From the NCBI GenBank assembly GCA_022448425.1, contig JAKVCY010000011.1, forward strand, positions 1-64,000: a stretch of 64,000 nt of DNA, read 5' to 3'. Made by a program: the position numbers and the translations under genes. Within the stretch, counting starts at the first letter, position 1. Every line of letters begins with the position of its first letter. Below are positions 1-64,000 of the stretch, one piece after another. Origin of the DNA: Thalassotalea sp. Its GTDB lineage: Bacteria; Pseudomonadota; Gammaproteobacteria; Enterobacterales; Alteromonadaceae. Below the pieces are notes generated by a model. The model was not told where the DNA came from. It worked only from the letters and a program-made list of their open reading frames with translations, and made no database searches.

Positions 1-1
1 A

Positions 2-124
2 CATCGCAGTATGAATGGTTTTACGCTTAATTTAATGGCCGGCTTGGTGGCTTATTGTCTTAAAGAAAACAAGCCATCCCTTAATATTAGTGACGTTGAG
101 CGCAATGCTATGGTTGTTGCTTAA
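2..124 (+). mobile_element. C-terminal end of a transposase (IS982-like), truncated by window start; element end probably near 137
   Basis: Frame from base 2 reads HRSMNGFTLNLMAGLVAYCLKENKPSLNISDVERNAMVVA*, resembling IS982-type transposase C-termini (RHRS...N...GL.AY..K..KPS). Followed by ctggggt at 131-137, after which sulfatase coding sequence (minus strand) begins. Confidence 0.5.
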
Positions 125-137
125 ACCGATCTGGGGT

Positions 138-1335
138 TAAAATATTCTCACCATCGAGTTTAGGTTGTTCTATCAAAAGTTTGGTATTGGTAGCAGCCAT
201 GATTGTTGGGTATATATCAGAGGTTGACATAGGAGTAGAAATAGAGATACCTGATTTGAATTTTTGAGGCCATTCAATGAGGGCAGGTACTCGAATACCG
301 CCTTCTTTTAGTTCTGCTTTTTTACCAGAAAATGGACCTGTAGAATTAAAATTGTGTATATAAGAAGGGCCATTGTCAGACTTAAACCACAGAATAGTAT
401 TATCAGCGACTCCACTTTGCCTCAAGTGCTTCCTTAGCCTTGCTATTTGTCTATCCATTGCAGTAATAGAGCCATAAAAGTGCTGAGCTTGTATTGGGTG
501 CTCTTTATATTGCTGACGATCACTATTGCCTGCTACGAGGGGAGTGTGTGGTGTGTGAAACCAAATAACAGCTAAGAAAGGGTTGTTCTTATCTATTTGC
601 TTATCAATAAACTGAATAGCTCTATCCATGATTATTTCTGAATCATCACCTGTTAACCATTCGTCGACAATGCTTCTTTCACCTGTCCAATAATGATCTC
701 TCCACCTAACACCTCCATTCTTTTGACCAAGTGCAGTAGGTTCAGTTTGAAGGTGCCTATAGTCTTCTGTACCGTAATCTCCGCCTAAATAATAATAAGG
801 GTTGTACGTTGGCATCATTGATTCTGTTGAAAAGCTCTCGTCAAAGCCATTTTCCCAAGGGGGGAATAATGTGCAGGAACTGCCAAATCACCTTTAAAGT
901 AACTTTGGTTAATTGTTTTACTTAACTCTCCAACATGCTATTTTCCAAAGTGGCCTGTTTTATAGCCATTGAACTTTAACGCTTCAGCTATTGTTATCTC
1001 ACTGTTTGGTAAATGTCCTGAACCGGCCCACTCAATACCATATCTGAAGGGTGGCGACCTGTTAAAACACTTCCTCGTGTTGGTGAACAGACAGGTGATG
1101 CCGCGTAGAACCTGTCGAGCTTTATTGACTCCGTCGCCATTTTGTCAAGGGAAGGGGTCTTGATTATATCGTTACCATTATATGCTACATCACCCCATCC
1201 TTGGTCATCTGACATTAGCAATATAACGTTAGGCTTGTTGCCTAAATCACTGTTATAGGCATAGCTTGAAAGGCTAAGACAAAAGATAGTAAGGCTTGTT
1301 GATAGGGCTAAAAGTCGTGAATTAATTTTCTTCAT
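138..1335 (-). pseudogene. Sulfatase (arylsulfatase-type), degenerate and 3'-truncated
   Basis: N-terminal piece has [15 protein letters not shown] and the catalytic CSPTR motif; C-terminal piece has FLAVIWFHTPHTP and KSDNGP...GGIRVPALIEWP. Frame broken near 1047-1052, TAG at 938-940 in GHFGK*HVG, and frame break near 855-865. Confidence 0.85.
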
Positions 1336-1361
1336 ATCAAGATAGTATTTATACAGAGGTG

Positions 1362-1375
1362 TACCTGTTATACCA
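1362..1375. promoter_or_regulatory. Putative NanR-type operator (TACCTGTTATACCA) upstream of sulfatase pseudogene
   Basis: Shared motif found at five intergenic places in this island only. Confidence 0.5.
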
Positions 1376-1705
1376 ATAGGTTGTATTGAAAGCAATAACA
1401 GAAAGTTAGCTTGTTCTTTTATATAGAATTCATCAGAAGTTTATAGGCGTTGAATCTTTATACGTTAATCATTGGAGTAACTTTTTACTATCATCTTATA
1501 CGGCTTTACTTATGCAGCCAAAAGTATACAGGGCTTTAATAATAGGCATCAAACGCTTATTTTTATGACTTGATCTCCAAGATTATTAACGAAATGAACC
1601 AGTGTTATTACATTGTCTATATCTTTATAAAGTCTGCGCTATTTAAAAGCATTCGTACAAAATCTGATAAATCACTTTGACATTATGAATTATCGGGTGG
1701 TATGG

Positions 1706-1718
1706 TGGTATAACAGGT
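1706..1718. promoter_or_regulatory. Putative NanR-type operator (TGGTATAACAGGT) upstream of TonB receptor
   Basis: Reverse complement of ACCTGTTATACCA seen at 1362-1375 and 13581-13595. Confidence 0.5.
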
Positions 1719-1829
1719 TGATGGTGTACGTGTTCGGTGTGGGGTTGTTGAATATCAATAAAGCCAATCAAGCTTAACTGAATTTGAACTCTAAGAAGAG
1801 AAATTAAATTTACAATAGGAGATAACCTC

Positions 1830-4682
1830 TTGGAAACATATACATTGAAAAGTAATAACAATAAAAAGTTTATGAAAACAATGCTCGCTATTGGTATTTC
1901 AGCTGCTGCTACTAATGCAGTAGCTTTTGCACCGGAACAAGCAGTACAGGAAGCAGATATCGAAAAGATCATAGTGACAGGTTCGCACATTCGAAAAGGG
2001 GACTTTGAATCTGCTTCACCAATTAAAGTTATGGACTCACAAGACATAGAGGGGGTCGGCGCTGTTAATATTGGTGATTTACTTGCTAAGGTGCCATCAA
2101 TTGTTGGTGATACAACCTCAGCAAGCTCAAATATTAGTGGCCAAGATTCTGGTTTGAATACAGTAGCATTGCGGAATCTAGGCTCTTCACGAACTTTGGT
2201 TTTAGTTGATGGTAAGCGTTATGTTTCTGGTATGTCGGTTGGTTCGGGCTATGGCGTTGATTTAAATACAATTCCAACAACGATGATCCAACGAGTTGAA
2301 GTCTTAACTGGTGGTCAATCGGCAGCATATGGTTCTGATGCTGTAGCCGGTGTTGTAAACATTATTATGAAAAAGAACTTTGATGGCGTGGCTTTTAATG
2401 CAAGAACCGGTCAAAGTAGTAGAGGCGATAAAAAGAACTCAGATATCGAATTTACAGTAGGTAAGAACTTCGACGAAGGTAATGCTTGGTTTTCATTTGG
2501 TTATTCAGACGACGATGGTTTAATGGCAAGTGATCGCGATTACGCTAGAGTGCACAAAAGCGCTGTTGATAATGATGGCGATGGTCTGCTTGATACAGCT
2601 CAATTCGTTGGTTCTTCTCATATTTTGAGCGGTCGTATTGGTAACTATAAAGGGGACGGTACTCCATTTGTTCGTACTGCCGATGTTGAAACTTCTGATG
2701 CGTTTAACTTCCATGAATACCGTTCTATGTTAACACCTCTTAAGCGTACTTTTGCAGCGAGCGGTTTATCTTTAGAGTTAAATGACGTTTCAAGAGTGAA
2801 CTTCACAGCAAACTATGCCAGAGTAGAATCTAGAGCCCGTTTTGAGCCAATCCCATTAGATACACGAAATAATATCTTTAAGCTAGATAAAGGTGGTACA
2901 ACAGGCATTGAGATAGCAACACACCCTTGGTTTGCAGGTACAGACCTTGGCAACGCTTTATTAGCAGATGGTATCACTCATTTAGATGACGTGAGCTTAA
3001 CGTTCAGACGATTGTACGAGTTTGGTGATCGTGGTGCTGAGAACGTCCGTGATACCTTCCGTATAGCAGGTGAATATGAGTATGATATTAACGATTATAA
3101 CTACTTAACTGTTAGTGCGACATATGGTGTAACAGATCAAAACCAAACTAACCACGGCGACATTAACTTAGATCGTGCTAGATATGCGCTGGATGTTGAA
3201 GATGATGGTTATGGTGGATATCAATGTGCTGACGAAATTGCCCGTATTAACGGTTGTGTAGTATTTAATCCATTCTCATTAAATGGTATCTCACCGGAAG
3301 CTGTACAATACTTGGCTGCTGACACAAATATTGTTGGTTCAATCGAACAATTTGTATTGTCCTCAGTTGTTGCTGGTGAGCTTGATTACTCGTTAAGCTC
3401 AAGTCTGGACAATATCGGTTTTGCAGCAGGTGTTGAATATCGTGAAGAAAAGGGTCAAGAAACACCCGATCCATTACGTCAAGCCGGGATTGTTCGTGGT
3501 GCAGCGATTGCTAAAACAAAAGGTTCATTTGACGTAATCGACATCTTTGCTGAGGTTCATGTTCCCCTGTTAGAGCAATTAAACTTAAATGCTGCAGTAC
3601 GTGTTGGTGACTACTCATCGGTAGGCCGTACAATGAACTGGACTCTAGGTTTAGATGCACCACTAACAGATTCATTTAGGCTCCGTGGTGCTGTTGCAAC
3701 AGCTGTTAGGGCACCGAATGTGAGTGATCTATTTGCTGGTGGTACTGCTACAGCAGCGGTGGTTACTGACCCATGTAATGGTGTTGACGCATCTGGTTCG
3801 ACAAATATTGATATTAACTGTCGCTCGATAAGTGCAATTCAAAACCGTATTGATAGTGATGGTGCGTTTATACTAACGCAGGTAGAGAGTCAAAATACGT
3901 CTGGCTTACTGAGTGGCTCTGAAGATGTTAATGAAGAAAAAGCGGACACGATTACGCTTGGCGCCGTCTATACACCTGAGAGTATTCAAGGGCTACAAAT
4001 GTCTATCGATTACTACGATATTGAAATTGACGACGCTATTGCTAAAACAGATCGTACGGTTATTCTGATTCGTTGTTACTCTGTAGACCCTAGTCAATTT
4101 GACCCAGAGTGTGGCGGTAAAGTAAGACGTGATGGCCGCTCTGGTGCTGCTCTTGAAGTAAATGCTGCTTCAGGTAACGAGAACATTATTGCCACTAGTG
4201 GTATTGACATTGATGTGTCGTACGAAACTACACTAGCAGATGGTTCGTTATATGTTGGTTTTGCGGCTAACTACTTAGATAAATACGATATTACAGGTAA
4301 AGAGTCTGGTGACACCCAGAACTTAGCCGGTGAGGTACTATTCCCTGAACTTCGTTTTAACGTAAATGCTTCTTATACTTATGATGATTTCAATGTTTAT
4401 TGGCAACTACGTTACTGGGATGCTACTAAAGATCGTAATGACAATACTATCATGACAGAAGAGTTAAATTCAGTTGGCTCTCAAATGTATAACGATATTC
4501 GTTTCAGCTATACATTCAATGAAAACACAAATGCATATTTTGGTATTTCTAATGTATTCGATAAGCAACCACCATTGCTTACTGCGAATCATAAATACCA
4601 ACAACAGGGTACTTTAACAAATGGTACCGCATTTGACCTAACAGGCCGTGCGTTCTATGCAGGCATCAAGCTAAATTTCTAA
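1830..4682 (+). CDS. TonB-dependent receptor (probable sialic acid/amino sugar substrate uptake)
   Basis: Plug domain VALRNLGSSRTLVLVDGKRYV...VEVLTGGQSAAYGSDAVAGVVNIIMKK and a beta-barrel ending in aromatic/Phe (GIKLNF). Annotated start is TTG at 1830 after AGGAGAT; ATG at 1872 is an alternative. Confidence 0.92.
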   Translation: METYTLKSNNNKKFMKTMLAIGISAAATNAVAFAPEQAVQEADIEKIIVTGSHIRKGDFESASPIKVMDSQDIEGVGAVNIGDLLAKVPSIVGDTTSASSNISGQDSGLNTVALRNLGSSRTLVLVDGKRYVSGMSVGSGYGVDLNTIPTTMIQRVEVLTGGQSAAYGSDAVAGVVNIIMKKNFDGVAFNARTGQSSRGDKKNSDIEFTVGKNFDEGNAWFSFGYSDDDGLMASDRDYARVHKSAVDNDGDGLLDTAQFVGSSHILSGRIGNYKGDGTPFVRTADVETSDAFNFHEYRSMLTPLKRTFAASGLSLELNDVSRVNFTANYARVESRARFEPIPLDTRNNIFKLDKGGTTGIEIATHPWFAGTDLGNALLADGITHLDDVSLTFRRLYEFGDRGAENVRDTFRIAGEYEYDINDYNYLTVSATYGVTDQNQTNHGDINLDRARYALDVEDDGYGGYQCADEIARINGCVVFNPFSLNGISPEAVQYLAADTNIVGSIEQFVLSSVVAGELDYSLSSSLDNIGFAAGVEYREEKGQETPDPLRQAGIVRGAAIAKTKGSFDVIDIFAEVHVPLLEQLNLNAAVRVGDYSSVGRTMNWTLGLDAPLTDSFRLRGAVATAVRAPNVSDLFAGGTATAAVVTDPCNGVDASGSTNIDINCRSISAIQNRIDSDGAFILTQVESQNTSGLLSGSEDVNEEKADTITLGAVYTPESIQGLQMSIDYYDIEIDDAIAKTDRTVILIRCYSVDPSQFDPECGGKVRRDGRSGAALEVNAASGNENIIATSGIDIDVSYETTLADGSLYVGFAANYLDKYDITGKESGDTQNLAGEVLFPELRFNVNASYTYDDFNVYWQLRYWDATKDRNDNTIMTEELNSVGSQMYNDIRFSYTFNENTNAYFGISNVFDKQPPLLTANHKYQQQGTLTNGTAFDLTGRAFYAGIKLNF

Positions 4683-4698
4683 TTGGAATTTTAAAGCT

Positions 4699-4730
4699 AA
4701 AAATAGAGGTTGCTTTGCAGCCTCTATTTT
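4699..4730. terminator. Hairpin AAAATAGAGGTTGC-TTT-GCAGCCTCTATTTT after the TonB receptor
   Basis: Inverted repeat with T-tract just downstream of the stop codon. Confidence 0.6.
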
Positions 4731-4759
4731 CAATTGTATTAATAGCAGAGTTTTTATTA

Positions 4760-5905
4760 ATGGTTACAACTTTAATCGCAGACTATCTATTTGATGGTCA
4801 ACAGCTGCTAGAAAATCAGCCCATAAGTTTTGATGGCAATGAAATTGTTGCATTGGATGTCATTGAAGGCGCTGATGTTCAAATTTTCGAAGGTATTTTA
4901 GTTCCTGGGTTTATCGATGTTCAGGTTAATGGTGGTGGTGGGGTGTTGTTCAATCATGATACCAGTCTCCAAACGTTAGAAAAAATGGTGCAAGCTCACG
5001 CCAAGTTTGGTTCAACTAGCTTGTTGCCCACGCTAATTACTAGCGATATTAATACGTTACATCAAGCCTCAAATACGATAAGTAAGGCGATTTTGGCTGA
5101 AACTCCTGGGATCATAGGTGTTCACTTTGAAGGGCCTCATCTAAGTACTGTAAAAAAAGGCATTCATAGTAGCAGTCATATTAGAAAACTTTCTGATGAG
5201 GAGTTAGCTATTTATTGTCGCAATGATTTAGGCATAAAAATAGTGACGTTAGCTCCTGAGAACGTGAGTGTTGAGGATATTCAAACGCTTGTGGCACACG
5301 ATGTTCGTGTTTGTTTAGGTCACTCAAACGCAAGTTTTGAACAAACGTTAAGTGCATTGGACGCTGGAGCTACAGGGTTTACACATTTATTTAACGCAAT
5401 GTCGGGGCTGGATTCGAGAGAGCCTAATATGGTTGGCGCAGCGTTATATGATGCTCAGAGTTGGTATGGTTTGATTCTTGACGGACATCACGTTCATCCT
5501 GCAACAGCAAAAGTAGCCTACAAAGCCAAATCTTCAGGGAAGATGATGCTGGTGTCAGATGCTATGTCAACCATTGGTAGTGAACAGTCAGCCTTCGAGT
5601 TTGATGGACATGAAATAACACTAGTGGGTGACAAGTTAGCAAGTAAGACAGGGCAGCTTGCGGGGTCTGCACTAGATATGATTACAGCTGTTAACAATGC
5701 CAAATCGATGCTGAATATTTCGCTCGAAGAGTCATTGCGAATGGCTAGTTTGTACCCCACTCAATTCTTAAATAGCAGCCAGTACGGTTGCCTCAAAGTT
5801 GGAAATAGAGCCAACTTTACTCTTATATCAAATGAGAAAAATTGCCCTCATAAGGTTACTTCTACGTGGATAGAGGGCGAACATGTATTTAAAGCAGAGG
5901 CTTAA
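4760..5905 (+). CDS. nagA: N-acetylglucosamine-6-phosphate deacetylase
   Basis: PGFIDVQVNGGGGVLFN, GVHFEGPHLS, GHSNASFEQ, THLFNAMSG and LVSDAMSTIG motifs. Start at MVTTLIADYLFDG (4760) fits better than 4715. Confidence 0.92.
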   Translation: MVTTLIADYLFDGQQLLENQPISFDGNEIVALDVIEGADVQIFEGILVPGFIDVQVNGGGGVLFNHDTSLQTLEKMVQAHAKFGSTSLLPTLITSDINTLHQASNTISKAILAETPGIIGVHFEGPHLSTVKKGIHSSSHIRKLSDEELAIYCRNDLGIKIVTLAPENVSVEDIQTLVAHDVRVCLGHSNASFEQTLSALDAGATGFTHLFNAMSGLDSREPNMVGAALYDAQSWYGLILDGHHVHPATAKVAYKAKSSGKMMLVSDAMSTIGSEQSAFEFDGHEITLVGDKLASKTGQLAGSALDMITAVNNAKSMLNISLEESLRMASLYPTQFLNSSQYGCLKVGNRANFTLISNEKNCPHKVTSTWIEGEHVFKAEA

Positions 5906-5906
5906 A

Positions 5907-6827
5907 ATGAAAAAGATAAATGGTTTAATTAATGCACCGTTCACAGCATTTCATGAAGACGGTTCGATTAATTTAGCACCTATTGCACAATATGCTGCGA
6001 CGTTGCGCAAAAATGGTGTGTGTGGCGTTTTCGTAAATGGTTCATCGGGTGAAGGCCACTTGATGACAGATGAAGAAAGAAAAGCCTGTGCAAAAGCATG
6101 GGTAGACGCTTCAGAAGAAGACTTCATGGTGATAGTTCATGTTGGCACTAATAGTGTAAAAGCCAGTCAGCAACTAGCACAACATGCTTTAGAAATTGGC
6201 GCCGATGCCATTAGTGTGATGGGGCCAACTTTTCCGAAAATTACTCGTATAGAAGAGTTAGTTAAGTACTGTGAAGAGGTTGCTCAAGTAGCACCTTCAT
6301 TGCCGTTTTATTATTACCATATTCCGGCATTCACAGGGGTTAATCTATCGATGCTTGAATTACTTGAGGCTGTCGACGGTAGAATTAATAATTTTGCGGG
6401 TATTAAATATACGTTTGAGAGTTTATACGAGTATACGCAGTGTCGCCGATACGCAAATGGCAAGTTTGACATGTTGCATGGGCAAGATGAAACGCTACTT
6501 CCTTCATTAGCGTTTGGTGGTGCTACAGGTTGTATCGGTGGAACATTTAACTATGCTGCTGGTTTATATATCGATATTAGAGAAGCTTTTGCTGAAGGGG
6601 ATTTGGAAAAGGCACAAGAGCTACAATATAAATCATTGGATCTAATTGATGTTATTTGTAGATACCGAGGGAATATCGTCGGTGGCAAACAAATTATGAA
6701 GTTGATTGGTTTAGATTTGGGGGCAAATCGAACCCCATTTCAGAATTTGACAGCTGAAGAGGCTAAGGCAATGAAGTCTGAATTAGATGCCATCGACTTT
6801 CAGTTATTTGCTAATAAACTAGCTTAG
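5907..6827 (+). CDS. nanA: N-acetylneuraminate lyase (DHDPS/NAL superfamily)
   Basis: INGLINAPFTAFHEDGSIN, GVFVNGSSGEGHLMTDEERK, FYYYHIPAFTGV, FAGIKYTF and GQDETLLPSLAFGGATGCIGGTFNY; genomic context with nanE/nanK/nagA. Confidence 0.9.
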   Translation: MKKINGLINAPFTAFHEDGSINLAPIAQYAATLRKNGVCGVFVNGSSGEGHLMTDEERKACAKAWVDASEEDFMVIVHVGTNSVKASQQLAQHALEIGADAISVMGPTFPKITRIEELVKYCEEVAQVAPSLPFYYYHIPAFTGVNLSMLELLEAVDGRINNFAGIKYTFESLYEYTQCRRYANGKFDMLHGQDETLLPSLAFGGATGCIGGTFNYAAGLYIDIREAFAEGDLEKAQELQYKSLDLIDVICRYRGNIVGGKQIMKLIGLDLGANRTPFQNLTAEEAKAMKSELDAIDFQLFANKLA

Positions 6828-6845
6828 TATTGAAGGGAGCTATGA

Positions 6846-8343
6846 ATGAGAAACCTTTCCATGGTCATCGTTCTGTTGTTAGGCCTCATGATGGCTCCCA
6901 AGCCAAGGATGGTCTAAACCTCAGCATAAACGGCCAAATATCGTCTTTATCGCCATTGATGACCTTAATGATTGGGTCGGTTACCTAGGAGGCCATCCAG
7001 ATACAAAAACGCCAAATTTAGATAGGTTAACAGCTAGAGGCGTAGCGTTTACAAACGCATTCACAGTATCTCCTATTTGTGGTCCATCTAGAGCTAGTGT
7101 TCTTACAGGAATGAGGCCAGAGACAACGGGCATTTATCATAATACAGGGATGTACAAAGACTACGTCCCCAATGCCATCGCCTTACCAAAGTTTCTAATC
7201 AATAACGGCTACCATGTCATGGGCGCCGGTAAAATTAATCATGCAATGGGGATGGTCGTACCCGAAAATTATCACGAATATGGTCCTGATGCCGGAGCAA
7301 TCGGTGGTCCTTTTACATGGCAAGAATTAAGTGTATCGACTAAAGCAAAAGGGCAACGCGAAGACATCTTAGGAAAGAGTAATGCTGTAAAGAGTGGCAT
7401 ATTACGCGATATTTATCCTGGAAAGATAATTAAACGAAGAAGCCTAGAAGCTACTTTACCACTGAACGGAATCGATAATAGGTTAGATCGTCCACTAAAC
7501 GGGTATAACACTTTTGATTGGGGGCCTGTTTCAGTTAAAGGTACGGAAATGCCTGACGGAAAAATGGCTACTTGGGCAATCGAAAAATTAACAGAAAATT
7601 ATGATAAGCCGTTTTTCCTAGGCGTGGGTTTTTATAGGCCACACCAACCGTTTTATGGGCCAGAGAAGTATTTCGAACCATTCAAAAATAAGTTGTCGTT
7701 ACCTGCCGTTATGGAAAGAGACTTAGCAGATTTACCTCAGGTTGCTAAACAGTATGCGCATTACCATTGGTCAGGAAGTTTTGCTAGAGTTACTGAATAT
7801 AAAGCTTGGGAAGACGCTGTCAGAGGATATTTAGCTTCAATTCACTTTGTTGATGCACAGTTGGGAAAAATTGTTGATGCGCTGGATGATAGTTCCTACG
7901 CCAACAATACACTAATCGTCCTTTGGAGCGATCATGGCTGGGAGCTGGGTGAAAAGGAATACTGGGGTAAACACTCGCCATGGCAAGGATCTATCAAAGT
8001 GCCCTTTATCATAGTACCACCTAAAAACAGTAGGTTTACCAAAGGAGAAAATGATAGCTTTGTGAGTCTAATAGATATATATCCGACAATAGCGTATTAT
8101 ATGAGTGTCGATGTTCCGAATTACCTAGAAGGATCTTCGTTAAAAAGCGTGATAGAAGGACGTTCTGAAAAAGTAAGAGACTATAGTCTGACAACTTTGA
8201 ACCGCGCATCTTATGTTATTGTTAAAGGTAATTGGAAGTACATTCATTACTACGATGGAAGTGAAGAGCTTTACAATCTACATGAAGATCCAAATGAATG
8301 ACGAAACTTATCCGCTCCTAAATACCAAGCAATCAAGCATTAA
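6846..8343 (+). pseudogene. Sulfatase (iduronate-2-sulfatase-like family), frameshifted and terminally degraded
   Basis: Signal-peptide-like MRNLSMVIVLLLGLMMA at 6846 is in a different frame from RPNIVFIAIDDLNDWVGYLGGHPDTKTPNLDRL..CGPSRASVLTG. 7111-8301 carries the open core. TGA at 8299-8301 (DPNE*RNLSAPKYQAIKH) and TAA at 8341-8343 interrupt the C-terminus. Confidence 0.75.
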
Positions 8344-8371
8344 TTAAAAGCCCTGTTGCCAATAGATAAAC

Positions 8372-8575
8372 GATTATAAACGCCTACTTAGGTACAAGAA
8401 CTGGAAAGGCGTGCTGTATACAAGTGGTAAATTTGAGCTATTCGATATGCAACACGCCAAAAGTGGTATTGGCGAACAAAATGATTTAGCTCATGAACAA
8501 CCTGAGCTAGTAAAATTCTTGTTGAAGAGGTTATCTGATAGTGAAAGTAATAGTCGATACATGATTATTGACTAG
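8372..8575 (+). pseudogene. C-terminal tail of another sulfatase
   Basis: Frame reads DYKRLLRYKNWKGVLYTSGKFELFDMQHAKSGIGEQNDLAHEQPELVKFLLKRL..., typical of sulfatase C-termini (LFD...E..DLA...PE); no upstream catalytic domain attached. Confidence 0.55.
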
Positions 8576-8648
8576 TTAGTTTCTTGCTTGTTGAAGTAGG
8601 GTGCCCCTCTAGTCACCGAAATGTTCCGAGTAAAAGAGGGGCGTGGGG

Positions 8649-9455
8649 TTAAGCGTTGTGATAGTAGCCAAACTTTTCGTTTAGCTTTCTATTTTGAGAG
8701 TCGGCCCATTGATAGTATTCAGTATCTGATAATAGTGATGCGGCTTCTTTGTCCAATACAACAATAGCATTTTCATGCATCTGCAAAGCTGAAGCTGGGC
8801 AGTGTGCTGATAATGGACCTGTAATCATGTTGTTGACCGCTTCTGCTTTGTTCTTTCCAGTTGCCATCAACAACACGTATTTAGCATCAGTTATTGTTCC
8901 AATTCCCATTGTCATGGCTTTATCTGGTTGATATTCATCTTCACCAAATAGTCGACTATTATCTTTTAACGTTTGTTGAGTTAGCGTTTTTATACGAGTT
9001 CTTGATGCTAGGCTTGAAGAAGGTTCATTGAACCCTATATGACCATTTGCACCTATTCCTAGAATCTGTAAATCGATACCCCCTGAATCTTTGATCAACC
9101 GTTCGTAATTTAAGCCTTGCTGTCTTGGATTTTGTGTTTCACTGCAAGTAGGTAAATAGGTATTACTTTTTTGAATGTTCACTTTGTTAAAGAGGTGGTA
9201 ATTCATAAAAGAACGGTAACTTTGCGGAGAGTCTGGTTGAATTTGAAAGTACTCGTCCAGATTGAAGGTTACTGTTTTTGCAAAACAAAGGGCGTCTTGT
9301 TCATGCCTTGCGACAAGTTTCGCGTATAGCTCTATAGGAGTGCTTCCCGTGGCAAGACCCAAGACTGCGTTAGGTTTTTGTCTTAGTAGTGTATCTACCC
9401 AATCGGCAGCATGGTTAGCTACCTCTTCTGGGGTTTCAAAAATTACAATTTGCAT
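8649..9455 (-). CDS. nagB: Glucosamine-6-phosphate deaminase
   Basis: VLGLATGSTPIELYAKLV, TFNLDEYFQI, LQILGIGANGHIGFNEP. Confidence 0.96.
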   Translation of the reverse strand: MQIVIFETPEEVANHAADWVDTLLRQKPNAVLGLATGSTPIELYAKLVARHEQDALCFAKTVTFNLDEYFQIQPDSPQSYRSFMNYHLFNKVNIQKSNTYLPTCSETQNPRQQGLNYERLIKDSGGIDLQILGIGANGHIGFNEPSSSLASRTRIKTLTQQTLKDNSRLFGEDEYQPDKAMTMGIGTITDAKYVLLMATGKNKAEAVNNMITGPLSAHCPASALQMHENAIVVLDKEAASLLSDTEYYQWADSQNRKLNEKFGYYHNA

Positions 9456-9457
9456 TT

Positions 9458-10327
9458 TTAGCTCTTATATAGTTGAGAGTACAGACTCACACCAATAAGA
9501 TCAGCGTGAGGCCCACACATAGCCAACGAAACGTTGGTTTGATAAATATTAGGTAGCTGTTCAAACTTATCCTTTACTAAATTAAATAGTTCGGGAGAAC
9601 TTCCGACGCTGCCACCAATTACAATTTCTTCAGCACCTGTTATCGCTTTAATATTTGCTATTAAATCAACGAGTGAACTAGCACTGTTCTCTATAATTTT
9701 TGAAATTTCAGGGTGCTTAAAGTAAAGTTCAAATACCTGCTTACAAGTGACTGGTTTACATAATACAGCCGAGGCATGTTTAGCTATTGCGGTGCCCGAA
9801 GCGATGGCTTCGATACAGTTTATTCGACCACAGTGGCAAAGGTAGTGTATTGCATCTGCGGAGTGCACACTTGTGTGCCCAACATGAGCACAAAACCCAT
9901 CATTTGAGGTGACTAGTTGTCCATTCTGAACGATTCCACCACCTACCCCTGTTGACACTGTTAAATAGACTAGTGTCTTAAGTGATTTATTTGTTTTTCT
10001 TGCTTGATATTCTGCCCAAGCAGCAGCTGCTGCATCATTAATAATGGTTACAGGTAAGCCAAAAGTTCTTTCTATGTTTTGCTTTAGAGGTAGTTCCGTT
10101 TTTATCGAAAGAAAGTTTACCGTCTCTTTACCAACTAATCCTGTGCAAGCTATCGCTACAGAATCTGCTTGCTCTAACCAGGTCTCACATAAATCAAAAA
10201 GGATGTCTGACAGTGCGCCTATATTTGTATGCACACAAGACTTTGTCTTTTTGTATTCGATTATTTGAGTTCCATCAACAAGGGCTGCTGATATTTTTGT
10301 TCCACCAACGTCAATAGCAATTTTCAT
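9458..10327 (-). CDS. nanK: ROK-family N-acetylmannosamine kinase
   Basis: MKIAIDVGGTKISAALVDG, NDAAAAAWAEYQ, VSTGVGGGIVQNGQLV and zinc motif CHCGRINCIEAIASGTAI; adjacent to nanE. Confidence 0.88.
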   Translation of the reverse strand: MKIAIDVGGTKISAALVDGTQIIEYKKTKSCVHTNIGALSDILFDLCETWLEQADSVAIACTGLVGKETVNFLSIKTELPLKQNIERTFGLPVTIINDAAAAAWAEYQARKTNKSLKTLVYLTVSTGVGGGIVQNGQLVTSNDGFCAHVGHTSVHSADAIHYLCHCGRINCIEAIASGTAIAKHASAVLCKPVTCKQVFELYFKHPEISKIIENSASSLVDLIANIKAITGAEEIVIGGSVGSSPELFNLVKDKFEQLPNIYQTNVSLAMCGPHADLIGVSLYSQLYKS

Positions 10328-10330
10328 GGA

Positions 10331-11035
10331 TTAAGCCTGTGCAGCTTCATTTATGCTGGTTGCAAACCAACTAGCTATATGTTCAATTCTAGTGATGGCT
10401 GAACCAACAGTCACCGAAAGAGCACCTAAAGCAATTGCTTTTGCCGCTCTTTCCGGAGAGTTATACCTTCCTTCAGCTATAACATTTAGTCCTCGCTTAA
10501 CCCACATATCAACAAGCTCATAATCTGGCTCATCTGGTGTATTTGATAAATCTAAGTATCCAGACATTGTGCTACCAATGAAACTACACCCATTTTTAGC
10601 CAACATGATACCTGTTTCAAAATCAGCACAGTCGGCCATAGCAATACAACCTGACTCATGCACAGCGTTAAGTAAGTCTAACATTGAGGTAGGGCGTTTT
10701 CTGTCAGTACCATCAAATGCGATGATGCTCGCTCCAGCTTGTGCTAGTGCTTTAACGTCTTCAATAAAAGGGGTTATGCGTATATCACTGTCTTCTAGGT
10801 CTCGTTTAACGATACCGACAATTGGCACGCTAACAACTTTGGCAACCGCTTCCACATTTTTAACACCTTCAATCCTTAGTCCTTTTGCTCCACCATCAAT
10901 AGCAGCAACTGCCATGGCAACAACATGTTCAACTTTGTCCATCGGGCCATTATCTACAGGCTGACAAGATGCGATTAATGAGTTTTTTAGTTCATGAATT
11001 AATTTATTTTCTAAGGCAGTATTGCACTTGGACAT
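10331..11035 (-). CDS. nanE: N-acetylmannosamine-6-phosphate 2-epimerase
   Basis: LIASCQPVDNGPMDKVEHVVAMAVAAIDGGAKGLRIEG, PIVGIVKRD, FIGSTMSGY, VIAEGRYNSPERAAKAIALGALSVTVGSAITR. Confidence 0.94.
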   Translation of the reverse strand: MSKCNTALENKLIHELKNSLIASCQPVDNGPMDKVEHVVAMAVAAIDGGAKGLRIEGVKNVEAVAKVVSVPIVGIVKRDLEDSDIRITPFIEDVKALAQAGASIIAFDGTDRKRPTSMLDLLNAVHESGCIAMADCADFETGIMLAKNGCSFIGSTMSGYLDLSNTPDEPDYELVDMWVKRGLNVIAEGRYNSPERAAKAIALGALSVTVGSAITRIEHIASWFATSINEAAQA

Positions 11036-11039
11036 TATG

Positions 11040-13550
11040 TTATTCCCGAGTAATTGCTTTGTGTAATTGAGGATCTTTACGCATGGTGTATAAAGTTAAA
11101 CCATCAAGATCTTTGTTATCAGATTTGAAGACTAAGCTGGCGAAGTAACCAACAAACAAACAAGAGACAATGCCTATTGTTGCGTATAAGTATCCGTTGG
11201 CCCAGCCAAATTGCCATGCAGAAATCATCGCGCCCACACCACAGAGAATACCTACGATTGCTCCCTTGGCATTAGCTCTTTTAGTCAGCGCACCTAATAC
11301 ATATAGACCACCTAACGCTCCCATGAACATACCTATAACTTTAAAATAGGCGTTCATTAATGATCTAATTTCCGGGTTTATAAATATTAAGCCAGCTAAC
11401 GTACCTAAAGTTCCCATTAAAAAAGTTAACCATCGGGCAGCGCTCATGTATCCTTTTTCCGATTTTATTAGCTTAAATGGACGGATAAAATCTGTTACTA
11501 GGGTAGTGGCAATCGAATTCATACTCGTAGATACGGTAGATTGAGCAGCGGAAAATATGCCTGCCACAATAAGTCCAGCTATGCCGACGGGGAGTTCAGT
11601 AGCAATGAACATTGGGAATATTTGGTCTATTTGAATAGTTGGATCTAATTTTTCTGGTTGAACTTGATAGAAAACATAAAGGCCAGTTCCAATACAAAAG
11701 AACAACAAAGCCCCTGGTACTGCTAGAACGGCGTTGGCCCAAATAGACTTCTTTGCAGCTTCTGGGTCGGTCGTTACCATATAACGTTGAACGATTGCCT
11801 GATCTGCAGTGTAGCTAGAAATATTTTGACCAATACCACCAATAACAATTACCCAAATGGCAAGCGTTGTTATGCTATCTAAACTGAAATCGACTTGTGC
11901 CAAGGTGAATTTATTGTCCGAAATACCAACTTGGACGAACTCGCTGAAACCTCCCTCAAGCCCAAGTATGATAGTAATAAAACAAACGAAAGCACCAATA
12001 AGAAGGACCAACGTTTGAATAGTGTCTGTCCATATAACGGCTTCTATGCCGCCTAAGGTGCAATAGATAAGACACAAAACTCCCATTATCAGAACACTTT
12101 CACTAGCTGTCAGAGGAGTGACAGCAGAAAGTGCGAGAGCTGTAAGTGCCATAACAATGCCCATTCTTCCAACATGGAATAAAGTGAATAAGCCACTGGC
12201 AAATAAGCGCACGCTCATATTGAATCTTTTTGAAAGGTATTCGTAAGCGCTTGTTGCATTAATTTGCCTAAAGAATGGCATTGCTACATAAATAGCTATA
12301 GGTGCGACTACAATTATCATCCATATGCCAACTAGCAGTAACCAATCGGTTTGATAGACAACCGCTGGCAATGCTACATATGTTAAGGAGCTTAACATGG
12401 TTGCGTAGATAGAGCAGGCAGCAGCCCACCATGGAATAGATTGTCCTCCTCTGAAATAATCGTCTGTATTTTTATTCTTAAATACAAAAAACAGTCCGAT
12501 TGTAACCATCAGTAGAAGGTAGACAACCAATACCGCCATGTTACTAAATCCAAAATGCTTTTCAGGCTGAACTAGGGAGCCTACCAGTAACTGTGTATGA
12601 TTATTTCCATCGTGTCTGAGTTGGTAAATTCGGCTGCCCGCAATAATACTATTCCCGAAATCAATATTTTGAGGTAACTCTTTTACTGCTGCACTTTCGT
12701 ATATCGCCCAGCTCTCTGTTATGGCATTTAGAGAATATATGTCAGTTGAGTTTGTCGTCGCTAATATGTGGGACTGACCAAAAGCTGCTATCGATGTAAC
12801 TTCTGTATTGACTAACTGATTTTTAACCAAATCCCATGCAGATGAAGGAGTGTTTGGTGAGTATTTCCATAACTTATTTATTTCATCACCACGTGCTGTT
12901 TGATGAGTAACTAGTGAATATAGCTTTGCTCCTTTGCCATTGTTTTGGCTTGTTAGTGAGATGTCACTAATGTTACCAAGAGCATTATTTGGTGCGGGTA
13001 GGTGCTGCCATGTTGGCTGAGTTTCTTGTAATAATGAATTTGTCAGTTGTAATCGTTGAAACTCTATACGATTATTTTGCGAAAACAATATATATAGGTA
13101 GCCTCCAACAACCTCTGCATCAAAATTCTTTGTTTTGCTGGGGAGGTTTGTCAGGTAAGCGGTTTCAATTGTTTGACGAGATTCGTTCCAGCTTAGTACC
13201 TTGATATTTGCTTCAACTAATCCGTTATCTATACCACCTAGAAGTAGCGTTTTATCTTTAAATTTAATGAATTTTGCGCCAATCCAAGTAGACAAGCTTT
13301 CCTTTATGGATAAAGGTTGTAGTTTGTCACTATTATTCGTTAGTAGAGCAATTTGTTTATCGCCATGTGCACCAGTAGTTGAAATAAATACTTTATTGTC
13401 TATTTCAAATAGAAAATCACTGCGATTAAGTGTCGCAGCTTCACTGTCGACGATATTGGGCTCCCATAACACTGAGATGTCTGCGTTTGCAGACTTTGAA
13501 AACACACAAGCAGAGAATATGTAAACCACAATTATTATATTTTTGAACAT
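11040..13550 (-). CDS. Kelch-like (NanM/N-acetylneuraminate epimerase-like) beta-propeller fused to sodium:solute symporter (SSS), probable sialic acid transporter
   Basis: N-terminal signal peptide and ~330 aa beta-propeller-like region, then SSS domain (NTDDYFRGGQSIPWWAAACSIYATMLSSLTYVALPA, YEYLSKRFNMSVRLFAS, GGIEAVIWTDTIQTLVLL). Confidence 0.88.
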   Translation of the reverse strand: MFKNIIIVVYIFSACVFSKSANADISVLWEPNIVDSEAATLNRSDFLFEIDNKVFISTTGAHGDKQIALLTNNSDKLQPLSIKESLSTWIGAKFIKFKDKTLLLGGIDNGLVEANIKVLSWNESRQTIETAYLTNLPSKTKNFDAEVVGGYLYILFSQNNRIEFQRLQLTNSLLQETQPTWQHLPAPNNALGNISDISLTSQNNGKGAKLYSLVTHQTARGDEINKLWKYSPNTPSSAWDLVKNQLVNTEVTSIAAFGQSHILATTNSTDIYSLNAITESWAIYESAAVKELPQNIDFGNSIIAGSRIYQLRHDGNNHTQLLVGSLVQPEKHFGFSNMAVLVVYLLLMVTIGLFFVFKNKNTDDYFRGGQSIPWWAAACSIYATMLSSLTYVALPAVVYQTDWLLLVGIWMIIVVAPIAIYVAMPFFRQINATSAYEYLSKRFNMSVRLFASGLFTLFHVGRMGIVMALTALALSAVTPLTASESVLIMGVLCLIYCTLGGIEAVIWTDTIQTLVLLIGAFVCFITIILGLEGGFSEFVQVGISDNKFTLAQVDFSLDSITTLAIWVIVIGGIGQNISSYTADQAIVQRYMVTTDPEAAKKSIWANAVLAVPGALLFFCIGTGLYVFYQVQPEKLDPTIQIDQIFPMFIATELPVGIAGLIVAGIFSAAQSTVSTSMNSIATTLVTDFIRPFKLIKSEKGYMSAARWLTFLMGTLGTLAGLIFINPEIRSLMNAYFKVIGMFMGALGGLYVLGALTKRANAKGAIVGILCGVGAMISAWQFGWANGYLYATIGIVSCLFVGYFASLVFKSDNKDLDGLTLYTMRKDPQLHKAITRE

Positions 13551-13580
13551 CTAGAATCACATGGTAATGTTTTGTGCTGT

Positions 13581-13595
13581 ATACCTGTTATACCA
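13581..13595. promoter_or_regulatory. Putative NanR-type operator (ATACCTGTTATACCA) upstream of the symporter-nanE-nanK-nagB operon
   Basis: About 30 bp upstream of the symporter start codon; matches the other sites. Confidence 0.55.
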
Positions 13596-13716
13596 GTGTT
13601 GGCTGTTAAAAGCTAGCTGTCTATGATAAGAACTTAGAAAATAGTGAGATTCTTAATGAGTTGTAAGGGAGGTAGGTAAAGAGGCAGGTGAGAGTGCTGC
13701 CTCAAACGGTTATTGT

Positions 13717-14424
13717 TTATTCAGTGTAGTACTGGTCAAAAACGTAATCAATATGGTTTGATAAATGTTTATCAGCACCCTCCACATCTCCTTTCTTGAT
13801 GCACTCAAATATGGCAACATGATCCTTATAGCTGCGTTCATTTAAATCGCTTTTTGTGGTTTTTAATTGCCTTGAATCTATCACCCAGTCGACTAGAGCT
13901 TGATGAATTGCAAGGAATATTGGATTACCTGGTATAGAAGCAATTACACGGTGAAAGTTAATATCGGTCTTTTTAAATTGATTATCGTTTTCCACAGCTT
14001 TACTGTTTAATTCTAATGCTTCTTCTAGCTCTTTAATTTGTTCTTCAGTGGCGTGCTCGGCTGCATATCTAACTAGACTCGACTCAAAGAATTTACGCAA
14101 TTGATCGAAGTATTTGAGGCCGTTGGGTTGCGATAAAAAGTCCTTAGACATACCTGATAACTCTGAAATAATAGTGTCCGCTGAAGGTCGAGTTACCCTC
14201 GTTCTTTCACCACTACTTATTTTCACCAGCCCTTTTCTCGCAAGTGCTGAAAGAGCGTCTCTTATTGAGGGCCTTCCAACACCAAAAGCAGCCATAAGAT
14301 CTCTCTCTGATGGTAAAGCGTCCCCTTCAGCTATTTCACCTTGGCGAATCATTAACTCAAGTTCTTCTTCGACTGTTTGTGATAACTTCTTCCTTTCAAC
14401 AGGTCTTTTGATTGTAATCGACAT
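13717..14424 (-). CDS. nanR: GntR/FadR-family transcriptional regulator, probable NanR
   Basis: [49 protein letters not shown] wHTH plus FCD C-terminal domain; located in the nan island. Confidence 0.8.
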
Positions 14425-14465
14425 ATGAAACTTCCTTTACATCCATTCATGTTAGGCTATCGAGC

Positions 14466-14488
14466 TATTATACCAATATGGTATAATA
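14466..14488. promoter_or_regulatory. Perfect palindrome TATTATACCA-ATA-TGGTATAATA upstream of the regulator (probable autoregulatory operator)
   Basis: Two exact 10-bp arms with 3-bp spacer, ~40 bp upstream of the regulator start. Confidence 0.65.
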
Positions 14489-14713
14489 TGTATATTTAAG
14501 ATTTAGGTTTACGTAACATTTACATCTGTCTGTTTCAAAGGACGATGTAAATGTTATGGTGAATACCTTGCAATATGGCTTGTAAGCTGAAGATTTTTTC
14601 GGGTATTTAATATGAACGAATAGGTTGAATTTAGTTAATGCTACGTTATTCAGTAATCTCAATGCTAGCGGCTATCTAGTAATATAAGTATTTGATTTTA
14701 CTGTTTTGCCCAT

Positions 14714-14728
14714 TATACTGTTATACCA
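14714..14728. promoter_or_regulatory. Putative NanR-type operator (TATACTGTTATACCA) upstream of alpha/beta hydrolase
   Basis: Near match to the 13581-13595 site, ~35 bp upstream of the hydrolase start. Confidence 0.5.
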
Positions 14729-14760
14729 AATATGGCGGTGATGCTTCAAATGAACTAAAA

Positions 14761-15564
14761 ATGAAAATAATTAGATATGGGGCTGACTCGCAGCAATATG
14801 GTCAGCTGTATAATCCTTCGATAGTGAACAAAAAGCCTGTTGTGATTGTTATCCATGGTGGCTATTGGAAAGATAATCACAGTTTAGACACTTACCCAAC
14901 TAAATATATTGTAGAGTATCTACTGGGGTTCCCTGTTGCTGTCTGGAATCTTGAGTATCGTAGGATGAATACGTTTGGTGATAATGAAGTAGCGCCTTAT
15001 CCTGCTATTTTTCGAGATGTAATGGAAGGTGTCGATGTGTTGGCACAATATGCTGACAGTGAGATGCTTGATTTAAATAGAGTATTAATCATAGGGCACT
15101 CGGCAGGTGGACATTTAGCTACATGGGCGGCAAGTCGACATTTGTTACCTACAAGTTGTGAACTTTATCGAAGAAAAGCGCAAAAGGTATCTGGCGTGAT
15201 TTCTATCGCGGGTATTTTAGACTTGTGGCGAGAATGCGATATTGAGCAACCTGAACAAATTATAAAATTACTCGGTGGAACACAACAAGAGTTTCCAAAG
15301 AGGTATAATTTGGCAAGCCCTAAAGCGCTTAGGCCAGATGATGTAGATATTACAATAGTTCATGGTTTGAAAGACGACGTTGTTAAATTTAATCAAGCTC
15401 TTAGCTATTGTGAGGGCGCTGGTGGCAATGTTAGCTATATTAGTATCAAAGGTGCCGACCATTTTGGCATGTTACCTATTACACAAAGCTATACTAAAGG
15501 GTGGCAGTTGGTAAAGCCTTTAATAAAACAAAAGGTTGTAGAGTTAACTAACATGGAACGTTAA
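14761..15564 (+). CDS. Alpha/beta hydrolase (esterase/lipase-like)
   Basis: VVIVIHGGYWKDN, nucleophile elbow GHSAGGHLA, IVHGLKDDVV, GADHFGM. Internal ATG at 14761 is the probable start. Confidence 0.8.
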   Translation: MKIIRYGADSQQYGQLYNPSIVNKKPVVIVIHGGYWKDNHSLDTYPTKYIVEYLLGFPVAVWNLEYRRMNTFGDNEVAPYPAIFRDVMEGVDVLAQYADSEMLDLNRVLIIGHSAGGHLATWAASRHLLPTSCELYRRKAQKVSGVISIAGILDLWRECDIEQPEQIIKLLGGTQQEFPKRYNLASPKALRPDDVDITIVHGLKDDVVKFNQALSYCEGAGGNVSYISIKGADHFGMLPITQSYTKGWQLVKPLIKQKVVELTNMER

Positions 15565-15583
15565 GTGCTCTGCTACTTTTAAG

Positions 15584-15748
15584 GCCGCTAACGTTAAAAG
15601 TAGCCACTGCCCTAAGGGGTGAGGCCAAAACCTCTTTACTCTTCGTTAAAAATCGTTAATTTAGAGGAATAAATGACACCATTTTCGCCTTGATTAACGT
15701 CATTGAATCTCTCATCAGAATGAGTAGACAAAGATAGACAGACCTTAG
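15584..15748. repeat. Dispersed repeat, copy 1
   Basis: Similar over ~165 bp to 53889-54053 (gccgctaRcgttaaaaRtagccaYtgccc...cattttcgccttgattaa...). Confidence 0.7.
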
Positions 15749-15898
15749 GTCACTATCAATTTAGTGTGACATAGAATTGTTAGGGCCTATTTTTTGAAGC
15801 ATGTTCCTTCTCTAATTTTAATTAAAATTTGATTGAAAAATAATTGCTTAGTAGTTTGTATGCAAATACGTAAACTTTTTATTGTGTGGTTCTTTGAT

Positions 15899-18061
15899 AT
15901 GCGGGTATCTATTTGCTTATTCGCTATTCTAATTCTCGCGTCAGATACTCAGGCGTAATTAAATAAACATCAAAAATATGTATCCGCTAAGCAATGTATT
16001 AGCTGCCACCAGGAACAACATGATGATTGGCGGTTATCAGGTCATGCTTTCTCAATGGCAAAAGCCGATAAAGAATCCATTAAAGGTAACTTTGACTATC
16101 AACAAGTCGAACACTATGAACAAAATGTACTGTTTTATAGCGAGGGAGGCAGTTATTTTGTGAACATAAATTATGGAGAAAATAAAGAAAATTTAACTAT
16201 AAAGTACACTTTTGGAAATTATCCGCTGCAACAATATATTGTTGAAACAAGTAAAGGTAGATTTCAAATATTACCATTTGCGTGGGACAGCCGACCCCTC
16301 GATGAAGGCGGACAAAGATGGTTCCATAGCTATGAACAAGAGAATATTACCCTGAATGATCGTCTACATTAGCGACAGCCATTGCAAAATTGGAATGGTA
16401 TGTGTGCAGACTGCCACTCTGATGGGCTAATTAGAAACTACAACGCAGACCAAAATACCTTTAATACTAAATTTTCGCATATAAATGTTAGTTGTTTATC
16501 CTGTCATAGCGTAAAGCCTGAACACGAAACAAAACAGAGCGCAGCTAATCACCGGCGAGCAACGATAGAACCTATATGCAATTGACTACGAGCAATTGGA
16601 AGTCAAACTGCACACTGGAGCGGGCCTAAGAGAAATAATCAGTTCATGGAAACCTGTTTTTCATGCCATTCGATCAGAGAGCCCTTGACTGACGGTTTTG
16701 AGCCCAACGAGCCTTTTTTAGATCAGTTTTCTCCTCAGCTGATTACGCCAAACCTATACCATGCCGATGGGCAGATCAAAGAAGAGGTATATGTGTATGG
16801 CTCCTTTCTGCAAAGCAAAATGTATCAGTCTCAAGTAAACTGTCTTGACTGTCATGATAAACACACCTATACACTCAAAGTTGAGGGGAATGCTCTCTGC
16901 CTTCAGTGCCATAGCGCACTCGTTTTTGACACAGCTAAACACCACGGGCACAAAAAGGGTAATACTGGTGCTCAATGTGTTAATTGCCACATGCCTGAAA
17001 CTCGTTATATGGGTGTTGATGATAGACGAGACTATAGTTTTTCAATACCGCGCCCCCATTTATCTGCTGAATTTAATACCCCTAACGCTTGCTCTACTTG
17101 TCATCAGTCATCATCTTATGAAACATTGAGCAGCGCTATTAAAACTTGGCACGGTGAGCCTAAAAAAATAGCGGATAACCATTATAACTTGATTAAGTTG
17201 AATGCTGGTCAAGCTATAACCTTGGCACAGCATTTAGCTATTATTGCTGATGAAACGATAAATGTAATTAATAGAGCCACAGCATTGCAGCGCATTGGCA
17301 GCACAACTACGGTGCTTTCGGGAAATAGTCTTTCGCAGTACTTTGTTAATCAGGAGCCACTATTAAGGCTGGCTGCAGCGCGAATCGGGGGAGGGCTGAA
17401 TGATAAGGATAGGCTTGAGTACTTGCCTAAACTTTTAGGCGATCAATATAGAGCGATTCGCATAGCAGCAGCTCGTAGTCTATTGGTGGCAGGAAGCGAC
17501 ATCACCAGCCACGCCAGTTTTCGAAAGGCGTTTAGTGAACTGCTGTCATTTAATGATGTTAATGCTTGGCGCGGTGAAGGGCGACTTAATCAAGCAATGA
17601 TGCATTTATCAAATCAGAATGAGAGTAAAGCGGAGGTAGCATTACTTAGTGCAATAGATATAGATCCGTATTTTGAAGCTGCCTATGTAAATTTAGCGAG
17701 TTTGTATCAATTACAGCTCAAAGAGGAGCTGGTAGCACAAGTTCTTCTTAAAGGTTTAAAAAACGTTACTCAATCACATAACATTCTTTATTCTATGGGC
17801 TTACATCAAGTACGAATAAAAAATATTGATGCAGCGATTCGTTTGTTTAGTCAATCGATGCAGTTGGCACTTGAAATCTCTCGTTATACATACACGTATG
17901 TCCTTGCATTGGATACATCAGGACGCAGTGAAGAAGCATTGGCGATATTAAAATCGGTAATTTTAAACTATCAAGATAAAGCACAACTCAAAGAGTTAGG
18001 TCGATACTTGTCTAAGAAAGTTAATAATAAAGCTGAATTTATATGGTTTTCAAATTTATAA
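15899..18061 (+). pseudogene. Octaheme cytochrome c with C-terminal TPR region, interrupted by in-frame stop codons
   Basis: One continuous frame with eight CxxCH motifs (CISCH, CADCH, CLSCH, CFSCH, CLDCH, CLQCH, CVNCH, CSTCH), interrupted by TAA 15956-15958, TAG 16370-16372 and TGA 16583-16585; longest intact piece 16646-18061. Confidence 0.8.
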
Positions 18062-18088
18062 CCAATTCAATATTGGAACCTAATACTA

Positions 18089-18412
18089 GGGCGTGTTGAT
18101 TTTTCAGGGTTAAACTTTATTCGAATTAAATGCACTTTTATCGAGGCACTTTTGATATGCATAGTTATTCTATGCACAGCGCAAATACCGATGATTGTGT
18201 TCCTGCATAATCTTTGTAGCTGAATCCGTGCAGGCGTGAATGAGAATATTGCATTTAAACGCCCCCCTTTTGTTAGATACTTGGGGCGCCATTTATTGCG
18301 CCTGCCTACTGCGTTATCGCTTATTTATGTGGAATAACCACACAACATAAGCTCCGCCTTGTATAAAAATATCATAAATTGCTGCAAATTAGCCTCTAAA
18401 GATCAACACGCC
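18089..18412. mobile_element. MITE-like non-coding element with terminal inverted repeats
   Basis: GGCGTGTTGATTTTT (18089-18103) versus AAAGATCAACACGCC (18398-18412), 14/15 bp inverted; no ORF; internal imperfect hairpin CTTATTTATGTGG-AATAA-CCACACAACATAAG. Confidence 0.65.
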
Positions 18413-18420
18413 AACGGGGC

Positions 18421-18515
18421 TGTTGGAAATGGTTAATTTAGACGACTAAATTGGCACAACCTCTATCTGGGTTGATATGTAATCTGTCCGCAGAATTATT
18501 AAGCTAAGGTAAAGC
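18421..18515. repeat. Dispersed repeat, partial degenerate copy
   Basis: Alignable to the 3' half of 53889-54053 (ttgatttagaNNNctaaatt..., cagaattattaaRcWaaggt). Confidence 0.5.
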
Positions 18516-18778
18516 TACATTGTATTTCTTCTCTACCGTAGCTTATCACCATCGACTTTATTTAAAGCTAGTTACTCGTGCTTATCTGCCAAGGTTTTTT
18601 CTGTTAACCATTAGGAGTCGTCACTGTTAACGTTTAGTCGAATACAATCGGTGGAAAAATGAAAGAAGATGGCACTGAAAAATGACAAACAAGTGACGTT
18701 CAGTACACATTGTCATTGTATTCGCGTATAATTCCCGCCGTTTTTAATTAAGTATTTTTAAGTTGTAGAGAACGATAA

Positions 18779-19819
18779 ATGTCGCAATCAAACCTAGCTG
18801 TTGATATAGATTTTCAATTTCCGGCAAAGCCACAGCCATTAAATGCTGAGCAGAAGGCTAGGCATAAAGAAAATATCAAGAAACTGTTGAAAGAAAAAAA
18901 CGCAGTTCTGGTTGCGCATTATTACTGTGACCCTGAGATTCAGGCGTTAGCCGAAGAAACTGGTGGTTGTGTTGCAGACTCGCTGGAAATGGCACGTTTT
19001 GGTAATCAACACCCAGCAGATATGCTTATCGTCGCAGGTGTACGTTTTATGGGGGAAACTGCGAAAGTTTTAACTCCCGAGAAAACAGTGGTTATGCCTA
19101 CGTTAGAAGCAACTTGCTCACTTGATCTAGGTTGTCCTATTGAGCAATTTAATGCTTTTTGTGAGCAACACCCAGATCGTACAGTAGTTGTGTACGCCAA
19201 TACATCCACGGCAGTAAAAGCTCGTGCAGATTGGATTGTAACGTCTTCTTGTGCACTCGAGATTGTTGAGCACTTAGATGAACAGGGTGAAAAAATCTTG
19301 TGGGGCCCTGACCGTCATTTAGGCAACTATATTCAAAAGCAAACTGGTGCAGACATGTTAATGTGGCAGGGCGCTTGTATTGTCCATGACGAATTTAAAA
19401 CCAAAGCACTAATTGACATGAAAAAGTTGCACCCAGACGGAGCGGTATTAGTTCATCCTGAATCTCCAGCAGAAATTATTGACCTTGCTGATGCGGTGGG
19501 TTCTACAAGCCAGTTAATTAAAGCAGCACAGGAAATGCCTAATCAGAAGTTCATCGTGGCGACTGACCGTGGTATTTTCTACAAAATGCAGCAACTTTGT
19601 CCTGAAAAAGAATTCTTTGAAGCACCAACAGCGGGTGAAGGGGCTACTTGTCGTAGCTGTGCACACTGTCCTTGGATGGCGATGAATGGCTTGCAGTTAA
19701 TCGAAGAAGCGTTAATTGACCAAACCGGTAAAGAAGTTTTCGTAGACATGTCGCTTAGAGAAGGCGCGCTTCGTTCAACCAACCGAATGTTGGAATTTTC
19801 AGCGTCATTGAAACGCTAG
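18779..19819 (+). CDS. nadA: Quinolinate synthase
   Basis: [80 protein letters not shown]. Confidence 0.96.
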
Positions 19820-19893
19820 AACTTGTTTTTGCGCCTTGGCTTGCTCTTAAATTAGCCAAGCAGTTCAATTTTGGATAAAACCTTGTAATAAAT

Positions 19894-19917
19894 CCTTGCG
19901 AAAGCAAGGCTTTTTTT
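19894..19917. terminator. Rho-independent terminator after nadA
   Basis: CCTTGC-GAAA-GCAAGG followed by a T-tract. Confidence 0.8.
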
Positions 19918-19978
19918 CTAACATAGCGCAGCTTTTCAATTACGCTATTTCTTTAGCTATTGTTTATTGAGCGATTAC

Positions 19979-20069
19979 GGTGAGGTGGCTGAGTGGTTGA
20001 AGGCGCACGACTGGAACTCGTGTAAGGGTTTATAGCCCTTCGAGGATTCGAATTCCTCCCTCACCGCCA
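19979..20069 (+). tRNA. tRNA-Ser (GGA anticodon)
   Basis: Acceptor GGTGAGG/CCTCACC, anticodon stem CACGA-CTGGAAC-TCGTG with GGA at 20013-20015, long variable arm, T arm GGATTCGAATTCC, encoded CCA. Confidence 0.95.
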
Positions 20070-20223
20070 TTAAACCGATGCCCTACTCATTACGTATCAA
20101 GGCTGTTTACAGCTCAATCAAACTGAAAATACTCTTTATTTGCTATATCATTGCTTTGCTTAATGTAATTGTAGCAAGCGCGTCATTACCAACTCACCGA
20201 CTTACGGATTAACTAACTAACAC

Positions 20224-20778
20224 TTAACGAATTAGCGTAAGCACTTCTTTAAAAGACTCATGCCGACAATCTTTAAGCAATTCGTATAAGCACATTTCAA
20301 GGTTTGTTATTTCAATGCCATTGCTAGCTAAACGGCTAAGGGCTAGTTTAACGTGCTCACCATTGCGAGAAGAAATACAGTCACTGACTACTTCCACATG
20401 GTACCCGAGTTGCTTTATGCCCATCGTAGTTTGAAAAACACAAATATGCGCCTCAATTCCGCACACTAACCAATTGTCTATATGCTGATATGCTTCATTC
20501 TGCAGCGCTGATACAAAGCTAGGAGTTAAACAAGCGTCAAAGGTAAATTTGTTGATTGGATTAACGGTTGAAAGGTGTCTTGATAGCTCCGTTATTGTAC
20601 TGCCGAGTTTCTCTGAGTTTTGCTCCACTAGTACGATGGGCAGCTCGAGAACCTTTGCCCCCATCACCAGCTTTTCACTGCGCTTAATGAAATGCTCGCT
20701 GTCATGGACCAGTCGGGCAAGCTTACCTTGAATATCGATTATGATAAGTCCTGTGTTTTCCAGTTGTAATCTCGACAT
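20224..20778 (-). CDS. Isochorismatase-family cysteine hydrolase
   Basis: TGLIIIDIQGKLA, VVLVEQNSEKLG-type core, WLVCGIEAHICVFQTTMGIKQLGYHVEVVSDCISSR. Confidence 0.88.
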   Translation of the reverse strand: MSRLQLENTGLIIIDIQGKLARLVHDSEHFIKRSEKLVMGAKVLELPIVLVEQNSEKLGSTITELSRHLSTVNPINKFTFDACLTPSFVSALQNEAYQHIDNWLVCGIEAHICVFQTTMGIKQLGYHVEVVSDCISSRNGEHVKLALSRLASNGIEITNLEMCLYELLKDCRHESFKEVLTLIR

Positions 20779-20869
20779 GAACTTAGCCTGCTATGCTCTC
20801 CGCTATCAGTGCGTTAACAATGTTAGATTAGACGGCTTAAGTTTTGTCTAATCGTTTAACTTTTTAGTG

Positions 20870-22822
20870 TTATTCAAACAGTCTTAGTTTTAATGCTGAA
20901 TGTCTGATAATCCGCTTTTCCGTTGTTTTCGCAACAATCGTTTTGTCCGCCAGTAGATTAATATGAGTTTTGGAGCGCGTAATACCTGTGTAGAAAAGCT
21001 CTCGCGACAGAATCGGGTTGTCTTCCTCAGGCAACACAAGTGCGACGTTTGCAAATTCGCTGCCTTGAGTTTTGTGAATTGTCATGGCATAGACAGTTTC
21101 AAATGTTGGCAATCGTGCTGGTGAAATATAACGATAAACAACCTCATTGTTTTCATCTTTGCCGTCAGGAAATATTGCGAGGAGTTTGTTATTGACCTGC
21201 CAAATCAGTCCGATATCACCATTGTATAACCCTAAGCTGTATTCGTTGGTGGTAATCATAATTGGCTTACCGTGATAGAGGTTGTCACGAGTTTTGATTG
21301 TGCCAAATTTACGTAATAAATTCTCAGTTAACTGGTTAATATTCTCCGTACCGCGTTCACCTTTGCGATTAGCACACAATACCCTGAAGTTATCGAATGC
21401 AGTAAAAGCTTCACTTATGTTTTTCACTGAAAACACTTGGGAATAATGCTGTTTTACTTGAGGGGACAACCACTCTATCAATGAGCTGTGCTCATGATAG
21501 GTTAATTGATGGTTGTTAGATGCAAGCACAGCTTTTGTTTCGTCAACATCACCTGCAATAACGGCTTTAGCCAACAAACCAATACCGCCTGAACCGTCAA
21601 AACGATAGGAGAACGTCAATAGAGAAAGGTGATCTAAACCTATTCCTGATGGTTCAAATGCGTATCCGGTCAGCTTATTTAACATAGCAATATTCGGTGG
21701 CGAATAGCCAAGTAATTCGCGTGGAGCAATGTCGGCCAAAACCGAGCCTGCTGCAACGGAAGGCAATTGGTCGGCATCACCTAGCACAATTAAGCGCCCA
21801 TGAACTGGCATCGCTCTTAGCAGGCGTGCCATAAGTGGCAAGTCGACCATAGATATTTCATCAACGAGCAGTACGTCGAGGTCGAGCGGGTTTTCAGCGT
21901 CGTGTTTAAAGTTGTGCTCATGGCGCTTAACGCCGAGTAAACGATGAATCGTCGATGCTTCATTAGGGATAGCATCAATAATTTCATCGCTGAGGTGACA
22001 CTCTTGTGCCACGCGTTTCAACGAACCTGTTATCGACTCCATTAAGCGCTGAGCGGCTTTACCCGTCGGTGCCGCCATTTTGATGTTCAAAGCTCGGTCA
22101 CTTAAGGGGGGCTTATTCATTGATTGGTTACTTAAGGATTGCTCATTGAGTTGCTGATGACTGTTGCTTCGTTGATGAATCATTAATAAAGCTAGCAATA
22201 GCTTAGTCACCGTTGTGGTTTTACCTGTACCTGGGCCACCTGCAATAACAGCGAAATTCTTATTAAGTGAGTTCGCAACTGCTACTTTTTGCATATCTAG
22301 TCGTTTAGCTGAGCTTTCAGAAGGTTTTGCCTTAGGAAAAAGCCTAGACAGTACATCACGAGCGCTTTCAAGATCGATAACAGAATGCTCTTGTAGTCGA
22401 GGTAGTAATGCCTGAGCCACCTCGGTTTCAAATGCCCAATAGCGTGACAGGTATAGTCGGTTGTGCTCAAACGTTAAAGGGTTCCCATCATTAACGGTGA
22501 TCGGTAATTTATTTAGAATGCTGACAAATATTGCCAGCGGTGGAAACTCAAAACCAACCCGAGTATGCGTTTTACCGTCGATGACGACATCTTGGTCCCA
22601 CAGTCGTTGTTCTGCTACTGTGCTTAACAATAAGCAAGTGTGCCCGTCGTTAAGAGCGCTGCTGAGCGCCATAAAAAGATGAAATGCAATGGCGGCTTCA
22701 CCGCTACTTAAATTGCTATCCGTTGAAAATATCAGTGAACTTTGTAACTTCTTCGCTAAGAAAAAATCAATTGGCTGACAGTCGGATAATGATTCGTTAC
22801 ATTGCTTAAAATTACTGTACAT
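20870..22822 (-). CDS. recD: Exodeoxyribonuclease V subunit alpha
   Basis: Walker A AGGPGTGKTTTVTKLL, DEISMVDLPLMARLL, VYAMTIHKTQGSEF, YTGITRSK; downstream of recB. Confidence 0.95.
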   Translation of the reverse strand: MYSNFKQCNESLSDCQPIDFFLAKKLQSSLIFSTDSNLSSGEAAIAFHLFMALSSALNDGHTCLLLSTVAEQRLWDQDVVIDGKTHTRVGFEFPPLAIFVSILNKLPITVNDGNPLTFEHNRLYLSRYWAFETEVAQALLPRLQEHSVIDLESARDVLSRLFPKAKPSESSAKRLDMQKVAVANSLNKNFAVIAGGPGTGKTTTVTKLLLALLMIHQRSNSHQQLNEQSLSNQSMNKPPLSDRALNIKMAAPTGKAAQRLMESITGSLKRVAQECHLSDEIIDAIPNEASTIHRLLGVKRHEHNFKHDAENPLDLDVLLVDEISMVDLPLMARLLRAMPVHGRLIVLGDADQLPSVAAGSVLADIAPRELLGYSPPNIAMLNKLTGYAFEPSGIGLDHLSLLTFSYRFDGSGGIGLLAKAVIAGDVDETKAVLASNNHQLTYHEHSSLIEWLSPQVKQHYSQVFSVKNISEAFTAFDNFRVLCANRKGERGTENINQLTENLLRKFGTIKTRDNLYHGKPIMITTNEYSLGLYNGDIGLIWQVNNKLLAIFPDGKDENNEVVYRYISPARLPTFETVYAMTIHKTQGSEFANVALVLPEEDNPILSRELFYTGITRSKTHINLLADKTIVAKTTEKRIIRHSALKLRLFE

Positions 22823-22834
22823 AACTGCCTCTAA

Positions 22835-25800
22835 TTAACTCGTCATTTCACTATCACTACTATATTCTTGGGGCTTGCTAGGTTTTGTAACTTGCATGAC
22901 TTGATTAAGCCTAAGGAGCAAATCGCTATCGATCGCTTTTCGATAGATCCCGGAAGACGCTGAATCTGTCATACCGCGCAAATACAAGTAGTAAACACCG
23001 CCAAAGTGCACACTGGGGTCATAATCCTTGCGTTTTTGTAGTAGGAAACGATGTAACGCCACGCAATAAATAAGGTATTGCAAGTCGTAGTGGTGAGCGG
23101 CGATATCTTTGGTGATGTTCGTCTCACTGTAATCGCTAATGTCATCTCCCAGATAGGTCGACTTGTAGTCAGCAAAGTAGTATTTACCTTGGTGTTCAAA
23201 TACTAAATCGATAAAGCCGTGCATCATACCTTTCAATTGGCGCTTTTCTGGCAATTCGATACTTGCTGAAGAGCCTCTGTGCTCAGCAAGTAACTGGCTA
23301 AGAGCTTGGGTATCGACGCCTTCAATAGGGAAATAAAACTCTACTTCGCGCAAGGTTTGTTTGTAACTGAGTGCCGATAGCGAGAATGTGTCCTCTTCGG
23401 TCGTTTGTCTTGTGCCTGATTCTTTTGTCGTACTTGATTCCGTTGGCGTTGCCAGAATTTGAGGTAAAGGTGCATGCAATAACGCTGCTAAGAATTCATG
23501 TAAGTCTTGTTCGTCATAAGGTGCTGGTAATTCGCCGTAGCTGAATAGTGGATGCTTACAGGCGTTGGCATAGTTTGGATTAACAAAATCTAGACGCTCT
23601 AGAATGTCGTGTAAAAAGTTACCTGTTTTAGCACCTTTTCTTAACGTAAAGCGAATATCATCTGCTGCAATGCTTTGCGCTTCAACTTCGCTATCTTCAT
23701 CATCTAAATGCAATTTGACAAGTGGGTCTCGCTTAGTGTGAACATTCTTTGTTAGCGAAGAGAATGAACTTAACTGCCAATCATGCTCAATCGCTTGATT
23801 AAACACTGCAGGTGTTGACGTTAATAGACTCGAACTTTTGCTTTCTTCAGGTGTTTGATGTGCCTGAAGTCGTTTGTCGATATTTTCGAGAGTTTCAATG
23901 TCCGCCACTTCTTTAAACGAAATGGCATCTGGCTGGCTATTGGCTAATTCGAGCAACTTAGTGAAAAGTTGCGACTCATCTTCTGCACCTACGGCTAAAC
24001 CTAGCGATGACTGGTGTGCTTTATCAAAAGGTGTTGCACAGATATAACAACGACTTACGGCTCGTGTTACCGCTACGTATAGTAGACGGATAGACTCAGC
24101 AAGGCCTTCATCGAACGCTTTTTTAACCCCATCATTTGCTTGCCCAAGCTGCCTAACAAATGTGTTGTCGTCATCGTGATAAAGGTGAATATCCTGAGGT
24201 TGATTACCAAAACGGGTTGGATCGCTAAATTTACTCGCGTATGGAATAAATACGACCGGATATTCTAATCCTTTACTACCGTGCTGTGTCACTATCTTTA
24301 TTAGGTTAGCGTCGCTTTCTAGTCGCAACTCTGATTCTTGTTTCTTGCTGGCAACCGTTATTTGATCGAACAAATAGCGCACTAGTTGACGTGGCTGGCG
24401 GTAACGGGTGCTAGCCTGTTGGAGTAGCTCTAGCAAGTGAATCGTGTTAGTTAGCGCACGTTCGTGCTGATTGGCTTCAGGGGTATAGGTTTCGTGGACA
24501 AAGCGCATCGCCATTGCCATAAAACTTTTTTCTTCCCATAACTTCTTAAGTTCGCGCAGATAGTTTTGTTCTCGCTCCCATAAAGACTCGTCTTCTTGCA
24601 TGGCTTTAAATAGTGAAGACTTGCCGCCTAAATAACGGGTACTGAGAGCCGCGATCATTTTACTGGTGTCTTCTAAATGCAAAATTCCGTCAATCGCTTG
24701 GTACAAATCTCTCGCTTGAACGCTGTCAAATAGGTTTTCTTTATTGCTTAAGTAGACAGAGGTTAATCCCGCATTTGATAAGGCAGATTCAGTAAGTTGT
24801 GCTTCAGCCCCGGTTTTTACTAGCACGGCAATATCAGACTCTTTTAACGCTCTGCCGGCGATTTTCGCATCAGTATTCAGCAGTCGGGATATTTCGGATG
24901 CACACCAAGTGGCAATCATCGTTGAAAAATCAGATTTGTTAACGTCTTTTTTGCTGTTAGCAGGACGATAGTTTTCATCAAACCCGAAGTAATTGATGTT
25001 AAGTGCTTTGTTTATTGCCGAACTGTTTTCTATTCCACTGTTTTGTGTCGATGAGTTTGTACTTTCGACAAGCGACTTGTGATCGGTTTTGCCGCTTGCT
25101 TTTACAGGCACATATTCAATGTCGTAACCGAATACCTTGTCATTACCAATAAGCTCAGTCTCTTCTGGTAGTATTTGGGGGTCTGTTTTTGGCAGTGCTT
25201 CACCGAAAAATAAACGGTTGTAACCGGCAATCATTTCTGTTGTAGAGCGCCAGTTAGTATCCATAATCCAGTTCGCATCGGCAGCGTCTCTAGCAGCTAA
25301 ATAAGCAAAAATATCACCACCTCGAAAGCCATAGATCGCTTGTTTAGGATCGCCAATCATATAAAGCGCATGCTGGTGAGTTTGGTCACAATGATCGCCA
25401 TAAACCTTGCTGAGAATTTCGTATTGCTTAGGGTCGGTGTCTTGAAATTCATCCACTAATGAAACGGGAAATTGCTGACGTATCGATGCGGCAAGAGTGC
25501 CAGTATCATCGCTGCGCAGCACATTTTGCAATGTGACGATTAAGTCGTCAAAATTCATCACTTGCTGACGCGCTTTCGCGTTGACAATTGAAGTTCTGAT
25601 GACATTGATAGCGTGAAAGGCGAGGGTATAAACGCGATTGGCTTTGATTGATTCAATCAGTTTATCTGCTTCGTTCTTACAAACAGTCGACGCTTGAACA
25701 AGCGCTTTTAACTCAGCTTTTCGAAAGCGATTACCGTTGAGGAAGTCTTTCGCTAATTTAGGCATCAGTGAAGGGACTTCCAAAGAAAGCCAACCAACTA

Positions 25801-26557
25801 ATTGTTGCCATTCTTGCGTACGTTTTTCTTTGTCCTTGTGACTATTTACAAGTGCTTCAAATAACGCATCTTTATTGGCGTTTAACTCAGCAAGGGCATT
25901 TTCACGTAGCGCTTTGTGCTGCTGAGCTATAACGGCTTCATCTTGGTATTGCAGCGCTTCGTCAGACGAGAGGGCGCCACGGAACGCGTTATAAAATTGC
26001 TCAGGTGTCGACCACTTGCTTGTTAAGGTCTCAAAATCTTGTTCGCTTTGCTTTGCGATAAATCGATAGTGATCACGTACTGCTTCTAGTTCGAGCTCTT
26101 GAGTATCTGCTTCCATGTTTATGGTAAATTCAAGTGAGCTTTCAAAGGCAAGGTTCGACAAAACGCGATTACAGAAACCGTGAATGGTAAAAATTGCTGC
26201 TTCATCCATGTGCAGTAGCGCTTTATGCAAAATAGCTTTGGCTTCCGATACTGGCAACCGACTCTGCAGATCGATATAAAAGCTATCGGCCTCAGTATAG
26301 TTTCCCCAATTTACTAACGCATCAGTGATTTCTTTGGTGATGCGGCCTTTCAACTCTTCGGTGGCATTTTTGGTAAATGTCATCACCAAAATATTTTGCA
26401 CGTCGAGTTTTTTCTCCAGCAGCATGCGGAGGTAAATACGTGTGATGTTGAAGGTTTTACCCGTACCGGCACTGGCTTCAATTAAATGTTTGCCAAACAG
26501 CGGTAAATGCAAAACGTCTAGGGCATTAAAAGTCGTCATCGGTTTACTCACTGTCAA
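22835..26557 (-). CDS. recB: Exodeoxyribonuclease V subunit beta
   Basis: LIEASAGTGKTFNITRIYLRMLLE, LVDEFQDTDPKQYEIL, MIGDPKQAIYGFRGGDIFAYLAA, and nuclease motif YYFADYKSTYLG. Confidence 0.96.
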   Translation of the reverse strand: MTVSKPMTTFNALDVLHLPLFGKHLIEASAGTGKTFNITRIYLRMLLEKKLDVQNILVMTFTKNATEELKGRITKEITDALVNWGNYTEADSFYIDLQSRLPVSEAKAILHKALLHMDEAAIFTIHGFCNRVLSNLAFESSLEFTINMEADTQELELEAVRDHYRFIAKQSEQDFETLTSKWSTPEQFYNAFRGALSSDEALQYQDEAVIAQQHKALRENALAELNANKDALFEALVNSHKDKEKRTQEWQQLVGWLSLEVPSLMPKLAKDFLNGNRFRKAELKALVQASTVCKNEADKLIESIKANRVYTLAFHAINVIRTSIVNAKARQQVMNFDDLIVTLQNVLRSDDTGTLAASIRQQFPVSLVDEFQDTDPKQYEILSKVYGDHCDQTHQHALYMIGDPKQAIYGFRGGDIFAYLAARDAADANWIMDTNWRSTTEMIAGYNRLFFGEALPKTDPQILPEETELIGNDKVFGYDIEYVPVKASGKTDHKSLVESTNSSTQNSGIENSSAINKALNINYFGFDENYRPANSKKDVNKSDFSTMIATWCASEISRLLNTDAKIAGRALKESDIAVLVKTGAEAQLTESALSNAGLTSVYLSNKENLFDSVQARDLYQAIDGILHLEDTSKMIAALSTRYLGGKSSLFKAMQEDESLWEREQNYLRELKKLWEEKSFMAMAMRFVHETYTPEANQHERALTNTIHLLELLQQASTRYRQPRQLVRYLFDQITVASKKQESELRLESDANLIKIVTQHGSKGLEYPVVFIPYASKFSDPTRFGNQPQDIHLYHDDDNTFVRQLGQANDGVKKAFDEGLAESIRLLYVAVTRAVSRCYICATPFDKAHQSSLGLAVGAEDESQLFTKLLELANSQPDAISFKEVADIETLENIDKRLQAHQTPEESKSSSLLTSTPAVFNQAIEHDWQLSSFSSLTKNVHTKRDPLVKLHLDDEDSEVEAQSIAADDIRFTLRKGAKTGNFLHDILERLDFVNPNYANACKHPLFSYGELPAPYDEQDLHEFLAALLHAPLPQILATPTESSTTKESGTRQTTEEDTFSLSALSYKQTLREVEFYFPIEGVDTQALSQLLAEHRGSSASIELPEKRQLKGMMHGFIDLVFEHQGKYYFADYKSTYLGDDISDYSETNITKDIAAHHYDLQYLIYCVALHRFLLQKRKDYDPSVHFGGVYYLYLRGMTDSASSGIYRKAIDSDLLLRLNQVMQVTKPSKPQEYSSDSEMTS

Positions 26558-29500
26558 AGTCTTGTTGGGCTAACCCTGGAAAGATGACTTCGAACATAGG
26601 GCGATAAATAGATTCGATAAGAGGCGCTATGTCGCTGCCAAAATCAGGCTTTTGTTCGAAGTAAAAACGTACGAGAGGTTCGGCGTCATACCCCTTGATA
26701 TTTCTCGATGTATACCAACTCAATTCAAATTGTTGATTGCCATAAGTTTTCTTTTTACCGCTACGGTCAACTTGAAAGTACTCTGCTGCTAAGTTGACAG
26801 GCGCAAACATAGGTTGGCTCATGCCGAGTTGGTAGTGGGCCAATAGCTTGCCTATCTGCGCAACGGCTATTTCATCGATAATAGGCGCAAAGGTGACTTC
26901 TTTTATTCGTTCTTTAATGCTTTTCTCGTTGTAAAAAAGCCCTTTGGTCATTGTTGGTTGCTCGGTGTTTGCAATAAGGTGATAGACCCAGAGTTTTAAG
27001 TAGTCTTTTCCTTTAGGCGTTGCCATGCGCGAAAACACTTGGCATCGCGAGTTTTCCTGAATATCTAAGTTAGCGCCGTTACTAACAAGTGGTAACTCTG
27101 CATAAATCGTGATGTCATTAGCGATAACCTCGACTTTGTATGGCTCTGCAAAGACCAATCGACTGAGGGTTTCTGCAAACTCCGTTGCTTGTGCTTCCCA
27201 GTGATTAAGCTCGTCTAGTGTTGTTTTACTGTCCGGTAGCTGGTTACTGAGTAGCGCAGCCTGCGTAATATGCGCAGTAGAAACCGCGTTATTTGAGGTG
27301 CTATTTGTTGACTTGCTGGCTAGCATGGCATCGACGTACTGGTGCTGCAATTTGTACTGATCAAGCTTACTGGTTTCAAAAGGCTCACTATCTTGGTACA
27401 CGTCGCTAATGCGCTCGCCATGTAAGTTAAATTGCGTTCTTGAAAAAGCCTTGATGGGATCAGCAAAAAACTGAATCAGCTCTTCTGCCGTTAGTGTTTC
27501 TATTGCGGGCGCGTCAATTTGTATGTCTTGATTATTGATTCGAATACTTTGGTTTAAGGTAAACCATTTGCTATCAAAACTTTGATATCGCCCTGTGTAA
27601 TTGGCCTCGCTGAAAGGCTGTAGCGGTATTTTATGAATAAGCGATTGATCACTTTCGTCTAATGTCCAACCTAGTGCGCGTGATAGATAGTCCATTAGCT
27701 CACGTAAAATAATAGAAGGTTCCCGCTCTGAATTATCTTTTACACTATTTCCTTGATAACTCATGTAAAGCGTATCTCTGGCTGAAATCAGTGCTTCGAG
27801 AAATAGATATCTATCATCGCCACGGCGAGAGCGATCACCTTTTCTGGCTTTGTTTTTAGCAATTAGATCAAAACTAAAAGGTTTGTCAAAGCGAGGGAAG
27901 TCGCCATCGTTCATACCCAAAATGCACACTACTTTAAATGGAATGCTGCGCATCGGCACCATGGAGCAGAAGGTCACCTTACCACTCATAAACTGATGAC
28001 CAGGCTCTGGCAGCGAGAAAAAATTCGACAAATAGTCGCGCACGACACGCAAGGAAATAGGCGTGTCAAAGCTCGCTTCTTGGGTATTTAGTGCAAATTC
28101 ATCAATTGCGTGGCTAACAATATCTACACCAAACTGCGTTTCCTTGGTAAGCGCGAAGATGTCGTCTTTTAGCGATATTAAATAACTGTGCCATTGGCTA
28201 GGCGTGCGATCGGTGTTTAGGTTTGCTGCGTGTTCGCTTAGTTGTTCTAACAGCATTAAAAGTTTGCCAAGCAATAACGACTGGTCGCCTTCGATGGTAG
28301 GCAATAATAGTTCGTCATTGTGAATCACCGCATGGTCACTCATGGCAAAACCTAACATCAAGCGGTCAATACCTTGCTGCCATGTAAACTTATCGTTGGT
28401 GTCGAGTTTATCATCTTCACTAAGGCCACTGGCATTTTTGATAATACTAGCCTTATGAGGTTCATTTAGTCCCCAATGCACGCAGGCGGTTTGTAGCCAC
28501 TGCTCAATGAGGTTTACTTCGCTTTCTGCGATCGAAAATTTGTGGGCGATAGCAGGTAGTTTTAAATAGCTTATGATTTCAGACAACTGAAAACGGCTAT
28601 CCGGTAACTGAAGTAGCTGCTCGAATATTTCGACAATAGGCTCTACGTTCTTCAATGTTCGGTCAGAGATAGAGCAGGGTATGAACTGTTCGCTGTCACC
28701 AATGGGTTGATTAAATACTGCTTCAATATAGGGAGCATAATCCTCGATGTGAGGGCACATAACGACAATATCTTTTGGGTTGAGTGATTTATCTTGCTGC
28801 ATTTTGTGCAAGATAAAATCGTGTAATCCTTGGATTTCACGCAGTGCGCTATGAGCCGAGCTTATCACAATACTGTCGTCAATTAGTTCTGTAGGTGTTT
28901 CTCTGCCATCGCGTAAGTTAAGAATGTCTTCTTGAAGCGTATGCAGGGCCGAAGTGTTTGAAGTCTCTGACTCATAGTCTGACGGCGGCGTAAACACAGG
29001 GATTTCGTTGATGGCGTATTCCGGCAATAAACTTAAAAATTCTTTGCCTTGCATACCGTAGTTGGCTAACAATGGATTACCATTGTAACCAGAGTAGGCA
29101 GCAGTAAACGTTTCATCATCGGCTGACACTGTCGCTAGCCACTTGGCTAATTGCTTCTCGCTTTGTAATTCGCCCCAATATTCGACACAAGGGTTGAGAT
29201 GAAAAACATGGACTTGTGTATGCTCTGCGATTTCGTTTAAAAACTCGAGCCAAATAGGCGGTAGGGTGTTTAAACCAAAAACGCAAATACTGCTTGGCAG
29301 TTTATGTTTGTGATCTTTGATTTGAGGTAGCGCTTTTCTGAGTAATTTCGACGTATGGTTAGGCTCTAGTGCAATCACCTTAAGCCATAATTTTGCCTGC
29401 CACGCTTCTTGCTCTGAATAGTCGCCGGTAATCCAGCGCTCTAGCCAGTCAGGGCGGTATATCATGTATTGCTCAAACAAATCGGCTTGTTGTCTAGCGA

Positions 29501-29894
29501 GTTGGAAGCGTTTTTGCGTACTTTCTTTACCGTTGTTAGTCCAATATGCGGTAGGTTGTTCACACTGTGGATCGTTGACAAAGTCTTCTTCGGCGAGGAA
29601 ATCGTATATTTTCCAGCACAACACTTCTCTAGAAAATGCTGACTTTTCAGGAATATTTTCATTACCTAGAATGGCGCGAAGTTGTCGCCAGAAAAATTGA
29701 ACGGGTAACTGAAAGTCCAAGTTCATGCTAATGCCATTTTGCTCTGCTAACTGCATATGCAGCCAATGCTTCATCCCTTGGCTTTGGGTAACAATGAGGC
29801 TGGGTTCAAAAAGCGCACTGTCATCAGACTCTATGACTTTGCTTAATAAAATAGCGAGGTTTTCTAGTCGGTTAGCAGGGTAAATGTTAAGCAT
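26544..29894 (-). CDS. recC: Exodeoxyribonuclease V subunit gamma
   Basis: LNIYPANRLENLAILL, GMKHWLHMQLAEQNGI, PMRSIPFKVVCILGMNDGDFPR, DRSRRGDDRYLFLEALISAR; overlaps recB start. Confidence 0.95.
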   Translation of the reverse strand: MLNIYPANRLENLAILLSKVIESDDSALFEPSLIVTQSQGMKHWLHMQLAEQNGISMNLDFQLPVQFFWRQLRAILGNENIPEKSAFSREVLCWKIYDFLAEEDFVNDPQCEQPTAYWTNNGKESTQKRFQLARQQADLFEQYMIYRPDWLERWITGDYSEQEAWQAKLWLKVIALEPNHTSKLLRKALPQIKDHKHKLPSSICVFGLNTLPPIWLEFLNEIAEHTQVHVFHLNPCVEYWGELQSEKQLAKWLATVSADDETFTAAYSGYNGNPLLANYGMQGKEFLSLLPEYAINEIPVFTPPSDYESETSNTSALHTLQEDILNLRDGRETPTELIDDSIVISSAHSALREIQGLHDFILHKMQQDKSLNPKDIVVMCPHIEDYAPYIEAVFNQPIGDSEQFIPCSISDRTLKNVEPIVEIFEQLLQLPDSRFQLSEIISYLKLPAIAHKFSIAESEVNLIEQWLQTACVHWGLNEPHKASIIKNASGLSEDDKLDTNDKFTWQQGIDRLMLGFAMSDHAVIHNDELLLPTIEGDQSLLLGKLLMLLEQLSEHAANLNTDRTPSQWHSYLISLKDDIFALTKETQFGVDIVSHAIDEFALNTQEASFDTPISLRVVRDYLSNFFSLPEPGHQFMSGKVTFCSMVPMRSIPFKVVCILGMNDGDFPRFDKPFSFDLIAKNKARKGDRSRRGDDRYLFLEALISARDTLYMSYQGNSVKDNSEREPSIILRELMDYLSRALGWTLDESDQSLIHKIPLQPFSEANYTGRYQSFDSKWFTLNQSIRINNQDIQIDAPAIETLTAEELIQFFADPIKAFSRTQFNLHGERISDVYQDSEPFETSKLDQYKLQHQYVDAMLASKSTNSTSNNAVSTAHITQAALLSNQLPDSKTTLDELNHWEAQATEFAETLSRLVFAEPYKVEVIANDITIYAELPLVSNGANLDIQENSRCQVFSRMATPKGKDYLKLWVYHLIANTEQPTMTKGLFYNEKSIKERIKEVTFAPIIDEIAVAQIGKLLAHYQLGMSQPMFAPVNLAAEYFQVDRSGKKKTYGNQQFELSWYTSRNIKGYDAEPLVRFYFEQKPDFGSDIAPLIESIYRPMFEVIFPGLAQQDFDSE

Positions 29895-30077
29895 GAATCG
29901 AAAATTTAACGCGAGAGTAATCCTAATTTAATCGATCGCAACTATAAGGCAACAGTTAAATGGAAAAACTCGTCAGGATTGCTGAATTATTAAGATACGT
30001 GCTTGAAAAATAATCCTTTCGCAGTAAAAAAATACTGGTTAAATTAGGCATTATTAGAGAGAACATAAAAGAGATAG

Positions 30078-30908
30078 ATGGAAACAATGAAGTCGATATT
30101 AATTACAGGCTGTTCTTCGGGCATAGGTTTAGATGCAGCACTTACGTTAAGAGCTCGTGGCTATTTAGTTATAGCGACCGCAAGAAAAGAAGAAGATGTT
30201 GTTAAGCTTCAAGTACGCGGTTTAACTGCCTGCCAGCTTGATGTCACCGATAGCCAGTCGATTAGCGATGCGATTGCATTCAGCCTAGAACAGACAGGCG
30301 GCACGCTTGATTTTCTATTTAATAACGGCGCGTATGGCCAAACGGGTGCGTTAGAAGATTTACCGACCGACGCCCTTAGAGCACAATTTGAAACCAATGT
30401 TTTTGGTCAGCATGAGCTAACAAGACAAGTGTTGCCGATTATGTTGCAGCAAGGACATGGTCGAATCATTCAATGTTCATCAGTATTAGGTTTTGTTTCA
30501 ATGGCGTATCGTGGTGCTTACAATGCATCTAAGTATGCACTCGAAGGTTTGTCGGATACGCTACGATTGGAACTGAAGAGTACTAATATAGACGTCTCGT
30601 TAATAGAACCAGGTCCTATTAATACAGAGTTTAGAGCCAATGCATTGGTGGCGTTTAAAGAAAATATTGATATGGATGTGAGTCGTCATAAAGCTTCCTA
30701 TCAACAGCAAATTGATAGGTTGTCGTCTGAAAAATCTGGCGCAGTGTTCACCCTTGAGCCTATTGATGTAACCAAAGCGCTGATTCATGCGATCGAGAGT
30801 AAAAAGCCTAAAATTCGCTACCGAGTGACCGTACCAACGGTCTTATTCGCGATATTCAAACGCTTGCTTCCTTCACGTTGGTTAGATGCATTATTGAGTC
30901 GCGGCTAG
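30078..30908 (+). CDS. Short-chain dehydrogenase/reductase
   Basis: SILITGCSSGIGLDAALTLRARGY, FLFNNGAYGQ, YNASKYALEGLSDTLRLEL. Confidence 0.9.
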   Translation: METMKSILITGCSSGIGLDAALTLRARGYLVIATARKEEDVVKLQVRGLTACQLDVTDSQSISDAIAFSLEQTGGTLDFLFNNGAYGQTGALEDLPTDALRAQFETNVFGQHELTRQVLPIMLQQGHGRIIQCSSVLGFVSMAYRGAYNASKYALEGLSDTLRLELKSTNIDVSLIEPGPINTEFRANALVAFKENIDMDVSRHKASYQQQIDRLSSEKSGAVFTLEPIDVTKALIHAIESKKPKIRYRVTVPTVLFAIFKRLLPSRWLDALLSRG

Positions 30909-30918
30909 AGAGAAACTT

Positions 30919-31563
30919 ATGCTTAACTATCAGGATTTCGATGCAATTTTATTTGATATGGATGGCACTATATTTGACTCCGAAGCCGTTCACCGCGAAG
31001 CATGGAAAATGACCGCGAAGGAGTTTAATCAAACCTTCACCGATGACATGTATTTGCAGTTTATTGGTATGACAACGCCAAACTGCATGAAAATGGCAAT
31101 GACAATGTTTAATCATCAAGTCGAATTAAACGCCTTTTCTGACAGTTACTATAAGAACTTAAGTCAACTTTTAGAAAGCCCTGTGCTGATAAAGCGGGGC
31201 TTTATGGATTACCTCGTGCAGGCAAAGTCGCTAGAAAAGCGATTAGGTATTGTCACGTCCAGTGGAATGAGTGGGGTAGAGGGAAATTTTGCCCACTACG
31301 ATTTTTATCAAGACTTCGACGTTGTGATTACAAGAGACGACGTAAGCCGATATAAGCCTTTCCCAGACCCTTATCTATTGGCCTGTAAAAAGCTAAAGGT
31401 CGATCCAAAGCGAACCATAGTGTTTGAAGATTCAAATACAGGAGCGACCGCTGCGATTGATGCAGGCTGTTTTACGGTTGGTATAGAGGATCTTGTGCCT
31501 TTTGATGAAGCAACTCGAAGCCGCTTGCAGCTTATGGCACAAAGTTTTGAAGCGTTTCTGTAA
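30919..31563 (+). CDS. HAD-superfamily phosphatase (subfamily IA)
   Basis: AILFDMDGTIFDSEAVH, GIVTSSG, KPFPDPYLLACKKL, VFEDSNTGATAAIDAG. Confidence 0.9.
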   Translation: MLNYQDFDAILFDMDGTIFDSEAVHREAWKMTAKEFNQTFTDDMYLQFIGMTTPNCMKMAMTMFNHQVELNAFSDSYYKNLSQLLESPVLIKRGFMDYLVQAKSLEKRLGIVTSSGMSGVEGNFAHYDFYQDFDVVITRDDVSRYKPFPDPYLLACKKLKVDPKRTIVFEDSNTGATAAIDAGCFTVGIEDLVPFDEATRSRLQLMAQSFEAFL

Positions 31564-31631
31564 AACCAAAACGTAACTTCGACTGCAAGACTATTTATTT
31601 GGTGCTAACGGTTCGATTAGTGCTAATAATA

Positions 31632-32231
31632 CTATTTGCTATATCTTGCTAGGAAGGTAGCAACAAACTCTTTTTTTAGGGTTTCAGCTTTCGATGCATC
31701 GAGTTCCCCCTGAAGCATAGGCATCCAGAAAAATGCTGAAGAACACATAGACCAAAACACCTCGGAAGCTAAAGCCGTATCTTCAATGATTAAACGCCCA
31801 TCGGCTGTGGCATCATCGAGCCATGCTTGTAAACCATCATCGTTTTTTCCGGCATTTTCCATCACTTGAGCTGCAATGTTAGGGTGAGTAATCATTACTC
31901 CAAACGCCATACGCATGAAATTCATTTTTAATTGGTTGGTTGAGATACCTACTTTCAATTCAGCAAATTTATTTAATTGAGCTTCTAGCGGCACATTGGC
32001 TTGATAAGGAATTTGTTTTTCTTCAATTGACTGCTGCACAAAATGTTGAATAACAGCATTGAATAGCACCTCTTTACTCTCGAAATGGTTGTAAACTGTG
32101 CGTTTTGAAGCTTCTGCCTTTTCAGCAATGTAGTCCATACTAGCTCTATCAAAGCCCATTTCAATAAACGCATGTACTGCAGCTTCAATAATTGCATTGC
32201 GCTTTTTACTCTTATCTCTTTGTTTTACCAC
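31632..32231 (-). CDS. TetR/AcrR-family transcriptional regulator
   Basis: KRNAIIEAAVHAFIEMGFDRASMDYIAEKAEASKRTVYNHFESKEVLF. Confidence 0.92.
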   Translation of the reverse strand: MVKQRDKSKKRNAIIEAAVHAFIEMGFDRASMDYIAEKAEASKRTVYNHFESKEVLFNAVIQHFVQQSIEEKQIPYQANVPLEAQLNKFAELKVGISTNQLKMNFMRMAFGVMITHPNIAAQVMENAGKNDDGLQAWLDDATADGRLIIEDTALASEVFWSMCSSAFFWMPMLQGELDASKAETLKKEFVATFLARYSK

Positions 32232-32253
32232 GGGGACAACACCACCTTAATTT

Positions 32254-32281
32254 CTTATTTACACTTTTTAGTGTAAATAAG
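32254..32281. promoter_or_regulatory. Perfect palindrome CTTATTTACACT-TTTT-AGTGTAAATAAG, probable TetR-family operator
   Basis: Two exact 12-bp arms in the divergent intergenic region immediately upstream of the TetR gene. Confidence 0.7.
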
Positions 32282-32352
32282 ATTAATCTGTAATTCAACA
32301 AAGATTAATCCAATTACATTCTTTGGTGTAATTAAGTGTCAGGAAGCTGAAT

Positions 32353-32532
32353 ATGAAAACAATCTTAGTCACAGGTGCGTCGTCAGGTATTGGGGCAGAC
32401 TTTGCCAAACAATTAGCGGAGCAAGGGCATAGGGTTTATGCCGCAGGCGCTTACGCGAGACCACTATTGTTTATTCGTAAGTGGTTTAGCGACCGCATCT
32501 TTGTTCGCACCATCATGTCAATGGTTAAGTAG
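32353..32532 (+). pseudogene. SDR gene with large internal deletion (N- and C-terminal ends only)
   Basis: Reads MKTILVTGASSGIGADFAKQLAEQGHRVYAAGAYARPLLFIRKWFSDRIFVRTIMSMVK*: Rossmann start joined to a C-terminal tail, 59 aa in all. Confidence 0.75.
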
Positions 32533-32537
32533 AGTCT

Positions 32538-33191
32538 TTGATGAATGTGTTAATTACGGGTGCCACCAGTATGGTGGGCTCCAACGTATTGAAATTGTGT
32601 TTAGCGGATAAGCAAATAACTCAAGTTACCGTGCTAGGTAGACGTAGTTGTGGCATAAGCCATCATAAGCTGAAAGAAATTTTAGTGATATATTTTAATG
32701 ACTTATCTGGCATTCGAGACCAGCTGGCGTTAACTGACACGGTATATTAATGCTTAGGTGCTTATATCGGTCAATTGCCGCGAGAGAAGTTTTATCAGGT
32801 TAATGTTACGTACCCTAAGCAATTATCTGAACAAATTCAGCTTGCTGGCAAAGCTGATTTGAGACTTTGCTTACTGTCGGGTGCAGGCGCAGACCGCCTT
32901 GTTGAGTCCAGTATGACATTCGCTACAGATAAGGGTGAAATAGAAAACTATTTGTCGTTACATCACCCAAATTTTCATACCTTCAGCCCGAGTTATATTT
33001 ATCCATTAGAGCCAAGAAAGGAGCCTAATTTCATGTATCGTGTTTGCCGATGGCTTTATCCTCTGATCAAACTGATGGGAGCTAATGCGAGCATTACGTC
33101 AGTTGATTTAGCTGCCGGTTTATTCAAAGTAGGCGTATTCGGCCATCACAAACAAATATTTGAAAATGCTGATATTAGGCAAATGGTATAA
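32538..33191 (+). pseudogene. NAD(P)-binding epimerase/oxidoreductase (YbjT/HTATIP2-like), interrupted by in-frame TAA
   Basis: NVLITGATSMVGSNVLKLCLADKQITQVTVLGRR...DTVY*CLGAYIGQLPREKFYQVN...; both pieces in the same frame, stop at 32748-32750. Confidence 0.7.
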
Positions 33192-33221
33192 GCAAACCTG
33201 CCCTTGTAGCTTTAGTTTTTA

Positions 33222-33245
33222 GAAGCGTCGAATGACGCTTTTCAT
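33222..33245. terminator. Hairpin AAGCGTC-GAAT-GACGCTT with T-rich tail
   Basis: Inverted repeat downstream of 33191. Confidence 0.5.
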
Positions 33246-33358
33246 TAATTTGGGGTCTTAAGTAACTAAATCCACATCAGTTCCACTTTATCTTAGGCTA
33301 TTGTAAATAAAAGGATTTATACTCGTATTCTTACTATTAGCCATTTGATAATATTTAC

Positions 33359-33907
33359 ATGGAGTTTCCTACTTTAGATACATCAAGGCTGCGCCTTACC
33401 CAACTGTCCGCTGAAGATGTATCTTCATTGTTTACCGTTTTTTCTGATGAAAATGTTGTTAAGTACTACGATACCGACGTTTATCAATCAGAAGAGCAAG
33501 CGGCAAAGTTAATCGAATTTTTTAACGGACGCTTTGCGGAAAATGCGGGTATCCGTTGGGGTATTCGACTAAAAGAAAGTGATGCATTGATTGGCATTTG
33601 TGGGTTCCACTCAGTTAACACGTCAATGAAGAGTGCCGGAATTGGCTATGAGATCGCTTCAAAATATTGGGGAAATGGCTATGTGACTGAAGCATTGGCT
33701 AAAGTTATCGAATGTGCTTTTTCTGAAGCTTCTCCTTTTGATGGTTTATATCGTATTCAAGTTGACACTATGGATAGTAATTTAGCTTCTGAAGCTGTGC
33801 TTAAAAAGCTTGGTTTTAAAGAAGGGGGCATTAGGCGTGGAGCAGGCCATTGGAAGGGCGGATTCCACGACTTAAAGTGTTTTGGTTTGCTTAAATCTGA
33901 TCTTTAA
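33359..33907 (+). CDS. GNAT family N-acetyltransferase (RimJ/RimL-like)
   Basis: LDTSRLRLTQLSAEDV, GIGYEIASKYWGNGYVTEAL, VLKKLGFKEGGIRRG. Confidence 0.9.
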   Translation: MEFPTLDTSRLRLTQLSAEDVSSLFTVFSDENVVKYYDTDVYQSEEQAAKLIEFFNGRFAENAGIRWGIRLKESDALIGICGFHSVNTSMKSAGIGYEIASKYWGNGYVTEALAKVIECAFSEASPFDGLYRIQVDTMDSNLASEAVLKKLGFKEGGIRRGAGHWKGGFHDLKCFGLLKSDL

Positions 33908-34144
33908 TAATGCATAAGCTAACTCAATGGCTATGCCACCTGATGCGCTAGTGATCAATGCCGTATTTTGATTTGTCATTTATTTCTCCGATGTGTGCTG
34001 TTTAATTTAGACACATGATAAAGAGGCAGGAGAAATGGTGAAAATCAGAAGGTGACAGTTGGCTATCACAATGTGCCAAATTATCGTTTTTTGTGCCAAG
34101 CGCAAACCCATACCCAAAGCACTAGTTTTACCAACTCAATATGC

Positions 34145-34173
34145 AAAAAGAGGAGCAAAAGCTCCTCTTTTTC
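34145..34173. terminator. Hairpin AAAAAGAGGAGC-AAAA-GCTCCTCTTTTT
   Basis: Inverted repeat with A/T tracts next to the TonB receptor stop. Confidence 0.75.
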
Positions 34174-34187
34174 TTGTTTAGAATGGC

Positions 34188-36371
34188 TTACTCACCAAAC
34201 TGAAATCTGATACCTGCATTGACGGTGAAACCGTCATTTCTAGACCAAATATCTGTAGTCCACCGGCCGCTAGCTGCTTGGGATGGTAGTAAGAGAGAGT
34301 CTTCTTTTGTTTGGCGTATGTTAAGCAAGTTCTCTGCATTGATAAAATAGCTAATACGGCCAAGGGTAATCTGTCCGAGTAGACCTAGGTGCCAGTAAGC
34401 GTCGCTTTTCTCTCTATATGGGTTATTTTCTAACTTTTGGGTGCCCGTGTAATAGGCTTCAACCCCCACTAGGTGACTACCGTGTTCTTCCCACATTACA
34501 ACAAGGCCAGCAGAGTGCTGCGGCGTGAGTGCTAGCGGCTGTCTTGATGACTCAGCATCACCCGCTTTGGTTGCATCCGTATATAGATAACTACCTGTGA
34601 ATTTGATATCACGCCAGCGATAACGCATTAATAGCTCTGCACCGGAAATTTCAGTTTCTCCTGGCGCGTTAACAAGACGAACAGTTTTTTCGTAATTCAA
34701 CGAACTAGCACTAGTTGTTGGGTTAGTGATGTCGTTGCTATTTAAATAATTACTGATTTGGTCAAGCTCAGTAACGTTATCAATCTCTGACGCGAATAAC
34801 GTCACGCTTGTTTCCATTGCGCCTTCGATATAGCTGATATCAAGTGATGCAGTTGTTGCTTGCTCGGCATCAAGACCTTCTAAAGGTACTAGGCGAGATA
34901 GACCGACTTCATCAATCTCCTCGATAAATGGCGTGGGGGCGTAAAAGCCTTTTCCATAAGCACCGCGAATCGTCCAGTATTCCGGGCTATATAAAAGCGA
35001 CACGCGTGGACTAAATTGAGTACCATAATCGCTATGCAAGTCGGTGCGCGCGCTTAACGAAGCGGCAATGTCATCTGATATTTCGTAGTCTAGTTGAGAG
35101 AACAAACCTGGTGTTTCGAAATTATAGTCAAAGTCAGGGAAAGTCTTTGATTTGAAATGCTCACCTTGGAAAGCTGCGCCGATAAGCCATGCGGCTTTGT
35201 CGGTGTAGCCAGAGAGGCTTGATTCTAGTAAGTAACTATTGTGACGATCGTCCTCTATAACATTACCGAACTGATGGTCATGGGATTGACTCATCGCTGA
35301 GCCTCGAACGTTAAGATTAATAATGTCATTAACCGCTTGGTCGTAAACAAAACCAAAGTCTGTGCGAGTTGTGTCTAGGTTTTGCGAGAAATGCGTTCCG
35401 TCAGGTAGCGTAGCGTTGCCACGAGTACCTCCAGTTCGCTTCTCCTTCATGGCACCTGCTGTCACATATAAATTTTGACCATTTTCGCCTTGCCAATACA
35501 GGCGAGGGCGCACGCTGGCACGTTCATATCCTGCCATATCAATCCAACCATCGTCGTCTAAGTCTTCTTCTTTTTGATGGTGGATGCCTGCTGTGATAGA
35601 TGCGCTAACTGTATCGCTTATTGGGGCAGCAATATAAGACGTAATATCTTGTCCATCTTTTGATATAAGGTTAACAAGTACTTCACCTTCATAGTTGTCA
35701 GATGGCGTTCTCGAAATTAGGTTAATCACACCACCTAACGCTGAGCCGCCATAAAGCGAGGAAGCTGAACCTTTGATAATCTCAACATTAGCTAAATCTG
35801 TGGGGGGAATTTGTAACAAGCCAATCGACGGTGTTTGGCCGCCATAAAGTGGCAGTCCATCACTTAAAAGTTGGGTGTATCTGCCAAAAAGCCCTTGAAG
35901 CCTAATATTGGCGCTACCTAAAGTTGGTGAGGTAGTTTGCACTCTAACGCCACCAGTTTCAGCAACGAGCATTGAAATATTACCCGGGCGCATTAGCGCT
36001 TTTTCTTGGATTTCTTCGCCATTAATGATTTCTGTGCGGGTTGCTGATTCCGTGACGATGCGACCAAGACGAGATGCTCTTACTTGTATGCGCTCGAAGC
36101 TTTGCTCGTCATGGTCGTGTTGATGACCATGGCCGTGCTCATGATTTTCCCCGTGTTGGTCTTTTTTCTCTGCATTATGTTCGTCATGGTGTTCATTTTG
36201 CGATTTCTCGCTGTGATTGTGTTCACTTTGATGGTGTTGGCTCTGATCTTTGCTGATAGCGTGGCTGTTGTTTTGGTCCTTCGCATCAACACTAAAACTA
36301 GTACTAAGACTTGTTAACGCGATTGCAAGCAGCGCAAATTTGGCTGCTTTGTTAATAGATTTAGAAAGCAC
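34188..36371 (-). CDS. TonB-dependent receptor with His-rich N-terminal extension (possible metal receptor)
   Basis: Plug motifs IRLQGLFGRYTQLLSDGLPLYGG and VEIIKGSASSLYGGSALGGVINLISR; mature N-terminus HHQSEHNHSEKSQNEHHDEHN...HEHGHGHQHDHDEQ. Confidence 0.9.
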   Translation of the reverse strand: MLSKSINKAAKFALLAIALTSLSTSFSVDAKDQNNSHAISKDQSQHHQSEHNHSEKSQNEHHDEHNAEKKDQHGENHEHGHGHQHDHDEQSFERIQVRASRLGRIVTESATRTEIINGEEIQEKALMRPGNISMLVAETGGVRVQTTSPTLGSANIRLQGLFGRYTQLLSDGLPLYGGQTPSIGLLQIPPTDLANVEIIKGSASSLYGGSALGGVINLISRTPSDNYEGEVLVNLISKDGQDITSYIAAPISDTVSASITAGIHHQKEEDLDDDGWIDMAGYERASVRPRLYWQGENGQNLYVTAGAMKEKRTGGTRGNATLPDGTHFSQNLDTTRTDFGFVYDQAVNDIINLNVRGSAMSQSHDHQFGNVIEDDRHNSYLLESSLSGYTDKAAWLIGAAFQGEHFKSKTFPDFDYNFETPGLFSQLDYEISDDIAASLSARTDLHSDYGTQFSPRVSLLYSPEYWTIRGAYGKGFYAPTPFIEEIDEVGLSRLVPLEGLDAEQATTASLDISYIEGAMETSVTLFASEIDNVTELDQISNYLNSNDITNPTTSASSLNYEKTVRLVNAPGETEISGAELLMRYRWRDIKFTGSYLYTDATKAGDAESSRQPLALTPQHSAGLVVMWEEHGSHLVGVEAYYTGTQKLENNPYREKSDAYWHLGLLGQITLGRISYFINAENLLNIRQTKEDSLLLPSQAASGRWTTDIWSRNDGFTVNAGIRFQFGE

Positions 36372-36464
36372 GTATTACCTCAAATATGCTAAAAAGTGCG
36401 CTGGAAGCAGCGCTAATATCGATAGATTTAAATACAATTAGTGCGTATTACAGGCGCACTAAGC

Positions 36465-36845
36465 CTACGAGGTGAAAATGGGCGGTCGGTAGAGGGAATT
36501 TATAATGGTGTTCGACAGTTGCTTTCTCTGTTCATTAATCGGCGCAGTCAATATCCATTGATGTGAAGAGTACGATTTAGTGGGAATATATACTGCAAAC
36601 GAGCAGGCGCTTCCTGTGCATGGGCACGAGGCAAAGCAACAGTCGGTCTCACAGCAATCATCCTCAGCGCTAACATCTTCTGGTGTTGAAGTTTCAATAG
36701 TCTCGTTTGAAGCCGTTACTTGTTTTACGGAAAGCTGATTAGAGCTCTCTTCATCACAGGGTAAAAAGGTCGCCGACGCCAATGCCTGCCCTAAAAAGGA
36801 CATACATAAGAGGATTAACATGACTAAACGGCTAATAGCTTTCAA
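36465..36845 (-). CDS. Small exported Cys-rich protein (DUF2946/copper-associated-like)
   Basis: Signal peptide MKAISRLVMLILLCMSFLGQALA, cluster DDCCETDCCFASCPCTGSACSF, C-terminal LYRPPIFTS; directly upstream of the His-rich TonB receptor on the same strand. Confidence 0.6.
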   Translation of the reverse strand: MKAISRLVMLILLCMSFLGQALASATFLPCDEESSNQLSVKQVTASNETIETSTPEDVSAEDDCCETDCCFASCPCTGSACSFAVYIPTKSYSSHQWILTAPINEQRKQLSNTIINSLYRPPIFTS

Positions 36846-37040
36846 TTTGTGATTCTCAAAACAAGTGGCGGTATTCTATAAATAATTTAGTGCTAAGTGA
36901 ATTTTTTTAAACATTTTGCATCTTACTAAACACTGGAAACACGGCTAGACTCATATAACATTTGATTAACATTATGTTAGATTGTGGTGTAAGAATTATC
37001 GTATTCGGAAAACTCGCGCATTCAACATACAGGACGTTAA

Positions 37041-38468
37041 ATGAAAAACAACATAAAGGACACTCTCTCCAAACGCACCAGATTACCGCTTGCTTCTTTG
37101 CGCTTTTCTACTTTTGACTTTGCTATTGGACCTCTTGCTAAGTTTTTTTTTGCTACTGGTCTTTTTACTATGACTACATTTTCTTGTATTGCGAGTATTT
37201 GGCAATCTGACGGTTACGGTTATGTATTTGACCTGTCTGACAGTAAGTTACCTAAAGTTTACGACGTTGGATCAAATTATTGTTTATTAAATCATTTTTT
37301 AACGGATGAAGCTCAAAGCGAAGGGCTTTCGATTGATAAACAGAGTCATACGCTTGAGTTTGGCAAGTTGTTTCCACTTAAAGTCAGCAGGGTGAATGCA
37401 GTTCCCGTTCATTGTAGCGAAAGTGGCGTGGCAACTTTTCAAAATGAGCAATACAAGTTTTCAGCACCGCAGGTACTAGAAACATTGCTTAACCATTTCA
37501 GCGAACATTACGCTTACAGCGACGACAAAAAGCTTAACTGGCAGACAATTAAGCAGACATGGCTAAAACGTGTCGACAATGACACAACACCAGCTCAGTT
37601 ACGGCAAGTGATTGATGACTTTTTAGCGATGCTCAGCGACGGGCACGCCATTTTGTTTAACGAATCGTTAGACCGGTTAGTTCATCATTCGCCGCGTAAA
37701 CTTACGTCGGAATCACGATTGCTCGAATTTATGGCTGAACAGCCTGACTTTACTGACATTTCGCAAGTCTATCGCTATGTTTATCAAAATTGGTTGAGCA
37801 TTATTAATTCCTACATTGATGCAGAAGAGCCTCACCAAGTGCTCAACAGTAACTTTTTCTATGCCAAACTCAAAGGCGGCAGTATTTACCTGCGAATTGA
37901 AAGTTTCGATGAACACGATACCGAAGCGGTGATGAGACATTTGTTGCCGAAGCTCAACACAGCATCAGGCGTAGTTATTGATCTACGTGACAGTTCAGGT
38001 GGCAGTGATGTTGTCGCATTAAAAATGATGTCTTTTTTATCCAATCATAAGTTTGATGTGGGTGTGAAACGATATAAAACCGATCATGGTATGGCAAAAG
38101 GTGCTGAGATCAGTGTGTCGCCAATTTCGAAAGATGCCTACGCTGGGAATATTGTTGTATTGACAAGCCAGCATACACCAAGCGCTGCAGAAGTGTTTTT
38201 AATGGCATTAAAAGCTAGAGGTAATGTCACCATCATAGGCGAGAACAGTTTTGGAGCCTTTAGTGATGCGCTAACTAAAGCATTACCTAATGGCTGGGGC
38301 ATTACCCTTTCCAATGAAAAGTATGTTGACGTTAACGGGCATCATTATGAATTTAGCGGTATTCCGGTAGATGCAGATTTCGAATTTCCCAATATTACCG
38401 ACATTAAGCTAAATCGAGATTCAGCATTGGAGTATGCAATCAGTTTGTTGAGTAAGCAGTCTATTTAA
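37041..38468 (+). CDS. S41-family peptidase
   Basis: FLAMLSDGHAIL, GVVIDLRDSSGGSDVVALKMMSFL, IVVLTSQHTPSAAEVFLMALKARGNVTIIGENSFGAFSD (Ser/Lys-type tail protease core). Confidence 0.85.
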   Translation: MKNNIKDTLSKRTRLPLASLRFSTFDFAIGPLAKFFFATGLFTMTTFSCIASIWQSDGYGYVFDLSDSKLPKVYDVGSNYCLLNHFLTDEAQSEGLSIDKQSHTLEFGKLFPLKVSRVNAVPVHCSESGVATFQNEQYKFSAPQVLETLLNHFSEHYAYSDDKKLNWQTIKQTWLKRVDNDTTPAQLRQVIDDFLAMLSDGHAILFNESLDRLVHHSPRKLTSESRLLEFMAEQPDFTDISQVYRYVYQNWLSIINSYIDAEEPHQVLNSNFFYAKLKGGSIYLRIESFDEHDTEAVMRHLLPKLNTASGVVIDLRDSSGGSDVVALKMMSFLSNHKFDVGVKRYKTDHGMAKGAEISVSPISKDAYAGNIVVLTSQHTPSAAEVFLMALKARGNVTIIGENSFGAFSDALTKALPNGWGITLSNEKYVDVNGHHYEFSGIPVDADFEFPNITDIKLNRDSALEYAISLLSKQSI

Positions 38469-38602
38469 ATGCTTTAGCGATATTTGTCGCTTTGCCAATG
38501 ATTGAAACTTTTATATGTAATTCAAGGAACTAAATTACTATTACTCACTTGAAATTTAGTTTAGTGTTCAAGCTTTTTATGAAAATAACAAAGGAAATAT
38601 GT

Positions 38603-41008
38603 ATGTTTAAACGATGGATATATTTGCTTTTGATTGCAATGGCGCTGCCTTCTATGGCACAAGAAGCGTTGCAATATCAGAAGCCTTCAAAAGAGATTCT
38701 TGAGCTCGTCGATGTAAAAAGGGCACCTGCCACTTTTATCGATGATGCACAAGAAAATATGATTTTGCTATTTCGTGATAGCTACAAATCGATTGAAGAA
38801 TTATCCAAACAGGAGTTACGCTTAGCGGGACTTCGAATCGACCCTAAAACCAACATTGGTAGCCGAGTTACTTACTACAACGACCTGAAAATTCAGCGTG
38901 TTGGTAGCGAAGACGCGCTTAATGTTAAAGGTTTACCTAAGAACCCACGTTTAGCCAACTTCCGTTGGTCACCAAATCAAAAGTATCTTGCATTCACTCA
39001 TACAACTTCAGCACAGGTTGAACTATGGGTGTTAGATGTTAAGAAAGTAAAGGCGATGCGTTTAAGCAAGAAAGCGTTGAATGCGAATATGGGCGACGTT
39101 ATTAACTGGCATGCTGATAGCAAATCGCTATTAGTTAAAACAATCCCAAGTGATAAAAAAGCGCTAATCGACTCGAGTAGCGCAGTGCCAACTGGACCGA
39201 CGATTTCAGTGAGTGATGGTAAAAAAGCACAAAATCGCACGTACCAAGATCTACTTAAAAACAAAACCGATGAGTTTAATTTTGAACAATTAGCTCGCTC
39301 TGAAATTTATACGGTGTCGTTAAAGAAAAAAGCAAAAGCTTGGTTACCAGCGGGCATGTACGGTAACGTGAGTGTTTCTCCGGCGGGTGATTATGTCATG
39401 GTGCAGGAGTTTCAACGTCCGTTTTCTTATTTAGTGCCTTACTCTCGTTTCCCGCACAAAATTAACCTTTACAGCCGTGGTGGTAAGCTTGCCCACACTG
39501 CGGTTGATGTGCCATTAATCGAAGATTTACCACAAGGATTTATGGCGGTTCGAGAAGGGCCTCGCCGATTACAATGGCGAAATGACCAGCCAAATATCTT
39601 GGTTTATGCAGAGGCGCTAGATGGTGGTGATCCAGAAAAAGAGGTAAGCCACCGTGATCAAGTTATGCAATTAGCAGCACCATTCAATGGTTCCGCTTCA
39701 CTACTGCTAAAAGTTGAAGACAGATTTTATCGTGCCGTATGGAAGGACGATAAAACGGCATTGGCAATGACCTACTGGTGGAATACGCGTAACACGAAAA
39801 CGTATCTATTTAGCCCTGACCAAAGCACACCAGCTAAAGTTATTTCAGATCGCAATTATCAAGACAGATACAGCGATCCAGGTAGTTTTGTTACCACAAA
39901 AAACCAATACTTCCGCGGCGTGTTAGCAGTGGATAATGGCAACGCATTTTTACTTGGCGATGGCTTTACGCCAAAAGGCCAATTTCCATTCTTGGATAAA
40001 CTAAACTTAGCAAGCCTTGAAACGGAACGTGTTTATCAGTCTGAATATACCGATAAGTATGAAGATGTACGCGATTACAACCTTGAGAATGATCGCCTGT
40101 TAGTGCGCATTGAATCGAAAAGCGATTACCCTAATTATTACTTCAGAAGCTTGAAAGATAATAAGTTAACTGCGTTAACGGATTTCGCAAATCCGTTCAT
40201 TAGTATTGCAAACGTTAAGAAGGAAGTTATTACCTACAAGCGTGATGACGGCTTAGACTTAACGGGTACTATGTATTTACCCACTGACTATGTAGAGGGT
40301 AAAAAATACCCAATGATCCTTTGGGCTTACCCTGAAGAATTTAAAGATAAATCAAGCGCAGGTCAGAATACGCAAAACCCTAATAACTTCATCTACCCTT
40401 GGTATGGTTCTCCTATTTATTGGGTAACTAAAGGTTATGTTGTGTTAGATGATGCTTCTTTCCCAATTGTTGGTGAAGGTGACGAAGAACCTAACGACAC
40501 GTTCAGACCACAGCTAATCGCGAATGCAAAGGCTGCTATTGATGCGTTGGATGAAAGAGGCCTAATCGACCGTGAGCGTGTTGCTGTTGGTGGACACAGC
40601 TACGGTGCCTTCATGGTGGCGAATTTGTTATCGCATTCAGACCTTTTCGCTGCTGGTATTGCACGTTCAGGTGCATACAACCGTACATTAACACCGTTCG
40701 GCTTCCAGTCGGAAGAGCGCCATTACTGGGATGCACCTGAAGTGTACTACACCATGTCGCCATTTATGCATGCAGAAAAAATGAAAACACCTTTGTTATT
40801 GATTCACGGCGAAGCGGATAACAATTCTGGTACTTACCCAATGCAAAGTGAGCGTTACTTCAATGCGCTAAAAGGTTTGGGTGCGATTACGCGTTTAGTG
40901 ATGCTGCCGAAAGAAAGCCACGGCTACCGTGCTAAAGAGAGCGTACTCCACACTATTTGGGAACAAGACCAATGGTTAGAAAAATACGTTAAAAACAAAG
41001 GTCAATAA
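38603..41008 (+). CDS. S9-family prolyl oligopeptidase-like peptidase, exported
   Basis: Signal peptide MFKRWIYLLLIAMALPSMAQ, beta-propeller region, catalytic VAVGGHSYGAFMVANLLSHSDLFAAGIARSGAYNRTLTPFGFQ and LLLIHGEADNNSGTYPMQSERYF...ESHGY. Confidence 0.93.
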   Translation: MFKRWIYLLLIAMALPSMAQEALQYQKPSKEILELVDVKRAPATFIDDAQENMILLFRDSYKSIEELSKQELRLAGLRIDPKTNIGSRVTYYNDLKIQRVGSEDALNVKGLPKNPRLANFRWSPNQKYLAFTHTTSAQVELWVLDVKKVKAMRLSKKALNANMGDVINWHADSKSLLVKTIPSDKKALIDSSSAVPTGPTISVSDGKKAQNRTYQDLLKNKTDEFNFEQLARSEIYTVSLKKKAKAWLPAGMYGNVSVSPAGDYVMVQEFQRPFSYLVPYSRFPHKINLYSRGGKLAHTAVDVPLIEDLPQGFMAVREGPRRLQWRNDQPNILVYAEALDGGDPEKEVSHRDQVMQLAAPFNGSASLLLKVEDRFYRAVWKDDKTALAMTYWWNTRNTKTYLFSPDQSTPAKVISDRNYQDRYSDPGSFVTTKNQYFRGVLAVDNGNAFLLGDGFTPKGQFPFLDKLNLASLETERVYQSEYTDKYEDVRDYNLENDRLLVRIESKSDYPNYYFRSLKDNKLTALTDFANPFISIANVKKEVITYKRDDGLDLTGTMYLPTDYVEGKKYPMILWAYPEEFKDKSSAGQNTQNPNNFIYPWYGSPIYWVTKGYVVLDDASFPIVGEGDEEPNDTFRPQLIANAKAAIDALDERGLIDRERVAVGGHSYGAFMVANLLSHSDLFAAGIARSGAYNRTLTPFGFQSEERHYWDAPEVYYTMSPFMHAEKMKTPLLLIHGEADNNSGTYPMQSERYFNALKGLGAITRLVMLPKESHGYRAKESVLHTIWEQDQWLEKYVKNKGQ

Positions 41009-41069
41009 CGTACACGCTTGACTTTGATACTTAACCCATACGTTCTAAAATATGTTGGGAAGCTTTAAC

Positions 41070-41115
41070 TAACTGGCTATTGCGGATTTTAAACGCAATA
41101 GCCAGTTTTTTATTG
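41070..41115. terminator. Terminator hairpin ACTGGCTATTGCG..CGCAATAGCCAGT + T-tract
   Basis: Long stem followed by TTTTTT. Confidence 0.85.
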
Positions 41116-41305
41116 TTTTAACCTAACGACGATATCACTTTTGTTTACAAATCACTTTATGTTGTTGTCTCGAATTAGCCTAACGATTAAAGCACTTGTG
41201 ATTATGCTTCCAATTGATGGCGTCTCTTTTTTTGGCACGACGGGGCGGCTAATATGCAAATGTTTTGTTAAACAAACTGGTGCCAACGTAATAAGGAATT
41301 GACAC

Positions 41306-41755
41306 ATGAATTTCACCATACTCAAAGCAACCGCCAAAGAGACAGAGTTAATTGCTCCACTTTTCGATGCTTATCGTGTGTTCTATCAGCAACAAAGTGA
41401 TATCGAATTAGCTTGTAGCTTTATTGGTGACCGCTTACAAAATGGAGAGTCTTCAATTTTCTATGCGATAGATAGCGACAGTAATGCGTTGGGCTTTGTT
41501 CAGCTTTATCCAACATTTTCTTCGGTTTCAGCTAAGCGCTCTTGGGTTTTGAATGATCTTTTTGTTAGTGATGCTGCGAGGAGAACAGGCGTTGCAAAAG
41601 CTTTGATGGAAGCTGCTAGAATTTACGCCATTGAAACGGACTCGAAAGGATCGTCGTTGCAAACAGCTTACGACAATGACAAAGCACAAGCTCTCTATGA
41701 ATCATTGGGTTATGAGAAAGACTCGCATTACATAACTTACTATTTAAGTTTATAA
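41306..41755 (+). CDS. GNAT family N-acetyltransferase
   Basis: WVLNDLFVSDAARRTGVAKALMEAARIYA, ALYESLGYEKDSHYITYYL. Confidence 0.9.
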   Translation: MNFTILKATAKETELIAPLFDAYRVFYQQQSDIELACSFIGDRLQNGESSIFYAIDSDSNALGFVQLYPTFSSVSAKRSWVLNDLFVSDAARRTGVAKALMEAARIYAIETDSKGSSLQTAYDNDKAQALYESLGYEKDSHYITYYLSL

Positions 41756-41784
41756 ATATAGAAGTTGGTCACTCTAATTTATAT

Positions 41785-41825
41785 ACACAATAAGCATGCG
41801 AGAGAATGCCGCATGCTTATTGTGT
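41785..41825. terminator. Perfect 16-bp inverted repeat between convergent genes (possible bidirectional terminator)
   Basis: ACACAATAAGCATGCG-AGAGAATGC-CGCATGCTTATTGTGT; no T-tract. Confidence 0.45.
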
Positions 41826-41865
41826 AGAAAGAATTATGACTATTTAGCGCACATACGCGTTGAGC

Positions 41866-42648
41866 TTATTCGTATTTGCGTTGGCGCTTTGTTTTAATCG
41901 TCGCGATGTAAGCGTGCCAGCTAGCGTAGCTTAACAACGGCATGATGATGATAAAGCCAAAACCAGCTGTTAGAAATCCGATTAATACAGACGCTGCGAT
42001 AACACCCGCCCAAATAAACATCGGCCATACATTATTATTTACCGCTTTTGCTGACGTCGCTACCGCAGTCATAATGTCGACTCGGCGCTCGACCATGATT
42101 TGAGGCGTAAATGCGCTAATTGTAAATACGATAGCTGCCATTATTGCTCCGACAATTGTGCCAAAGCCCAAGAAAAATGTAAGTTCTTCGAAGGTTGGAT
42201 TTGTCGTATTCGGGTACAGCGCATGAATTAACGCCGCTACGCGCGTCCAGGCAACCATACAAATCATCAGTAAAATAGCGAAGCCCCACTCACCGACAGG
42301 GTTTCTAAACATCGACTTGAGACTATGACCAAACGTTGGTTGATGGCCTTTTTCTATCTCCCAAGCTACGTCGTAGAGTCCTGCCGCAAAAGCTGGTCCG
42401 ATAAGGGCAAATGCGATAGTTGCGGGTAAAATAATGAGATGGTTTTCAGTTGAAAATACGAGGAAATAAATTGCAACGGGTATGACACTAAATAGCATTC
42501 CGTAAACAAAGCTGATGGCAGGCGCTTTTTGAAAGTCCTTTATTGCCAGTGCGAGCCAATGAAAACACGCTAGAGAGTCTAATTTATTGCTGTCTATTGT
42601 TCGTGCAAATTGAGCTGTTTTGTGCGTTGTACTTTGGGTATTCGCCAT
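41866..42648 (-). CDS. DUF2189-type integral membrane protein
   Basis: Multiple TM segments, LIGPAFAAGLYDVAWEIEKGHQPTFGHSLKSM. Confidence 0.75.
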   Translation of the reverse strand: MANTQSTTHKTAQFARTIDSNKLDSLACFHWLALAIKDFQKAPAISFVYGMLFSVIPVAIYFLVFSTENHLIILPATIAFALIGPAFAAGLYDVAWEIEKGHQPTFGHSLKSMFRNPVGEWGFAILLMICMVAWTRVAALIHALYPNTTNPTFEELTFFLGFGTIVGAIMAAIVFTISAFTPQIMVERRVDIMTAVATSAKAVNNNVWPMFIWAGVIAASVLIGFLTAGFGFIIIMPLLSYASWHAYIATIKTKRQRKYE

Positions 42649-43101
42649 ACGAGGCTCCTTACTATTGTTTTATCGTTATACACACCAAGGCTGTGCTTGT
42701 AGCCGAAATTAAATAGTCCATATTTTTAGTACGGCTTTATTTAGAACAAAGTTCATAGTTTAAGTATGGCTCATATATTGGGTATTGCTCGCACATCATT
42801 GATGACTAAAACTCTGCGTGAAAGGTAAGATAAATTGAGGCTAGACTATCGTGATAACAATTCGCTTTAAGTCCAGAGGTTTCTGCGAGACTTGGTTGGA
42901 AAGTTTCGATACAAGAGTTAACAAATAGAAGAATATTTATCGAGAACAAAAAAGTTGTTATCTCGAGCGTATTTTTTATATAATACTATTTATATTATTA
43001 TTTGTGCTGTAGAGTGAAACGAGATGCTAAGTTGTTGTAGCTTTATCGCGTTTTCTTCATTGTAGAGCGGTAACATAACGATATGATTTATCGAAAATTA
43101 G

Positions 43102-46263
<3,162 letters not shown>

Positions 46264-46379
46264 TTTGTGCCGAATCATGTTTAGTGTGAACACCTTAGGT
46301 GGTTTGCACTAAGCAATAAACTGAACCGAACTAGGCCCAAGCAAATAAAACAAAACAAAAATATAAGATAGAGTTTCTT

Positions 46380-47723
46380 TTGATAAAGACTGCGATTGCA
46401 TCAACCAATAGTATTACCCTCAAAACCAAAGCATCTTATGGCGTTGGTGCATTGGGTAAAGACTTAGTCTGTTCGATTATTTACATCTACTTGATGTTTT
46501 ATTACACGGATGTTGTTGGCTTATCGGCAGTATTTGTTGGAACACTTTTTCTTGTAACCCGAGCTATTGATGCCATTACCGATCCCATTATGGGCATGAT
46601 TGTCGATAATACTCGTTCGAAATACGGCAAATTCAGGCCTTGGATAGTCATTGGCACACTATTAAATGCTGGATGTTTAGTCGCGATATTTTTTACACAT
46701 AACATTAGTGAAAGCTATGTTTATGTCTATGCCAGTCTTACCTATATTCTCTGGGGCATCACTTATACCATCATGGATATTCCCTATTGGTCAATGATCC
46801 CGTCGCTATCGAGTGAGCGCCCAGAACGTGAAAAACTCGTTGTTTGGCCGAGAATCTTCGCTAGTTTTGCCTGGCTTGTGATGGGGGCTTATGGCCTGTT
46901 AATCATTGATAAACTGGGTGAGGGGGACAAAGGCGCTGGCTTTTTTTTCTTTAGTGTTCTTATTGTTGGCTTCTTCATCTTTAGCTCTGTATTAACAGCG
47001 GTCAATGTTAAGGAAAAAGTAGCGTTTAAATCGCTTGGCGAAAAATTTAAAATTAAGGAAGCATTCAACGTTATTGCCGTTAATGATCAACTGAAAGTGC
47101 TTATAGGCGCGGTATTGTCGTTCAATGTCGCGAATCAGCTCATTGGTGGCTTTGCGATTTACTACTTTACTTACGCTATTGGTAAAGAATCGCTATTCCC
47201 TGTGTTTATGCTTGCATCAGGCCTTGCTGAAATGGCAGGCGTATTCTTATTCCCTTATATTTCAGCATTACTTCCTCGACGCTTCACCTGGATCATTGCT
47301 TGCGCTTTTCCCATTACGTGCTGTTTATTGCTCTGGTTCGCAGCCATGACAATGCCTGAAAGCGCAGTACTTGTTGGTGTCGCTGGCGCCTTGTTTAAGT
47401 TTGGGGTTGGCTTAGTGAATGGCTTGTCTACTGTGATGTTGGCTGACGTTGCTGATTACGGAGAGCACCGCCTTGGCAAGCGAAGTGAGAGTATTATTTT
47501 TTCAGTACAGACAATGCTAGTAAAGTTTGCAGGCGCGTTCGCTGGCTTCTTCGTCGGCGTTGGATTAAGCATTGTTGGTTATGTGGCTAACACAGAGCAA
47601 TCAGCATCGACTGTGCTGGGGCTTAAATCATTGATGATTGTACTACCAATAATATTGATGATGTTGAGTGCTTATATTTACCAAAGATGGTACCAACTTC
47701 ATGATGGATTTCGTCAACCGTAA
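46380..47723 (+). CDS. GPH-family (MelB-like) sugar:cation symporter
   Basis: YGVGALGKDLVCSIIYIYLMFYYTDVVGLSAVFVGTLFLVTRAIDAITDPIMGMIVDNTRSKYGKFRPW; downstream of lacZ. Confidence 0.92.
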   Translation: MIKTAIASTNSITLKTKASYGVGALGKDLVCSIIYIYLMFYYTDVVGLSAVFVGTLFLVTRAIDAITDPIMGMIVDNTRSKYGKFRPWIVIGTLLNAGCLVAIFFTHNISESYVYVYASLTYILWGITYTIMDIPYWSMIPSLSSERPEREKLVVWPRIFASFAWLVMGAYGLLIIDKLGEGDKGAGFFFFSVLIVGFFIFSSVLTAVNVKEKVAFKSLGEKFKIKEAFNVIAVNDQLKVLIGAVLSFNVANQLIGGFAIYYFTYAIGKESLFPVFMLASGLAEMAGVFLFPYISALLPRRFTWIIACAFPITCCLLLWFAAMTMPESAVLVGVAGALFKFGVGLVNGLSTVMLADVADYGEHRLGKRSESIIFSVQTMLVKFAGAFAGFFVGVGLSIVGYVANTEQSASTVLGLKSLMIVLPIILMMLSAYIYQRWYQLHDGFRQP

Positions 47724-47759
47724 TCTGCATGCACCAGTACCTGTTCAGAACAGTTTGGT

Positions 47760-48011
47760 ATGATTTATCTTGCAGAAACCTTAGGGTTGGATATGTCTTC
47801 GTTTTCAACCGAGATGGCGATAAACCAATCAGATGTGTACATTGCTATGTCGAGGATAAGGCCATTAGAAGAAGTCGAAAGATGGCAGCAGGCTTATGAA
47901 TATCCCAAAGAATCTGGCCAGGTCGATACTATTAGCAAAAAGTGGCAAGTCATATTGGTTAGTGAATCTAATGCAAGTATCACGACAGAAAATGGTTACC
48001 TTGTTTTGTAA
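47760..48011 (+). pseudogene. C-terminal remnant of a periplasmic substrate-binding (family 3-like) protein
   Basis: DVYIAMSRIRPLEEVERWQQAYEYPKESGQVDTISKKW resembles SBP C-termini; no N-terminal domain upstream. Confidence 0.45.
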
Positions 48012-48064
48012 ACAGTATAGACTATCGATCTAGTTGTATTTCTTTAACAATCATTAGGTTTAAC

Positions 48065-48238
48065 ATGAAAAAAATAATTTTACCGTTCGCTATGCTTTGT
48101 TTAGTAGCTGGCTGTGCACCAGAAGTTGGTAGTAAAAAGTGGTGTGAAACATTAGAAGAGAAGCCAAAAGGTGACTGGACTGCTAATGAGTTAAAAGATT
48201 ACACAAAACACTGTTTATTCAGAGGCGACGAAGAATAG
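48065..48238 (+). CDS. Small lipoprotein (DUF3012-like, 57 aa)
   Basis: MKKIILPFAMLCLVAGCAPEVGSKKWCETLEEKPKGDWTANELKDYTKHCLFRGDEE*; lipobox LVAGC. Absent from the supplied ORF track because of its length. Confidence 0.8.
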   Translation: MKKIILPFAMLCLVAGCAPEVGSKKWCETLEEKPKGDWTANELKDYTKHCLFRGDEE

Positions 48239-48269
48239 AGATAGCATTAAGCAGCTTAGTGAATGAACG

Positions 48270-48725
48270 ATGAGTAATTATTGGCTATTTAAAACTGAGC
48301 CGGACGAATTCAGCATCGATGACTTGAAAAAGATTGGGGATACCGGTGAAATTTGGGATGGTATTCGCAATTATCAGGCGCGAAATTTTTTGCGAGATCA
48401 AGTCGCCGTTGGTGATCTTGTCTTTATTTATCACTCCAGCTGCAAAAATGTTGGCGTTGCGGGTATCGCTGAGGTCATCGAAACAAATGTGGTAGATCCA
48501 ACGCAGTTTCATGGTGAGAGTAAGTACTTTGATGGTAAGTCAACGCTTGAATCACCCCGATGGATAACCGTTAAGGTAAAGTATGTTGAGCATGTTGTGC
48601 CGCTAGTATCCTTGTCAGCTATCAAAGCTAATCCACTTTTGTCGGATATGTCTTTAGTTAAACGGTCTAGGCTATCTATTCACCCGGTAGAGCCGGAGCA
48701 TTGGCAAGTTATCCGAACTATGTAG
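48270..48725 (+). CDS. EVE domain-containing protein
   Basis: MSNYWLFKTEPDEFSIDDL...WDGIRNYQARNFLRDQVAVGDLVFIYHSSC. Confidence 0.94.
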   Translation: MSNYWLFKTEPDEFSIDDLKKIGDTGEIWDGIRNYQARNFLRDQVAVGDLVFIYHSSCKNVGVAGIAEVIETNVVDPTQFHGESKYFDGKSTLESPRWITVKVKYVEHVVPLVSLSAIKANPLLSDMSLVKRSRLSIHPVEPEHWQVIRTM

Positions 48726-48783
48726 TTTCTGAAAAACTAGCCTTAGTTTAGCTAAACTCGAATAACGAGCACCTGATTACAAT

Positions 48784-48820
48784 AAAAAGCCCCAAAGATA
48801 ATCGTCTTTGGGGCTTTTTT
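48784..48820. terminator. Terminator AAAAAGCCCCAAAGA-..-TCTTTGGGGCTTTTTT
   Basis: GC-rich stem flanked by A and T tracts between convergent genes. Confidence 0.9.
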
Positions 48821-48891
48821 AAATTGGCAAATGAGAATTCGAGCTGTTAATACCCATCTATCTCCCTTTTAACACTAGTGGCATTAATTAC

Positions 48892-49431
48892 TTAAGTAGT
48901 CCTGCAATAACAACCTTTGGCGTCGCTAATCAAAATATTGTCGCTAAACCCTTTAGATAAATTATTCAGTACTGTCTGTGCAAAGCCACTTACCTCTGAA
49001 CAACCGATTCCTGCACCGTATGGTCCTAGATACACTAACTCGCCTTTTTCAATAATGGCGACAGCTGGTGTTGAGGGAATCATTGCTTTACTTGCTGTTT
49101 CAGAAGAAAGCTCTACTCGACTAACATTGAAATCAGCCTTGTTAGCCAATTTGTCGATAGATTTTACATGACGATCGCTAAATTTTTGGCAGTGACAATT
49201 TGCTTGTGTGAAATGTACTACAGACCTTCCTTGTATATTAATTGCAAGGCTAGCCTCTAGGTTGTCTTTAATAACCTTGTGTGACGATGTTGCCAGCCAA
49301 CCAGATGGATCAAAGTCAACTAACTGTTTGTTTACAACGTAGGCAAACGCGGCATAGGTAAAGCTTAGCCAAACGGCTAGTATTACCCAGTGGCGCTTGC
49401 CTACCGTAAATGACCTACTTGAACTTGGCAA
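48892..49431 (-). CDS. Thioredoxin-fold-like exported/membrane-anchored protein (DUF6436-like)
   Basis: N-terminal [54 protein letters not shown]. Confidence 0.6.
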
Positions 49432-50881
49432 CGCTTTCTTCTAACTCTTGTGCTGCGTGACTAATTGCCATTGCTTCTTGCGCTAACGATTCAATTTTTA
49501 TGTTATCTTGCTGCACCGTAGCACTTAACGTTTCGGTACTTTGAGCGATTCCATCAGTCGTTGCTGCTTGTTCCTCGACGGCGGCTGCAACATTGATAGA
49601 TACGGCACTTGCTTGTTCAACAAGCTGTGAGGCTTGCGATATTTGGTCACGCGCTTTGTTGGTTTTATCAATAACTTGCTGCACGACGTCAATGCTCGAA
49701 TTCATGCTTTCTGTTGTCGATTTCGAGTAGCTCTGTAATAGTGATAAGGTTTCGCCTATCTTGTCGGTGCTCTCTTTTGTTCTATTGGCTAGGGCACGAA
49801 CTTCATCGGCAACTACTGCAAAGCCTCGACCTTGTTCACCAGCACGCGCTGCCTCTATCGCAGCGTTTAACGCAAGCAAGTTAGTCTGATCTGCAATCCC
49901 AGTAATTTCTGATAACACCGTTGAGATAGCTTCAGTAGAATTAGCGAGCTCAGTGACTTGCGCACTTGTTTGCTTTAGGGCTCTAGTTAATGCCTCATTC
50001 TGTAAATTGATTTCGGTGATATCGTTGTTAGTTGACTTTGTAAAGTCGTTGGCATTTTGCATTTGGTCACTTAATTGTGATGTTTCTTCAGCAATTGAGG
50101 CAACTGTAACCGCCATTTCTTCTGCAGATGTTGCAATGACCTCTGTCTCAGATTGACGCTCAAGCGATGATGCTTCCAGCTCTCCTTTGGCAGTGACCAA
50201 GTTAGTTGCATTGCCATTCAGCTCTGTAACTTGATGTTTTACGCCGTCAATTACCGAATTAAGTACGCTAAGTAATTCATTGAATGAAATCAGTATGCTG
50301 TTGCCATTTGCGTCTGTGCGCATACTCAAGTCTATTGCTGAGTTATTGCAAGTCAGTTTTTCTGCAACTGCAGCAAGTTCGTCACCAGTTTTGGCTTTTT
50401 CTGCCATACTTTTAGCTAGGTAACCTGCAATGCAAGCCTCTACAACCACGTATGCGGCGTGTATTACTACCGTTGAGAAAGCTAAACGGTATTCGTCGAA
50501 TACATAAATGGCCATACCATTCGATTGCATGAAGTAGAATGAAACGTGGTGAACTGCGATAACTAATGTCGCCGAAATGAAAATTCGCCAATCGCGAAAT
50601 GCAATAAGGAATGCTAATAAAATGAATATTTCAAAATGCACCTCAATCAAGCCATTGGTTTGATGAATATGAAGTGCTGCAAAGATCATTACGGCGATAG
50701 CTGAAACGTGTTTCGTGATACTTGCTTCTGGTGCAGTATTATAAAAATACAGGGGAACTATTAGTGCGGTAATCCCAATTAGAAAGGCTGAACCAAAGGT
50801 GCCATGTAGAAATGCTAACATCAAGCTTTCGACGAACAGTGCAACAAATAAAAAGCTAAACAATTTATTGGTTTGTTTCAT
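49415..50881 (-). CDS. Methyl-accepting chemotaxis protein with multi-TM N-terminal sensor
   Basis: Signalling hairpin [48 protein letters not shown]. Confidence 0.95.
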
Positions 50882-51101
50882 ATTTTTACTACCTTAAATT
50901 CGTTTTTGTAATCTTTACAAAGGTTTCGCAAATTATAGACTAATTTCAACTGGTGAGCCTGTGAAACTTCAATTAATTTTATGATTAAAAAAAGAAATTT
51001 TGTCGATGATTTTATCCTTTCATTATTTTCTTACTGCAACATAATCAAAAGGGAAGACGTTACATAACAAGAAAATATAATCACACCGGACGTACATTTT
51101 T

Positions 51102-51862
51102 GTGGATAAAGAACTCAGATCCGCGCTAGATGATTTTAGCCAACTTAATGTTCTCATCATTGAAGACAACACCTTAGTGCATAATGTACTGAAAACCTCC
51201 TTACAAGAACTTGGTATTCAAGAAATTCGCTGTGTGCAAAATGCCTACTATGGCTTGAGGCAATGCGAACATCAGCATTTTCATGTGGTGACCTGTTCAT
51301 TCAATGTGCAAAGCGATAAAGATGGTTTCCATTTATTGGAAGAACTTAAGTTTAAAGGCTTTGTAAATAAAAGCACTGTGTTGATTAAAGCCTTCTGTTG
51401 AAATCGAGGACAACCTCGACAAAATGAAAGTCTTCCACGAGCTGGGGATGCGAGAAGAATAGTTGATAATACTCAAGGCTATTCAACAACAAATTTCTGG
51501 AGAAAGCCTAACGAGCCAAGTGGTTGCTAAATACGTCGAGCAAGAGATGGAAGAGCGGCTGGAAATCCATTACACACCTAAACACCTTCATACCATGGCC
51601 GTTGAACATTTCACGAAAATGCGTTTAAAACCGGCGTTGGATGCTATTGAAAAAGCAATAAAACTGGCGCCGACTAATGTTAAATTTCGAATCAGTTTGT
51701 TGAAAATTCTATTGGCGATGGATAAAGCGGAGCAGTTAGAAGAAATTCATTTGCCGTTGGCAAAAATTGCAATAACCATGTTAGATACGATGTACTTTTT
51801 TTGGTAAAAATGCGGAAACCGTCAACCAACTAAACGAGCAATGGTATCAAGTGAGCCAATAA
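51102..51862 (+). pseudogene. Response regulator with TPR-type C-terminal region, degenerate
   Basis: LNVLIIEDNTLVHNVLKTSLQELGIQEIRCVQNAYYGL, then frame break near 51396, stop before LIILKAIQQQISGESLTSQ, further frame break at the T-run near 51797-51804 (FFGKNAETVNQLNEQWYQVSQ*). Confidence 0.7.
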
Positions 51863-52039
51863 CTGAGCTAGCTCTGTGAGATAGACTATTGAGAATAATG
51901 CCAATCTCGTTACACTAGAGCTGAAATAACAAGATTTATTGTAAACATTCCCCAAAATAAAAGAATCATTAGTAGATTTTCATTTCTGTAAATCAGTGTT
52001 TTTCGTTGGGTGACAATAACGTTTAAGAGACTTATTCGA

Positions 52040-52516
52040 ATGACATATAACAACATTAAGAGCATTTGTTTTGTTTGTATGGGCAACATCTGCCGTTCTC
52101 CTACAGCAGAAGCTGTTTTCAAACATAAAGCTGAGCAAGCGAACCTAAGATTAACGATTGATTCTGCGGGGACCTTGGGGGCTCATAGCCGTGAAAAGCC
52201 AGACCCGCGTTCACAGAAAGCAGGGATAGCGAGAGGTTACTCTTTTGATGGAATTCGTGCCCGCAAAGTAACTGAAAAGGACTTTGAAAACTTTGATTTA
52301 ATTCTAGCCATGGATAATGACAATGTTGCTGCTTTGATGAAGGTCGCACCGGAAGAGCACAAAGCGAAAGTTAAATTGTTCTTAGAGTTTGCAAATCAAC
52401 ATGATGACACTGAAGTACCAGATCCATATTACGGTGGTGCAGGGGGCTTTAACTACGTGTTAGATTTGATTGAAGATGCTAGCAACGGCTTAATCGATAA
52501 GCTAGTCGCCGCGTAG
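52040..52516 (+). CDS. Low-molecular-weight protein-tyrosine phosphatase
   Basis: SICFVCMGNICRSPTAEAVFKHKAE, DSAGT, VPDPYYGGAGGFNYVLDLIEDA. Confidence 0.95.
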   Translation: MTYNNIKSICFVCMGNICRSPTAEAVFKHKAEQANLRLTIDSAGTLGAHSREKPDPRSQKAGIARGYSFDGIRARKVTEKDFENFDLILAMDNDNVAALMKVAPEEHKAKVKLFLEFANQHDDTEVPDPYYGGAGGFNYVLDLIEDASNGLIDKLVAA

Positions 52517-52622
52517 AGATAGACTTGTACCTTTAATGATAGCGCGTACATGGTGCGATTGATGTCGTCTTTGTCTTACTTTAAGTAAACGCCTCACAGA
52601 CGTGAGCAAAAGCGAGATAATA

Positions 52623-52658
52623 AAAAAGCAAATAAGATACCTCTTATTTGCTTTTTTT
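52623..52658. terminator. Terminator AAAAAGCAAATAAGA..CTCTTATTTGCTTTTTTT
   Basis: Stem-loop with T-tract between convergent genes. Confidence 0.8.
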
Positions 52659-52696
52659 AAAGCCATCAGATTTTCAACCCGATACTCAAGCGTGTA

Positions 52697-53755
52697 TTAT
52701 GAACGTTCTCGACGTGCTCTAACCGCTTGAGCAAGTCGGTCTAGCATTTGTTCACTGGTTTCAAAATTTACACAAGCATCGGTAATACTTTGACCGTAGA
52801 CTTCTGCTTTCCCATCAACAACGTTTTGGTTGCCTGCAACTAAGAAACTCTCAATCATAACACCAAAAATAGACTTGGAGCCTGATGCGATTTGTTCAGC
52901 TATGTTGTCTGCAACTAAAGGTTGCTTATTGTGATCTTTGCTACTGTTACCGTGAGAGCAGTCAATCATCAATGGCTTATTAATGCCAGCGTCATATAAG
53001 GCATCCTGAGCTGCCGTGACGTGATTGCTTTCATAGTTAGGTGCTTTACCACCACGTAAGATAACGTGAGCAAATGGATTACCATGCGTTTGGTAAATAC
53101 ACATTTGGCCATTTTTATCAGGTGAATAAAGGACATGAGGAACACTTGATGCTTTGATCGCATCTACAGCGATTTTTACGTTACCGTCCGTACCATTCTT
53201 AAAGCCCACTGGGCAAGATAGGGCAGATGCAAGTTCACGGTGGACTTGACTCTCTGTCGTTCTAGCGCCAATAGCGCCCCAAGTGATGAGATCAGAAATA
53301 TACTGACCCGTCACCATATCGAGGAATTCAGTACCAGCAGGTAAACCAAGTTCGTTAATATCAACCAGCAATTGGCGAGCTAAGTTTAAACCTTTCGCCA
53401 CTTTGAACGATTTATCTAAATCGGGGTCGCTAATTAAGCCTTTCCAACCAACTGTTGTTCTCGGTTTTTCGAAATAGACACGCATTACAAGAAGCAAGTC
53501 ATCTTTGTACTTATCTGCGAAGACTTTAAGCTTAGTTGCATAATCTAGTGCGGCTGTTGTGTCATGAATGGAACATGGTCCAATAACAACCACTAAACGA
53601 TCGTCTTGCTGGTTAATCACAGCTTCAACTTGTACTCGACTATCAAGAATAAATTGGGCTGTTTTGTCGGAAAGGGGAATTTGCTCTGCTAATTCGGCAG
53701 GCGACGCTAAATTTTCAATTAGCGTAGTTCTTACTTCATCTGTTTTTAAAGTCAT
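52697..53755 (-). CDS. 3-deoxy-7-phosphoheptulonate (DAHP) synthase, class I
   Basis: RLVVVIGPCSIHDTTAALDYA, MRVYFEKPRTTVGWKGLISDPDLDKSF, GARTTESQVHRELAS, GFKNGTDGN, DCSHGNSSKD. Probable start MTLKTDEVR at 53755. Confidence 0.95.
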   Translation of the reverse strand: MTLKTDEVRTTLIENLASPAELAEQIPLSDKTAQFILDSRVQVEAVINQQDDRLVVVIGPCSIHDTTAALDYATKLKVFADKYKDDLLLVMRVYFEKPRTTVGWKGLISDPDLDKSFKVAKGLNLARQLLVDINELGLPAGTEFLDMVTGQYISDLITWGAIGARTTESQVHRELASALSCPVGFKNGTDGNVKIAVDAIKASSVPHVLYSPDKNGQMCIYQTHGNPFAHVILRGGKAPNYESNHVTAAQDALYDAGINKPLMIDCSHGNSSKDHNKQPLVADNIAEQIASGSKSIFGVMIESFLVAGNQNVVDGKAEVYGQSITDACVNFETSEQMLDRLAQAVRARRERS

Positions 53756-53888
53756 TGATCGTAAAGGTTTGCGCTGAGTTCCTAAAGGGTCTGTTAACCT
53801 TTGTTTATATTTTCTGCAATAGGCTATTTTTATTGTTAGCAACGCAGCATGAACGAGATTTGGTCATTCCAAATAAGTGAATGCTAAT

Positions 53889-54053
53889 GCCGCTAGCGTT
53901 AAAAATAGCCATTGCCCAAAGGGCTGAGGCCTCAATCACTTTACTCTGCGTTGAAAATCGTTGATTTAGATGCCTAAATGACACAATTTTCGCCTTGATT
54001 AAAGTAATTCAATCTCTCAGCAGAATTATTAAACAAAGGTCAACAGACCCTGA
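53889..54053. repeat. Dispersed repeat, copy 2
   Basis: ~165 bp similar to 15584-15748 and partly to 18421-18515; contains GGTCAACAGACC near its end. Confidence 0.7.
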
Positions 54054-54167
54054 TAAAAACCAGCGTTAAAATAATGTCGCTAACATAGCTGAAATGACTG
54101 AAAAAGTGAAACAGTTTTAGTACTTACATATGCTTGTTAGTTCTGTCCATTTGCTGTTTTGATGTAT

Positions 54168-54977
54168 CTAGTACTTGTGTCTTTGCAAGCCTTTCTCTGC
54201 CAAAATCTTTGCTGTAATTTCTTCAACAGAGAATTTCGTCGTATTCACGTATGGAAGTTTTTCTTTTTTATAGAGTTTTTCTACTTCCCTTAACTCCATC
54301 CTACATTGGCGTGCAGATGAATACTTGCTATTTGCCATACGGTTGTCGCGTATATCCATTAGGCGATCGGCGTCAATCGTTAAGCCAAAGATCTTCTTTT
54401 TGTGAGGCTTTAAAAATTCCGGCAGTTTTAAATCTTCCATATCATCTTCAGTAAACGGATAGTTTGCGGCTTTAACGCCATATTGGAGTGCCAAATATAG
54501 CGACGTAGGTGTCTTGCCTGAACGTGAGACACCAACAAGAATAATATCTGCATCTGCGTAGTTGTTAACGTTTGAGCCGTCATCATTTGCTAACGCGTAA
54601 TTGACTGCATCAATTCGATAGTCATAGCTATTCTCTTGAATACTGTGGGTACGATGAGCTTTAGGCGTAGCGGCTATATTCAATTCTTTTTCTAGAGGCG
54701 AAACGAAGTGCTCAAGAAAATTGTAGATCACGCCATCGCAACTATCGATAATTTTGCGTATTTCAGGATTAACAAAAGTATGAAAAACCAGCGCCTTTTG
54801 TCCCGTGCGCTTACTGGCAGCGTTGATTTTAGCTTTCGCTTCTTCTGCTTTTTCTAACGTTTCCACGAAAGAAATTGTGTGATGCTCAAAGGTCATCGGA
54901 AACAATGAAAGTAAGGCGTGGCCAAAGACTTCAGAGGTAATGGCAGTGCCGTCAGAAATGTAAAATGCAGGGCGCAT
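54168..54977 (-). CDS. ppsR: Phosphoenolpyruvate synthase regulatory protein (bifunctional kinase/pyrophosphorylase, DUF299)
   Basis: AFYISDGTAITSEVFGHALLS, ILVGVSRSGKTPTSLYLALQYGVKAANYPF; divergent from ppsA. Confidence 0.94.
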   Translation of the reverse strand: MRPAFYISDGTAITSEVFGHALLSLFPMTFEHHTISFVETLEKAEEAKAKINAASKRTGQKALVFHTFVNPEIRKIIDSCDGVIYNFLEHFVSPLEKELNIAATPKAHRTHSIQENSYDYRIDAVNYALANDDGSNVNNYADADIILVGVSRSGKTPTSLYLALQYGVKAANYPFTEDDMEDLKLPEFLKPHKKKIFGLTIDADRLMDIRDNRMANSKYSSARQCRMELREVEKLYKKEKLPYVNTTKFSVEEITAKILAEKGLQRHKY

Positions 54978-55188
54978 TGTGTAATCCTTTGTGAAAGTTT
55001 TCAAAAATAGGTTTGGGAAATTACAGTCAACAGTGTAGAATGGCGCCGCGTTGAATATCAAACTAAATTTGATACTTGCAGCAATGTCTAAAGGTCTATA
55101 GTCAAGTGACTTTTTGAGCTGTTCGCTTTTGTACTACACTGTAAGAAGACTGTTACAAACGCTGTAACAATAACAGGTACAAGAGTCG

Positions 55189-57615
55189 ATGAAAGTGACT
55201 TCACTATATACTTTACAGACTGATCTTGGAGATATTGTCGTGCAAGCAAACGTACTTTGGTATGAAACCCTAGGAATGAATGATGTTGATCGCGTTGGTG
55301 GCAAAAATGCATCATTAGGAGAAATGATTTCTAATCTCGCTAATGTTGGCGTGCAAGTGCCCGGAGGCTTTGCAACAACCGCATATGCGTTTAATGAGTT
55401 CCTAGAACAAAGTGGTCTAAACGACAGAATTTATCAATTACTCGATAACTTAGATGTTAGCGATGTAAATGCCCTAGCTGAATGCGGTGCGAAAATCCGT
55501 CAGTGGATTATCGATACGCCATTCCTTCCTCAAATGCAGCGAGATATTGAAGCGGCCTACGCTAAACTTGCTGGTGAATTCTCTGAAGATGCTTCATTCG
55601 CAGTGCGCTCTTCTGCTACAGCTGAAGATATGCCGGATGCATCATTTGCTGGTCAACAGGAAACCTTCCTAAACGTACGTGGTTTTGACGCTGTATTAGT
55701 GGCCATCAAGCATGTATTTGCATCGTTATTCAATGACCGTGCTATTTCTTACCGAGTACACCAAGGCTACGACCACCGTGGCGTGGCGCTATCTGCTGGT
55801 ATTCAGCGAATGGTACGTTCAGACATTGCTTCAAGTGGTGTTATGTTCTCAATCGACACAGAATCTGGCTTCGAAGATGTGGTGTTTATCACATCAAGCT
55901 ACGGCTTAGGTGAAATGGTTGTTCAAGGCGCGGTGAATCCTGATGAGTTCTATGTACATAAACCAACATTAGCCAAAGGTAATCCTGCCGTTGTACGTCG
56001 TACATTAGGTAGCAAAGCTATCAAGATGGTTTATGCAGATACGCAAGAACATGGCAAACAAGTTGAAATCGTTGATATTGAAGAAGCGACATCAAATACC
56101 TTCTCGTTGTTAGATGCTGAAGTTATGGAGCTTGCTAAACAAGCGGTGATCATCGAGCAGCATTACGGTCGTCCTATGGACATTGAGTGGGCAAAAGATG
56201 GCTTAGACGGCAAGTTATATATTGTTCAAGCACGTCCTGAAACGGTGCGTAGTCGTGAAAATGCTAATGTAATGGAACAGTTCCAATTACAAGATTCTGC
56301 CAATGTAGTTGTTGAAGGTCGAGCGATTGGTCACAAGATTGGTAGTGGTACAGCTAAGGTCTTATCTTCACTGGAAGAGATGGATAAAATTCAGCCGGGC
56401 GATGTTTTAGTGACAGATATGACAGACCCTGACTGGGAGCCGATCATGAAGCGTGCTTCTGCAATCGTCACCAACCGTGGCGGCCGTACTTGTCACGCGG
56501 CGATTATTGCTCGTGAGATGGGCATTCCTGCTGTTGTAGGTTGTGGTAATGCAACTAGCCTTATCAGTACAGGCGATGACATCACAGTGTCATGTGCAGA
56601 AGGTGATACGGGCTTTATTTACCATGGCAAACTAGATTACACAGTAACAACATCTGAAATCGACCAAATGCCACCGTTACCACTGAAAATTATGATGAAC
56701 GTTGGTAACCCTGACAGAGCATTCGCTTTTGCTCGGTTGCCACACGCTGGTATTGGCTTAGCGCGTTTGGAATTCATCATCAATAAGATGATTGGTGTGC
56801 ATCCTAAAGCTTTGCTTAATTACGCTAACGAAGAAGCAGAACTAAAAGCTGAGATCGATGACATTATCGCTGGTTATGAGAGTCCTGTTGAATTTTACAT
56901 TGCGAAGTTAACAGAGGGTATTTCGACACTTGCGGCAGCATATGCACCGGAGCGTGTGATAGTGCGTATGTCTGACTTTAAGTCGAATGAATATGCGAAC
57001 CTTGTAGGTGGCGACAAATACGAGCCGGAAGAAGAAAACCCGATGATCGGCTATCGCGGCGCTTCGCGTTATATCTCAGAAGACTTCCGCGATTGTTTCG
57101 CTCTTGAGTGTGAAGCGATTAAACGTGTACGCAATGAAATGGGCTTAACGAATGTAGAAATTATGATCCCATTTGTGCGTACCCTTGAAGAAGCAGCCGC
57201 TGTTATCGAGATTCTTGATGCACATGGTTTAAAACGAGGTCAAGATGGCTTGAAAATCATCATGATGTGTGAGCTTCCGTCAAACGCACTATTAGCAGAT
57301 CAATTCTTAGACTACTTCGATGGCTTCTCTATCGGTTCAAACGACTTAACACAGTTAACGCTTGGCTTAGATAGAGATTCTGGTTTGATAGCGCATCTAT
57401 TTGATGAGCGAAACCCTGCAATAAAAGCGTTACTAGAGATGGCAATCAAGGCTTGTAAAGCTCGTGGTAAATACGTGGGGATTTGTGGTCAAGGCCCTAG
57501 TGATCATGCGGACTTTGCAGCTTGGTTGGTAGAGCAGGGTATCGACAGTGTGTCTTTGAACCCAGACACTGTGTTACCAACATGGCTATACCTAGCTGAG
57601 CAACACAGCCCTTAG
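55189..57615 (+). CDS. ppsA: Phosphoenolpyruvate synthase
   Basis: [89 protein letters not shown]. Confidence 0.97.
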
Positions 57616-57688
57616 CAATAGGTACCTAATGATAGACAATGCTAACTAAGCTTTTCGCATGTTAGCGTTGGCACTACGTTACAACTTC

Positions 57689-57726
57689 GAAAAAAGCCTA
57701 AGAATAAATTGTTCTTAGGCTTTTTG
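57689..57726. terminator. Terminator AAAAAAGCCTAAGAA..TTCTTAGGCTTTTT
   Basis: Stem-loop with T-tract after ppsA. Confidence 0.85.
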
Positions 57727-57802
57727 TATTTACTCGCTCAACTCTCGTCAGGGGCATGTTATACTGTGCTTCTCTGATGTTAGAAATAATTGCAATACCA
57801 AC

Positions 57803-60800
57803 ATGTTACCTCGGTTAGACCCTGTAGAATTAGTAAAACCTATCTATCAAGTATTTATCAGTGCACTTTCTCAAACTGCTTATCGTGGCGAGATTAATAG
57901 TCAATATAGCGCCCGCCTAGCGGTTGCAACAGATAATAGCATATATCAACAATTACCGCAGTTGGTATTGCATCCACGCAGTAAGCAAGATATTCAATTA
58001 ATTACTGAGCTCGCCAATCAGCAGCGCTTCGATGAAATTAAATTTAGTGCGCGTGGCGGCGGTACAGGTACTAATGGTCAGAGCTTAACACCCGGTGTCG
58101 TGATTGATTTATCCAAGTTTATGAATCGAATTTTGGAGATTAACGTTGAAGAAAACTGGGTTCGCGTTGAAGCAGGTGTGGTAAAAGATCAATTAAACGA
58201 TTATTTAAGACCATATGGCTATTTTTTTTCGCCAGACCTTTCAACATCTAACCGTGCAACGATTGGTGGCATGATTAACACCGACGCATCGGGTCAGGGC
58301 TCTTTGGTGTACGGTAAAACATCAGATCATGTTTTAGGTTTAAGTTCTGTTTTAGCCGACGGCTCGTTAATTGATACCGCTCCAATGGCAATCGCAGATG
58401 CCGAATCACTTGCAAACGAAGAGACAAGTCTAGGCCGCATTGTTGAGCAAGTTTTGAATAGTTGTCGTGACAACCGGGCGTTGATTTTAGAGAAATTCCC
58501 AAGGTTAAATCGCTTCTTAACGGGCTACGACTTAGAGCATGTGTTTGACGATGAACTTACACAATTTGATTTGAGTCGAGTTATTACTGGCTCTGAAGGC
58601 TCGCTAGCAGTTGTTTGTGAGGCGAAGTTAAACCTTACGCCTATTTCTAAAGCGAAAGCGTTAGTAAATATTAAGTACGATAGCTTTGATTCTGCGCTTC
58701 GACATTCGCCTGACTTGGTTAGAGCTCAAGCAACGTCTGTTGAAACACTTGATAGCAAAGTTCTTGATCTCGCTAAGAAAGATATTATCTGGCATACCGT
58801 AAGCGATCTGATCACTGACGTTCCTAACGTCGTGACGGATGGCCTGAATATGGTTGAGTATAATGATGAGTCAATCGACGCGTTGGAAATGCGCATTGCA
58901 ACGTTGGAAGAAATCCTTGCGGCAGATATGGCGGCCGACAAAGGGATTGTTGGCTATCAAATCACTTATGATTTAGGCAGCATTGGTCGACTTTATGCCA
59001 TGCGCAAAAAAGCAGTAGGTTTATTGGGAAATACCGAAGGTAATCAAAAGCCTTTGGCTTTTGCTGAAGACACTGCTGTACCACCAGAAAACTTAGCGGA
59101 TTTCATCGCTGAATTTCGTGCTTTACTCGACAGTCACCAACTCCAATATGGCATGTTTGGCCACGTTGATGCGGGTGTGTTACACGTGCGTCCAGCGCTT
59201 GATATGTGTGATCCTGAACAAGAAAAATTGCTACGAGAAATATCTGACCAAGTAGTAGCACTAACTGCCAAGTACAATGGTTTGATGTGGGGCGAACACG
59301 GTAAGGGCTATCGTAGTGAATATGGCCCAGAATTTTTTGGTGATGAATTGTTTACTGAACTGCGTAAGGTTAAAACAGCTTTTGACGCCAAAAATAAAAT
59401 GAATCCTGGCAAAATTTGTACACCGATAGATTCGTCAGAAGTCTTGGTGTCAGTGGATGGCGTGAAACGTGGCTATTTCGACCGACAAATCTCGATTCCT
59501 GTAAAAACCTCATTTGAATCAGCGCTTGGATGTAATGGTAACGGCTTGTGTTTTAATTATGACGCAGCAAGCCCGATGTGCCCATCTTCAAAGGTTACTC
59601 GAGATCGCAGACATTCGCCTAAAGGCCGTGCAGGGCTGATGCGCGAATGGTTGAGGTTAGTAGAGAAAAATGGTGTTGATGTCCTAGCGTTAGAAAAAGA
59701 CATTAATGGTTGGTCGGTTAAACAATTGCTAGATAAAGTGCGCAATAAGTTTAGTGTTAATGACAAGCAAGATTTCTCGCATGAGGTAATGGACGCTATG
59801 CAGGGCTGTTTAGCCTGTAAAGCGTGTGCTAGTCAGTGCCCAATTAAAGTTGACGTGCCAGATTTTAGAGCGCGCTTTATTAACTTGTATCACAGCCGTT
59901 ACTTCCGCCCGTTAAAAGACCACTTAGTTGCCAATGTTGAATCTATGGCGCCATTAATGGCTAAAATGCCAAAACTAACAAATAGCGTGTTATCGACTAG
60001 TTTGTATAAAAAGTTCTCTGCAACTCGCATCGGTTATGTTGATACGCCGCTATTAAGTTACCCAACGCTTAAAACACGATTGGCGAGTGGTGACTTTACG
60101 CAGTTCAATTTGGATGCGTTAAAGCAATTGCCTGAGCAAGAGCGAAATAAAACGATGTTAGTCGTTCAAGATCCGTTTACGTCATTTTATGATGCTAAGT
60201 CAGTTGAAGCTTTAGTGTTGCTAGCGAAGAAGATTGGCTTCAATCCTATCTTGTTACCGTTTAAGCCTAATGGGAAGCCACAGCACGTTAAAGGCTTCTT
60301 ATCGAGATTTGCCAAAACGGCGGCGTCTACATCAGCATTTCTTAATGAATTACACCAACTCAACATTCCTATGGTGGGCATGGATGCATCACTAGCGCTT
60401 TGCTATCGTGATGAGTACCGTCAAATACTTGGTGATACTCGTGGTGACTTTGAAGTACTGCTTGCTCACGAGTGGCTGCTTTCTATCCTTGGGGATGTTG
60501 ATGTAAAAGCCGAAAACAAAACCGTTGATTTTAAACTATTCGCACATTGTACTGAGAAAACAGCGTTGCCGAAATCGGAAGCTCAATGGCAACAAATTTT
60601 CGAAGCATTGGGTTTATCGTTAGATAAGGTTGCAGTGGGTTGTTGTGGTATGGCTGGCACTTATGGTCATGAAGCGACAAACTTTGACAACTCGAAGAAC
60701 TTATTTGAAATGAGCTGGCAAGGAAAGCTCAACACACTTTCTGAAGAGCAAGTGCTGGCGACAGGCTTCTCTTGTCGAAGTCAGACTAAACGCTTTGCTA

Positions 60801-60847
60801 AAATGAATGCTAGGCACCCAGTTGAAGCATTGGCAGAACTGCTTTAA
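57803..60847 (+). CDS. FAD-binding and (Fe-S)-binding oxidoreductase (YdiJ / D-2-hydroxyacid dehydrogenase-like)
   Basis: SARGGGTGTNGQSLTPGVVIDLSKFM, FSPDLSTSNRATIGGMINTDASGQGSLVYGKTSDH, CLACKACASQCPIKVDVPDFRARFI, GCCGMAGTYGHE. Confidence 0.92.
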   Translation: MLPRLDPVELVKPIYQVFISALSQTAYRGEINSQYSARLAVATDNSIYQQLPQLVLHPRSKQDIQLITELANQQRFDEIKFSARGGGTGTNGQSLTPGVVIDLSKFMNRILEINVEENWVRVEAGVVKDQLNDYLRPYGYFFSPDLSTSNRATIGGMINTDASGQGSLVYGKTSDHVLGLSSVLADGSLIDTAPMAIADAESLANEETSLGRIVEQVLNSCRDNRALILEKFPRLNRFLTGYDLEHVFDDELTQFDLSRVITGSEGSLAVVCEAKLNLTPISKAKALVNIKYDSFDSALRHSPDLVRAQATSVETLDSKVLDLAKKDIIWHTVSDLITDVPNVVTDGLNMVEYNDESIDALEMRIATLEEILAADMAADKGIVGYQITYDLGSIGRLYAMRKKAVGLLGNTEGNQKPLAFAEDTAVPPENLADFIAEFRALLDSHQLQYGMFGHVDAGVLHVRPALDMCDPEQEKLLREISDQVVALTAKYNGLMWGEHGKGYRSEYGPEFFGDELFTELRKVKTAFDAKNKMNPGKICTPIDSSEVLVSVDGVKRGYFDRQISIPVKTSFESALGCNGNGLCFNYDAASPMCPSSKVTRDRRHSPKGRAGLMREWLRLVEKNGVDVLALEKDINGWSVKQLLDKVRNKFSVNDKQDFSHEVMDAMQGCLACKACASQCPIKVDVPDFRARFINLYHSRYFRPLKDHLVANVESMAPLMAKMPKLTNSVLSTSLYKKFSATRIGYVDTPLLSYPTLKTRLASGDFTQFNLDALKQLPEQERNKTMLVVQDPFTSFYDAKSVEALVLLAKKIGFNPILLPFKPNGKPQHVKGFLSRFAKTAASTSAFLNELHQLNIPMVGMDASLALCYRDEYRQILGDTRGDFEVLLAHEWLLSILGDVDVKAENKTVDFKLFAHCTEKTALPKSEAQWQQIFEALGLSLDKVAVGCCGMAGTYGHEATNFDNSKNLFEMSWQGKLNTLSEEQVLATGFSCRSQTKRFAKMNARHPVEALAELL

Positions 60848-60864
60848 TTACGTAACTTCACGAA

Positions 60865-60895
60865 TAAAAAAGGCTACACTTAGGTAGCCTTTTTC
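60865..60895. terminator. Terminator AAAAAAGGCTAC..GTAGCCTTTTT between convergent genes
   Basis: Stem-loop with A/T tracts. Confidence 0.8.
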
Positions 60896-60921
60896 ATTAC
60901 TTCAAAATGTAATGGCTTAAG

Positions 60922-62232
60922 CTACTTAACTTTTTCGCTCTCTAATAACTTAAATACCTTCTTACCAATTTCCGTATTATCTTGATGGCCGCTAAATAGA
61001 GCAGCGTGCTCACCAAAGGCGATTACGGGTACATCGATTGCGGTGTGACCGCCAGATGTCCAGCCAGTATTGGTATGGTTATCAAAAACTTTCTTCACTG
61101 CATTTACCAGCGCACGTTTATCTGAACTTAACGCCTCTTTCGCTACTTTTAATGCGTTAAGTTCTTCTTCGGCAATGGCCATTTTAAACAGATTTTCGGC
61201 CAAACCAGCGTTGATAGATTGCTCGGCTAAAGTCACCGCAATAGACATCGGCGATTGCGTTTGTTTTGTTAGCACTTCTGGTGCCCACTTGTATTCGCCT
61301 TTTGCTGCTAAGGTCAAACCGCCAGTACTGTGGTCAGCCGTTAAAATAACCGTCGTATTCGGGTTTTGTGCAACGTAGCTTTCCAAGTACTCCATGGTCT
61401 TAGCCAAGTCTTCCATTTCGCCCATCGCCGCGCTGATATCATTTGCATGGCCAGCCCAGTCGACTTGGCTTGCTTCAATCAACAAAAAATAACCCTTGTC
61501 GTTCTCAAGTAGATTTGTCGCTGTTTTTGTCATGGTTGATAAACGATATTTGTTGGTATCGTCTAGTGCGTGCGGTAAGCCAATGTTATCGAATAGGCCT
61601 AATGCTTTTTTATCAGCTTTTAGGGTATCTAGCTGTTCATAGTTATCTATGTATTGCACACCTTGCTTTTCTAATTCTTTAACAAGGTTGCGGTCATCGC
61701 GAATAAAATATTCCCAACCACCTCCGAAAAGTACATCGAACTTCACTTGGTAGTTAATACGTTCATCGATATAGCTATCAGCAATTTCATTGTAATTTTT
61801 GCGGCTTTCATTATGTGCAATATAAGAGGCTGGTGTTGCGTGATTCACTTGTGACGTTACAACTGCGCCCGTTTTCATACCATATTGCTTGGCGCGTTCT
61901 AGCACGGTTTCCACAGGTTTTTTGTTAACGTCGACTGCAATCGCGCCATTGTACGATTTAATACCAGCCGATAATGCAGTAGCGCCTGCTGCCGAGTCTG
62001 TTACATAGCCAGATACTGGTGCTGGGTATGTTGAAGCTGAACCTACGTAGTATTTATCAAAGATAGTTGTTTCTACTTCTGGAGTAGATTTATCGTCGTT
62101 GTAATAACGGTATGCAGTGGTAAATGCTGGTCCCATGCCGTCAGCGATAACCATAATAATATTGTGTGGTTTCTCAGCCGCTTGTGCATTGAATGCCAAT
62201 GAAATACAAGCAGCAGTTAAAAGTTTACGCAT
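60922..62232 (-). CDS. Alkaline phosphatase (PhoA-type)
   Basis: IIMVIADGMGPAFTTAYRYY, VTDSAAGATALSAGIKSYNGAI, VILTADHSTGGL, TGWTSGGHTAIDVPVIAFGEHAALFSG. Confidence 0.94.
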   Translation of the reverse strand: MRKLLTAACISLAFNAQAAEKPHNIIMVIADGMGPAFTTAYRYYNDDKSTPEVETTIFDKYYVGSASTYPAPVSGYVTDSAAGATALSAGIKSYNGAIAVDVNKKPVETVLERAKQYGMKTGAVVTSQVNHATPASYIAHNESRKNYNEIADSYIDERINYQVKFDVLFGGGWEYFIRDDRNLVKELEKQGVQYIDNYEQLDTLKADKKALGLFDNIGLPHALDDTNKYRLSTMTKTATNLLENDKGYFLLIEASQVDWAGHANDISAAMGEMEDLAKTMEYLESYVAQNPNTTVILTADHSTGGLTLAAKGEYKWAPEVLTKQTQSPMSIAVTLAEQSINAGLAENLFKMAIAEEELNALKVAKEALSSDKRALVNAVKKVFDNHTNTGWTSGGHTAIDVPVIAFGEHAALFSGHQDNTEIGKKVFKLLESEKVK

Positions 62233-62286
62233 GATGTTTCCTGGTTGTGCTTTCTAATTTGATATCATTTAAGGCTAATTCTGTGA

Positions 62287-63483
62287 TTATTCGAGCGTTA
62301 ACTCAACCCAAACTAATCGGTGATCTGAAGACGCTGCTCGACTCTCGATCAAGCGGTATAAACTGTCTTCTTTCGTTGGCCAAAATACGCCACTGTCTTT
62401 TACTGTCCAGCCATGCTTAGACGGCAACACATAATCTGCTCGCATGCCCCAGTAAGCAGTGTGGTATTTGCTGTTGGTGTTATCTATTTTATGAACATCA
62501 CCACCTTTGCTTATTGGCATTGGATCAAATACATCAAGGTGGTTTAGTAATGCACCAATGCCTGAATAAATGGCGTCACCATCCATATTTGAAGCATTTA
62601 AATCACCCATGAGAACGAAACTATTGTTGTTGCTCTTACCGCCTCGAGTACCTTTGTCGTCATAGATGTAGTCACCATTTTTAGGTGTTAGATAATCAAC
62701 CCAAAAGCGAATTTCATCGTGGTTACGTTTGCCATTACGGTCTTCCTCACCGTCGAATACGGGAGGAGTAGGGTGACTGGCAAGTACATTGATTGTTTTG
62801 TTTTCTACTTTGACGGGAATATCCCAGTGTGACTTTGAGGAAAGTCTCAATTGTTTCCAAATGTCTTCTGGGTAGTAGCTGCTACCATCAGTAGGGTTTA
62901 TAGGCTTTAGTGCGCCTGGCATATCTTGCCACTTAAACGTTTGGAAAGTACGTACTTTTTCTTGATCAATTGGGTACTTTGACAATAAAACCATGGCAAA
63001 ATGGCCAGTAAAATGACCAAAGCCAAATGTGTCTTGTGGCTGTGTGATCTTTCCGTCGCCATTGATATCGAATGGTGTTTTTAATCCAGTGTTCACTGGG
63101 CCTTGAAAAACATATGGATAGTCAATCGCTTGTTGACCATTCTGGCTAACGTTCAAATAGTGTTTAATAAACGTTTGTAGGTCGTTGCCTGTGTCATCGA
63201 GACGATCAAACTCATTCAATAGCAATATATCTGGATTAATACGTTGAATGATTTCTGCGACATTTTTTATTTGCTGATTATCGCTTTTTAATTGCTTGCT
63301 TAGTTCATTGCCAACAGGCTTTTGGCCGCGCTCTATGTAGTTGAGCGCTTCCATGCTAACGTTGAAGGTAGCGATTTTAATTGAGCTTGGCATATCAATA
63401 TTCGGCATACCGTTATTTGCCGACGCAACCGAAGTAGACAACGCTACTGTTGCCAGTAGCGCTTTTGTTGAAATTGTTTTCAT
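62287..63483 (-). CDS. Exported endonuclease/exonuclease/phosphatase family protein
   Basis: SIKIATFNVSMEALNY, DILLLNEFDRLDD, VLASHPTPPVFDG, FVLMGDLNASN, ADYVLPSK, SSDHRLVWVEL. Confidence 0.9.
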   Translation of the reverse strand: MKTISTKALLATVALSTSVASANNGMPNIDMPSSIKIATFNVSMEALNYIERGQKPVGNELSKQLKSDNQQIKNVAEIIQRINPDILLLNEFDRLDDTGNDLQTFIKHYLNVSQNGQQAIDYPYVFQGPVNTGLKTPFDINGDGKITQPQDTFGFGHFTGHFAMVLLSKYPIDQEKVRTFQTFKWQDMPGALKPINPTDGSSYYPEDIWKQLRLSSKSHWDIPVKVENKTINVLASHPTPPVFDGEEDRNGKRNHDEIRFWVDYLTPKNGDYIYDDKGTRGGKSNNNSFVLMGDLNASNMDGDAIYSGIGALLNHLDVFDPMPISKGGDVHKIDNTNSKYHTAYWGMRADYVLPSKHGWTVKDSGVFWPTKEDSLYRLIESRAASSDHRLVWVELTLE

Positions 63484-64000
63484 TACTTAAGACCACAGCC
63501 TCTTAATATGATGTCGGTAAGAAACGCAGTAACTTGCTCTTGGTCTTCTTCTTCGTATTCAGCGCGGTTCATTACTGTTAACACTTGGATTTCAAAATCA
63601 GCGTAGTGTTGAGTCGTTGACCAAATAAGGAAGATTAACTTGTACGGGTCAACATCTACCATCTCGCCGTTATCAATCCAGTGTTGGAATAGGGCGGCTT
63701 TTTCTCTTACCCATTTTCTTAGATAAGTGCGTGCGAATTCTTTTAGGTGCTGTGCGCCTTGGATAATTTCCATCGCGTAGATTTTCGAAGAGCTAGGGTG
63801 TTGAAATGACATGCGTACTTTTGATGCGATAAATTTCTCTATCGCTATTTTTGGTCCCTGATCAGGGTCAATATCGCCTATGCCTTTATCCCATGTATCT
63901 AACGTATGCTCTAATACTGCGTGGTAAATGTTTTCTTTATTCTTAAAGTAGTAAAGGATATTGGCTTTCGGAAGTCCTGCACGGTCCGCGATAGATTGAA
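63483..64000 (-). CDS. TetR-family regulator (RutR-like C-terminal domain), truncated by window end
   Basis: Minus-strand frame continues past the listed ORF start: SIADRAGLPKANILYYFKNKENIYHAVLEHTLDTWDKGIGDIDPDQGPKIAIEKFIASKVRMSFQHPSSSKIYAMEIIQGA... Confidence 0.88.
   Translation of the reverse strand, partial: QSIADRAGLPKANILYYFKNKENIYHAVLEHTLDTWDKGIGDIDPDQGPKIAIEKFIASKVRMSFQHPSSSKIYAMEIIQGAQHLKEFARTYLRKWVREKAALFQHWIDNGEMVDVDPYKLIFLIWSTTQHYADFEIQVLTVMNRAEYEEEDQEQVTAFLTDIILRGCGLK

Follow-up and report, generated by a model that had tools for sequence, protein, structure and literature searches.

A NanR-Linked Alpha/Beta Hydrolase as a Candidate Sialate O-Acylesterase of Marine Gammaproteobacteria

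Introduction

Sialic acid is a sugar present in the mucus of animals and on their cells. Its acylated forms withstand sialidases and lyases, both of which are hindered by 4-O-acyl groups, and the way in which bacteria take the acyl groups off decides who can eat acylated sialic acids. NanS, the periplasmic 9-O-acetylesterase of Escherichia coli, is a member of the NanR-controlled sialoregulon and has an SGNH fold (Pfam SASA), and the known bacterial sialate O-acetylesterases such as NanS work before uptake (PMC10017367). The alpha/beta hydrolase encoded in the window, by which we mean the whole 64,000-nucleotide stretch of Thalassotalea sp. DNA that was analyzed, is likewise predicted to be a regulon member and is proposed to share the chemistry of NanS, namely the de-O-acylation of sialic acid, but it differs from NanS in fold and family and has no signal peptide.

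Pneumococcal EstA (SPD_0534) has the alpha/beta-hydrolase fold and, to our knowledge, is not located in a nan operon. This serine esterase, which is of the tributyrin type and not of the NanS type, frees acetate from bovine submaxillary mucin and increases the release of sialic acid by neuraminidase (PMC5352144). The statement that sialate O-acetylesterases are SGNH-type, made in an earlier sequence-only reading of the locus, is overstated in view of the de-acetylation of sialylated mucin by EstA (PMC5352144). By description EstA can be likened to the window hydrolase, but as a broad tributyrin esterase it differs from the role proposed for the hydrolase.

The fold, the layout of the catalytic triad and the HGG oxyanion motif of the hydrolase are those of the BD-FAE/GHSAG esterases (the EstDZ2 group, the Bacteroides GH43-CE esterase 6mly, and the gut esterases 6tkx and 6xyc), and the GHSAG nucleophile motif of EstDZ2 is also common to it. 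However, the solved structures of the BD-FAE type are about 15-26% identical to the hydrolase and act on other esters, and these esterases, unlike the window hydrolase, are not known from sialic acid clusters. A similar fold and triad occur in kynurenine formamidases (Drosophila 4e11 and the animal arylformamidases), for which an esterase side activity has been reported; 4e11 is 18% identical to the hydrolase in a structural alignment, but most carriers of the hydrolase lack the tryptophan dioxygenase that makes the formamidase substrate. Shewanella glacialimarina grows on Neu5Ac, and its nan cluster has been described in a paper whose text names no hydrolase or esterase (PMC8519357); a study of Shewanella regulons lists NanR for one strain (PMC3223726). 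A search of the literature found neither a sialic acid lactonase nor a description or function of this hydrolase.

The Hydrolase and Its Predicted Fold

The hydrolase gene (14761-15564, plus strand) is an uninterrupted open reading frame that runs from an ATG at 14761 to a stop at 15564 and encodes 267 residues with no internal stop, and its start is backed by the relatives, in which similarity begins at residues 4-7. The protein carries HGGYWKD at residues 32-38 and, as had been pointed out from the sequence alone, GHSAGGHLA at residues 112-120. Its identification as an alpha/beta hydrolase is borne out by a match to the Pfam family BD-FAE (PF20434; 96.5 bits, gathering score 26.8) and by matches to several general alpha/beta-hydrolase models of Pfam. 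In the NCBIfam scan no specific equivalog exceeded its cut-off, and the NCBI annotation of the hydrolase on a Pseudoalteromonas replicon reads merely "alpha/beta hydrolase." Because the Pfam scan gave no match to SASA, the SGNH-type family, membership of the NanS/SIAE family was rejected.

The catalytic residues are the nucleophile Ser114 (in GHSAGG), Asp205 and His234, with HGGYW (residues 32-36) as the oxyanion motif. All three are invariant in the 13-member nan clade described below, and the serine and the histidine are invariant in every outgroup row of the alignment as well. The AlphaFold model is a confident alpha/beta-hydrolase fold (pLDDT 91.7, pTM 0.92) that matches solved esterases at a TM of about 0.7-0.8, and alignment and model together give the hydrolase the triad and fold of the BD-FAE family. 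The best solved structural matches are carbohydrate or carboxyl esterases (6xyc, 6tkx, 6nkf, 6mly, and 5aoa), and the nearest solved chain by profile, 9x6a, is labelled just carboxylesterase. The Drosophila kynurenine formamidase 4e11, which has profile similarity to the hydrolase (E 2.7e-6), is at rank 30 among the structural matches. HGGYW and GHSAG also mark the kynurenine formamidase/BD-FAE group, a point overlooked in the sequence-only reading, and therefore the motif alone does not indicate a sialate esterase. Because no hydrophobic signal sequence was seen at the N-terminus of the window hydrolase or of its aligned relatives, the enzyme would be expected to act in the cytoplasm.

Organization of the nan Cluster

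The hydrolase is surrounded by a complete nan (sialic acid catabolic) gene set. The divergently arranged neighbor (13717-14424, minus strand), correctly read at the outset as the regulator, is nanR, which encodes a FadR/GntR-type sialic acid regulator with Pfam GntR and FCD domains that scores 334.7 bits against the NCBIfam model "transcriptional regulator NanR" (NF003011; cut-off 260). Also on the minus strand are genes for a sodium:solute symporter (11040-13550; Pfam SSF at 365-771), the N-acetylmannosamine-6-phosphate epimerase NanE (10331-11035; Pfam NanE, 261.6 bits), the ROK-family N-acetylmannosamine kinase NanK (9458-10327; best match NF003461, 241 bits, below the cut-off of 283) and the glucosamine-6-phosphate deaminase NagB (8649-9455; TIGR00502, above cut-off). 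The N-terminal extension of the symporter, about 330 residues long, is taken as a NanM-like mutarotase domain on a weak match to the mutarotase family (19.2 bits, below cut-off), and the fusion is kept in relatives. The plus strand encodes a TonB-dependent outer-membrane receptor (1830-4682), recognized from its translation and conserved in the clusters of relatives, the N-acetylglucosamine-6-phosphate deacetylase NagA (4715-5905; Pfam Amidohydro_1, 56-65% identity to cluster relatives) and a nanA-type lyase (5883-6827) assigned by Pfam DHDPS, by position and by similarity to the lyases of relatives. Lyases of two types are found among otherwise matching nan clusters: that of the window is about 40% identical to those of most related clusters and 71-73% identical to those of genomes G742 and G126.

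Two sulfatase genes, both apparently interrupted, are located in or next to the cluster. The one at 108-1395 (minus strand) is split over two frames, and a NanR-like site with one mismatch (1360-1374) shortly upstream of it hints that sulfated sialic acids or mucins may be eaten. In the other (6800-8301, plus strand), the signal-peptide-like start is in a different frame from the CGPSR motif. A multihaem cytochrome/TPR gene (16055-18061) also seems interrupted, and the three cases together suggest indel or base errors of the assembly, or gene decay.

The Putative Operator Upstream of the Hydrolase

NanR of E. coli binds GGTATA repeats of defined spacing, and a single repeat is bound poorly (PMC8012715). 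A weight-matrix scan and the upstream regions of relatives place NanR-type half-sites, TATAC-TGTTATACC (TATACTGTTATACC), at 14714-14727, 33 bp before the ATG of the hydrolase. The sequence-only reading had put a NanR-like site about 35 bp upstream and called it the same putative operator; the kind of site agrees with our result, but the window site is one base shorter than the TGTACCTRTTATACC of the relatives, none of which shares the gap. Because several open reading frames of the assembly look broken, the base could have been lost through an error of assembly. The matrix was trained on the sites of relatives with the window site left out. In an ungapped scan of the 64 kb the hydrolase site was not among the top matches; when one missing base was allowed, a gap introduced after the window site had been seen, it ranked first (23.2 bits, the next match having 13.4). 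A possible -10 hexamer, TATACT (14714-14719), coincides with part of the site, and a promoter-like match spans 14692-14719, such matches being no commoner than in shuffles.

Sequence matches elsewhere in the cluster are an exact GGTATAACAGGTATA at 13580-13594 (minus strand), the NanR operator of the nanM-symporter (SSS) gene, and a palindromic NanR-type site, ATTATACCAATATGGTATAAT, in front of nanR (14467-14487); a NanR-like site (1707-1721) also precedes the TonB-dependent receptor gene. NanR-type sites with at most three mismatches number 7 against 1.5 expected, a count reached in no shuffle. By itself the hexamer GGTATA is not informative (27 observed, 22 expected). In nine relatives, pattern search found TGTACCTRTTATACC or near variants upstream of the hydrolase, and in genome G692 the site GGCATACCTATCATACC was recognized by eye. 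A GGTATA-type operator was thereby recognized upstream of the hydrolase in 11 of the 11 genomes with a FadR-type NanR, the window copy being found and counted only with the gap allowed. These operators agree with the earlier assignment to the NanR regulon; judged from sequence, the hydrolase is very probably a member of it, and NanR would repress its gene.

Distribution and Linkage to nan Genes

Five carriers were found in 296 genomes of the order (the genome of the window and four others at 48-51% identity), and NanR adjoins the hydrolase in all five. When 84,980 species genomes were scanned, carriers turned up among uncultured Alteromonadaceae and in Colwellia, Shewanella, Pseudoalteromonas, and Vibrio sinensis, each with the hydrolase within a nan cluster, and searches of the genus Shewanella and of the Vibrionaceae added three Shewanella and one Vibrio in which the gene is again in nan clusters. 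In a maximum-likelihood tree of 47 proteins, 13 nan-linked sequences, including that of the window, fall on one side of a 100/99 branch, and all 13 sit among nan genes, the neighbors looked for being nanE, nanK, nanA, and a transporter. NanE is present in 9 and the hydrolase in 6 of 118 Shewanella genomes, and all six carriers have NanE (about 2.5e-8, hypergeometric, not corrected for relatedness). The co-occurrence with nan genes by which the sequence-only reading proposed to be judged is thus found in 13 of 13 clade members and 6 of 6 Shewanella carriers, and marine bacteria that eat sialic acid often carry the hydrolase next to the control gene of the pathway. On the annotated Pseudoalteromonas replicon, "transcriptional regulator NanR" and the hydrolase are arranged as in the window. 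A DUF4862 protein encoded between nanR and the hydrolase in Pseudoalteromonas (L096:10850-11827 and L032:8866-9876) is an uncharacterized candidate for the same sialic acid pathway.

The wider hydrolase family is promiscuous and spans many phyla outside nan clusters, and the neighborhoods of the non-nan outgroup homologues revealed no shared function. The occurrence of family members in unrelated contexts would suit a general esterase that rides along near nanR with no role in the pathway; however, operator and linkage are conserved over Alteromonadaceae, Colwellia, Shewanella, Pseudoalteromonas, and Vibrio at 35-53% identity, which makes such a passenger very improbable. The gene is absent from four otherwise similar nan clusters (L085, L086, L087, and L094) and is therefore accessory, serving a subset of substrates or niches.

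The regulator is a FadR-type NanR beside the hydrolase in 11 of the 13 cases and an unrelated RpiR-type protein in two Vibrio clusters, where the hydrolase gene follows nanA in one and diverges from the regulator in the other. As the gene is retained in both of these Vibrio clusters with an RpiR-type regulator in charge, its nan linkage outlasts regulator change. The Vibrio clusters comprise this regulator, NanE, a YhcH-like protein, an MFS transporter, a YjhC-like oxidoreductase, and a sialidase. They bear on the idea that the hydrolase acts on acylated sugars of mucin or marine glycans other than sialic acid, such as acetylated HexNAc, its co-regulation being due to the joint arrival of the substrates. 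Its closest solved relatives (6xyc, 6tkx, and 6mly) are indeed carbohydrate esterases for other sugars, and the window cluster has sulfatase genes, one with a NanR-like site, but no sulfatase is seen in the hydrolase-bearing Vibrio clusters, which seem to serve (anhydro)sialic acid alone, and we regard a non-sialic substrate as quite unlikely.

Companion genes were compared in nine hydrolase-bearing genomes. Tryptophan 2,3-dioxygenase (PF03301) is missing in seven of them, including every tested Shewanella, Vibrio, Colwellia, and Pseudoalteromonas. The window's own assembly has three such genes (contigs C2, C32, and C106), and the related genome G135 has one. That the hydrolase is a kynurenine formamidase (arylformamidase) with a coincidental nan neighborhood would accord with those three genes and with the resemblance of its motifs and fold to 4e11, but the absence of the dioxygenase from most carriers led us to reject this as a general role, and with every clade member in a nan cluster it is hardly credible. 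NanS-type SASA-family esterases are missing in eight of the same nine genomes, which therefore have room for another sialate esterase. A GH33-type sialidase is present in 11 of 13 carrier genomes, adjoining the hydrolase in several, and in 2 of 4 non-carriers, a sample too small for an argument from co-occurrence. Family searches did not detect a BNR_2 sialidase in the window's own genome (an assembly about 93% complete), nor was a sialidase detected in the Colwellia carrier genome.

Proposed Function

An esterase role, the central suggestion of the sequence-only reading, is supported indirectly: it is favored by the match of the predicted fold and the Ser-Asp-His residues to carbohydrate and carboxyl esterases, and by the lack of SASA esterases in eight of nine carriers. 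Of the single readings of the hydrolase, sialate O-acylesterase is the strongest, with chances that we consider even, and the sequence does not fix the substrate. Imported Neu5Ac would presumably lift repression by NanR. Once sialic acid has come in by way of the outer-membrane receptor and the sodium symporter, the hydrolase, as a serine esterase using the usual Ser-Asp-His route in the cytoplasm, would strip O-acyl groups, most likely acetyl, from it. Alternatively, it may remove O-acyl groups from ManNAc once the lyase has set this sugar free. Because C6 of ManNAc comes from C9 of sialic acid, a 9-O-acyl group ends on O6 of ManNAc, the position that NanK must phosphorylate, and an esterase would be needed to free it. 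With an esterase in the cytoplasm, the importer would also have to admit acylated sialic acid, whereas E. coli NanT is believed not to take up Neu5,9Ac2 (PMC10017367).

The evidence from nan linkage would serve equally for a hydrolase of sialic acid catabolism that cleaves another bond, either a lactone (1,4 or 1,7) or, as an amidase, an N-acyl group (N-glycolyl or N-formyl). Formamidase 4e11 is among the structural relatives, and related formamidases have been reported to cleave both esters and amides (PMC5171882). Nevertheless, most clusters already have an amide hydrolase gene, nagA, that serves the 6-phosphate stage, and the literature gave no support for a lactonase; such an activity is unlikely, but should be kept in mind.

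For the sialate O-acylesterase, we tentatively propose, somewhat short of an even chance, a dedicated cytoplasmic family of the alpha/beta-hydrolase fold in marine Gammaproteobacteria, the intracellular counterpart of the periplasmic SGNH-type NanS. A conserved NanR-linked esterase that has a different fold and acts after import, not before it, would offer a second way of removing acyl groups and a new specificity. If such a family exists, direct import of acylated sialic acids by the NanM-symporter would follow, and the sugars imported might include marine forms (4-O-acetyl and lactyl) that have few known esterases.
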